From: Clostridiaceae bacterium
Lineage (GTDB): Bacteria > Bacillota > Clostridia > DSM-8532
Direction: 5' to 3'
Assembly (NCBI GenBank): GCA_012521705.1
Contig: JAAYLX010000009.1
Coordinates: forward strand, 1 to 42,507
Length of the DNA: 42,507 bases
The translations under genes and the position numbers were made by a program. The number at the start of each line of letters is the position of its first letter. Within the stretch, counting starts at the first letter, position 1. This document shows positions 1 through 42,507 of the stretch, one piece after another. The notes beneath the pieces were generated by a model. The model saw only the letters and a list, made by a program, of their open reading frames with translations, ran no database searches and was not told the DNA's origin.

Positions 1-288
1 ATCCCTTCCTTCTGCGGAAAAGGCAATTATGGAATCATCCCCCATCAGAAAGCCCTGGAATATGGCGTGAAAATAACAGGAGCTACTGTTCATTTTGTTG
101 ATCCTGAGTATGATTCAGGCCCTATTATCTTTCAAAGAGCAGTTGAAGTGTCAGATGATGATACACCCGAAACTCTGCAGAGGAAGGTTATGGAACAGGC
201 GGAATGGATTCTTCTGCCCAAGGCCATACTTCTTTTCAGCCAGGGAAAACTAAAGGTTGAAGGACGCAAAGTAAGAATACTTCCTTAA
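1..288 (+). CDS. purN: Phosphoribosylglycinamide formyltransferase, 3' part (partial)
   Basis: This is the C-terminal half of PurN, which uses 10-formyl-THF to formylate GAR in de novo purine synthesis. The reading frame is open from the first base. It begins with IPSFCGKGNYGI, followed by VKITGATVHFVD and DSGPIIFQ, the conserved C-terminal blocks of PurN that include the active-site Asp in the VDPEYDSG loop. About 95 codons are present of a usual ~200, so the N-terminal half lies upstream of the window. The next gene is purD, which fits a purine operon. Identity is secure. Only the start is missing. Confidence 0.93.
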   Translation: MPSFCGKGNYGIIPHQKALEYGVKITGATVHFVDPEYDSGPIIFQRAVEVSDDDTPETLQRKVMEQAEWILLPKAILLFSQGKLKVEGRKVRILP

Positions 289-390
289 TGGTGAATTTGG
301 ATAATTATGATGCTATATCACAAAAGAGTCAGATCAAAGATTTAATGAAGACTTTTGATATAAAATAAATGGTTCAGGAAGGTAAGGAAA
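289..390 (+). other. Short purN-purD gap without purH
   Basis: A 102-base gap separates purN from purD. It holds a GTG-initiated frame of 25 codons (291-368) with no recognisable family and no Shine-Dalgarno sequence, which I do not call as a gene. Many Firmicutes have purH between purN and purD; here it is absent. The last bases carry the purD ribosome-binding site (AGGAAGGTAAGG). Confidence 0.5.
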
Positions 391-1650
391 ATGAAAGTCT
401 TGGTTGTAGGTTCCGGGGGAAGGGAACATGCTATTTTGTGGAAATTAAAGCAGAGTCCCCGGGTAACAGACCTTTATTGTGCACCCGGAAACGGCGGAAT
501 TTCTGAAATAGCCCGGTGTGTTTCTGTTGAAGCGACAGATATTGAAGGTATTGTTGCATTTTCAAAAGAAAACAATATTGATCTTGTGGTTGTCGCTCCC
601 GACGACCCTCTTGCAGCCGGTATGGTGGATGCTCTGGAGGCTGAGGGAATTCGGGCGTTCGGACCCCGCAGGAATGCTGCTTTGATAGAAGCCAGCAAGG
701 CTTTTTCAAAACAGCTCATGAGAAAGTACAATATACCCACAGCCGAGTATGAAATTTTCGATGACAGCGAAAAAGCGAAAGAATATGTAAGATCCGCTTC
801 TTATCCGCTGGTTGTAAAAGCTGACGGCCTTGCGCTGGGAAAGGGCGTAATTATTTGCAATACTGCCCAGGAAGCTCTTGACGCTGTTTCTTCAATTATG
901 GAGGATAAGAAATTCGGTTCTGCTGGTCAGAAAGTAGTTATTGAAGAGTTTATGACGGGACCGGAAGTATCTGTTCTTGCTTTTACAGACGGAAAAACTT
1001 TGGTTCCTATGGTAAGCTCCCAGGACCATAAAAGAGTATTTGACAATGATAAAGGCTTAAATACTGGCGGTATGGGGACTTTCTCGCCCAGCAGACACTA
1101 TACTGAAGAAATCAGCAAAGTTTGTATGGATAAAATTTTCAAGCCTACAATCGAGGTAATGAAGAAAGAAGGGCGTCCATTCAAAGGCGTGCTTTATTTC
1201 GGGCTAATGCTGACAGATAAAGGACCCAAGGTTCTGGAGTACAACGCGCGTTTCGGCGACCCGGAGACCCAAGTTATATTACCGCTTCTTGAAACCGATC
1301 TTCTTGATATTTTTGAAGCTGTAATTGATGAAAAATTGGACACAATAAATATTACATGGAAAAATGAAGCTGCAGTCTGCGTAATCATGGCTTCTGGCGG
1401 ATACCCGGAAAAGTATGTGAAAGGCTATGAAATAAGCGGCCTCGAAAAATTTGAAAACTGCAAGGATATTATAGTATTCCATGCAGGTACGAAAAAGGAA
1501 TCCGGAAAATTCTATACCAATGGAGGAAGAGTTTTGGGTGTGACCGCCATTGCCCCAAATTTGAAAATGGCAAGAGAAAAAGCTTACAAGGCAGTTTCTG
1601 ACATTGCTTTTAAAGATGCGCACTTCAGGCGTGATATAGGAATAAAATAG
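391..1650 (+). CDS. purD: Phosphoribosylamine-glycine ligase (GARS)
   Basis: PurD joins phosphoribosylamine and glycine with ATP to give GAR, the step just before PurN. The 419-residue length is normal for the family. The N-terminal GSGGREHA motif is at residues 7-14, an ATP-grasp core follows (PLVVKADGLALGKGV, then GGMGTFSPS), and the metal/ATP-binding LEYNARFGDPETQ is near residues 282-294. The ATG has a good AGGAAGGTAAGGA ribosome-binding site just upstream. It is probably co-transcribed with purN. No obvious U-tract terminator follows directly; the next structured element is the hairpin near 1728-1765. Confidence 0.97.
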   Translation: MKVLVVGSGGREHAILWKLKQSPRVTDLYCAPGNGGISEIARCVSVEATDIEGIVAFSKENNIDLVVVAPDDPLAAGMVDALEAEGIRAFGPRRNAALIEASKAFSKQLMRKYNIPTAEYEIFDDSEKAKEYVRSASYPLVVKADGLALGKGVIICNTAQEALDAVSSIMEDKKFGSAGQKVVIEEFMTGPEVSVLAFTDGKTLVPMVSSQDHKRVFDNDKGLNTGGMGTFSPSRHYTEEISKVCMDKIFKPTIEVMKKEGRPFKGVLYFGLMLTDKGPKVLEYNARFGDPETQVILPLLETDLLDIFEAVIDEKLDTINITWKNEAAVCVIMASGGYPEKYVKGYEISGLEKFENCKDIIVFHAGTKKESGKFYTNGGRVLGVTAIAPNLKMAREKAYKAVSDIAFKDAHFRRDIGIK

Positions 1651-1727
1651 CATAGTATCATTATCCTCACAGCATATAAACTCCTTCTTTACAAATAATA
1701 ATACTGGTCGCTTCAGGGGCAATCCCG

Positions 1728-1765
1728 GATTCTGGCAAATTGGGGATCAATTTAAAACCAGAATC
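1728..1765 (+). other. Strong hairpin upstream of the DUF1540 gene
   Basis: GATTCTGG (1728-1735) pairs with CCAGAATC (1758-1765), and inside it AAATTG (1737-1742) pairs with CAATTT (1748-1753). This makes a 14-bp two-part stem with a 5-base loop. No T run follows on the plus strand, so it is not a standard terminator. It lies 42 bases before the GTG of the downstream small gene and could be a 5'-UTR structure, an operator or an mRNA 3'-end element of purD. Confidence 0.45.
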
Positions 1766-1807
1766 GGCAGAGGACCGGATATTTGTTTGTATGGGAGGTG
1801 AAATGCA

Positions 1808-1969
1808 GTGAAGGGTAACAGATCAATAGGTTGTTCAGTAACTGAGTGCAGATTCCACGCAAAATCAGAGCCTCTTTGCAGTCTGGAGAATATTCAGGTA
1901 GCCAAGAAAGTACCTGATACAGCAACTTCTGAAAGAGATACAGAATGTGCAACTTTTGAAAAAGAATAA
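1808..1969 (+). CDS. DUF1540 small Cys-rich protein
   Basis: This 53-residue protein starts with GTG. The choice of start rests on a strong GGGAGGTG ribosome-binding site at 1793-1800, seven bases before it; an ATG three bases upstream of that (1803) is closed by a stop after two codons. The sequence shows the DUF1540 pattern: IGCSVTECRFH, then PLCSLENIQV, then TECATFEKE. Four cysteines sit in a CxxxxC...C...CxTF arrangement (C9, C14, C24, C47), likely a small metal-binding knuckle. DUF1540 proteins are common in Clostridia, often as tandem domains, with no established function. A bidirectional terminator follows directly. Confidence 0.8.
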   Translation: MKGNRSIGCSVTECRFHAKSEPLCSLENIQVAKKVPDTATSERDTECATFEKE

Positions 1970-1973
1970 TCAA

Positions 1974-1998
1974 AAGGCCGGTTTATACCGGCCTTATT
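1974..1998. terminator. Bidirectional terminator between DUF1540 and zupT
   Basis: AAGGCCGGT (1974-1982) and ACCGGCCTT (1987-1995) form a perfect 9-bp stem with a TTAT loop. T/A-rich flanks lie on both sides. It sits between two convergent genes and probably ends both transcripts. Confidence 0.8.
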
Positions 1999-2034
1999 TA
2001 ATTCCTTCTGAAGTTATTTTGCTATCCTGAATCA

Positions 2035-2844
2035 TTAACCCAAATCCAGGAATATCACAGAACCTGATGCCATTAAGGCCATTCCAAGCATAAGCCCCAG
2101 CATTGACAAGCCTTCATGCCCATATTCCCGGGCAGAAGGCAATAGCTCATCAAGGGCTATATAGACCATTATCCCTGCAACTGCTCCAAAAACTAAGCCA
2201 AATACCGAGTCGGTAATGATTGGACCCAAAATCAGCATAGTAACAATTGCGCCAAGGGGTTCTGACAATCCTGAAAGGAAAGAAGTCAGAATTGCTTTTT
2301 TCTTGCTCCTGGTGGAATAGTAAACCGGAACCGAGATGGCAATGCCTTCGGGAATATTATGTATTGCAATGGCCAACGCAATTGACAGACCCAGGGCAGG
2401 GCTTTTTACTCCTGAAACATAAGTTGCTATCCCTTCGGGGAAGTTGTGGATTGTAACAGCAATAGCCGTAAAAATACCTGTCCTGAACAACTGGGAGGTT
2501 ATTATTTTTTCGGTCGGAACAGGGGAGCTGATTTGATGAGGTTTGTGAGGTTCAGGGATAAATTCATTTATAAAAGCCATTAATACCGCTCCGAACAGGA
2601 AGGACAGAATTGCTAAGATTTTTCCGTTCTTAGAACCATGTACGGAGGTAAGATACACCTGGGATTCATGGAATATCTCCATGAAAGACAAATAAACCAT
2701 AATGCCCGCCGAAAAGCCGAGAAGGAGTGACAGAATCTTTGTGCTTCTCTTTTTGAAAAAGACAACTATCATTCCGCCTATTCCAGTGGAGATTCCTGCC
2801 AATAATGAAAGCAGGACAGCATAGTATGAGGTATTCAGATTCAT
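2035..2844 (-). CDS. zupT: ZIP-family zinc/metal transporter (ZupT-like)
   Basis: This is a predicted inner-membrane divalent-metal importer of the ZIP family, GufA/ZupT branch. The 269 residues contain about eight hydrophobic segments. The two metal-binding helices carry HNFPEG (residues 133-138) and HNIPEG (162-167), the family signature. A short loop near residues 97-113 (PEPHKPHQI) has three histidines, as expected for the variable ZIP loop. It is monocistronic and convergent with the DUF1540 gene. No metal-regulator operator was recognised upstream. The family call is firm; the metal (Zn, Fe or Mn) is not decided by the sequence. Confidence 0.9.
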   Translation of the reverse strand: MNLNTSYYAVLLSLLAGISTGIGGMIVVFFKKRSTKILSLLLGFSAGIMVYLSFMEIFHESQVYLTSVHGSKNGKILAILSFLFGAVLMAFINEFIPEPHKPHQISSPVPTEKIITSQLFRTGIFTAIAVTIHNFPEGIATYVSGVKSPALGLSIALAIAIHNIPEGIAISVPVYYSTRSKKKAILTSFLSGLSEPLGAIVTMLILGPIITDSVFGLVFGAVAGIMVYIALDELLPSAREYGHEGLSMLGLMLGMALMASGSVIFLDLG

Positions 2845-2963
2845 ATTCCACCCGATAAAAGTATGTACATGCTAAATGTATGTGAATTTGCCCGCATCAA
2901 TGATAAATAAAATACAATAATTTTTGCATTTATACATTTTGATGGTCACAGTATATCCCCTGA

Positions 2964-2992
2964 TTGTGTCAAATATTTGCGTATGTTATAAT
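2964..2992 (+). promoter_or_regulatory. Sigma-A promoter for lepA
   Basis: TTGTGT (2964-2969), 17 bases, then TATAAT (2987-2992), preceded by TG one base upstream (extended -10). It lies about 75 bases before the lepA start. Confidence 0.6.
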
Positions 2993-3065
2993 AAATCACT
3001 GATTAGGCCATTATTAAATTGGTAAAGAATACTTTTCCTTATAATAAATATCACAGGGGTTGAAT

Positions 3066-4877
3066 ATGGCAAACAACAGACAAAGCAAAATCAGAAATTT
3101 CTGTATCATTGCGCATATAGATCATGGTAAATCCACTCTTGCGGACCGGCTCCTTGAAATAACCGGTACTCTTACCGAACGTGAGATGAACGAGCAGGTT
3201 CTGGACAACATGGATATTGAGCGTGAGCGCGGGATTACCATTAAGGCTCAGGCTGTCAGAATGATTTATAATGATGAAAACGGAGAAGAATATATACTTA
3301 ACCTGATAGACACCCCGGGTCATGTTGACTTCAACTATGAGGTTTCCAGAAGTATTGCTGCATGTGAAGGTGCTGTACTTGTGGTCGACGCCTCCCAGGG
3401 TATAGAGGCGCAGACTCTGGCAAATGTTTACCTTGCCCTGGAACAGGATCTTGAGATATTGCCTGTAATTAATAAAATTGACCTCCCGGGAGCAAGGCCC
3501 GATGAAGTTGCCAAAGAGATCGAAGATATTATTGGCATAGATGCAAGTAATGCTCCCAGAATTTCAGCCAAAAACGGAATAAACATCGAAAGTGTATTAA
3601 AAGAAGTTGTCAGGGTCATTCCCCCGCCGAAGGGCGATGAATCAGAGCCTTTGAGGGCGTTGATTTTCGACTCATACTACGATTCGTACAGGGGCGTGGT
3701 GGCCTACGTCAGACTTATGGAAGGCAGTGTGCGAATCGGCCAGACAATAAAAATGATGCATACCGGCAAAGAATTTACAGTGACCGAACTTGGTTACCTG
3801 AGAGCGGGAGGACAGGTTCCCAGTGAAGAACTCCTTGCCGGAGAGGTCGGATATATCTGCGCAAGTATCAAGAACGTAAGGGACTGCCGCGTCGGTGATA
3901 CCATAACCATAGCCAGCAACCCTGCCAAAGAACCTCTTCCGGGTTATAAGAAGGCTGTGCCAATGGTTTTCTGCGGAATTTACCCTGCTGACGGGTCAAA
4001 ATACGGCGACCTCAGGGATGCCCTGGAAAAACTCCAGCTCAATGACGCTTCCCTGCTGTTTGAACCTGAAACATCGAATGCATTGGGTTTTGGCTTCAGA
4101 TGCGGATTTTTGGGCCTGCTTCACATGGAGATTATCCAGGAACGCCTTGAGAGGGAATACAACCTGGACCTTGTCACAACAGCACCAAGCGTTATATACA
4201 GAATAAAGAAAACCAACGGAGAGGTTATTGAGCTTGACAATCCCACCAATATGCCCGATGCTTCTGAAATTGAGTTCATGGAAGAGCCCATTGTCAAAGC
4301 CACAATCATGACGCCTTCGGAGTATGTAGGCAATATTATGGAGCTCTGCCAGGACCGGAGGGGCACCTATCTGGGAATGGAATATCTGGAGGCCACCCGT
4401 GTTATTCTGAACTATGAGATACCACTGAACGAGATTATTTATGACTTCTTTGACGCGCTTAAGTCCAGATCAAGGGGTTATGCGTCCCTGGATTACGAGT
4501 TAAAGGGCTATGCCCCGTCCAAACTGGTCAAGCTGGATATAAGGCTCAATAACGAAGTAGTGGATGCTCTTTCATTTATAGTACACACCGACAAAGCATA
4601 CGCAAGAGGCCGGAGAATGGCTGAGAAGTTAAAAGAGACTATACCCAGGCAACAGTTTGAAATTCCTGTTCAGGCATGTATCGGTAACAAGGTAATCGCC
4701 AGAGAGACCGTTAAGGCATATCGCAAGGACGTTCTGGCAAAATGCTATGGCGGTGACATTACACGTAAGAAAAAGCTGCTTGAAAAGCAGAAGGAAGGTA
4801 AAAAGCGCATGCGCCAGGTCGGCAGCGTAGAAGTGCCCCAGGAAGCATTCATGAGTGTACTTAAACTGGATACATGA
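3066..4877 (+). CDS. lepA: Elongation factor 4 (LepA) GTPase
   Basis: LepA/EF4 is a ribosome-associated translational GTPase involved in initiation/back-translocation and stress tolerance. GTPase motifs are clear: AHIDHGKST (G1), DTPGHVDF (G3), NKIDLPGA (G4) and SAKNG (G5), followed by EF-G-like domains II, III and V and the LepA-specific C-terminal domain with the [19 protein letters not shown] block. I start it at ATG 3066 (MANNRQSK) rather than the TTG two codons upstream, because AGGGG at 3055-3059 is then six bases away. Length is 603 residues, typical for the family. hemW follows, a common neighbour in Firmicutes. Confidence 0.97.
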
Positions 4878-4891
4878 TATTTAAGAAGTAC

Positions 4892-4937
4892 AGGAGTGAG
4901 TTAAGATTTTCAGCGTACAAATCTTAACATCACTCCT
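4892..4937 (+). other. Long inverted repeat downstream of lepA
   Basis: AGGAGTGA plus TTAAGATTT (4892-4909) pair with AAATCTTAA plus TCACTCCT (4919-4937), giving 17 base pairs with a small bulge and a 9-base loop. No T run follows, so this is not a classical intrinsic terminator. It could stabilise the lepA 3' end or be a processing site. The rest of the 229-base lepA-hemW gap shows nothing else I can name. Confidence 0.5.
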
Positions 4938-5106
4938 GCTCTATTTGGTATAGACAATATTCCATAAAAAGAGTTCCCGCTTTCATACTGTCTGAAACAG
5001 CATGCTAATGACCGGCTGAATTATTTAAGGTAAGAGGCGCTTAGTATAAAATCCAAAATAAAACCAAAGAACTTATAGAACTAATTGAACTTAAAGGTAA
5101 ACATCA

Positions 5107-6246
5107 ATGGAAAATAAGAGTATTGGATTGTATATACACATTCCGTTTTGCATAAAAAAGTGCAATTACTGTGATTTTTGCTCGTATCCGAATATGGAGG
5201 AATACTGGGATAAGTATGTTTACGCAGTATCTGATGAGCTTGTCTTAAAATCTCCTGAGTTTGAAAGTTATATTGTAGGCTCTGTCTTTGTTGGAGGGGG
5301 TACGCCTTCCCTTTTACCGCCTGAATATATTGCCCGGATCTTTGAAATAGTGCACAAATACTATAAAATATCTGATGTTTGTGAAATAAGCATAGAATCC
5401 AACCCTGGCACAATAACTGAAGAAAAGTTCAGAGTATACCGGAGCATTGGCATCAACAGGCTCAGTATCGGGCTTCAGGCATGCCAGGAGCACCTGCTTA
5501 AAAATTTGGGCAGGATACATACCTATAAGGATTTTATAACTGCGGTTGACCTTGCCCAAAAACACGGATTAACTAATATAAATGCCGATATAATATTTGG
5601 AATACCCGGCCAGACCTTCAAAGACTGGGAGGAAACTCTCAGCAATATTACTTCCCTGGGGCTGACACACATTTCATGTTATGACCTTATTATAGAGGAA
5701 GGAACGTTGTTCGGTGAAATGCAGGAAAAAGGTATTCTCAGGGAGATGGACCATGACCTGAACAGGCAAATGTACCACTTTGCGATAGATTACTTTTCGT
5801 CAAAAGGTTATGAACAATACGAAATATCCAATTTTGCGAAACCTGGTTACCAGTGCCGTCATAATATGAATTACTGGGAGAGAGGTGAGTATATCGGAAT
5901 TGGTGCAGGCGCCCACTCCTTTAGCGGTAACAGAAGATATGCCAATATTCAGAATGTGGAAGAGTATATCGAAGGAGTAGAGACCGGGAACCTCAAATTA
6001 TCCGAGGATTCCTGTCTTACAACGGAGGAAGCTCTTGCCGAAAAAATGATATTGGGACTTCGGATGAATAAAGGAGTTGATTTGGGGATTGTATCGAAAG
6101 AATTCGGGATTGATGTTGAGTCAAAGTATAAAAAATCAATAGAGATCCTGTCAGAGGAAGATTTGATAACGCTGAAAGGCAAAGTATTGTGCCTGACAAA
6201 TAAAGGGCTGGATTTGGCCAATAAAGTCTTCGTTGAGTTTCTTTAA
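5107..6246 (+). CDS. hemW: Radical SAM heme chaperone HemW
   Basis: HemW is a HemN-like radical SAM protein that binds heme and is often mis-annotated as oxygen-independent coproporphyrinogen oxidase. The 379 residues begin YIHIPFCIKKCNYCDFC: C15, C19 and C22 form the CX3CX2C cluster motif, with an extra Cys at 25. The HNMNYW motif at residues 252-257, followed by GIGAGAHS, is characteristic of HemW rather than true HemN. The start is the ATG directly before this motif, though its ribosome-binding site is weak. It is linked to the next gene by a 40-base gap, so they probably share a transcript. Confidence 0.93.
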   Translation: MENKSIGLYIHIPFCIKKCNYCDFCSYPNMEEYWDKYVYAVSDELVLKSPEFESYIVGSVFVGGGTPSLLPPEYIARIFEIVHKYYKISDVCEISIESNPGTITEEKFRVYRSIGINRLSIGLQACQEHLLKNLGRIHTYKDFITAVDLAQKHGLTNINADIIFGIPGQTFKDWEETLSNITSLGLTHISCYDLIIEEGTLFGEMQEKGILREMDHDLNRQMYHFAIDYFSSKGYEQYEISNFAKPGYQCRHNMNYWERGEYIGIGAGAHSFSGNRRYANIQNVEEYIEGVETGNLKLSEDSCLTTEEALAEKMILGLRMNKGVDLGIVSKEFGIDVESKYKKSIEILSEEDLITLKGKVLCLTNKGLDLANKVFVEFL

Positions 6247-6286
6247 ACTCAAGGACTTAACAGAAAAATGAATGGGGGTCATATAG

Positions 6287-7486
6287 ATGGATATTAAAGA
6301 TAGAAACATATTTGACGGAAATAACGGATTACTTCAGGAAAACAAAGCATATTTGGAGGATTTTTTAATAGAGGTACGAGAGATTATTGAAGATATAGAA
6401 CTGGAGATGGTTAACCTCCAAATGGATCCCCGAATCAAAGACAGCCTTAATTCTATATATTGCAGTTTCAACACACTCAGGGGGATGGCAGGACTGTTAA
6501 ATAATCCGCTTTGCAACAAAATAATTAATGCCACTGAAGAGCTGCTTGATACAGTAAGAAATAATAGTTCTTTATTTAACAAAAACATTTTCAACAGAAT
6601 CCTTGATTCTGTGAACTTTATTAAGAAGCTGTGCACCGATACACCGGTTATCTTTGATTATAGATTTATCGCTGAAGCGGAAGAACATATTCAAGCCGTA
6701 AGTAAAATTAACGATGATATTCTTCAGGATAATGCCCAAAGCGGGGACAATTCAGGAAGTAGCAGGGCGGATGCCAGCTATGGCTCAAATGAGCCGGTTT
6801 TACGGGAAAAAAAGGTTGATGCGACAGATATAATAAAGGAAATCAGAACACAAAAAATAAGGACCAACGGTAACACCGACCAATATGTAAAAATCCCCCT
6901 GGAACGTCTGGACCAGATAATTGAAATTATCCGTGAAGTCGAAAATATTTATGATTCATTGAAAAACGAAATTACCCTCAGGTTCGGAACCAATGATTCT
7001 CTGACCGAAGGCTGCGCAAAATCATACTACCTCATAAATGATATTAAAAAGATTCTGACCGAACTTCGGATGGTTACATTGCATCAGGCTTTCCAGAAGC
7101 TCACCAGATTGACATGTTCATTTATTGAAGAACACCAGCTTGAAGTCAAATTTTCCACCATAGGTGAGAATGTGGAAGTTGACAAGGATATAGCTGATAA
7201 GCTGGTACTGCCATTGGGCGAACTTATCAAATTGCTTCTTGAAACCAGAATATCGGTGACCGACAAAACAGAACTTTGTATCAGCAACATTGAAGTAATG
7301 GCTTATGAGGAAAACGATCTGGTGAACATCGACATCAACTCAGACATGGATTTGAACCCGGAGGATTTCGGCAGGGCTGAAAAACTCAAAGATATCAGGC
7401 AGCAGCTAAATTCACTGAATTGCGCTTTAACATTAGGCTCCAATGCCGACAAAGGGTTAAGAATCACCATCTCAATACGGGAATGA
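6287..7486 (+). CDS. Degenerate CheA-like protein (pseudo-kinase)
   Basis: This 399-residue protein is built like a shortened chemotaxis histidine kinase CheA. Residues about 20-115 resemble the Hpt (P1) domain, but the phospho-acceptor segment usually written HTLKG reads NTLRG, with Asn at position 62 instead of His. A polar linker (about 140-190) is followed by a P3-like dimerisation helix pair (VKIPLERLDQIIEIIREV and LRMVTLHQAFQKL). From about 286 a HATPase-like region follows: the N-box position reads GELIKLLLET, the DDGxG position is INSDMDL, and the tail GSNADKGLRITISI still resembles a HATPase end. No CheW-like P5 domain is present. Catalysis looks lost, and a structural or sequestering role is my inference. 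It ends at a strong terminator just before hrcA. Confidence 0.7.
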   Translation: MDIKDRNIFDGNNGLLQENKAYLEDFLIEVREIIEDIELEMVNLQMDPRIKDSLNSIYCSFNTLRGMAGLLNNPLCNKIINATEELLDTVRNNSSLFNKNIFNRILDSVNFIKKLCTDTPVIFDYRFIAEAEEHIQAVSKINDDILQDNAQSGDNSGSSRADASYGSNEPVLREKKVDATDIIKEIRTQKIRTNGNTDQYVKIPLERLDQIIEIIREVENIYDSLKNEITLRFGTNDSLTEGCAKSYYLINDIKKILTELRMVTLHQAFQKLTRLTCSFIEEHQLEVKFSTIGENVEVDKDIADKLVLPLGELIKLLLETRISVTDKTELCISNIEVMAYEENDLVNIDINSDMDLNPEDFGRAEKLKDIRQQLNSLNCALTLGSNADKGLRITISIRE

Positions 7487-7511
7487 TGTTTGTTTTTGAT
7501 TTAAAAGACAT

Positions 7512-7546
7512 AAAATATCCGTTAGAATAACGGATATTTTTTATTG
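7512..7546 (+). terminator. Intrinsic terminator ending the lepA-hemW-cheA-like unit
   Basis: AAAATATCCGTTA (7512-7524) and TAACGGATATTTT (7528-7540) form a perfect 13-bp stem with a GAA loop, followed by more T. It separates the upstream genes from the hrcA promoter. Confidence 0.9.
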
Positions 7547-7611
7547 TCCGGAATATTGTCCACAGGCTTCAGAAATGAATCTGGCGCGCCTTGGGAAAGC
7601 TATCTTTATAC

Positions 7612-7640
7612 TTGACAAAGGATAGCTGTAATGTTATTTT
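7612..7640 (+). promoter_or_regulatory. Sigma-A promoter of the hrcA operon
   Basis: TTGACA (7612-7617), 17-base spacer, TATTTT (7635-7640). The predicted start is a few bases before the CIRCE element, the usual arrangement for HrcA repression. Confidence 0.75.
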
Positions 7641-7650
7641 TATGATAGCA

Positions 7651-7677
7651 TTAGCACTCATTACAGGAGAGTGCTAA
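7651..7677 (+). promoter_or_regulatory. CIRCE operator (HrcA binding site)
   Basis: TTAGCACTC, nine bases, GAGTGCTAA is an exact match to the CIRCE consensus. HrcA, encoded by the first gene downstream, represses the operon here, and GroEL normally helps keep HrcA active. The element lies at the start of the mRNA between the promoter and the hrcA ribosome-binding site. Confidence 0.98.
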
Positions 7678-7699
7678 CAACGAAAGGGGAGGTGAAATC

Positions 7700-8758
7700 A
7701 TGGTCTGGGAAAAAGAGCTCAATGAAAGGAAGCGTACAATTTTAAAGTCTATAATTGACGATTATATCAAATATGCTCAGCCGGTGGGCTCAAGGACTAT
7801 TGCCCGGAAGCTTGAGCTTGGATTGGGATCGGCTACCATCAGAAACGAAATGGCCGATTTGGAGGAATTAGGCTATATCACCCAGCCCTATACTTCTGCC
7901 GGTCGTATACCTTCCGATAAAGGATATCGTTTTTACGTTGAGCATCTTATGCAACTCCATAGTCTTGCATATGAGGAAATGGAAAAAATCCAGGCAGCTA
8001 TGAGTGAACAGATTGAGGAGATAAATGAGCTCATTAAAAAAGTGAGCATAATTATATCCAATATTACAGGATATACTTCCTTTGTGCTCTCCCCGCAGTT
8101 AAAGAAAGTTACCATTAAGACAATAAGATTGATCTATGTGGACGAAAAAATGCTGTTGCTTGTTGTTGTTGCCAACGGCGGAATAGTCAAGGACAAGATT
8201 GTTAAACATCAGAGCAATCTGGACGAGGACACCGTTCACAGACTGAGCAATTTTTTGAATAAGGTTTTCTCAGGCAAGACTGTTGTTGAATTAAGTGAAC
8301 AGAACTTCCTTGATATACAGCTTAATCTTAAGGTACCCAAGGAAGCTGTTAAGATTATTCTTGAAGCAATTGAGGATTGCATCCGCAAGATTGATACCAT
8401 AGATGTGTATCTTGACGGAGTTACCAATATATTAAATTTCCCTGAATTCAGCGATCTTTTGAAGGCAAGGGAGATACTGGAACTCCTTAAGGAGGAAGAA
8501 GTAGTTATAAACCTGGTTAAGAATCCTCCTCCGGGAAGTAATCTTGATTATAAGATCGGAAGCGAAAATGAACTCAATGAGTTGAAGGAACTCAGCGTCA
8601 TAACCACTGTATACGGCAGTGACGGAAAGAACTTAGGCACATTTGGCGTCATAGGGCCTACCCGTATGGCCTATGGCAAAGTCGTGTCTTCAATAAAATA
8701 TATCAGAGAAGTATTAAACAAGGAGCTCCTCAAAATACTTGGGGATGACTCCTTATAA
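7700..8758 (+). CDS. hrcA: Heat-inducible transcription repressor HrcA
   Basis: HrcA binds CIRCE and represses class I heat-shock genes. At 352 residues it is of normal length. The N-terminal winged helix (ERKRTILKSIIDDYIKYAQ, then PVGSRTIARK, then LGSATIRNEMADLEELGY) and the central GAF-like domain with FVLSPQ, IRLIYVD and PEFSDL blocks are all present. An AGGGGAGGTG ribosome-binding site supports the ATG. As the first gene behind CIRCE it is autoregulated. grpE starts 17 bases after it. Confidence 0.97.
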   Translation: MVWEKELNERKRTILKSIIDDYIKYAQPVGSRTIARKLELGLGSATIRNEMADLEELGYITQPYTSAGRIPSDKGYRFYVEHLMQLHSLAYEEMEKIQAAMSEQIEEINELIKKVSIIISNITGYTSFVLSPQLKKVTIKTIRLIYVDEKMLLLVVVANGGIVKDKIVKHQSNLDEDTVHRLSNFLNKVFSGKTVVELSEQNFLDIQLNLKVPKEAVKIILEAIEDCIRKIDTIDVYLDGVTNILNFPEFSDLLKAREILELLKEEEVVINLVKNPPPGSNLDYKIGSENELNELKELSVITTVYGSDGKNLGTFGVIGPTRMAYGKVVSSIKYIREVLNKELLKILGDDSL

Positions 8759-8775
8759 GAAAGGATGTTAAGGGC

Positions 8776-9360
8776 ATGCTGAATGACAACCAACCTGAGT
8801 TGAATGAGAAGAATACGGCCGATGAGATGACGGGGAAGGCCTCTTCTGAGGACCGTATTGAAAATCAAAACTCAGATGGCAATACAGAGAATGACCTTGT
8901 TCAGAAACTCGAGGAAGAGATAAAGAAAAAGGAAAAAGAATATGAAGAGCTCCTGGACAGGACTCAAAGACTTGCAGCCGAATATGACAACTTCAGAAAG
9001 CGCACTCAGAAAGAAAAAGAGAAGCTCTATGATGATGCGGTATGTGACGTTGCTTCCAAGTTTTTAGGTGTTGTCGATAATTTGGAAAGAGCCTTGCAGG
9101 CCGTTCAGGATGGTAAGGAAAATGGCCTCAGGGACGGAGTAAACCTGGTGTACAGGCAGATTGTGGACGTGCTTGAAAAGCTCAGTATTAAACCTATTGA
9201 AGCGGTAGGAAAGCCATTTGACCCCGAACTTCACAATGCTGTAATGCATGTTGAAGACGAATCCCTTGAGGAAAATGTAGTTGCAGAAGAATTCCAAAAG
9301 GGGTATATTTACAAGGATGAAATTGTAATAAGGCATTCAATGGTTAAAGTAGCAAACTAA
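8776..9360 (+). CDS. grpE: Nucleotide exchange factor GrpE
   Basis: GrpE releases ADP from DnaK. The 194-residue protein has a charged, poorly conserved N-terminus, a long coiled coil (about residues 40-90: EEEIKKKEKEYEELLDRT through YDNFRKRTQKEKEKLYDD) and the C-terminal beta domain with PFDPELHNAV and the closing IYKDEIVIRHSMVKVA. It sits between hrcA and dnaK and is controlled by the same CIRCE-regulated promoter. Confidence 0.97.
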   Translation: MLNDNQPELNEKNTADEMTGKASSEDRIENQNSDGNTENDLVQKLEEEIKKKEKEYEELLDRTQRLAAEYDNFRKRTQKEKEKLYDDAVCDVASKFLGVVDNLERALQAVQDGKENGLRDGVNLVYRQIVDVLEKLSIKPIEAVGKPFDPELHNAVMHVEDESLEENVVAEEFQKGYIYKDEIVIRHSMVKVAN

Positions 9361-9402
9361 GGACTTTCTTTGACTTAAAATAATAATACAGGAGAGTGTT
9401 AA

Positions 9403-11253
<1,851 letters not shown>

Positions 11254-11292
11254 GCAGGTGGTATAGGCTGCCTGTATATTACAGGATTTTTT

Positions 11293-11334
11293 GAAACGGT
11301 ATTTGCCTGCTGTGTTGCCGGCATTTACCGTTTC
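11293..11334 (+). other. Hairpin in the dnaK-dnaJ gap
   Basis: GAAACGGTA (11293-11301) pairs with TACCGTTTC (11326-11334). After a 2x2 internal loop, TGCC also pairs with GGCA nearer the apex. No U-run follows, so read-through into dnaJ is expected. It may be an mRNA processing or stability element that lets dnaK and dnaJ be expressed at different levels. Confidence 0.4.
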
Positions 11335-11372
11335 ACGTTTATATCAAAAGACCTGTTTTGGAGGGCTTAATA

Positions 11373-12509
11373 TTGGCAGAGAAAAGAGATTATTATGAAG
11401 TGCTTGGAGTATCTAAAAGCGCTTCTAATGATGAAATAAAAAAAGCATACAGAAAACTTGCAAAGAAATACCATCCGGATGTAAACCCGGGGGATAAGGA
11501 CGCTGAGGCTAAGTTTAAAGAAATAAATGAGGCCTACAGTGTACTTAGTGATGAAGAAAAACGTGCAAATTATGACCGCTTTGGCCATGCTGCCTTTGAT
11601 GGGACCGGAGCCGGAGGATTCAGCGGTTTTGACGGTTTTGGTTTTGGCGGTTTTGAGGATATATTTGAGACTTTCATGGGCGGAAGTTTCGGAAGAAGCA
11701 GGCAAAGAAGAAACGGGCCAGTCAGGGGAAGCGATCTGAGGTACGACCTCGAGATAAGTTTTGAAGAAGCAGCTTTCGGTACCGAAAAAGAGATTTCCAT
11801 ATCAAGGCTTCAGAGCTGTACTACATGTAAGGGTACCGGCGCTAAACCCGGAACTTCCACTGAAACCTGCCGTCGCTGCAATGGAACAGGACAGATAAGA
11901 TACTCCCAATCCACCCTTTTCGGCCAGTTTGTTAATGTAAAAACATGTGATGTCTGCGGTGGAGAGGGTAAAATTATAAAAGAGCTGTGTGAAAGTTGTC
12001 ATGGTAAAGGAAGAGTTTCAAAGACTTCCAGGATCAGTATTAAAATACCTGCAGGTATTAATGAAAACCAGACCATCTCACTGGAAGGCCAAGGCGAAGC
12101 AGGGTTAAGAGGAGGCCCTTCGGGTGATTTATATGTAACCATACATATAAAACCTCACCCGGTATTCAAAAGGGAAGGTTATGACGTAGTTTGTGATATT
12201 CCCATCTCCTTTGTACAGGCTGCACTGGGTGCTGAAATTGATATTCCTACAATAGAAGGAATTGAAAAATACAATATTCCTGAAGGGACCCAGACAGGCA
12301 CTGTGTTCAAACTTAAGGGAAGAGGAATTAAATATCTCAGAAGCAACAACAGAGGCGACCAGTACTTTAGGGTCAATGTTGTTGTCCCCAAGAAACTTTC
12401 CCAAAAGCAGAAGGAGATTCTGCGCCAGTTTGCAGACGTAAGCGGGGACGAAGGTCTGGATGAAAAAAAGAGTTTCTTCAATAAGATGAAAGATCTTTTC
12501 AAGGAGTGA
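11373..12509 (+). CDS. dnaJ: Chaperone DnaJ (Hsp40)
   Basis: DnaJ delivers clients to DnaK and stimulates its ATPase. I start it at TTG 11373 ([13 protein letters not shown]), because GGAGGG lies seven bases upstream and the family begins with this sequence; another TTG five codons earlier overlaps the ribosome-binding site. The J domain carries HPD at residues 34-36. A Gly/Phe-rich linker follows ([11 protein letters not shown]), then four zinc-binding CxxCxGxG repeats from about residue 149 ([32 protein letters not shown]), then two C-terminal beta domains. Length is 378 residues. This is a full type I DnaJ. Confidence 0.96.
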
Positions 12510-12572
12510 TTCTTACTCCGGTTTATAATGCTGATGGTTCTTCTGTTATTTTACAGCATACTTATCATTAAT

Positions 12573-12601
12573 TTGTTTAAATTAAATAGGGCTTTTATTA
12601 T
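12573..12601 (+). promoter_or_regulatory. Possible internal promoter before prmA
   Basis: TTGTTT (12573-12578), 17 bases, TATTAT (12596-12601), 53 bases before the prmA ATG. The 145-base dnaJ-prmA gap has no clear terminator, so this may add expression to an otherwise continuous transcript. Confidence 0.35.
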
Positions 12602-12654
12602 AACCCACAATTATCGGGGCTTTATTAAAGCACTACTTGGAAAGCAGGTTTTAT

Positions 12655-13587
12655 ATGAAATGGATTGAAATTGAAATTAACACTACATTGGAAGCGTCTG
12701 ATGCCATCGCAGAACTTCTGAGCTCATTAGGCGCTTCAGGAACCGAAATGGTTGATCCACATGCTTTCAGGCAAGTCCTGGACAGCAATGAGTATCTGGA
12801 TTATGCCGATTTGGGCCTGATTGAAAACTACGGTGAAGAGGTTATAGTAAAAGCCTGGTTTTCGGATGAGAGGAATGCTGAAGAGCTTGTTAAAGAAATA
12901 GAAAATTCACTGAAGGAAATGTCGTCGTACCTGAATACGGGAAAAGGTGAGACAAAAAGCAGGTTGCGTGACGATTCCGAATGGAAGGATACCTGGAAGG
13001 AATATTTCAAACCCTTTAAATTAACCAACAGAATTGTTGTCAAACCCACCTGGGAAGATTACAGCCCCCAGGCCGGAGAAATTGTACTTGAACTGGATCC
13101 GGGTATGGCGTTTGGCACAGGCACCCATGAGACCACCAGAATGTGCGCAAAACTGGGAGAGAAATATGTTGAGCCCGGTGACAAGGTACTTGATCTGGGT
13201 TGCGGAACAGCTATACTGGCTGTTTCGGCAGTTAAACTTGGTGCAGGTTCTGCCCTTGCGGTGGATATAGATGACGCAGCAGTAAAAGTAGCACGGGAAA
13301 ATGTCCAGAGAAACGGACTTGCAGACAGCATCCGGGTAATGCAGGGTGAACTGAAAGACATTGATAAAGAGTCCTACGATTTAATTTTTATTAATATCAT
13401 TGCAGATATTATCCTCTCTGTTTCAACAGAGATAAAGAATTACACCAAACCTGGAACCAAAATTCTGTTGTCAGGAATTATCAGAAGCAGACGGGATGAA
13501 GTTGTTGAAACTTATACTTCTCTGGGCTTTTCTCTCAAAGAGGAGACAGAAGAAGGGGAATGGGTGGCGTTGGTTTTTAATGCATAG
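12655..13587 (+). CDS. prmA: Ribosomal protein L11 methyltransferase
   Basis: PrmA uses SAM to trimethylate lysines and the N-terminus of ribosomal protein L11. I chose ATG 12655 (MKWIEIEINTTLEAS), which matches the family start, over a TTG six codons upstream; GGAAAGCAGG lies six bases before it. The 310 residues include the N-terminal L11-recognition domain, the PGMAFGTGTHETT loop, the SAM motif VLDLGCGTAILAV (from residue 178) and FINIIADII, a PrmA-type catalytic NxxA segment. Its end overlaps the start of rsmE by 8 bases. Confidence 0.95.
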   Translation: MKWIEIEINTTLEASDAIAELLSSLGASGTEMVDPHAFRQVLDSNEYLDYADLGLIENYGEEVIVKAWFSDERNAEELVKEIENSLKEMSSYLNTGKGETKSRLRDDSEWKDTWKEYFKPFKLTNRIVVKPTWEDYSPQAGEIVLELDPGMAFGTGTHETTRMCAKLGEKYVEPGDKVLDLGCGTAILAVSAVKLGAGSALAVDIDDAAVKVARENVQRNGLADSIRVMQGELKDIDKESYDLIFINIIADIILSVSTEIKNYTKPGTKILLSGIIRSRRDEVVETYTSLGFSLKEETEEGEWVALVFNA

Positions 13588-14329
13588 GTTTGTTGTAAGT
13601 CAAAAAGATATTGAAAATGGCTGTATAATTATAACCGGTGATGACCTTAAACATTTAAGACAGGTATTAAGACTCGGCACGGGGGATAAAATAGGAGCTT
13701 TTGACGGTCTTGGAATGGAATATGAGGCACAGTTGACCGAGGTAAGCAAAGACCGGGCGGTGGCAGTAATATTATCTTCCTTTGAAGCCCAGTCCGAACC
13801 GGCCACTCGTGTAACTCTGTTCCAGGGATTGCCCAAAGGGGACAAAATGGACCTGATTATTCAGAAGGCTGTGGAATTGGGAGTTCATAAAATCGTTCCA
13901 GTTATTACCCAAAGAACGGTTGTCCAACTGGACAAAAAATCAAAGGAGAAAAAGGCTGAGCGGTGGTCAAAAATAGCCAGGGAAGCTGCAAAGCAATGCC
14001 ACCGCGCATACGTTCCCGAGGTTGCAATACCGGAGGACTTTGACAAAATTTTAGAGGAAATTAAAAATTATGACAATACTGTAATGTTCTATGAAGGTAC
14101 GGTAAAAAAATGTTTGAAAGAATTGCTAAAATGTTATACTATTAATAAGATTAAAGATATTGCTCTGTTAATTGGTCCCGAAGGTGGATTCACAGAACTC
14201 GAAGTTGAAAAATGCCGCACTGCAGGTATTGATATAGTCAGTCTTGGAAAACGGATACTCCGTACCGAAACAGCAGCAATTACTTCACTTTCAATTATCA
14301 TGTATGAGATGGGTGAACTTCAGCCATGA
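13580..14329 (+). CDS. rsmE: 16S rRNA (uracil1498-N3)-methyltransferase
   Basis: RsmE methylates U1498 of 16S rRNA and is a SPOUT (trefoil-knot) enzyme. I start it at ATG 13580 (MHRFVVSQ), inside the last codons of prmA, which gives an 8-base overlap and a family-typical 249 residues; longer starts would run far into prmA. Conserved blocks are DDLKHLRQVLRL, FQGLPKGDKMDLIIQKAVELG, REAAKQCHRAYVPEV and the SAM knot LLIGPEGGFTELEVE, ending with LRTETAAI. The prmA-rsmE pair downstream of dnaJ is conserved in Firmicutes. Confidence 0.95.
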   Translation: MHRFVVSQKDIENGCIIITGDDLKHLRQVLRLGTGDKIGAFDGLGMEYEAQLTEVSKDRAVAVILSSFEAQSEPATRVTLFQGLPKGDKMDLIIQKAVELGVHKIVPVITQRTVVQLDKKSKEKKAERWSKIAREAAKQCHRAYVPEVAIPEDFDKILEEIKNYDNTVMFYEGTVKKCLKELLKCYTINKIKDIALLIGPEGGFTELEVEKCRTAGIDIVSLGKRILRTETAAITSLSIIMYEMGELQP

Positions 14330-14709
14330 AAAAAACAACTTTTGTTATCACTGATGATGCAGTCTTTATGCGCGGCCTCCTTAGAAAAATAATTGAGTCT
14401 TCCGATGAATATGAAGTTGTAGGAGAAGCTTCCAATGGTCTTGAAGCGATTGAAATAGCCCAGCAATTACAGCCAGATATAATTACTCTGGACATTACAA
14501 TGCCGGTAATGGACGGAATTCAAGCAGTTTCTAAAATCCTTGAAGTAAGCCCTAATTCAAAAATAATTATTGTTTCTGCCATGGGACAGCAACATATGGT
14601 TATTGAAGCCCTGAAACAAGGCGCAAAGGATTTTGTCACAAAACCTTTTGAAAAATCAAGGGTTTTTCAGGCTATTGAGAATGTACTTAGCAGAGAAGAC
14701 GGCAAATAA
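14326..14709 (+). CDS. Stand-alone CheY-like response regulator
   Basis: This is a single receiver domain of 127 residues with no output domain. All receiver residues are present: acidic pocket D10/D11, phospho-acceptor D56 in TLDITMP, S84 in IIVSAMGQQ, and K106 in FVTKPF. The AMGQQHMVIEALKQGAKDF block is very like chemotaxis CheY of Thermotoga and Bacillus. It starts within the rsmE stop region (ATGA, 4-base overlap), so the two are translationally coupled. No CheA, CheW or receptor gene is adjacent, but a degenerate CheA-like protein is encoded about 7 kb upstream in the same gene cluster. Its kinase and partner are unknown. Confidence 0.9.
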   Translation: MKKTTFVITDDAVFMRGLLRKIIESSDEYEVVGEASNGLEAIEIAQQLQPDIITLDITMPVMDGIQAVSKILEVSPNSKIIIVSAMGQQHMVIEALKQGAKDFVTKPFEKSRVFQAIENVLSREDGK

Positions 14710-14732
14710 TTTTTACGGGAGTTATTTTAATA

Positions 14733-15608
14733 ATGCTGAGAAGTATGACCGGCTTCGGCCACAGTGAATTTAGCGAAAATGATATTACCATTACTGTTGA
14801 GATAAAAACCGTTAATCACCGATACACTGATATTTTTCTCAGGATGCCGAAACAACTGTCTTTGTTTGAAGAACGCATTAGGTCTCTTATAACCAAAAGA
14901 ATTCAAAGAGGTAAGGTGGATGTATACATAAATTATGACAACAAATCATCCACCGGATTGGACGTGATACTGGATGAGAACCTGGCAAAGGCATATTGTG
15001 ATGCCCTGAAGAAAATAGCGGAAGATCTTGGAGTCAGAGATGACATTTCAGCCACAACAATCGCGCGGTTTCCGGACATTCTGACTGTTGAGCGAAGAGA
15101 GAATGATGAATATATTGGCGAAATTCTCGAAAAGACAGTGGACAATGCAATTGATGAATTGATTGAGATGAGGACGAAAGAAGGCGAAAGACTCAAGGAA
15201 AGCCTTTTGTCAAATCTCAGCACCATAGAGAAATTTACTCAGGAGATTGAAAAGAGAGCCTCATTGGTTGTAAAGGAATATAAAGAGAAACTTGAGAGCA
15301 GATTATCGGAATTGATAGATATTCAGACTGTCGATCCTGCCCGTATTGCCACAGAGGTGGTGTTATTTGCGGACAAGTGCAGTATTGATGAGGAACTGGT
15401 GAGACTAAAAAGCCACGCCTTTGAGATGAAGAATATGCTGAATGGTGGAAGCCCTGTCGGTAAAAAAGCCGATTTTCTGATTCAGGAGATGAACAGGGAA
15501 GTTAATACCATCGGTTCTAAAGCCAATGATCTTGAGATTACTAAGAATGTTGTGGAACTTAAGAGCGAAATAGAAAAGCTGCGTGAGCAGATACAGAACA
15601 TTGAATAA
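14733..15608 (+). CDS. YicC/YloC-family endoribonuclease
   Basis: This is a 291-residue YicC family protein. It begins MLRSMTGFG, the diagnostic N-terminus, followed by VEIKTVNHRYTDIFLRMP. The C-terminal DUF1732 domain carries the helical GGSPVGKKADFLIQEMNREVNTIGSKA block with its conserved Lys, Asp, Gln, Glu and Asn residues. Family members are reported as endoribonucleases acting in RNA turnover. It heads the yicC-remA-gmk-rpoZ cluster, which has the same order in Bacillus. Symbol yloC or yicC could be used. Confidence 0.92.
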   Translation: MLRSMTGFGHSEFSENDITITVEIKTVNHRYTDIFLRMPKQLSLFEERIRSLITKRIQRGKVDVYINYDNKSSTGLDVILDENLAKAYCDALKKIAEDLGVRDDISATTIARFPDILTVERRENDEYIGEILEKTVDNAIDELIEMRTKEGERLKESLLSNLSTIEKFTQEIEKRASLVVKEYKEKLESRLSELIDIQTVDPARIATEVVLFADKCSIDEELVRLKSHAFEMKNMLNGGSPVGKKADFLIQEMNREVNTIGSKANDLEITKNVVELKSEIEKLREQIQNIE

Positions 15609-15631
15609 ACCTGCGGAGGATATAGATTTAT

Positions 15632-15916
15632 ATGAAATTAATTAATGTGGGTTTTGGCAATATGGTATCCACCGGAAAAATCGTTGCTATCGTGAGCCCC
15701 GATTCGGCTCCAATAAAACGTATCATACAGGAAGGAAGGGAACGTGGCGTAGTTATTGACGCCACTTACGGAAGAAGGACACGTGCCGTTATAATTACAG
15801 AAAGCGAGCATATAGTTCTTTCAGCTCTTCAGCCTGAGACTCTTGCCCACAGAGTTGATGACAGGAACAGCAATTTTGATGATGAATCGGACAATGAACA
15901 GGAGGAAATTATATGA
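15632..15916 (+). CDS. remA: RemA-family DNA-binding regulator (DUF370)
   Basis: RemA proteins form ring-like oligomers that bind DNA and, in Bacillus, activate biofilm matrix and osmoprotection genes. The 94-residue sequence starts [12 protein letters not shown] and has the conserved [19 protein letters not shown] and [12 protein letters not shown] blocks, including the DNA-contact arginines. An acidic tail (about residues 76-94) extends beyond the usual core. A GGAGGATA site supports the start. Its stop overlaps the gmk ATG by 4 bases. Family identity is secure; the regulon here is unknown. Confidence 0.94.
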
Positions 15917-16518
15917 AGCCTGGCCTGCTAATAGTCCTTTCGGGCCCTGCAGGTGTGGGAAAAGGTAGTATTGTCAGAAGGATGATGGAACTTAGCGACA
16001 GAGTGGTGTTGTCGGTTTCAGCCACGTCGCGCCCGCCAAGGCCAGGTGAAAAAGAAGGGGTAAATTATTTCTTCCGTTCCAGGGAACAATTTGAAGAAAT
16101 GATCAACAATGATGAGCTGATAGAGTGGGTAGAATATTGCGGCAATTTTTATGGTACTCCAAGGAAATTTGTAGTTGACGAAATAAAAAAAGGAAATATA
16201 GTTATTCTTGAGATAGAAGTTAAAGGCGCGCTCAATGTCAAGCGCCTATTCCCGGATTCAGTACTTTGCTTTATATTGCCGCCCGACTTCGAAGAGCTGG
16301 AAAAGAGATTAAGGGGAAGGGCAACCGAAGATGAGGATACAATTATTAAAAGGCTCAACAGAGCAAAGGAAGAGTTCCAGGTGATTGATAAGTATGATTA
16401 CATCATACTTAATGATACTATAGATTCTGCAGCAAAAAGATTCATGAGTATCGTGGAGTCGGAACAAATGAGGACCCACCGCAATAAAGAATTTATAGAT
16501 AAATTTAAGAACGTTTAA
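15913..16518 (+). CDS. gmk: Guanylate kinase
   Basis: Gmk phosphorylates GMP to GDP with ATP. The P-loop is [10 protein letters not shown] (residues 10-19). GMP-binding residues lie in [19 protein letters not shown] and in the [12 protein letters not shown] segment, and the lid is in [16 protein letters not shown]. At 201 residues it is full length. It overlaps remA by 4 bases, so translation is probably coupled. Confidence 0.97.
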
Positions 16519-16534
16519 GGAGTGAGATGATAAA

Positions 16535-16786
16535 ATGATAAATCCCCCAATATCATCATTATTGGATAAGGTCGACAGCAGGTATACATTAGCCATTCTG
16601 GCTGCGAGACGCGCTCGTATGCTTACCAATGGCGAGCCAAGATTAATCGAAATTGATTCTGACAAGGATGTTACCATTGCCATGCACGAAATCAAAGAGG
16701 GCAAGGTATCCTATCGCCGTATTGAAAGAAAGAGTGCTGTTCCAGAACATACGGATGATAATTCATTGAGTTCAAGTGAAGAGTAA
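16535..16786 (+). CDS. rpoZ: RNA polymerase omega subunit
   Basis: Omega promotes assembly of RNA polymerase. The 83 residues include the family blocks SSLLDKVDSRYTLAILAARRAR, TIAMHEIKEGKVSYR, and a short acidic Ser-rich tail. An AAGGAGTG site precedes the ATG. It follows gmk by 16 bases, the classic arrangement. In Bacillus coaBC and priA follow; here glycyl-tRNA synthetase comes next instead. Confidence 0.95.
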   Translation: MINPPISSLLDKVDSRYTLAILAARRARMLTNGEPRLIEIDSDKDVTIAMHEIKEGKVSYRRIERKSAVPEHTDDNSLSSSEE

Positions 16787-16812
16787 AGAGGGACAAGAGG
16801 AGGAAGAAATAA

Positions 16813-18201
16813 ATGCAGTTTGAAAAGACCATGGAGAAAATTGTGGCTTTATGTAAGAACCGTGGGTTTATATTCCAGGGTTCGGAAATATACGATGGCC
16901 TCGCCAACACCTGGGACTATGGCCCGCTGGGTGTTGAATTGAAGAATAATGTTAAGAGGGCATGGTGGAAGAAATTCATCCAGGAAAGCCCGTATAACGT
17001 CGGTGTTGATTGCGCAATACTCATGAATCCTAAAGTATGGGTGGCTTCCGGCCATGTAGGCAGCTTTTCTGATCCGCTGATAGACTGTAAACAATGCAAA
17101 ACCAGACACAGAGCGGACAAGATTATTGAGGATTTCAACAAAGCCAACGGAATTGAAATGGTTGTTGACGGCTTGTCCAATGAAGCCCTCAGTGCATATA
17201 TCAAAGAGAAAAATATTCCCTGTCCCGATTGCGGAGGACACGAATTTACCGATATAAGAAAATTCAATCTCATGTTCAAAACCTTCCAGGGTGTTACCGA
17301 AGATTCAAAGAATGAAATCTATCTGCGCCCTGAAACCGCCCAGGGTATTTTTGTCAACTTCAAGAATGTTCAACGTACAACAAGAAAGAAAATACCTTTT
17401 GGAATAGGCCAGATTGGTAAATCATTCAGAAATGAAATTACCCCTGGTAATTTCACTTTCAGAACGAGGGAATTTGAACAGATGGAGCTGGAATTCTTCT
17501 GTGAACCGGGTACCGACCTTGAGTGGTTCAACTATTGGAAGAATTTCTGCAAAAACTGGCTCCTGTCCCTGGGCATGAAGGAAGAAAACATAAAAATGAG
17601 GGACCATGCAAAAGAAGAGTTGTCCCACTACAGCAATGCCACCACTGATATTGAGTACAAATTCCCGTTTGGATGGGGCGAGCTTTGGGGTATTGCTGAC
17701 AGAACCGACTATGACTTGAAGCAGCATATGGAATATTCCAAAGAAGACCTGTCCTATTTTGACCCCATAAAGAACGAGAAGTATATACCTTATTGTGTTG
17801 AGCCCTCTCTGGGTGCTGACCGTGTTGTGCTTGCATTCCTTTGTGATGCGTATGACGAGGAAGAGGTCGGAGAAAATGATGTAAGGGTTGTGCTCAGATT
17901 CCATCCTGCCCTCGCACCTGTTAAGGTCGCCGTTCTTCCTCTTTCTAAGAAGCTTTCAGATGACGCTTTCAAAATCTATGAAGATTTGAGCCGCAGTTTC
18001 GTCTGTGAGTTTGATGAAACAGGTTCAATCGGAAAGAGATACAGAAGACAGGACGAGATTGGTACACCTTTCTGCGTTACTTTCGATTTCGATTCACTGG
18101 AGGATAAATGCGTAACTGTACGTGAAAGAGATTCCATGGCTCAGGTCAGGATTCCTATTGCTGAATTGAATGATTATTTTAAGGATAAGATTGTACTGTG
18201 A
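16813..18201 (+). CDS. glyQS: Glycine-tRNA ligase, dimeric class II type
   Basis: This single-chain alpha2 GlyRS charges tRNA-Gly. It has 462 residues. Class II motifs are visible: motif 1 region with [21 protein letters not shown], motif 2 [21 protein letters not shown], and motif 3 [13 protein letters not shown]. An inserted zinc-like pair is present (CKQCKTRH and CPDCGGHEF). The C-terminal anticodon-binding domain starts at [14 protein letters not shown]. This is the archaeal/eukaryal-like form also found in Firmicutes, distinct from the alpha2beta2 GlyQ/GlyS of proteobacteria. A GAGGAGGAAG site lies upstream. Confidence 0.95.
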
Positions 18202-18286
18202 CAATCAGTAATCCTTTGCGAGTTTAATTCCGTAGCTAAAGAGGCTTTGCTTCTTATTAAATATACCATAGGAGGTTATTCATTTG

Positions 18287-20917
18287 ATGAAAAAGTACGT
18301 TTATCTTTTTAGTGAAGGTAACGCTTCGATGAGAGAGTTGCTTGGCGGCAAAGGTGCAAACTTGGCGGAAATGACAGGATTAGGGCTTCCTGTTCCCAGA
18401 GGTTTTACAGTTACAACTGAGGCATGTACTCGTTACTATCAGGACGGCAAGAAGATAGCGAAAGATATAGAAGAACAGATATATGAATATCTTGCCAAAA
18501 TGGAACAAATCGTTGAAAAGCAGTTTGGAAATCCGGAGAATCCTCTTCTGGTATCTGTGCGTTCGGGTGCAAGGGCATCCATGCCGGGTATGATGGACAC
18601 CATCCTCAATCTTGGACTTAATGATGAAGTTGTTGAAGGACTTGCTAAGCTCACTAACAACAAACGTTTTGCATACGACAGCTACAGAAGATTTATCATG
18701 ATGTTCAGCGATGTCGTAATGGGCATCGAGAAGAACAAATTTGAAGCTCTTCTGGACGAAATGAAGGAAGAAAAAGGCGTTAAACACGACACCGAACTTG
18801 ACGCTGAAGACCTTCAGAAGTTGGTAAGACAATTCCTTGAACTGTATAAGAAGGAAAAGGGCGAAGAATTCCCGCAGGATCCAAGAATACAGCTTATGGA
18901 AGCAGTAAAAGCCGTGTTCCGTTCCTGGGACAATCCCCGTGCTATTTACTATCGCCGCATGAATGATATCCCAAGTGACTGGGGTACTGCTGTTAACGTT
19001 CAGGAAATGGTTTATGGTAATATGGGTAACGACTCCGGTACTGGTGTTGCATTTACACGTAATCCTTCCACCGGTGAAAAGAAACTCTATGGTGAATTCC
19101 TGATGAATGCACAGGGTGAGGACGTTGTTGCCGGTATCCGTACTCCTGAATCAATTGATAAGCTAAAAGAAATAAATCCTGACGTTTATGATCAGTTTGT
19201 AAAAATAGCCGAGACTCTCGAAAAACACTACCGCGATATGCAGGATATGGAGTTTACCATTGAACGTGGAAAGCTCTTTATGCTGCAGACCAGAAATGGT
19301 AAGCGTACTGCACAGGCCGCGCTGAAAATTGCAGTTGACCTCGTAAATGAAGGAATGATCACTAAAGAAGAAGCGATTCTGAAAGTTGAGCCCAAGCAGC
19401 TTGATACTCTGCTTCACCCGACTTTTGACGCTAAGGCTTTGAAAGCTGCTACTCCTATAGCTAAAGGACTTCCCGCATCTCCGGGTGCTGCTACAGGTAA
19501 GATTTACTTTACCGCCGAGGATGCTAAAAATGCTTTCGAAAGCGGCGAAAAACAGGTTATTCTTGTCCGTGTTGAAACATCCCCTGAAGATATCGAGGGT
19601 ATGCACGTTTCACAGGGTATCCTGACTGCCCGTGGAGGTATGACATCCCATGCAGCCGTTGTTGCACGCGGTATGGGAACATGCTGTGTTGCAGGATGCG
19701 GTGATATAAAGATTGATGAAGAAAAGAAGACATTCACTGACAAAGCAGGTAATGTTTATAAAGAAGGAGACTGGATCTCCCTTGACGGTTCCACAGGTAA
19801 TGTTTATGCAGGACAATTGCCGACAGTTGCTCCTGAGCTTACCGGTTACTTCGGAACTTTAATGGCATGGGCGGACGAAATCCGCGTTCTGAAAGTAAGA
19901 ACAAATGCTGATACTCCGGCAGATGCCGCTCAGGCATTCAGATTTGGCGCCGAAGGTATTGGACTTTGCCGTACTGAGCATATGTTCTTCGAAGCAGACA
20001 GAATTAAATCCATGAGAGAAATGATAGTTTCAAGGACTGAAGATCAGAGAAGAAAAGCTCTGGCTAAGCTTCTGCCTATGCAGAGAGCTGACTTTGAGGG
20101 TCTCTTCCGCGAAATGAAGGGTTATCCCGTTACAATCCGTTTCCTTGATCCTCCGCTCCATGAATTCCTGCCTCAGGAAGATGAAGATATTAAGGCACTT
20201 GCTGCTGAAATGGGCATGACCTTTGAGGACCTCAAGGCAGTAGTTGAAAGCCTCCATGAGTTCAACCCAATGATGGGTCACCGTGGATGCCGCCTTGCAG
20301 TTTCATATCCTGAAATAGCTGAAATGCAGACCAGAGCTGTTATTGAAGCTGCTATAAACGTTAATAAGGAAGGCATGAATATAACTCCTGAGATAATGAT
20401 TCCACTGGTTGGCGATGTAAAAGAACTGCAATTTGTAAAAGAAGTTGTGGTTAAGACAGCTGATGAAATTATCAAGGAAGCAGGTGTGGACCTCAAATAT
20501 TCAGTAGGTACCATGATTGAGATTCCGAGAGCTGCCGTTACCGCTGATGAAATCGCCAAGGAAGCTGAATTCTTCTCCTTTGGTACCAACGACCTTACCC
20601 AGATGACATTCGGCTTCTCACGTGACGATGCCGGCAAATTCCTTGAAGACTACTATGCAAAGAAGATCTATGAATCAGATCCGTTTGCAAAACTTGACCA
20701 GACTGGTGTCGGTAAACTGGTAGAAATGGCTGCAAAATTAGGCAGACAGACACGTCCCGACATTAAGCTCGGAATTTGCGGCGAACATGGCGGAGATCCT
20801 TCATCTGTAGAATTCTGCCACAATGTAGGACTCAACTATGTATCATGCTCACCGTTCCGTGTGCCTATAGCAAGACTTGCAGCAGCTCAGGCTCAGGTCA
20901 AGAACCCGAGAAAATAA
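18287..20917 (+). CDS. ppdK: Pyruvate, phosphate dikinase
   Basis: PPDK interconverts PEP + AMP + PPi with pyruvate + ATP + Pi; in some thermophilic clostridia it can serve in glycolysis. The protein has 876 residues: an N-terminal ATP-grasp region (LGGKGANLAEM, SVRSGARASMPGMMDT), a central swivelling domain with catalytic His in GGMTSHAAVVARG, and a C-terminal PEP barrel with LGICGEHGGDPSSV. Starting at ATG 18287 puts that His at position 455, the number used for C. symbiosum PPDK. A TTG directly upstream is better spaced from AGGAGG, so the start may be one codon earlier. A terminator follows. Confidence 0.97.
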   Translation: MKKYVYLFSEGNASMRELLGGKGANLAEMTGLGLPVPRGFTVTTEACTRYYQDGKKIAKDIEEQIYEYLAKMEQIVEKQFGNPENPLLVSVRSGARASMPGMMDTILNLGLNDEVVEGLAKLTNNKRFAYDSYRRFIMMFSDVVMGIEKNKFEALLDEMKEEKGVKHDTELDAEDLQKLVRQFLELYKKEKGEEFPQDPRIQLMEAVKAVFRSWDNPRAIYYRRMNDIPSDWGTAVNVQEMVYGNMGNDSGTGVAFTRNPSTGEKKLYGEFLMNAQGEDVVAGIRTPESIDKLKEINPDVYDQFVKIAETLEKHYRDMQDMEFTIERGKLFMLQTRNGKRTAQAALKIAVDLVNEGMITKEEAILKVEPKQLDTLLHPTFDAKALKAATPIAKGLPASPGAATGKIYFTAEDAKNAFESGEKQVILVRVETSPEDIEGMHVSQGILTARGGMTSHAAVVARGMGTCCVAGCGDIKIDEEKKTFTDKAGNVYKEGDWISLDGSTGNVYAGQLPTVAPELTGYFGTLMAWADEIRVLKVRTNADTPADAAQAFRFGAEGIGLCRTEHMFFEADRIKSMREMIVSRTEDQRRKALAKLLPMQRADFEGLFREMKGYPVTIRFLDPPLHEFLPQEDEDIKALAAEMGMTFEDLKAVVESLHEFNPMMGHRGCRLAVSYPEIAEMQTRAVIEAAINVNKEGMNITPEIMIPLVGDVKELQFVKEVVVKTADEIIKEAGVDLKYSVGTMIEIPRAAVTADEIAKEAEFFSFGTNDLTQMTFGFSRDDAGKFLEDYYAKKIYESDPFAKLDQTGVGKLVEMAAKLGRQTRPDIKLGICGEHGGDPSSVEFCHNVGLNYVSCSPFRVPIARLAAAQAQVKNPRK

Positions 20918-20945
20918 TAATTACTCAGATGACCACAAAATAGAT

Positions 20946-20976
20946 AAGGGTACTGTCTAAATGACAGTACCCTTTC
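20946..20976. terminator. Bidirectional terminator between ppdK and the PLP enzyme
   Basis: AAGGGTACTGTC (20946-20957) and GACAGTACCCTT (20963-20974) form a perfect 12-bp stem with a TAAAT loop. It lies between two convergent genes, eight bases from the minus-strand stop codon. Confidence 0.9.
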
Positions 20977-20982
20977 TGTCAA

Positions 20983-22119
20983 TCATCCGTTAAGAGCTTT
21001 ATTGAGATCTTCAATAAGATCATCTGCAGCTTCAAGACCAACTGAAAGTCTCAGAAGACGATTACCGATACCTCTTGCTTCTCTATCTTTCTCAGGAATG
21101 TCTGCATGGGTTTGGAGAATCGGATAGGTAATCAGGCTTTCCACTCCGCCAAGACTTTCGGCATATTGTATCAGTGACACTCTTTCAAGCATTTGATGTG
21201 CTGTTTCCTCACTGTCGGTCTCAAAAGAAAGCATGGCACCGAATCCCGAAGTCTGCTTTTTGGTAATCTCATATCCCGGATTGTCGGGAAGGCCGGGATA
21301 ATGGACTGCCTTAATCCTTTTCTGATTCAAAAGCCATTTTGCAATCTTGATTGCTGTTTCCTGCTGCCTTTCCAAACGTACCGGCAAAGTCTTGATTCCC
21401 CGAATGAGAAGCCAGCTGTCAAAAGGCGACAGGCATGCTCCTGTTGTTTTATACAGAAACCGCAGGCGTTCTGAAAGGCCTGCATCAGCCACAACTAAAA
21501 AGCCTGCAAGGGTATCGTTGTGTCCGCCAAGATATTTTGTGCCACTGTGAATTACCACATCGGCGCCCAGGAGAAGAGGTTTTTGAAAATATGGGGTGAG
21601 GAAGGTGTTGTCCACAATAAGAAGGAGATTATTCTCTTTACATATTCCGGCGACAGCTGAAATATCGGTAACGAGCATAAGCGGATTGGTAGGGGTCTCT
21701 ATGAAAACTGCTTTAGTTTCAGCTCGTATACTCTTCAATATGTTCCGGACATCAGTGGTATCATCAAAATCAACTGTAAGTCCATTCTTTTTTGAAACAT
21801 GACTGAAAAGGCGGTGTGATCCTCCATACAGGTCATGGGTGGCAATTATATGATCCCCCGGTGAAAAGAGCTCCATCAATGTAGCCAATGCAGCCATCCC
21901 GGAAGAGAAGGCGATGGCATCAAGACCATTTTCCAGTTTTGCCACGGTATGTTCAAGGTATTCCCTGGTAGGATTTTGAAGTCTGGAGTAATCAAAGCCT
22001 GTACTTAATCCCACACCAGGATGAGAAAAAGTTGCCGACTGGTAAATGGGGATGCTCACAGCGCCGGTCGTATCATATTTATTACCACAACCATGGATAC
22101 ACAGTGTTGAAAAATCCAT
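20983..22119 (-). CDS. Cys/Met metabolism PLP-dependent enzyme
   Basis: This fold-type I PLP enzyme is of the cystathionine gamma-synthase/lyase group. The PLP Lys is K195 in HSGTKYLGGHND (most relatives read SATKY) with the cofactor Asp in VDNTF (about residue 170). Substrate-site blocks SSGMAA, HDLYGG, ETPTNP and SLGGVESL are present. I start it at ATG 22119 (MDFSTLCIHG), five bases after AAAGGTGA, rather than at an in-frame GTG three codons upstream. Length is 378 residues. Whether it is a synthase (MetB), lyase (MetC/MccB) or a methionine gamma-lyase cannot be told reliably from sequence alone. It is monocistronic. Confidence 0.88.
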   Translation of the reverse strand: MDFSTLCIHGCGNKYDTTGAVSIPIYQSATFSHPGVGLSTGFDYSRLQNPTREYLEHTVAKLENGLDAIAFSSGMAALATLMELFSPGDHIIATHDLYGGSHRLFSHVSKKNGLTVDFDDTTDVRNILKSIRAETKAVFIETPTNPLMLVTDISAVAGICKENNLLLIVDNTFLTPYFQKPLLLGADVVIHSGTKYLGGHNDTLAGFLVVADAGLSERLRFLYKTTGACLSPFDSWLLIRGIKTLPVRLERQQETAIKIAKWLLNQKRIKAVHYPGLPDNPGYEITKKQTSGFGAMLSFETDSEETAHQMLERVSLIQYAESLGGVESLITYPILQTHADIPEKDREARGIGNRLLRLSVGLEAADDLIEDLNKALNG

Positions 22120-22431
22120 AATCCTCACCTTTCACATGCATTATCTATTTATTGCTAAATTTCTGGATCTTCATTTCCTGATTCACTTGCAGGAGCTGTA
22201 AGTGATATTTTTTTACTATTAATATATATAATTCATATCAAAATAGTATGATTTATTTAATAATAAATTCAATAATTGATTCTGTCAATACAGAAGTTAG
22301 CACCTTACCGAAAAAACCATATTGTAAAAATATATAAAATTATGTTATATTATAGGAAATTATCTTAAATATTATCAGCTTCGTTTCTATATAGTTTTTG
22401 CTGAAGAGAGTATCAGGAAAGGATATAGAAT
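22120..22431. other. AT-rich divergent intergenic region
   Basis: This 312-base spacer separates two divergently transcribed genes, so it should hold both promoters. I see no SAM riboswitch, T-box or other structured leader ahead of the PLP enzyme. The only element I can name is the radC promoter candidate at 22322-22351. Confidence 0.5.
22322..22351 (+). promoter_or_regulatory. Candidate promoter for radC
   Basis: TTGTAA (22322-22327), 18 bases, TATATT (22346-22351), about 80 bases before the start codon. The whole stretch is AT-rich, so chance matches are likely. Confidence 0.35.
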
Positions 22432-23127
22432 ATGTCAGACAAGGGCATTCACAAAGGGCATCGGGAAAGAGTGAGGCAGAGATACCTGGAGGAAGGCCTG
22501 GACGGATTTAAAGAACACGAGATTGTAGAATTGCTGTTATTTTACTGTATCCCTATGAAGGATACAAACGCCCTGGCACATAAGCTGCTCAATGAATTTG
22601 GCAGCCTTCATGCTCTTTTGGAGGCCGATCCAAGGGATATACAAAGAAAGTGCAATGTTTCCATCAATACTGCAGTATTGCTTTCGCTTATAGCTCCCCT
22701 TTCCCGCAGGTATTTAAAAGACAGGTGGGGTAACCGCCCGCGTCTCAACAATTCTTACAAGGCGGGGAATTATGCCCTCTCCCTTTTTTCGGGAAGGGTG
22801 TATGAATGTTTTTATGTCATTTCTCTTGATTCCCAGAACAATGTCAATCATTCCACCCTTGTGCATGAAGGCACCATCAATGAAGCTCCGGTCTATCCCA
22901 GAATTATCGTTGAAACAGCCCTGAGGCATAAAGCTAACAGCATTATTCTTGCCCATAATCACCCGGGAGGAAGTCTTAATGCGTCCAAAGCCGATATCGA
23001 GGTGACCCGTAAAATCTGTCAGGCAATGAAAACAATAGGTATTGACGTTGCTGACCACATAATTGTAGCGGGTAACCAATACATGAGTTTTGTTGAACAG
23101 GGCATAATGGACTCCCTGAAACTTTGA
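22432..23127 (+). CDS. radC: RadC-family JAB-domain protein (UPF0758)
   Basis: The 231-residue protein has an N-terminal helix-hairpin-helix-like part (KGHRERVRQRYLEEGLDGFKEHEIVELLL is its opening block) and a C-terminal JAB/MPN metalloprotease-like domain. The zinc signature is AHNHPGGSLNASKADIEVT (His, His, Ser and Asp), with an upstream glutamate in VHEGTINEA. Despite its name, RadC has no confirmed repair function. A GAAAGGATA site precedes the ATG. It stands alone, with long spacers on both sides. Confidence 0.93.
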   Translation: MSDKGIHKGHRERVRQRYLEEGLDGFKEHEIVELLLFYCIPMKDTNALAHKLLNEFGSLHALLEADPRDIQRKCNVSINTAVLLSLIAPLSRRYLKDRWGNRPRLNNSYKAGNYALSLFSGRVYECFYVISLDSQNNVNHSTLVHEGTINEAPVYPRIIVETALRHKANSIILAHNHPGGSLNASKADIEVTRKICQAMKTIGIDVADHIIVAGNQYMSFVEQGIMDSLKL

Positions 23128-23182
23128 TCTTATTCTTTGCCCATGATTTAAAGTTTGATCTTATGCTGTGACCCATGACTTA
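23123..23182 (+). repeat. Two imperfect ~29-bp tandem copies after radC
   Basis: The segments 23123-23150 and 23154-23182 both read TTTGATCTTAT, then a variable T/G-rich middle, then CCCATGA and TTA. The first copy starts in the last codons of radC. This looks like a small tandem duplication at the 3' end of the gene. Confidence 0.55.
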
Positions 23183-23475
23183 TTTATTAGGACCATATTC
23201 CCATTGGGCAAATTGCACAAAAATAATTTCTTATCAGATTATGTCGCAAAAAAGTTGGATTTTGCCGAAAAGTATCGAATCCTATAATCAGCTTGTGTAA
23301 ATGCTTATAACCATTATTATGCCTTGCTTTGATAGGTTAATTCAAAAATTTAAAAAACCAAATATATCGTTCTAATGTCATTACAGGAATGGTTCAAACA
23401 ATAAAAATTATATGTTTAAAACCCTTAGTATAAGATGATTCCGTCATTTTGCACAAAAAATGTAATGTCCAAAAA

Positions 23476-23504
23476 TTGACACAAGATGTAGTGTATGATA
23501 GATT
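23476..23504 (+). promoter_or_regulatory. Promoter of nrdD-nrdG
   Basis: TTGACA (23476-23481), 17 bases, TAGATT (23499-23504), giving a start about 40 bases before the nrdD ATG. It overlaps the first NrdR-like box. Confidence 0.6.
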
Positions 23505-23525
23505 TTTTACATCGAGATATTGTTT
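23479..23525 (+). promoter_or_regulatory. Tandem NrdR-box-like operator
   Basis: Box 1, ACACAAGATGTAGTGT (23479-23494), matches 12 of 16 positions of the E. coli-type box ACACTATATATTGTGT. Box 2, CATCGAGATATTGTTT (23510-23525), matches about 10 of 16. Their starts are 31 bp apart, the three-helical-turn spacing typical of NrdR sites, and they flank the -10 element. NrdR represses ribonucleotide reductase genes when bound to ATP/dATP. Box 2 is weak alone; the spacing and location support it. No nrdR gene is in the window. Confidence 0.5.
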
Positions 23526-23556
23526 GCTTTTAACAACTAAAGCAGGAGGCAATCTG

Positions 23557-25647
23557 ATGATTGAGAAGATACGAAAGAGGGACGGAACTGTTCAGGAATT
23601 TGCGCCAGAGAAAATTACAGCTGCCATTTATAAGGCTGCAATGGCCTGCGGAGGAAATGATTACAATTTAGCGCAGGAGCTTTCAGATAAGGTTGTAGCC
23701 TTGGCAAATCAAAGATACCAAAGACGAATTCCCGAGGTGGAACAGATTCAGGACCTCGTCGAATATGTACTCATCGAAAACGGACATGCCCAAACTGCAA
23801 AAGCTTACATCCTTTATCGTGAACAAAGGAAAAGAACCCGTGAGATGAACGCGCTGATTGATGCCACCATCAATATGTTCAGCGACTATTTGGGTGACAA
23901 AGACTGGAAAATACAAGAGAATGCCAATTCACAAAAGAGCGTCAATGGTCTTAACAATTACGTCAGAGAAATTTTCACGAAACACTATTGGTTATATGAA
24001 ATATATCCCGAAGAGGTAAGAAAAGCCCATCTTTCAGGAGATTGCCACATACATGATATGGGTTTCTTTGGTGCCTATTGCGCAGGATGGGATCTAAGAC
24101 TTCTGCTCCTTAATGGTTTTGGCGGAGTTCCCGGAAAAGTGGAAAGCAAGCCCGCCAGACATTTAAGGAGTTTTTTAGGGCAAATTGTTAACTCTACCTT
24201 TACAACGCAAGGGGAGACTGCCGGTGCCCAGGCATGGTCAAGTTTTGATACCTATTGCGCACCATTTATAAGATACGATGGGCTTACTTATGAGCAGGTT
24301 AAACAGTGTATCCAGGAATTCATTTTCAATATTAACGTACCTACAAGGGTCGGCTTCCAATGCCCCTTTTCCAATTTGACTTTTGACATCAAAGTCCCCA
24401 GGACATTAAAGGATGAGCCGGTCATTGTGGGAGGTCAATATACCAATGATAAATACGGCGATTTTCAGGCCGAAATGGATATGTTCAACAAAGCCTTTTG
24501 TGAGGTAATGCTGGAAGGGGATGCGAAAGGAAGAGTATTTACCTTCCCGATTCCCACAATAAACATTACAAAGGATTTTGATTGGGACAGCCCGGCCGTT
24601 GAAGGATTTATGAAAATCACCTGCAAATACGGAATTCCTTATTTCGCCAACTACGTGAATTCCGATCTTTCTCCGGAAGATGCAGTATCCATGTGCTGCA
24701 GACTGAGACTGGATACCAGTGAGCTCAGAAAGAGGGGAGGGGGATTGTTCGGAAGCAATCCCCTGACCGGATCCATAGGAGTCTTCACAATTAATCTGCC
24801 AAGAATCGGGTATTTGAGTGAAACAAAAGAAGAATTCAAGGAGAGATTATATAAGATAGCAGAGATAGGAAAAACCTCCCTCGAGATAAAACGAAAGATT
24901 ATTGAACAGCAATCGGAAAAGGGGCTTTATCCTTATACCACCCACTATTTAAGAGATGTCAAGTTAAGGACTGGTTCCTACTGGTATAATCATTTTTCCA
25001 CCATTGGAATTGTGGGAATGAACGAAGCTCTGCTCAACTTTATGGGCAAGGATATAACAAGTCCGGAAGGGCAGAAATTCGCTGTTGAAATTATGCATTA
25101 TCTAAGAGACATAATGGTGGAATTCCAGAAGGAAACCGGCAATTTCTATAATCTGGAGGCAACACCTGCGGAAGGGACCTCCTATCGTCTCGCAAAAATT
25201 GATAAGGAGATGTATCCTGATATTATTACAGCGGGAGACGATATTCCGTATTACACAAATTCGTCCCAGCTTCCTGTGGGCTTTACCAACGATATATTTG
25301 AATGTATGGAGCTTCAGGATGAACTTCAGTCCCTCTATACCGGCGGTACGGTCCAGCACCTCTATCTGGGCGAAAGCATAAACGATATCGAAGTTTGCAA
25401 GAATCTGATAAAACGCATATTCGATAATTATAAAATGCCCTATATCTCAATAACTCCTACATTCTCTATATGTGATACCCACGGTTATATTAGAGGGGAA
25501 CACTTCACATGCCCTGAGTGCGGTTCCAGGACCGAAGTTTGGTCAAGAGTGGTAGGTTATTTAAGGCCTGTTGAGAATTTTAACGCGGGTAAAAAAGAAG
25601 AATACAGAAATCGCAAGGTTTTCGTTATTAATGAAAAGGCGGTATGA
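23557..25647 (+). CDS. nrdD: Anaerobic ribonucleoside-triphosphate reductase
   Basis: NrdD is the oxygen-sensitive class III reductase that makes dNTPs from NTPs. I start it at ATG 23557 (MIEKIRKRDGTVQEF) because AGGAGGC lies seven bases upstream and the ATP-cone domain begins there; the frame is open further upstream but unlike the family. An ATP cone covers about residues 1-95. The catalytic barrel includes GDCHIHDMGFFGAYCAGWDL. The C-terminal zinc site is CDTHG and CPECG. The glycyl-radical glycine is in RVVGYLRP, about residue 667 of 696. It pairs with the activase NrdG 60 bases downstream. Confidence 0.96.
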   Translation: MIEKIRKRDGTVQEFAPEKITAAIYKAAMACGGNDYNLAQELSDKVVALANQRYQRRIPEVEQIQDLVEYVLIENGHAQTAKAYILYREQRKRTREMNALIDATINMFSDYLGDKDWKIQENANSQKSVNGLNNYVREIFTKHYWLYEIYPEEVRKAHLSGDCHIHDMGFFGAYCAGWDLRLLLLNGFGGVPGKVESKPARHLRSFLGQIVNSTFTTQGETAGAQAWSSFDTYCAPFIRYDGLTYEQVKQCIQEFIFNINVPTRVGFQCPFSNLTFDIKVPRTLKDEPVIVGGQYTNDKYGDFQAEMDMFNKAFCEVMLEGDAKGRVFTFPIPTINITKDFDWDSPAVEGFMKITCKYGIPYFANYVNSDLSPEDAVSMCCRLRLDTSELRKRGGGLFGSNPLTGSIGVFTINLPRIGYLSETKEEFKERLYKIAEIGKTSLEIKRKIIEQQSEKGLYPYTTHYLRDVKLRTGSYWYNHFSTIGIVGMNEALLNFMGKDITSPEGQKFAVEIMHYLRDIMVEFQKETGNFYNLEATPAEGTSYRLAKIDKEMYPDIITAGDDIPYYTNSSQLPVGFTNDIFECMELQDELQSLYTGGTVQHLYLGESINDIEVCKNLIKRIFDNYKMPYISITPTFSICDTHGYIRGEHFTCPECGSRTEVWSRVVGYLRPVENFNAGKKEEYRNRKVFVINEKAV

Positions 25648-25707
25648 CAACTGCTTTTGGCAACCTCTTAGGATTTTTAAATTAATATCAATGTTGACAG
25701 GTGATTT

Positions 25708-26409
25708 ATGAGAATTGCGGGACTTCAGCGATCCTCGTTGATTGATTATCCTGAAAAGATTTCTGCAGTGGTGTTTACACAGGGCTGCAATATGAATTGC
25801 AGTTACTGTCATAATAGTCGTCTCATTAGGGATTATGATAATTGCAATTTTTATGATGAATCGGAGGTTCTGGAGTTTCTTAATAAGCGCAGAGGTTTGC
25901 TGGATGGTGTTGTTATTACAGGAGGAGAGCCCACTTTGCAAAAAGATCTGGTCGATTTTATTATTCAGGTCAGGGAAATGGGCTTTCTTGTAAAACTTGA
26001 TACAAACGGAACAAACCCTTCGGTATTGAAAAAACTGATAGATGATAACCTGGTGGATTATGTTGCCATGGATATAAAAGCGCCCATGGCAAAGTACAGG
26101 CAGATATGCTGTTCTGAAGTGGACACCGGGAAAATTGAGGAGAGTATCGACATATTACTGGATGGAAAGGTTGAATACGAATTCCGCACGACTTACGCCC
26201 CTGAGTTGGAAGAAGTGGATCTCATAGATATTTCAAGATTTATAAAAGGCGCAGGTAGATACGTCATTCAGCAGTACAGGGAAGTCAATCCCGAAGACGG
26301 TACATATACCGGTTCGGTGAATAAAAGGAATATATTGAGTGAGATAACCTCAGAAATCCAGAAATATGTTGAATTATTGAAATTCAGGGGTAATTTTGGT
26401 ATAATATAA
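25708..26409 (+). CDS. nrdG: Anaerobic RNR activating protein (radical SAM)
   Basis: NrdG installs the glycyl radical on NrdD using SAM and a 4Fe-4S cluster. The 233 residues include the cluster motif CNMNCSYC (C27, C31, C34), the SAM-binding GGEPTLQ, and VKLDTNGTNP. The length is above that of the short E. coli-type NrdG and fits the longer pflA-like clostridial form. An AGGTGATTT site precedes the ATG. It ends at a clear terminator. Confidence 0.93.
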   Translation: MRIAGLQRSSLIDYPEKISAVVFTQGCNMNCSYCHNSRLIRDYDNCNFYDESEVLEFLNKRRGLLDGVVITGGEPTLQKDLVDFIIQVREMGFLVKLDTNGTNPSVLKKLIDDNLVDYVAMDIKAPMAKYRQICCSEVDTGKIEESIDILLDGKVEYEFRTTYAPELEEVDLIDISRFIKGAGRYVIQQYREVNPEDGTYTGSVNKRNILSEITSEIQKYVELLKFRGNFGII

Positions 26410-26430
26410 AAAGATATAAAATACACTATC

Positions 26431-26454
26431 CGACGGGTCAACCCGTCGTTTTTT
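26431..26454 (+). terminator. Intrinsic terminator after nrdG
   Basis: CGACGGG (26431-26437) and CCCGTCG (26442-26448) form a 7-bp GC-rich stem with a TCAA loop, followed by six T. Confidence 0.9.
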
Positions 26455-26485
26455 GTGAATCAATTTATCTAAGGCGGGTTTTGAT

Positions 26486-27742
26486 TTGTATAAAGAAATA
26501 CTCTTGAAAAATAACCTTACAGTCATTTGTGAATCGCTTAATCACTTACGGTCTGTTTCGGTTGGAGTCTGGATAGGTTCCGGATCAAGGAATGAAACCA
26601 TTCAAAATAACGGCGTGTCGCATTTCATAGAGCATATGGTGTTTAAAGGGACTTTAAGGCGCACCGCCCAGGAACTGGCCTGTGAGTTAGACAGTATAGG
26701 TGGTCAAATTAATGCTTTCACGGGTAAAGACTGTACATGCTTTTACACTAATACTCTGGATACAGATATTGATATTGCAATAGACGTGCTCGCGGACATG
26801 CTGTTCAATTCATTATTTGATCAGGAACATATCGAGAAAGAAAAACAGGTCATTTTAGACGAAATCAGCTTGTATGAAGACGATCCGGAAGAACTGGTCA
26901 ATTACCTTCTGACAGAGAGTATCTGGAGCGACGGCCCATTGGGTTTTCCAATCCTGGGCACCAGGGAATCTGTCAATAATATAAACCGGGAGATCCTTTT
27001 CGATTACATGGCCACCCACTATATTCCTGACAACTGCATCATATCGGTGGTGGGCAATTTTGACGAAAAGCAGCTGATAGATCTGATAGAGGAAAAATTC
27101 GGCTTCTGGAAGCCCATGAACTATTGCCGTTACTATCTTGAACAGCCCAAGTTCAAGAGCCATTTCGTATACAAGGAAAAGGACACTGAACAAACTCATC
27201 TTTGCATTGGTTTCAGAGGATATCCAATGCGGGACTCGCGTGTTTACTCGCTCATGCTTCTTAATAACATAGTCGGAGGGAGCATGAGTTCGAGACTGTT
27301 TCAGAAAATAAGGGAAGAATCGGGACTTGTGTACTCCATATACTCCTTTCCAAATTCCTTCAGGGACTGCGGAATGTATACCATTTATGCTGCAGCAAAC
27401 CCGCAAAAGGTCAATAATGTTATAAGTGGAATTTGCGCGGAAATTGAGAACCTTTTGAAAAATGGAATTTCCAGTACTGAACTCACAAGGAGCAAAAATC
27501 AGCTGAAAGGAAACTTCATTCTGGGGCTGGACAGTACGGCCGCCCGTATGGGCGCTATAGGAAAATCAAAAGTTATCACAGGCTTTGTAAGATCTCCCTC
27601 AGAAGTATTGGAAATGATAGACAATATAACTTATGATGATATCATGGAAACAGCAAGATGGGTATTTGACGGGAAAAACATGGGCATAGCCGTTCTGGGC
27701 AGTACTCCGATTTCGGAAGCATGTATAGATCATTACCTGTAA
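26486..27742 (+). CDS. M16 family zinc peptidase (MlpA/YmxG type)
   Basis: This 418-residue member of the insulinase/processing-peptidase family has the inverted zinc motif HFIEH (H46, E49, H50) and the downstream conserved Glu in KEKQVILDEISLYEDDPEE. The N-terminal fold reads SVGVWIGSGSRNET and INAFTGKDCTCFYT; the C-terminal half has ESGLVYSIYSF. It starts with TTG at 26486, seven bases after AAGGCGGG; no ATG fits the family start. It resembles Bacillus MlpA (YmxG). In many Firmicutes it sits near dapG/pnp genes; here it stands after nrdG, separated by a terminator. Confidence 0.88.
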   Translation: MYKEILLKNNLTVICESLNHLRSVSVGVWIGSGSRNETIQNNGVSHFIEHMVFKGTLRRTAQELACELDSIGGQINAFTGKDCTCFYTNTLDTDIDIAIDVLADMLFNSLFDQEHIEKEKQVILDEISLYEDDPEELVNYLLTESIWSDGPLGFPILGTRESVNNINREILFDYMATHYIPDNCIISVVGNFDEKQLIDLIEEKFGFWKPMNYCRYYLEQPKFKSHFVYKEKDTEQTHLCIGFRGYPMRDSRVYSLMLLNNIVGGSMSSRLFQKIREESGLVYSIYSFPNSFRDCGMYTIYAAANPQKVNNVISGICAEIENLLKNGISSTELTRSKNQLKGNFILGLDSTAARMGAIGKSKVITGFVRSPSEVLEMIDNITYDDIMETARWVFDGKNMGIAVLGSTPISEACIDHYL

Positions 27743-27983
27743 ACTTGCTTTTTATAAATCACATACTGCCATCTGATGATATCCGGCTTAATTGAGGCTG
27801 GAGTAAACCCCTATGTTTGTCAGCTCATTTTAACTAAATTGGGGAGATGCAATGTTATCTGAAAGAGCTTTCAAACCAATAGAATAATAGAATCCTGACC
27901 TTTGCCAAACCAAAATTATGTAAAATACAATGTATTTTCGATAAATATTTTACAAAAAAATTTCACAATTTTATATAATATGC

Positions 27984-28012
27984 TTGCAGTATGAGGATAT
28001 TAATGATATGTT
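27984..28012 (+). promoter_or_regulatory. Candidate promoter of the LacI-family gene
   Basis: TTGCAG (27984-27989), 17 bases, TATGTT (28007-28012). The predicted start coincides with the left arm of the inverted repeat at 28020. Confidence 0.4.
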
Positions 28013-28019
28013 ATAGTAG

Positions 28020-28069
28020 ATACGGTATTTCACTTGCAAATTGAAAGTTTGAGAGATTTTATACCGTAT
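28020..28069 (+). promoter_or_regulatory. Inverted repeat in the LacI-gene leader
   Basis: ATACGGTAT (28020-28028) and ATACCGTAT (28061-28069) are exact reverse complements. Their centres are 41 bp apart, close to four helical turns. The left arm sits at the predicted transcription start, the right arm 26 bases before the start codon. They may be two half-operators bound across a loop, or a hairpin in the leader. An autoregulatory site is the simplest reading. Confidence 0.4.
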
Positions 28070-28095
28070 AGAAAGTATGAAATGATGGGTGAAAT

Positions 28096-29100
28096 ATGAG
28101 TGTAACAATTAATGATATTGCCAAAGCATCCGGTCTTTCAACTGCAACAATTTCAAGAGTTCTTTCAGGAAAAGGTAATGTAAAGAAAGAAACAGCAGAC
28201 CTGGTAATGAAGTATGTGGAGGAATTGGGCTATAAGTATAAAAACTCCAGTAAAAAAGATCCCTCCAGGGATATAAAAATTATGGCTATTGCCGGCGACA
28301 TACGGAATCAGTTTTACCTGGGCATTATTCAGGGTGCCAATAATGTCTTTATCAAAAACGGGTACAAAATGGCAATATTCAACAGTAACAATGATCCGGT
28401 TACAGAGGAAGAATTCGTCAATTTTGCCCATCAGGACCAGTATGATGGAATTATTATGATTACTGCTACCGAAACGGTAACTTTGACTGAATTGCTCAAA
28501 AAAAATCTATGTCCTGTTGTTCTTGTAAATCGCTACATCAGATCCATGGATCTTGACGCGGTGTTAATAGACAATTCCCGTGGTGGTTATATCGCTACAC
28601 AATACCTTATTCAAAAAGGTCATACCCGTATTGCCCATCTTTCCGGGCCAGATAATTCTACCGCCAGCCAGGACCGCAAGCAGGGTTATCTTGCTGCTCT
28701 TAAAGATTCCAAAATACATTCCGAGAAAAAAGCTGTATTTGAAGGCAACCTGAAAAAAGAATCAGGAATAGCTTTTGCGGATTATTTTGTAAATAACTTA
28801 TCAGGTTACACTGCAGTTTTCTGCGCCAACGATATTATGGCCGCTGCTTTTGTTGAAAGGCTATATGAACTGGGGTACCAGGTTCCCCGGGATGTAAGCG
28901 TTATATGTTTTGACGATACTCCCGCGGCAACCCATGGAAGAATAAAGTTGACCACAGTCTATTGTGATCCGGAAACCATGGGTGAGGTTGCTGCCTCCAT
29001 TCTGGTTGAAAATCTTTCAAACGATACCAGTTTTAAAAGAAAAGTAATATATCCCCCTGAACTTATTGAGCGTGAAAGTGTTGCAGATATTTCAAAATAA
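28096..29100 (+). CDS. LacI-family transcriptional regulator
   Basis: This is a 334-residue sugar-responsive DNA-binding protein. The N-terminal helix-turn-helix reads VTINDIAKASGLSTATISRVLSG (residues 3-25), with the hinge helix thereafter. The ligand-binding part has typical blocks: NQFYLGIIQGANN, YDGIIMIT, AVFCANDIMAAA and VSVICFDDTPAA. An ATGGGTGAAAT site lies just upstream. The effector is unknown. Downstream is a dehydrogenase-like gene and a zinc alcohol dehydrogenase, which may be its targets. The long intervening gap holds a cre-type palindrome. Confidence 0.9.
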   Translation: MSVTINDIAKASGLSTATISRVLSGKGNVKKETADLVMKYVEELGYKYKNSSKKDPSRDIKIMAIAGDIRNQFYLGIIQGANNVFIKNGYKMAIFNSNNDPVTEEEFVNFAHQDQYDGIIMITATETVTLTELLKKNLCPVVLVNRYIRSMDLDAVLIDNSRGGYIATQYLIQKGHTRIAHLSGPDNSTASQDRKQGYLAALKDSKIHSEKKAVFEGNLKKESGIAFADYFVNNLSGYTAVFCANDIMAAAFVERLYELGYQVPRDVSVICFDDTPAATHGRIKLTTVYCDPETMGEVAASILVENLSNDTSFKRKVIYPPELIERESVADISK

Positions 29101-29354
29101 GTATAAGCAGCAACAGTAAGGCTTTGTTTTTGTGGGGAATTCTTAAGAAGGTTTTCATTAAGAATCAGTTATAATATCTTTTTTCTGCAATTTCCATACG
29201 TTTTCTTGCTGGCAGAATTGCTGAGTTTCGCAAGGATGCCAGGATCAGTCATGCTTTAGTGCAGTCAAATCCATTATTTGTCTTTATCCTCATATTCAGC
29301 AGAATAAAAGTCCTGTTTTTTAATAGTCTTTTTTTTCTCATTGAAAAACAAGTG

Positions 29355-29379
29355 ATGCATGGATACATGCATTTTTTTT
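29355..29379 (+). terminator. Possible terminator in the LacI-gene 3' region
   Basis: ATGCATG (29355-29361) and CATGCAT (29366-29372) form a 7-bp stem with a GATA loop and a run of eight T. It lies 255 bases after the LacI-family stop, a long distance, so it may instead terminate something else. Confidence 0.55.
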
Positions 29380-29586
29380 GTTCTTAAATCTCCCGGATCT
29401 TTGATTCCGGTGAAAATTCCGGGTCTATTAATGTCAATTTGATACATAATACGATCAGAAAGCTAAAAAGCTAAATTTAAACTAATTCTACGTACCTTTA
29501 AGCTCTCAATTTTTCAGGCTGTCTGAAATGTCAAAAATTTTGTAAAAAATTGCCTGACAAGTGAGCTCAATTTCATGTAATTACAG

Positions 29587-29600
29587 TGTAAACGTTTACA
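29587..29600 (+). promoter_or_regulatory. Perfect cre/LacI-type palindrome
   Basis: TGTAAACGTTTACA is a perfect 14-bp palindrome with a central CG and fits the catabolite-responsive consensus TGWNANCGNTNWCA at every position. It lies about 260 bases before the dehydrogenase homology. It could bind CcpA or the LacI-family protein encoded just upstream. Confidence 0.65.
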
Positions 29601-29815
29601 TTGGAATAAATTTCAAGTGGAAAAGTTATGAAAATTTTTTGAAATAAATCAATATGTCAAAACATGGAATGAATGAGCGCTAATGTAATTTACTTTGTAA
29701 CAAACTAATGTTTATTACATAATTAACAATCAGCCCGACAAAGGGGTTTGGTGCAATTTTAACGATTACAGCCGCGTATAATAATATTTTCTTGTGCAAA
29801 GTATATTGACACTCA

Positions 29816-31174
29816 TTGAATCATGCTTTTTTATTTTTATATTTTTTAGTTCGCGTGCAGGTTCTGTACAGATTCAGGGATTTGTTAGAGGAGCACATGG
29901 ATGAGCTTACATACAGTATCTGCCGTGAGAACGGAAAGAACTGGGCAGAAGCAGCAGGAGACCTCCTTAAAGTAAAAGAACCCGTAGAAGTAGCGTGCGG
30001 CGCTCCTTCACTCATGATGGGCGAAGCAGTTATGGATGTTACCAGCGGGTTTGATACAACCTTATACCGCGAACCAATGGGAGTTTTCGTTGGTATTGCA
30101 CCCTTTAACTTCCCTGCCATGATTCCCATGGGCTGGATGATGCCTATGTGTATAGCAACAGGTAATACCCTTGTATTAAAAGCATCATCCATTACTCCAA
30201 TGACTTCATTAAAGCTTGTTGCTCTCCTTAAAGAAGCAGGACTTCCTGACGGTGTTGTCAATATTGTTACATGCTCAAGAAATGAATCTGAGCTGTTTTT
30301 GACCCATCCGGATGTAAAGGGCGTAACCCTTGTTGGTTCATCAAAGAGCGGAAGACACATTTATGCTACCGCAGCAGCAAACGGCAAGAGAGTTCAGTGC
30401 CTCGGCGAAGCAAAGAACCACGCGCTTGTACTGGAAGATGCTCCTATTGAAAGAACAGCAGCCGGTATTATCAACTCATCATTCGGATGTGCAGGCGAAC
30501 GCTGCATGGCTCTTCCTGTTGTAGTTGTTCAGGAGAGCATAGCAGACAAATTGATTGCTGAAATAATCAAGCAGGTAAAAACCAAGAAGATTGGTCCTGC
30601 TTATGACAAGACCACCGATCTGGGTCCGGTTGTTACAGCAGCACATAAGAAATCAATACTTGGCTGGATTGAAAAAGGTATCCAGGAAGGCGCAACTCTC
30701 GTTTTAGACGGACGCGATGTAGTAGTCCCCGGTTATGAAAACGGCTTCTATGTGGGACATACCATATTTGATAATGTAACACCTGAAATGACCATCGGAC
30801 GTGACGAAATCTTCGGACCTGTTCTTTGCATTAAGCGTGTAAAGGACTTTGAAGAAGGCCTTGCACTTATGAATGCAAATCCGTTTGCCAACGGTTCTGT
30901 TATCTACACCCAGAACGGATACTATGCCCGTGAATTCGCCAAGAGAACTCATGGCGGAATGGTCGGTATAAATGTAGGTATACCTGTACCTGCAGGAATC
31001 TTCCCCTTCGCGGGACATAAAGGCAGCTTCTTCGGAGACCTGCATGCTCTTGGCAAGGACGGCCTGAGATTCTATACCGAATCAAAGGTTGTAACAACCC
31101 GCTGGTTTGACGAGGAAGAAATGAAGAAAACCAAGGTTTCTTCCTGGGACGGCGGAATGCTGGACGAAAAATAA
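29816..31174 (+). pseudogene. 5'-truncated methylmalonate-semialdehyde dehydrogenase-like gene
   Basis: The product resembles MmsA/IolA of the aldehyde dehydrogenase superfamily: IAPFNFPAMIPMGWMMP, LTHPDVKGVTLVGSSKSG, the catalytic Cys in FGCAGERCMAL, DEIFGPVLCI and AKRTHGGMVGINVGIPVP. Homology begins abruptly at about 29849 (VRVQVLYRFRDLLEEH). Family members have about 60 residues before this, including an NAD-fold strand. Here those are replaced by a T-rich stretch encoding an unrelated leader (HAFLFLYFL) with no ribosome-binding site. The only in-frame starts are a TTG at 29816 and internal GTG/ATG codons. The rest is intact and codon use is normal, so the lesion looks recent, or is an assembly fault. 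It could still make a shortened protein. Confidence 0.7.
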
Positions 31175-31210
31175 AAAGTCTTGTATAGACTAACTTTGTA
31201 AGGAGGCTTT

Positions 31211-32224
31211 ATGTTAGAAACGATTATAACAGCTCCCTTTACGATAGAGTGCCGTGAAACGAAAATTCCTGAAATCGGCGATAATGAAGTGCTGGTTAAG
31301 GTTGAAAGAGCAGGTATTTGCGCCTCCGATGTCCAGGTTTATCACGGTTTGCACAAATATGTGACTTACCCACTGATACAGGGTCATGAGGCTGTCGGAT
31401 ATGTTGAGGCCGTTGGAAGCCTGGTCGACCATGTAAAGGTAGGAGATAAAGTTGCGATACAGCCTCAGCTGGCGTGCGGACATTGCTTTGCATGTAAACA
31501 GGAAAGACCGAATGTCTGTGAGACACTCAGACATTTCGGAATATCAAGCCCCGGTCTTTTCGTTGAGTATGCCGCAGTTCCCGCATGGAATGCCGTTAAA
31601 CTTTCCAGTGATATGGATTTTGACAAGGGAGTGTTCATTGAGCCGTTATCTATTGCATGTAACGCTATCGAAAAGGGCAATGTCAAAGCGGGCGACCGTA
31701 TAGTTGTAATTGGCGCAGGATTAATTGGCAATTTGATAGCCCAGACTGCCAGAATTAAAGGGGCAGAAGTGCTGGTTACCGATGTTATGCAGTCAAAGCT
31801 TGACCTTATAAAAAAGCATGGCATCAAATACTGTGTAAATACAACTCAGGAAAAGCTATCTGACGCCATTAAACAGGTATTTGGGGACCAGGGCGTTCAT
31901 GTAATCTACGAATGCGCAGCTGTGGAATCTTCTTTTGAACAGGCAATTTCATGCGCGTCAAAGGCTTCCACAATTGTGATAGTTGGAAACTTCAAAAAAC
32001 CATACCTTCTGGAGATACCGTTGCTGCAGAGAAGAGAAATAGCTCTCTTAAGCGTCATGGGAACATCCAGGAAGAATTTTATTGAGTCATGCGAGATAAT
32101 GGCCAGTGGGCTTATAAATCTTGAAGGCTTAATAAGCGGACGTTTCCCATTGAATGAGCTTGCGAAGGCATACCAGTATATTGACGAAAAGAAAGATATA
32201 CTTAAAGTTCTTCTGGATGTCTGA
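31211..32224 (+). CDS. Zinc-dependent alcohol dehydrogenase (MDR family)
   Basis: This 337-residue medium-chain dehydrogenase belongs to the sorbitol/threonine dehydrogenase group. Catalytic zinc ligands are C37 (AGICASD) and H59-E60 (QGHEAVG). The structural zinc cysteines are C89, C92, C95 and C103 in ACGHCFACKQERPNVC. The Rossmann fold is VVIGAGLIGNLIAQ. An AAGGAGGC site precedes the ATG. It follows the dehydrogenase-like gene by 36 bases, probably in one transcript. Polyol or sugar oxidation is likely; the substrate cannot be told from sequence. Confidence 0.88.
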   Translation: MLETIITAPFTIECRETKIPEIGDNEVLVKVERAGICASDVQVYHGLHKYVTYPLIQGHEAVGYVEAVGSLVDHVKVGDKVAIQPQLACGHCFACKQERPNVCETLRHFGISSPGLFVEYAAVPAWNAVKLSSDMDFDKGVFIEPLSIACNAIEKGNVKAGDRIVVIGAGLIGNLIAQTARIKGAEVLVTDVMQSKLDLIKKHGIKYCVNTTQEKLSDAIKQVFGDQGVHVIYECAAVESSFEQAISCASKASTIVIVGNFKKPYLLEIPLLQRREIALLSVMGTSRKNFIESCEIMASGLINLEGLISGRFPLNELAKAYQYIDEKKDILKVLLDV

Positions 32225-32319
32225 GTAAAATCGTAAGTGTATAAATATTTTAAGTTCAAATATAGAAACATTGGTCGTTAACAATAATGAGGACTTACAC
32301 ATAATAGGGGGGTCTTTAC

Positions 32320-32361
32320 AGGCTTCAGTTTTTGCAAAATGCAAAGACTGAGGCCTTTTTT
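32320..32361 (+). terminator. Strong intrinsic terminator after the alcohol dehydrogenase
   Basis: AGGCTTCAGTTTTTGC (32320-32335) pairs with GCAAAGACTGAGGCCT (32341-32356) through 16 positions, two of them G-U, with an AAAAT loop and a following run of T. Confidence 0.88.
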
Positions 32362-32387
32362 ATTGTTGCGCGTCAGGCTTCATTATA

Positions 32388-32416
32388 CACACCCGTTGAC
32401 TGCTTTTCATAAAATG
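32388..32416 (+). promoter_or_regulatory. Candidate sigma-K promoter for dpaA-dpaB
   Basis: CACA (32388-32391), 16 bases, CATAAAATG (32408-32416) fits the sigma-K pattern mACm-N16-CATAnnnTA with one mismatch in the -10. DPA synthesis is under sigma-K in Bacillus and Clostridium. A sigma-A reading (TTGACT at 32396) is less well spaced. Confidence 0.4.
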
Positions 32417-32448
32417 TAATGTTAACAACCTTGGGGAGGTACATTTTG

Positions 32449-33324
32449 ATGAACAGGGGGAAGTATGCAATCATTGGCGGTGATATGCGAAACCTTTATC
32501 TTGCTGAACTACTGAAAAAAGACTACCAGTATGTTGAAATATATGGCTTTGAGAAAAGCGGAAGGCCGTGGTGTACAAAGAATCCATCCCTTGACTTTGT
32601 TTTGGATGAAGCACTTGCAGTCATAGGTGGGATTCCACTTTTATCGGACAAAAACTTTGTCTCTATGCCGCTCTCCAAAGAGAAAGTTACAATAGAGGAA
32701 CTGATTGAGAAAGTACCGGAAAAATCATATTTCATTGCCGGTAAAATACCTGAAAGTGTGGCTAAAGACCTGAGCCAGAAAAATGTTAAAGTTTACGACA
32801 TTCTTGAAAGAGAAGAGATGGCTGTTTTAAATGCTGTGCCCACCGCAGAAGGCGCAATATCAATTCTTCTTCAGGAGCTTCCCAAAACACTGAAAGACAG
32901 TACCATACTCATTGCCGGATACGGAAGGATTGGCAAAATTCTTTCCAAAATGCTTAAGGGTTTTGGTGCAGACGTTTGGATTGCTGCAAGAAAATACTCG
33001 GATTTGGCCTGGATTGAGGCTCAGGGATTTAAACCGGTTCCAATGAGCCAAATTGACAGATATGTCTCGGATATGGACGCCATTGTCAATACTGTCCCTG
33101 TAACAATAATTACAAAAGATATTCTGGACAAAACCAGAAAAGACTGCTATTTGTTGGATCTCGCTTCAGCCCCCGGGGGAATAGACTTCAAAGCTGCCAA
33201 TAAGGCAGGATTCAAGGTTAACTGGGCATTGGGTTTACCTGGGAAGATGGCGCCACTTACTGCAGGCGATATTATCCGGCGGACAATTTATAACATTATA
33301 GAAGAATCAGGGGGTAGATATTGA
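32449..33324 (+). CDS. dpaA: Dipicolinate synthase subunit A
   Basis: DpaA (SpoVFA) and DpaB convert a lysine-pathway dihydrodipicolinate precursor to dipicolinic acid for the spore core, in the mother cell. I start at ATG 32449 (MNRGKYAIIGGD), eight bases after GGGGAGGT; an ATG ten codons upstream would include that site. The Rossmann motif is IAGYGRIGKILSKMLKGFGA, preceded by the NAVPTAEGAI block typical of DpaA. Length is 291 residues, as in Bacillus. It overlaps dpaB by one base. Confidence 0.95.
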   Translation: MNRGKYAIIGGDMRNLYLAELLKKDYQYVEIYGFEKSGRPWCTKNPSLDFVLDEALAVIGGIPLLSDKNFVSMPLSKEKVTIEELIEKVPEKSYFIAGKIPESVAKDLSQKNVKVYDILEREEMAVLNAVPTAEGAISILLQELPKTLKDSTILIAGYGRIGKILSKMLKGFGADVWIAARKYSDLAWIEAQGFKPVPMSQIDRYVSDMDAIVNTVPVTIITKDILDKTRKDCYLLDLASAPGGIDFKAANKAGFKVNWALGLPGKMAPLTAGDIIRRTIYNIIEESGGRY

Positions 33325-33908
33325 TGGATATTAAGGGAAAGAACATTGGCTTTGCCTTGACCGGCTCTTTCTGCACTATTCCTGAAGTTATGATTGAACT
33401 GGAAAGATGTGCATTCCTTGGCGCTAATATAACGCCCATTATTTCACAAAGTGTGGCATCTACCGACACACGTTTTGGAAATGCAGAAGATATAAAAAGA
33501 AAAATCGAACATTTAACAGGTAAACAGTGCATTGAGACCATTAAGGACGCCGAACCGATGGGCCCGAAAAAAAGTCTTGATCTGCTTATAATTGCACCCT
33601 GTACAGGAAATACATTGGGGAAAATCGCCAATGGCATAACAGATACGCCGGTAACCATGGCAGCAAAGGCAAACCTCCGTAACGATATACCGGTATTGCT
33701 TGCCGTATCCACAAATGACGGCCTTTCAGCCAACGCAAAAAACATCGGACTGTTACTCAATACCAAAAATATTTTCTTTGTACCGTTCGGGCAGGATAAT
33801 TATGAGAAAAAACCCACATCATTGGTTGCAAAATTTGAGCTTATAGTTCCGGCAGCAGAAATGGCACTTGAGAAAAAACAAATTCAGCCGATAATTGTAA
33901 GATATTAA
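33324..33908 (+). CDS. dpaB: Dipicolinate synthase subunit B (flavoprotein-like)
   Basis: DpaB (SpoVFB) is the partner of DpaA. The 194 residues are flavoprotein/HFCD-like: IGFALTGSFCTIP, MGPKKSLDLLIIAPCTGNT, and ITDTPVTMAAKANLRNDIPV. The ATG overlaps the dpaA stop (TGATG), with a GGGGG site upstream, so the two are coupled. Neighbouring aspartokinase or dihydrodipicolinate synthase genes seen in Bacillus are absent here. It ends at a large hairpin. Confidence 0.95.
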   Translation: MDIKGKNIGFALTGSFCTIPEVMIELERCAFLGANITPIISQSVASTDTRFGNAEDIKRKIEHLTGKQCIETIKDAEPMGPKKSLDLLIIAPCTGNTLGKIANGITDTPVTMAAKANLRNDIPVLLAVSTNDGLSANAKNIGLLLNTKNIFFVPFGQDNYEKKPTSLVAKFELIVPAAEMALEKKQIQPIIVRY

Positions 33909-33950
33909 TAAAGATGTTTCATACATAATAATATGTAGATCCTGAAAAGC

Positions 33951-33992
33951 GGGGGGGCTGTCCCAAAGAAATCCTTGAAGGCAGCCCCCTTA
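33951..33992. terminator. Hairpin between dpaB and the convergent deoC-like gene
   Basis: GGGGGCTG (33953-33960) pairs with CAGCCCCC (33982-33989), extended by a G-U and a further pair inside, with a large loop, followed by TTAATTATT. It lies between convergent genes and may serve both. Confidence 0.65.
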
Positions 33993-34002
33993 ATTATTAA
34001 TG

Positions 34003-34716
34003 TTATTTCGGCTCCAACCCCAGAACAACGGGAGTGGATTTATATCCTATACCCATGCGGTCAATTCCCATGTCTATCAGTTTCAGAAAATGCTCTCTTG
34101 TTCTTATGCACCCTGAACCTTTGATTTTTATGCGCCCTTTAGCTGTGTCCATCATAACCTGTATAATTTCAGGAGTAGCGCCTTTTACCTCACCGCCGGT
34201 ATAAAATCCGGTTGATGTCTTTACAAAATCAGCACCTGCATTTATTACGGCTTCAGTGCCTTTAACCACCTGTTCGACAGTAAGCGCATCCGTCTCCAGT
34301 ATAACCTTGATTGCCGCGCCATACTTATGGCATACTTCAGTAACCGCCCTGATGTCTTTTTCTGCTTCTTCATAAAGTCCGCTTCTTAACCACCCGTAAT
34401 TGGCCACTATATCTACTTCAAAAATATCTCCACCCTTTAAGCATTCTTCAGCCTGCAATATTCTCGACCGGGTACTTGATAATCCAAAAGGAAAATCACA
34501 CACAACGCAGATCTTTGTCTCAGTTCCTTTTGTGAGCTCCCGTGCTATATCCAGGGAGGAAGGGTTTATACAAACGGTTTTGCAACCATAGTCAATACCT
34601 TCCTGAATATATTTTCGTATCTCTTTTTGGGTAAACTCCGGTTTTAAAACCGATTGGTCTATGTAGGACGCCAATTCCTTTACTGACATCTCGCAGGCCT
34701 TTTTTGAAGGTTTCAT
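34003..34716 (-). CDS. deoC: DeoC-family aldolase
   Basis: This is related to deoxyribose-phosphate aldolase, which cleaves deoxyribose 5-phosphate. Of 237 residues, the Schiff-base Lys is K166 in DFVKTSTGF, the second catalytic Lys K199 in IKIKGSG, and the Asp D102 in VDIVANYGWL. The DeoC-typical tail reads SGCIRTREHFLKLIDMGIDRMG. Several positions differ from classical DeoC (NYGW for NIGA, GSGC for ASGG), so the substrate may be another deoxy-sugar phosphate. A GGAGGA site precedes the ATG. Regulator and transporter genes on the same strand lie upstream. Confidence 0.85.
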   Translation of the reverse strand: MKPSKKACEMSVKELASYIDQSVLKPEFTQKEIRKYIQEGIDYGCKTVCINPSSLDIARELTKGTETKICVVCDFPFGLSSTRSRILQAEECLKGGDIFEVDIVANYGWLRSGLYEEAEKDIRAVTEVCHKYGAAIKVILETDALTVEQVVKGTEAVINAGADFVKTSTGFYTGGEVKGATPEIIQVMMDTAKGRIKIKGSGCIRTREHFLKLIDMGIDRMGIGYKSTPVVLGLEPK

Positions 34717-34764
34717 AAAAAAATCCTCCTTCCAATTACCTGGCGGATTGTGATGTTTGTACCA

Positions 34765-34778
34765 TACAATTTATTGTA
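34765..34778 (-). promoter_or_regulatory. Dyad upstream of the deoC-like gene
   Basis: TACAAT-TT-ATTGTA is an inverted repeat about 50 bases before the deoC-like ATG. It sits in a region with two copies of a GTACCATA/GTAATACCATA-like sequence. It could be an operator for the adjacent GntR-family protein. Confidence 0.3.
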
Positions 34779-34800
34779 ATACCATAATAAAATAAATCAA

Positions 34801-34845
34801 GCATAATTTGTTCAAGAGGGTTAACCCGTATAAATTATGCTTTTT
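34801..34845 (-). other. Nested inverted repeats downstream of the GntR gene
   Basis: GCATAATTT (34801-34809) and AAATTATGC (34832-34840) form a 9-bp dyad. Inside it GGGTTAACCC (34818-34827) is itself a perfect palindrome. T-rich sequence follows on both strands. It may be the GntR-gene terminator, an operator, or both. Confidence 0.45.
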
Positions 34846-34853
34846 ATATACTT

Positions 34854-34875
34854 TATATGTTCAATATATGTTCAA
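34854..34875. repeat. 11-bp tandem direct repeat
   Basis: TATATGTTCAA occurs twice in direct succession. A third TTTGTTCAA is at 34807-34815. These lie between the GntR-family stop and the deoC-like gene. Function unknown. Confidence 0.5.
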
Positions 34876-34917
34876 TTATATTTCTGTAAGTGACCGGACA
34901 AGTATCTGAAAAATGAA

Positions 34918-35727
34918 CTACAGATTTATTTTTCTTTGGATCTCCACTGCGTTTTTATTGGTATTGCCGCTTCTGTAAAGATCAAGCACAAAAACACATT
35001 TGTCCGCGCGGGATACTGATGTGGTATACTCAAATACGTATCCGGATTCGAGATGGGATATGCGGTCAATTTTAAAACCCGGCTCTTTTGGCTTGGTTTT
35101 CAAAAGTTTTGCATGTTCCTTGTCTATAAGGATGGATTCTATTGTTTCAACTGCGTGGTATGGCTGAAGGTTATAACAGTTTGCCAGTATATTATACAAT
35201 GATGCCGTGGAAAAATCGTTATCTTCAATGCCATTGCAAAGATAGTAGGGAATATAGGTTGTATCATGCATTATGGGTTCTCCATCTGCACAGCGCAGTC
35301 TTTTTAGCATAAAAGCCTTTGTCTGTCCGCTGGGCAACTGAAGACGGGAGGCAATGTTCTCATCAACATCAATGACCCTGTTCTCAAGAACTATTGAACT
35401 TGGAGTTGCCCCTGCATCCCGGATGTTTTCAGTGAAGTTGTACAAGTAGTTAATATTCCTCTTAAGTTTCTGTTCGGCAATATATGAGCCTTTTCCTCTG
35501 TACCTTATCAATAAACCTTCCTCAACCAGACGGTCCAAAGCCTGGCGGATGGTTGTTCTGCTTACATTCAGGATGTCACAGAGCTTGTGTTCGGTAATCA
35601 TTTTATCCCCGGGCTTTAAGACTCCTGCCTGTATCTGGATCTTGATATAGGCCGCAAGCTGCTCATAAAGAGGTGTGTTGCTTTCAGGCGAAAACTTGAA
35701 GGTTCTTTTGAAATAATCTATATTCAT
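34918..35727 (-). CDS. GntR/HutC-family regulator with UTRA domain
   Basis: This 269-residue regulator has an N-terminal winged helix (TPLYEQLAAYIKIQIQAG, PGDKMITEHKLCDILNVSRTT, DRLVEEGLLIRYRGKGSYI) and a C-terminal UTRA ligand-binding domain (ADGEPIMHDTTYIPYYL through KTKPKEPGFKIDR). I start at ATG 35727 because GGAGGA is seven bases before it; an ATG five codons earlier overlaps that site. UTRA regulators often bind phosphorylated sugars or amino sugars. It probably controls the downstream deoC-like gene. Nothing fixes its ligand. Confidence 0.88.
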   Translation of the reverse strand: MNIDYFKRTFKFSPESNTPLYEQLAAYIKIQIQAGVLKPGDKMITEHKLCDILNVSRTTIRQALDRLVEEGLLIRYRGKGSYIAEQKLKRNINYLYNFTENIRDAGATPSSIVLENRVIDVDENIASRLQLPSGQTKAFMLKRLRCADGEPIMHDTTYIPYYLCNGIEDNDFSTASLYNILANCYNLQPYHAVETIESILIDKEHAKLLKTKPKEPGFKIDRISHLESGYVFEYTTSVSRADKCVFVLDLYRSGNTNKNAVEIQRKINL

Positions 35728-36134
35728 GGTTGGTTCCTCCATCTGCGCAAAAAAATCTGTCAGTTCAATAAGCTTATAAAGAAAAAACCGCTAATTTAAT
35801 ATTTATAGTTACCCACATTTATTATCTTACAAATATCTGTTGTTACAAGATGATAAGTTACATGATTTTTAACATCGATTATTATGCATAATACATCGGC
35901 TAATTTACATTATCAGTAAATATTTTACATTTAATCTCAATAACAAAGGTGATGTTTTTAAACTTATCAAAAATTTCTTAACTTATCAATATGGGAGAGT
36001 CTTAAATAACCGGATATGGTGTAATTATTATGCCATAAAAACAAAAACTAAGTATAACCATAAAGCATTAAGGCCGGAGAAATCGATTATCCGGCCTTTA
36101 TTCCATGTGATAAAGTACGTACAAACAGTCTGGT
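35728..36134 (-). other. MFS-GntR spacer with palindromes
   Basis: This 407-base spacer contains the MFS terminator (36070-36098) and a near-perfect dyad: TATTATGCATAATA (35880-35893) flanked by CGAT and ATCG (35876-35898). The dyad is about 150 bases before the GntR-family start on the minus strand. The rest is AT-rich with nothing I can name. Confidence 0.5.
36070..36098 (-). terminator. Terminator of the ROK-MFS unit
   Basis: AAGGCCGGA (36070-36078) and TCCGGCCTT (36090-36098) form a perfect 9-bp stem, 37 bases beyond the MFS stop. The stem is almost the same as the one at 1974-1995. A T-rich tract lies beyond it in the minus direction. Confidence 0.75.
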
Positions 36135-37340
36135 TCATGCCTGGGAATGGCTTAATAAATTTGCTGCTTCCTTTTTTCTCATGATATTGACTCGCTCTGC
36201 GGATAAAAGCATGCTTGTGATAAAGGTGATAAGACATACAGGAAGAATTGCAATGCCCAGTTTGGAAGCTATAAAACCTAAAATCGGGGGCAGAATCAGG
36301 CAGCCTGTATAGGCGGAAGCCATTTGGAGGCCCATAATCCGTGATGAATCTTCCTTTCCAAACTGTTTGGGAATCTCATGGAGCATGGATGGGTAGATTG
36401 GTGCGCATCCCAATCCTATCAGAATAAATCCGATGAGGGAGAAAACCGGATGGAAAGGAAGCCAAAGCAGAACCGAACCTGTAAGAGCAATTATTTGTCC
36501 CGAACGAATCATTGTTTTGCTGCTTAATTTTGTTGTTACAAATCCTGAGATGAATCTTCCCATTGTTATTCCACCATAGTAAAGGGAAATCCAGCTTGCT
36601 GCCGTAGCCGGAGCAAGACCTTTTATATGTACCAGAAAACTTGCGCCCCATAATCCGGCTGAAAGCTCTGTTCCACAATAGAAAAAGAATGCCAGCATTG
36701 CAGTGGTCACGCCTTTTATTTTCAATACCGGGACATTGTGATTGGGATTACTCTCAGGCTCTTTTCCGTCTTCTTCTTTCTTATAGGATTTTTCCGTCCT
36801 GGTCCACATGGGAATTGCGAGGAACAATACAATTACCAGAATGGACTGGATAATGCCTATGGTAAGATAACCGCCTCTCCAGTTATTGTTGAATTTCAGA
36901 CTTCTGCCCATTATTAACGGTCCGATAGTTGCTCCGATTCCCCAGAAACAATGGAGCCAGTTCATGTGACTTGCCTTATAATAAAGGGCGACATAATTAT
37001 TGAGGCCTGCGTCCACCGAGCCTGCCCCAAGACCAAGGGGGACAGCCAGCAAAACAAGCCAGATAAATGAAGGGGAGAAGGAAATTCCCAGCAACGCGCC
37101 TGCAGTCAATAATACGCTGAAAGCTGTTACTTTGCCGGTTCCGAAACGTGAAATCAGTTTATGGCTGAACAAACTTGAAATAATGGTTTGGATTGTAATC
37201 ATAATTGAGATAATGCCTGCAGAATCCAGGCTGGCATTTAATTCTATGCTCATTATAGGCCAGGCGGCCCCCAAAAGGGCATCAGGAAGTCCAAGACTAA
37301 TAAAAGACAAATAAATTATTATAAGAAAAACAGTTGCCAT
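36135..37340 (-). CDS. MFS transporter (sugar-type)
   Basis: This is a predicted 12-helix major facilitator of 401 residues. Visible blocks are SLGLPDALLGAAWP near the N-terminus, GLGAGSVDAGLNNYV in helix 4-5, HCFWGIGATIGPLI, and a charged loop (about 180-205, TRTEKSYKKEEDGKEPESN) between the two six-helix halves. The general pattern resembles the FHS/FucP-like fucose-type transporters, which suggests a sugar or sugar-like substrate, but no substrate motif is decisive. It follows the ROK gene by 34 bases, so they share a transcript. An AAGGAGC site precedes the ATG. Confidence 0.82.
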   Translation of the reverse strand: MATVFLIIIYLSFISLGLPDALLGAAWPIMSIELNASLDSAGIISIMITIQTIISSLFSHKLISRFGTGKVTAFSVLLTAGALLGISFSPSFIWLVLLAVPLGLGAGSVDAGLNNYVALYYKASHMNWLHCFWGIGATIGPLIMGRSLKFNNNWRGGYLTIGIIQSILVIVLFLAIPMWTRTEKSYKKEEDGKEPESNPNHNVPVLKIKGVTTAMLAFFFYCGTELSAGLWGASFLVHIKGLAPATAASWISLYYGGITMGRFISGFVTTKLSSKTMIRSGQIIALTGSVLLWLPFHPVFSLIGFILIGLGCAPIYPSMLHEIPKQFGKEDSSRIMGLQMASAYTGCLILPPILGFIASKLGIAILPVCLITFITSMLLSAERVNIMRKKEAANLLSHSQA

Positions 37341-37374
37341 ATTTATGCTCCTTTTATTACTGTATTAAGCGGGA

Positions 37375-38403
37375 TTATATTAATTTCTCCACCATTTTAA
37401 GAGGAAGCGAGAAGCTTTCCAGAGTCATTGTGGTAAGGCCTTTAATGTAATAATCATGAATTGACTTTCGGTAAATAACATCCGGCATGTGCTTCCCCGG
37501 AATGTATTTATGGCAGAGCTTTAAAATATCATTAAGCATGTCCTCGGACAGAAGGGCGCCTGTCAGCAAAATTATATTGGGATTTATGATTGAAGTGATG
37601 GCGCAAATTGATTTTCCCACCGTCTCAATGATGCCCTCGCGGGTTTCAAGTTTTTCCATGTATTTTTTGAGGCTTTCGTAAAAAGGCAGGTAGGAAATCT
37701 CCCCGGCGAAATTTGTGTGGCCGGTGACAATATGCCCGTCAATAATAATACCCGATCCCGGACAGTTGCCTTTTAAGAAATTGAGAACCGCAACAGAAGT
37801 ATCTTCTTCATAATTCTGTCCATGATAGAATCCAAGTGCTGTCAAATTCATATCATTTTCAAGCAATACATTTATGCCGAATCTGCTCTGTAACTTTTCT
37901 GCCAAAGGGAATCCTGTCAGACTGTCTACATCGCAAATATCTATTATACTGCGGTTAATGACGACCCCGGGAATTCCTATACCAAGGGCCTCAACATGCT
38001 GATATTTTTCAATCAGCTTTTCTGTCAGTTCCTCAAGGGTATTGTAATCCACTGATTTTTTAGCTATCTTGTCTTCTTCCTTGATTTCTCCCAGCATGTT
38101 TATTACCGCATATGATATAACAGGCTTCCTGCATTCACAATTGATATATAAACAGATAATGTAAGCATAATCGCCGTTATATCTAAACCTCTTGGCAGGC
38201 CTTCCGCCACTGGTGTAATCGGTGTCAAGTTCCAGCACTTCTCCGGTCATAACCAGTTCGTTAAGTATTGTATTGCAAGTAGCCTGACTTAAATTGGTGG
38301 CAGAAGCGATATCAGCTTTTGTGCTGCCAGGATTTGCCTTAAGAACAGCTTTAATCAGTTCGGTATTCATCTTCTTTACTTTGGCAGTTTCTATTACCAT
38401 CAT
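37375..38403 (-). CDS. ROK-family transcriptional regulator
   Basis: This 342-residue protein has an N-terminal winged helix-turn-helix (PGSTKADIASATNLSQATCNT, then GEVLELDTDYTSGGRPAKRF) and a ROK sugar-kinase-like domain (ALGIGIPGVV, LENDMNLTALGFYHG, GHTNFAGEISYLPF). The catalytic-type Asp is kept in the ENDMN block. The usual zinc motif CxCGxxGCxE is absent, as is the His of GEIGH (Ser here), so the metal-bound core is lost. It is first in a minus-strand pair with the MFS gene. The start is uncertain among the first two ATGs (MMVIETAK), both close to AAAGGAG. Confidence 0.85.
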   Translation of the reverse strand: MMVIETAKVKKMNTELIKAVLKANPGSTKADIASATNLSQATCNTILNELVMTGEVLELDTDYTSGGRPAKRFRYNGDYAYIICLYINCECRKPVISYAVINMLGEIKEEDKIAKKSVDYNTLEELTEKLIEKYQHVEALGIGIPGVVINRSIIDICDVDSLTGFPLAEKLQSRFGINVLLENDMNLTALGFYHGQNYEEDTSVAVLNFLKGNCPGSGIIIDGHIVTGHTNFAGEISYLPFYESLKKYMEKLETREGIIETVGKSICAITSIINPNIILLTGALLSEDMLNDILKLCHKYIPGKHMPDVIYRKSIHDYYIKGLTTMTLESFSLPLKMVEKLI

Positions 38404-38760
38404 CTCCTTTCATTATTGAATTAAATAGTCTTGCCATTACAAATTCAATAATAAGCAACATTAATTAAGCATAATTCTTCAGCATCGGTTGCATCAGACA
38501 TTTCACACTGTCAGAGCAATCACATAACATAGGCCTTATAGTTTTTATAAGTATTATAAAAACTATTATAATAAGTTTTATAAAAACTTAAATGTAAATT
38601 ATGACGAAATATTGCCATTCTTTTCTTTAAATTGTTTATATCAAATTGCTGAAATGAATGATAAAATATTCTTTGCATCTGCTGTGCCTGAGATTATCAC
38701 TTTTTAAACTGTATCTATGTTTTTAATCTATTTTTTTATGCATCATGGTTGAGGTGAACA
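38404..38760. other. Divergent spacer between ROK and MATE genes
   Basis: This 357-base AT-rich spacer lies between divergently transcribed genes. Apart from the two palindromes at 38538-38590 I see no other structured element. Promoters for both genes must be here. Confidence 0.55.
38538..38590. promoter_or_regulatory. Two tandem palindromes, likely ROK operator
   Basis: ATAGTTTTTATA (38538-38549) and TATAAAAACTAT (38555-38566) are perfect arms with a 5-base spacer. TAAGTTTT (38572-38579) and AAAACTTA (38583-38590) are perfect arms with a 3-base spacer. Both resemble the AGTTT...AAACT shape of XylR/ROK operators in Firmicutes. They lie about 135-185 bases before the ROK start and 170-220 before the MATE start. 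Confidence 0.55.
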
Positions 38761-40164
38761 ATGAGAGTACTTGACTTAAAAGATAAAAGCTTCTGGAGAC
38801 TTTTGATAGCTTATGGTCTGCCCATAGCTTTCCAAAACCTTATATTTAACAGTTTTTCACTGGTTGACAACGTCCTTGTAGGCGGGCTCGGGGATGCTAA
38901 TATCGCCGCTGTTGGCGTCGCAAATAAGCTCTGCTTTATTTTTGCTGTTTTTCTGTTTGGCATAAACAGCGGTTCAAATATCTTCAGTGCCCAGTTCTGG
39001 GGAAAGAAGGATATTGCAGGGGTCAGAAAAGTACTTGGCCTGAGCCTTATTATTGGCCTGAGTATTTCTGTGCCATTTACCATTGCTGGTGTTTTTGCTC
39101 CCCATATCATAGTTGATATTTTTTCAGACGATCCTCTTGTTATCCGTGAAGGAGCAATCTATTTAGGTATCGTGGCATGGACTTTCCCCATTAATGCTGT
39201 ATCCGCAGCATTCGCAATTCAGTCCAGGGGCGTGGGTAGGGCAAAAGTTCCTTTGATTGCAAGTGCCATTGCGCTAACAACCAATGGTTTTCTTGATTAT
39301 ATTATGATTTACGGTAAACTGGGCCTTCCTGCCATGGGAGTAAAGGGTGCGGCTATTGCGACTTTGCTTTCAAAGATTCTGGAATTCACCGTAATATTAG
39401 GGATTACTTACGGCAAAAAGTATGAGCTTGCAGCCAGATTCAGTGATTTTAAAGGATACAACTCTGCATTCCTGAGACATTATATTTCTCCTGTAACCCC
39501 GGTAATTATCAATGAATTGCTGTGGTCGGTCGGTGTCACTGTATATACCTATTTCTACGGAGTATTGGGCACAGAGGCGGTTGCAACCGTCCAGATACTT
39601 GATGTGATAAACGGCATCTTTCTATCCCTCTTCATGGGCCTCGGAAATGCTGCCGGTGCGATTATCGGCAATCTTATAGGGGCAGAAGAGGAAGACAGAG
39701 CAAGAGTATATGCAAAACGGATTCTTGTTGTGGGTATAGGTCTGGGTATAATTGTAAGCATCCTCCTTGTTCTTTTTGCGCCGCTGTTTTTAAGTTTCTT
39801 TAACATCAGCGCCGCAACCCGTGAAATTTGCAGAATTACCATCAGGGTGTATGCCCTTTACATGGTTCCAAGGATACTTAACATGATAATTATTGTGGGA
39901 GTCTGCAGAGGCGGAGGAGATACGGTTTTTGCTGCTGTCATTGATGTAGGCGCTCCCTGGCTGATTGGAATACCAATGGCATATCTTGGCGTACGGGTAT
40001 TCAGATTTCCGGTGTATTATGTTATTGCTATGATTATGGTGGAGGAGCTTGTAAAGACCATAATCGGTTCTATAAGAGTACTATCGGGAAAATGGCTGCA
40101 TAACCTCGTCAGAAATATTGACACAGGTACCGGAGAATTAAACCCGGAAGCAGAAGTAATTTAA
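38761..40164 (+). CDS. MATE family efflux transporter
   Basis: This 467-residue protein has about 12 membrane helices. The N-terminal MATE block reads YGLPIAFQNLIFNSFSLVDNVLVGGLG, and the pseudo-repeat comes in the second half (SPVTPVIINELLWSVGVTVYTYFYG, and FMGLGNAAGAIIGNLIGA). It exports cationic compounds or other small molecules, coupled to Na+ or H+. A GAGGTG site precedes the ATG. It is followed by sfsA after 12 bases. The substrate is unknown. Confidence 0.9.
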   Translation: MRVLDLKDKSFWRLLIAYGLPIAFQNLIFNSFSLVDNVLVGGLGDANIAAVGVANKLCFIFAVFLFGINSGSNIFSAQFWGKKDIAGVRKVLGLSLIIGLSISVPFTIAGVFAPHIIVDIFSDDPLVIREGAIYLGIVAWTFPINAVSAAFAIQSRGVGRAKVPLIASAIALTTNGFLDYIMIYGKLGLPAMGVKGAAIATLLSKILEFTVILGITYGKKYELAARFSDFKGYNSAFLRHYISPVTPVIINELLWSVGVTVYTYFYGVLGTEAVATVQILDVINGIFLSLFMGLGNAAGAIIGNLIGAEEEDRARVYAKRILVVGIGLGIIVSILLVLFAPLFLSFFNISAATREICRITIRVYALYMVPRILNMIIIVGVCRGGGDTVFAAVIDVGAPWLIGIPMAYLGVRVFRFPVYYVIAMIMVEELVKTIIGSIRVLSGKWLHNLVRNIDTGTGELNPEAEVI

Positions 40165-40176
40165 TAAGGAGTAATA

Positions 40177-40866
40177 ATGGTTTATAAAAATATGTATGCG
40201 GCAAAATTTCTGAAGCGACCAAACCGCTTTATAGCCCATTGCGAACTCGATGGGGAAATAGTGGCTGCCCATGTCCGCAATACAGGACGTTTAAAGGAAT
40301 TGCTTGTTCCCGGCGCAAAAGTTTTCTTGCAGAAATCGGATAACAGCAGCAGAAAAACAGGGTATTCCCTTATTTCAGTCTGTAAGGGTGAGGAGCTTGT
40401 CAATATAGACAGCACTGCCCCAAACCGTGTTGTTTTTGAGGCCCTGAAAGAAGGAAGACTACTCCTTCCGGGACTTCCGGACCTTACCCTTGTCAAACAG
40501 GAAGCCAAATTCGGTGAATCCCGATTTGATTTTTATCTGGAGGCGGGGGATAAAAAGGCATTTGTGGAAGTAAAGGGAGTGACCCTTGAACTGGACAATG
40601 TCGCCCTTTTCCCTGATGCGCCTACCGAACGTGGCACAAGGCATGTGGAAGAGCTTATAAAGGCAAAAGAAGAAGGATTTGAGGCTTATTTGCTGTTCAT
40701 ATTGCAGATGCGGGGAAAAGTTTTTTCACCCCACACAAAAATGCATCCACGTTTTGCCGAGGCAGTAAAAAAAGCAAGTGAAAAAGGGGTACATGTGCTT
40801 GCCTATGACTGCCTTGTGGACAAGGAATCACTTACAGTACATAACCCGGTTGAGGTTGTAATTTAA
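40177..40866 (+). CDS. sfsA: SfsA family protein (DNA/RNA nuclease)
   Basis: SfsA was named for sugar fermentation stimulation; the family has an OB-fold N-terminus and a PD-(D/E)xK-like nuclease C-terminus. The 229 residues show HVRNTGRLKELLVPGA, ESRFDFYLE and VEVKGVTLE (acidic/Lys triad), FPDAPTERGTRHVEELIKA, and LFILQMRG. Length is typical. An AAGGAGTA site precedes the ATG. It is likely co-transcribed with the MATE gene. Its cell role is unsettled. Confidence 0.92.
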   Translation: MVYKNMYAAKFLKRPNRFIAHCELDGEIVAAHVRNTGRLKELLVPGAKVFLQKSDNSSRKTGYSLISVCKGEELVNIDSTAPNRVVFEALKEGRLLLPGLPDLTLVKQEAKFGESRFDFYLEAGDKKAFVEVKGVTLELDNVALFPDAPTERGTRHVEELIKAKEEGFEAYLLFILQMRGKVFSPHTKMHPRFAEAVKKASEKGVHVLAYDCLVDKESLTVHNPVEVVI

Positions 40867-40909
40867 GAAAGTTGTCAATCAGTGTTTTCCCTGGTTTGTA
40901 TTGATTCTC

Positions 40910-40938
40910 TTGACACAGAGGTAAAGAATGTCTAAAAT
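40910..40938 (+). promoter_or_regulatory. Sigma-A promoter for the thiamine operon
   Basis: TTGACA (40910-40915), 17 bases, TAAAAT (40933-40938). It places the start about 40 bases before the riboswitch aptamer. Confidence 0.75.
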
Positions 40939-40982
40939 TGTACATGACTCCTGAATTAATTCAGAAGCAAAAATTAATATTA

Positions 40983-41074
40983 AGCATGTGGGAGCCGGTA
41001 AACCGGCTGAGAGGGAACTGTAAGTTCCGACCATCTGGAACCTGATCTGGTTAATACCAGCGTAGGGAATGCGC
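40983..41074 (+). ncRNA. TPP riboswitch aptamer
   Basis: The THI-box is complete: the CTGAGAGGG segment near 41007-41015, then ACCTGATCTGGTTAATACCAG and GCGTAGGGAATGC toward 41072. P1 forms between GCAT (40984-40987) and ATGC (41069-41072). TPP binding should favour the terminator just downstream and shut off the transporter genes. Confidence 0.96.
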
Positions 41075-41088
41075 AACGTAGATTTTTG

Positions 41089-41113
41089 GGCTGCCTATGT
41101 TGGGCAGCCTTTT
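41089..41113 (+). terminator. Attenuator terminator of the TPP riboswitch
   Basis: GGCTGCC (41089-41095) and GGCAGCC (41103-41109) form a 7-bp stem followed by TTTT. It lies between the aptamer and the first gene, so control is by transcription termination. Confidence 0.88.
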
Positions 41114-41194
41114 CTGTATAAGTAGACGGTTTTTCTGCGAAGCATTATCCTGGTTCAACTCTCAGTACCACATTGGGATTGGAGGATAGTAAAA

Positions 41195-41491
41195 ATGGCA
41201 AGTGTCAACGTTAGTTTGCAGGTGATACCAAATGTGCCGAATGAACGCGTTTATCCCGTTGTTGACAAGGTTATCGCTATGATTGCTGCAAGCGGGATAA
41301 AATACGAAGTAGGACCCATGGAAACCACCATGGAAGGGGAATTAAGTGAGCTTTTGAAATTAGTGAAAAAAGCTCAGGAGATCTGCGTCCAGGAAGGTGC
41401 AACCCGTGTCATTTCCATGGTTAAAATCGATTACAGCCCGGAGGGCGTCACAATTGAAGAAAAAGTTGGCAAATACAGAACAAAAGAATAA
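41195..41491 (+). CDS. MTH1187/YkoF-like thiamine-binding protein
   Basis: This 98-residue protein belongs to the family whose members bind thiamine or its precursors (YkoF relatives, MTH1187). It has the family blocks VSLQVIPNVPNERVYPVVDKVI, YEVGPMETTMEGEL and EICVQEGATRVISMVKIDYSP. A TTGGAGGA site precedes the ATG. It is first in the TPP-riboswitch operon, with the permease overlapping its 3' end. It may bind the substrate in the cytoplasm or buffer it; the exact role is not settled. Confidence 0.9.
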   Translation: MASVNVSLQVIPNVPNERVYPVVDKVIAMIAASGIKYEVGPMETTMEGELSELLKLVKKAQEICVQEGATRVISMVKIDYSPEGVTIEEKVGKYRTKE

Positions 41492-42236
41492 AAAATCATT
41501 TGATTTCTTGCCGGTTGCAGTTATTTTAATGGTACTGCTTATCTGGCAGGCAATAGTCCTGTTGTTTGCCATACCCAAGTATATTCTTCCTGCACCTACA
41601 GCGGTAATAGAGGCGCTTATTGAAGATGGCGAACTTCTGTTGTCCCATGCCCTTGTTTCACTGGGAGAAGCCTTGCTCGGTTTTGTTCTGGCGGTAATTG
41701 CGGGAATTATATCGGGCGTTTTGATGGGCTTGTTTGAACCTGTCAGAAGAGCTTTATATCCCATCTTTGTAATCACACAGACAATCCCGACTATTGTTCT
41801 GGCTCCGCTTTTTGCGGTATGGTTCGGCTTCGGGCTTCTGCCCAAGGTTTTGATTGTAATACTTGTCTGTTTCTTTCCCGTTGCCGTGACTTTTACCCAG
41901 GGACTTATCAAGACCGATGAAAGCATGGAACAGCTCATGCAGGTAATGGGGGCAGGCAAGTGGAAGACTTTTTGCGCGGTAAGGGTTCCCCAGGCCATTC
42001 CCTCCCTGTTTTCCGGGCTAAAAATTGCTGCTACATACAGCATTCTGGGGGCTGTCCTCTCAGAGTGGGTCGGGGCCAAAATGGGACTGGGTATTTTGAT
42101 GACCCGTGCCATGTCAAGCTTTAAAACCACTTTGCTTTTTGCGGATGTATTGGTGATAGTGGTTTTAAGTCTTGGAGTATATAAGTTTATTGAATTATTG
42201 GAGAGAAAAGTAGCAAAAAAATATATCTCATTTTGA
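41454..42236 (+). CDS. ABC transporter permease (thiamine precursor type)
   Basis: This membrane protein has about six helices and the binding-protein-dependent permease EAA loop ([25 protein letters not shown]). It is of the SsuC/TauC/ThiX family. I start at TTG 41454 ([10 protein letters not shown]), nine bases after GGAGG, giving 260 residues and a 38-base overlap with the previous gene; an upstream GTG at 41397 would add 19 residues not typical of the family. Given the riboswitch and neighbours it likely imports a thiamine precursor such as HMP or formylaminopyrimidine. The ATPase gene is presumably beyond the window. Confidence 0.85.
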
Positions 42237-42256
42237 TAATGAAAGGTGGACACAGT

Positions 42257-42507
42257 ATGATTTTGTCTATGAAAAAAGGATTATGTTTATTGCTTCTGGC
42301 AGTTATTATAACAATATCTTTAGCGGCCTGCGGACAGAAAGGCAAGTCTCCCTCTGAATCAAATCCTGTAACATCGCCTGATTCTACTCAGGATGCTGCA
42401 AATAATGAATCCTTAAGAAAAGTAACCTTTGTTCTTGACTGGGCACCAAATACAAACCATACAGGTATTTATGTGGCCCGTGATAAAGGCTACTTTAAAG
42501 ACGCTGG
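42257..42507 (+). CDS. ABC substrate-binding lipoprotein, THI5/ThiY-like (partial)
   Basis: The first 83 codons of a secreted lipoprotein are present. A signal peptide ([21 protein letters not shown]) ends in the lipobox LAAC, so the Cys is lipidated. A Ser/Asn-rich linker follows, then [25 protein letters not shown], the opening of NMT1/THI5-like pyrimidine-precursor-binding proteins. GAAAGGTGG lies seven bases before the ATG at 42257; an ATG four codons later (MKKGL) is an alternative. It continues beyond the window. It belongs with the permease as one thiamine-precursor transporter. Confidence 0.9.

Follow-up and report, generated by a model that had tools for sequence, protein, structure and literature searches.

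The gene at positions 6287-7486 of the window (the whole 42,507-nucleotide stretch of Clostridiaceae DNA analysed here) encodes a protein, named X, that retains the P1, P3 and P4 folds of CheA, with P4 stripped of its ATP-binding boxes. Because the tested CheA features (the phosphorylatable histidine, the ATP boxes and P5) are missing, X is not a CheA but a pseudo-kinase descended from one, which may act like DivL. The reading that we prefer, to which we give about an even chance of being right, is that X forms a dimer on which a CheY-type response regulator docks, with no phosphotransfer between them, in a manner comparable to DivL. The gene and its parts are listed below.

6274-6278, forward strand: GGGGG resembling a ribosome-binding site (from the sequence; a G-rich site is likewise placed in most orthologs)
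6287-7486, forward strand: CheA-derived pseudo-kinase gene X, 399 aa (open reading frame; orthologs in 28/32 family genomes)
6341-6730, forward strand: P1 (Hpt) domain, residues 19-148 (match to structure 1i5n; 1tqg, 2.1e-7)
6470-6472, forward strand: codon 62 (AAC, Asn) at the site of the phosphorylated histidine (alignments)
6731-6874, forward strand: linker, residues 149-196, a two-motif MshEN-like remnant with motif 1 deleted (motif scores against orthologs)
6782-6853, forward strand: degenerate MshEN-like motif 2, residues 166-189 (6/10, against 8-9/10 in motif-complete orthologs)
6875-7072, forward strand: P3 dimerisation segment, residues 197-262 (sequence and model matches)
7073-7483, forward strand: P4 (HATPase) fold, residues 263-399, with the N box, G1 Asp and G2 box gone and a 40-residue lid deletion

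Phmmer searches against solved structures matched CheA P1 (1tqg) to residues 21-115 of X (E 2.1e-7) and CheA P3-P4 (6s1k) to the whole of X (2.1e-12), the best stretch being residues 192-328. When the search was made with a profile built from X orthologs, the CheA match improved to 9e-21. An AlphaFold comparison with CheA, proposed along with the original prediction, recovered all three folds: the model of X, built as a monomer (mean pLDDT 74.8), aligned in VIA-align 2 with the four-helix P1 of Salmonella CheA (1i5n; Z 17.6, rmsd 2.0, 126 residues) and with CheA P4 (8pf2; Z 17.8), and Foldseek matched it to CheA P3P4 (4xiv; 8e-11), the P3-P4 part scoring Z 16.8 in VIA (3.2 A, 200 residues). 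The idea that P1 is an ordinary four-helix bundle was rejected on the sequence matches to CheA P1. Pfam reported an Hpt match below threshold and nothing else on X, and no CheW/P5 domain after P4; the protein stops at residue 399.

The original prediction, made from the letters alone, had described an Hpt-like domain with Asn62 (FNTLRG at residues 61-66), a P3-like dimer segment, a HATPase-like domain without N box or DDGxG, and the absence of a CheW-like domain, and all four descriptions held. In P4, the N-box Asn of CheA is Leu316 in the window protein, the G1 Asp is Ser352, and the G2 box is deleted. The same losses mark the whole family. When 26 full-length X orthologs were compared with 17 true CheAs, the N-box Asn and the G1 Asp were found in 0/26 and the G2 box was deleted in 26/26, whereas all were present in 17/17 true CheAs; the spacing from G1 to G3 is 26-28 residues in X (n=26) versus 68 in the true CheAs (n=17). 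Domain matches and box losses alike are far beyond chance. Box and lid loss in every one of the 26 proteins argues that the kinase died once, in the common ancestor of the X family. Judged from these alignments, the trait that unites the family is a dead P4, not a dead Hpt site. The earlier description of a pseudo-kinase that keeps its fold therefore stands as regards the CheA folds, but its emphasis on the Hpt site does not, as most orthologs have a histidine there.

Across the 26 X proteins, the site of the P1 histidine is occupied by His in 16, Asn in 5, Asp in 2 and Arg, Ile or Val in the others, and a Lys or Arg follows three residues on in 23. A check of whether Asn62 is conserved among orthologs, suggested with the original prediction, showed that it is not. 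A maximum-likelihood tree made without that column gives a minimum of four histidine losses, one of them common to the window protein and that of its sister genome (G012), so that the P1 histidine was lost several times after the kinase died.

ChpT and Spo0B are phosphotransferases with a degenerate CA domain. X could be a protein of this type, whose P1 histidine relays or drains phosphoryl groups between regulators while P3 and P4 do no more than give the dimer and its docking face their form; histidine-free copies, including that in the window, would then be non-phosphorylatable competitors. The frequency of His and of the downstream Lys/Arg in a protein that is otherwise kinase-dead fits such a role. 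X also resembles both proteins in pairing a dimer scaffold with an ATP-binding fold that has degenerated. However, the histidine of ChpT and Spo0B lies on the dimer helices, whereas the corresponding site of X lies on a separate Hpt domain and carries Asn in the window copy, in which phosphotransfer at residue 62 is impossible. At least four histidine losses, with P1 under purifying selection, mean that phosphotransfer cannot be the sole conserved role. We regard this alternative as unlikely, yet deserving of serious attention.

Estimates of selection bear on the same point. Pairs of His-less orthologs show dN/dS values of 0.07-0.16, and in the pooled His-less pairs the value for P1 alone (0.11) compares with 0.114 for the whole protein; so selection maintains P1 even where phosphotransfer at the residue-62 site is impossible. 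Pairs bearing the histidine give 0.064, with synonymous change near saturation. Selection on a dead protein suggests that X acts by binding a partner, not by transferring phosphate.

Could X nevertheless be drifting to decay and be functionless in the window species? The window protein has lost both the histidine and MshEN motif 1, its branch in the tree is long (0.55), and the ratio of X distances to hemW/hrcA distances is raised in the window clade (1.2-1.7, versus 0.5-1.3 for lineage pairs outside). Some relaxation of constraint in the window lineage is likely, because X evolves faster there than elsewhere. Against decay, the reading frame has stayed open in the face of saturated synonymous change (pS 0.82, pN 0.30 relative to the sister G012), the locus and the ribosome-binding site are retained, and 35/44 columns that are invariant in other orthologs are kept; P3 preserves 11/11 of the columns that do not vary among the other 24 orthologs. 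We consider a functionless X very improbable. Decay private to the window genome was rejected on three grounds: the locus is conserved, the frames are open, and the dN/dS values are low. According to the original prediction, orthologs with an intact histidine and ATP-binding boxes would have marked this copy as simply a decayed gene; many orthologs do keep the histidine, but not one keeps the ATP boxes, and purifying selection acts on the copies that lack His.

A second element that has been lost in places lies in the linker joining P1 to P3. In most X orthologs it contains two 24-residue motifs, for instance RIGEILVQEGALAQSEVEDVLKKQ and KFGEIVLREKKVDASDIIKAIRMQ, separated by 5-7 residues, which score 10/10 and 8-9/10 relaxed positions in 22/26 orthologs; among 2000 shuffled proteins, a score of 8 was reached eight times and never exceeded. 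MshEN (T2SSE_N) is a c-di-GMP receptor domain with such a two-motif layout, and fusions of MshEN with CheA and CheX have been reported (PMC5013675). The X linker shares with MshEN its two RLGxx..G..L..L..Q motifs and their spacing, but in the second X motif the central Gly and the Arg are missing. Motif 1 is deleted in the window protein and in that of G012, and broken in those of G010 and G013; the window protein thus does not have two tandem 24-residue motifs. Pfam T2SSE_N gave no match in the X linker, a profile of X matched PilF and PilB weakly (E 0.02 and 0.11), and the region has low pLDDT in both structure models. The motif pattern points to an MshEN-like linker, putatively of the c-di-GMP receptor type, in most X orthologs.

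A search for orthologs between hemW and hrcA, also proposed at the outset, found X in 28/32 genomes of the family, including Thermoclostridium caenicola DSM 19027. The gene lies downstream of hemW in 28/28 genomes and upstream of hrcA in 24/24 loci whose contig extends that far, and none of the 28 orthologs has an in-frame stop. The position between these genes, which the original prediction did not recognise for any chemotaxis protein, is thus a conserved property of the family. X was not found in four genomes of one genus (g2, tentatively T. stercorarium-like), and hemW runs directly into hrcA in the two of these that were inspected (G020 and G014). In the concatenated tree g2 is nested inside the family, so the simplest history is a single gain of X in the ancestor of the family and a single loss in g2.

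Beyond the family, complete CheAs were the only matches to X. In the tree, X proteins form one clade with full support and a long stem, and complete CheAs elsewhere in the phylum show the P1-MshEN-P3-P4 layout with P4 and P5 intact. The clearest parent-type protein is a 600-aa CheA (genome G735, E 4.4e-77). X resembles it in the order P1, linker, P3, P4, in the folds, in an FHTIKG-type P1 motif present in many orthologs and in the two-motif MshEN-like linker. In contrast, X lacks P5, the N box, the G1 Asp and the G2 box, has a lid 40 residues shorter, and is found at the hemW-hrcA locus, not in a che cluster; the window protein also lacks the histidine and MshEN motif 1.

The features flanking X are as follows.

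5107-6246, forward strand: hemW, the upstream neighbour, with a 40-nt gap to X, likely co-transcribed (ORF calls and conserved adjacency)
7512-7540, forward strand: hairpin resembling an intrinsic terminator, 3' of X (13 pairs plus a T run; fold z -5.0)
7612-7640, forward strand: hrcA promoter TTGACA-17-TATTTT (hexamers and spacing identical in three orthologous loci)
7651-7677, forward strand: CIRCE operator, delimiting the hrcA operon (exact match, against an expectation of 0 from shuffled sequence)

CIRCE is exact in 24 of the 28 ortholog loci, namely those reaching hrcA; in three other loci scanned, the terminator was found in 1/3 and the promoter in 3/3. With a terminator, a promoter and CIRCE following X, and X starting 40 nt behind hemW, the gene is thus most likely carried on a hemW-X transcript. 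A long inverted repeat (caggagtgagttaagatt ... aatcttaacatcactcctg) resembling a terminator occurs at 4880-4940, between lepA and hemW; if it is one, hemW-X would be a two-gene unit. The original prediction had placed X beside the heat-shock operon, which is correct as to adjacency but not as to membership: the three elements before hrcA rule X out as a member of that operon. They also weigh on the idea that X aids HemW or the heat-shock operon by virtue of its position. This idea draws on the constant adjacency to hemW and on covariation of evolutionary rates with hrcA and hemW (given below), but every domain of X is of a signalling type, X is separated from hrcA by its own terminator and the hrcA promoter and operator, hemW and hrcA manage without X in g2, and hrcA does likewise in other families. 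We find it barely credible.

A candidate partner is encoded downstream.

14326-14709, forward strand: CheY-like response regulator gene (cheY2), candidate partner (Pfam Response_reg 8.3e-30; conserved 3' of rsmE)

In several families of the class, with or without X, cheY2 closes the run hrcA-grpE-dnaK-dnaJ-prmA-rsmE, and it is kept in g2, the clade without X. It shares 4 nt with the end of rsmE, and no kinase gene adjoins it. In a first partial correlation of distance matrices, the pair X-cheY2 stood out (0.72). Once more taxa and motility controls were included in branch-rate tests, this specificity was gone, and cheY2 was dropped as a demonstrated partner: branch rates of X covary with those of cheY2 (r 0.45), hrcA (0.54), fliM (0.54), the P1-P3 part of CheA (0.51), fliY (0.42) and hemW (0.31), and values for lepA, grpE, dnaK, dnaJ, prmA, rsmE, yicC and gmk are near or below zero. 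The value for X (6287-7486) and hrcA (7700-8758) has p 0.0003, though the two genes are transcriptionally separate. The pattern hints at a role in motility or chemotaxis, without singling out cheY2.

That the rates of X covary with those of the P1-P3 part of CheA and of the flagellar switch genes would also suit a modulator of the true CheA of the cell, in which X entered mixed P3 dimers or the receptor array and tuned the kinase. P3 is the best-kept part of the window protein, and the window genome (G000) has a flagellar CheA, split over two contig ends (C2:1-1035 and C45:1-1038; L087, L088), whose halves look intact, with HTLKG, the N box and DDGRG present. On the other hand, X lacks P5, and so has no known route into arrays, and the P3 segments of X and flagellar CheA are far apart (about 20-28% identity) and fall into separate clades on the tree. 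We judge modulation of CheA to be improbable.

For the docking pseudo-kinase that we prefer, the sequences strongly indicate that a CheA of the Hpt-MshEN-P3-P4-P5 type lost P5, the ATP lid and the boxes, and that the ancestor of the Thermoclostridium-like family already had the resulting gene lodged between hemW and hrcA. P3 most likely holds the X dimer together, and the P1 face most likely docks a CheY-type regulator, which X would sense, hold or scaffold without autophosphorylation. In most relatives the MshEN-like linker could make docking dependent on c-di-GMP, and relatives with the histidine could still take a phosphoryl group from the regulator. In the window lineage, from which both the histidine and MshEN are gone, docking and dimer functions alone would remain. 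A fuller version, which we advance tentatively and with more doubt than confidence, makes X a CheA-derived counterpart of DivL: a c-di-GMP-responsive CheA would have become a family-wide kinase-dead dimer reading a CheY-type regulator, with the histidine and the c-di-GMP domain repeatedly discarded and docking alone conserved.

DivL of Caulobacter has no kinase or phosphatase activity and binds DivK~P; like X, it is derived from a histidine kinase, has its phospho-histidine replaced and has lost the use of ATP (PMC4211667). As the model for a dead kinase sensing a response regulator, it shows that a design of this kind is workable. DivL, unlike X, belongs to the ordinary DHp-CA kinases, carries PAS domains and has kept its ATP lid; X has no DHp-type core, as its His-site domain is an Hpt domain apart from the P3 dimer helices, it descends from CheA and has P1 as a domain of its own, and its binding of a regulator is predicted. 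CheA3 of Rhodobacter sphaeroides is likewise described as a CheA derivative with P1 and without a kinase of its own, which acts on CheY6 (PMC6829392); in the same account its histidine is phosphorylated by CheA4 and it carries a phosphatase domain, whereas X has retained P3 together with a P4 that is dead. Literature searches on CheA without P5 and on inactive CheA homologs found nothing.

If the preferred reading is right, CheA would join the histidine kinases known to have become dead sensors or scaffolds. The X family would then offer a natural series at one locus (histidine kept or lost, MshEN kept or lost), in which one could ask what selection keeps of a phosphotransfer domain once phosphotransfer is gone.

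The CheA of G735 (L123, 877-2676) carries an MshEN-like domain in the place of P2 and lies in a cluster of the order cheY-cheX-cheX-cheA-cheW-receptor fragment. Two further CheA-like proteins (L125 and L127) have MshEN-like motifs and intact P4 and P5, with no recognisable Hpt histidine motif on their contig fragments; in that of L125, an Asp is aligned at the histidine site.
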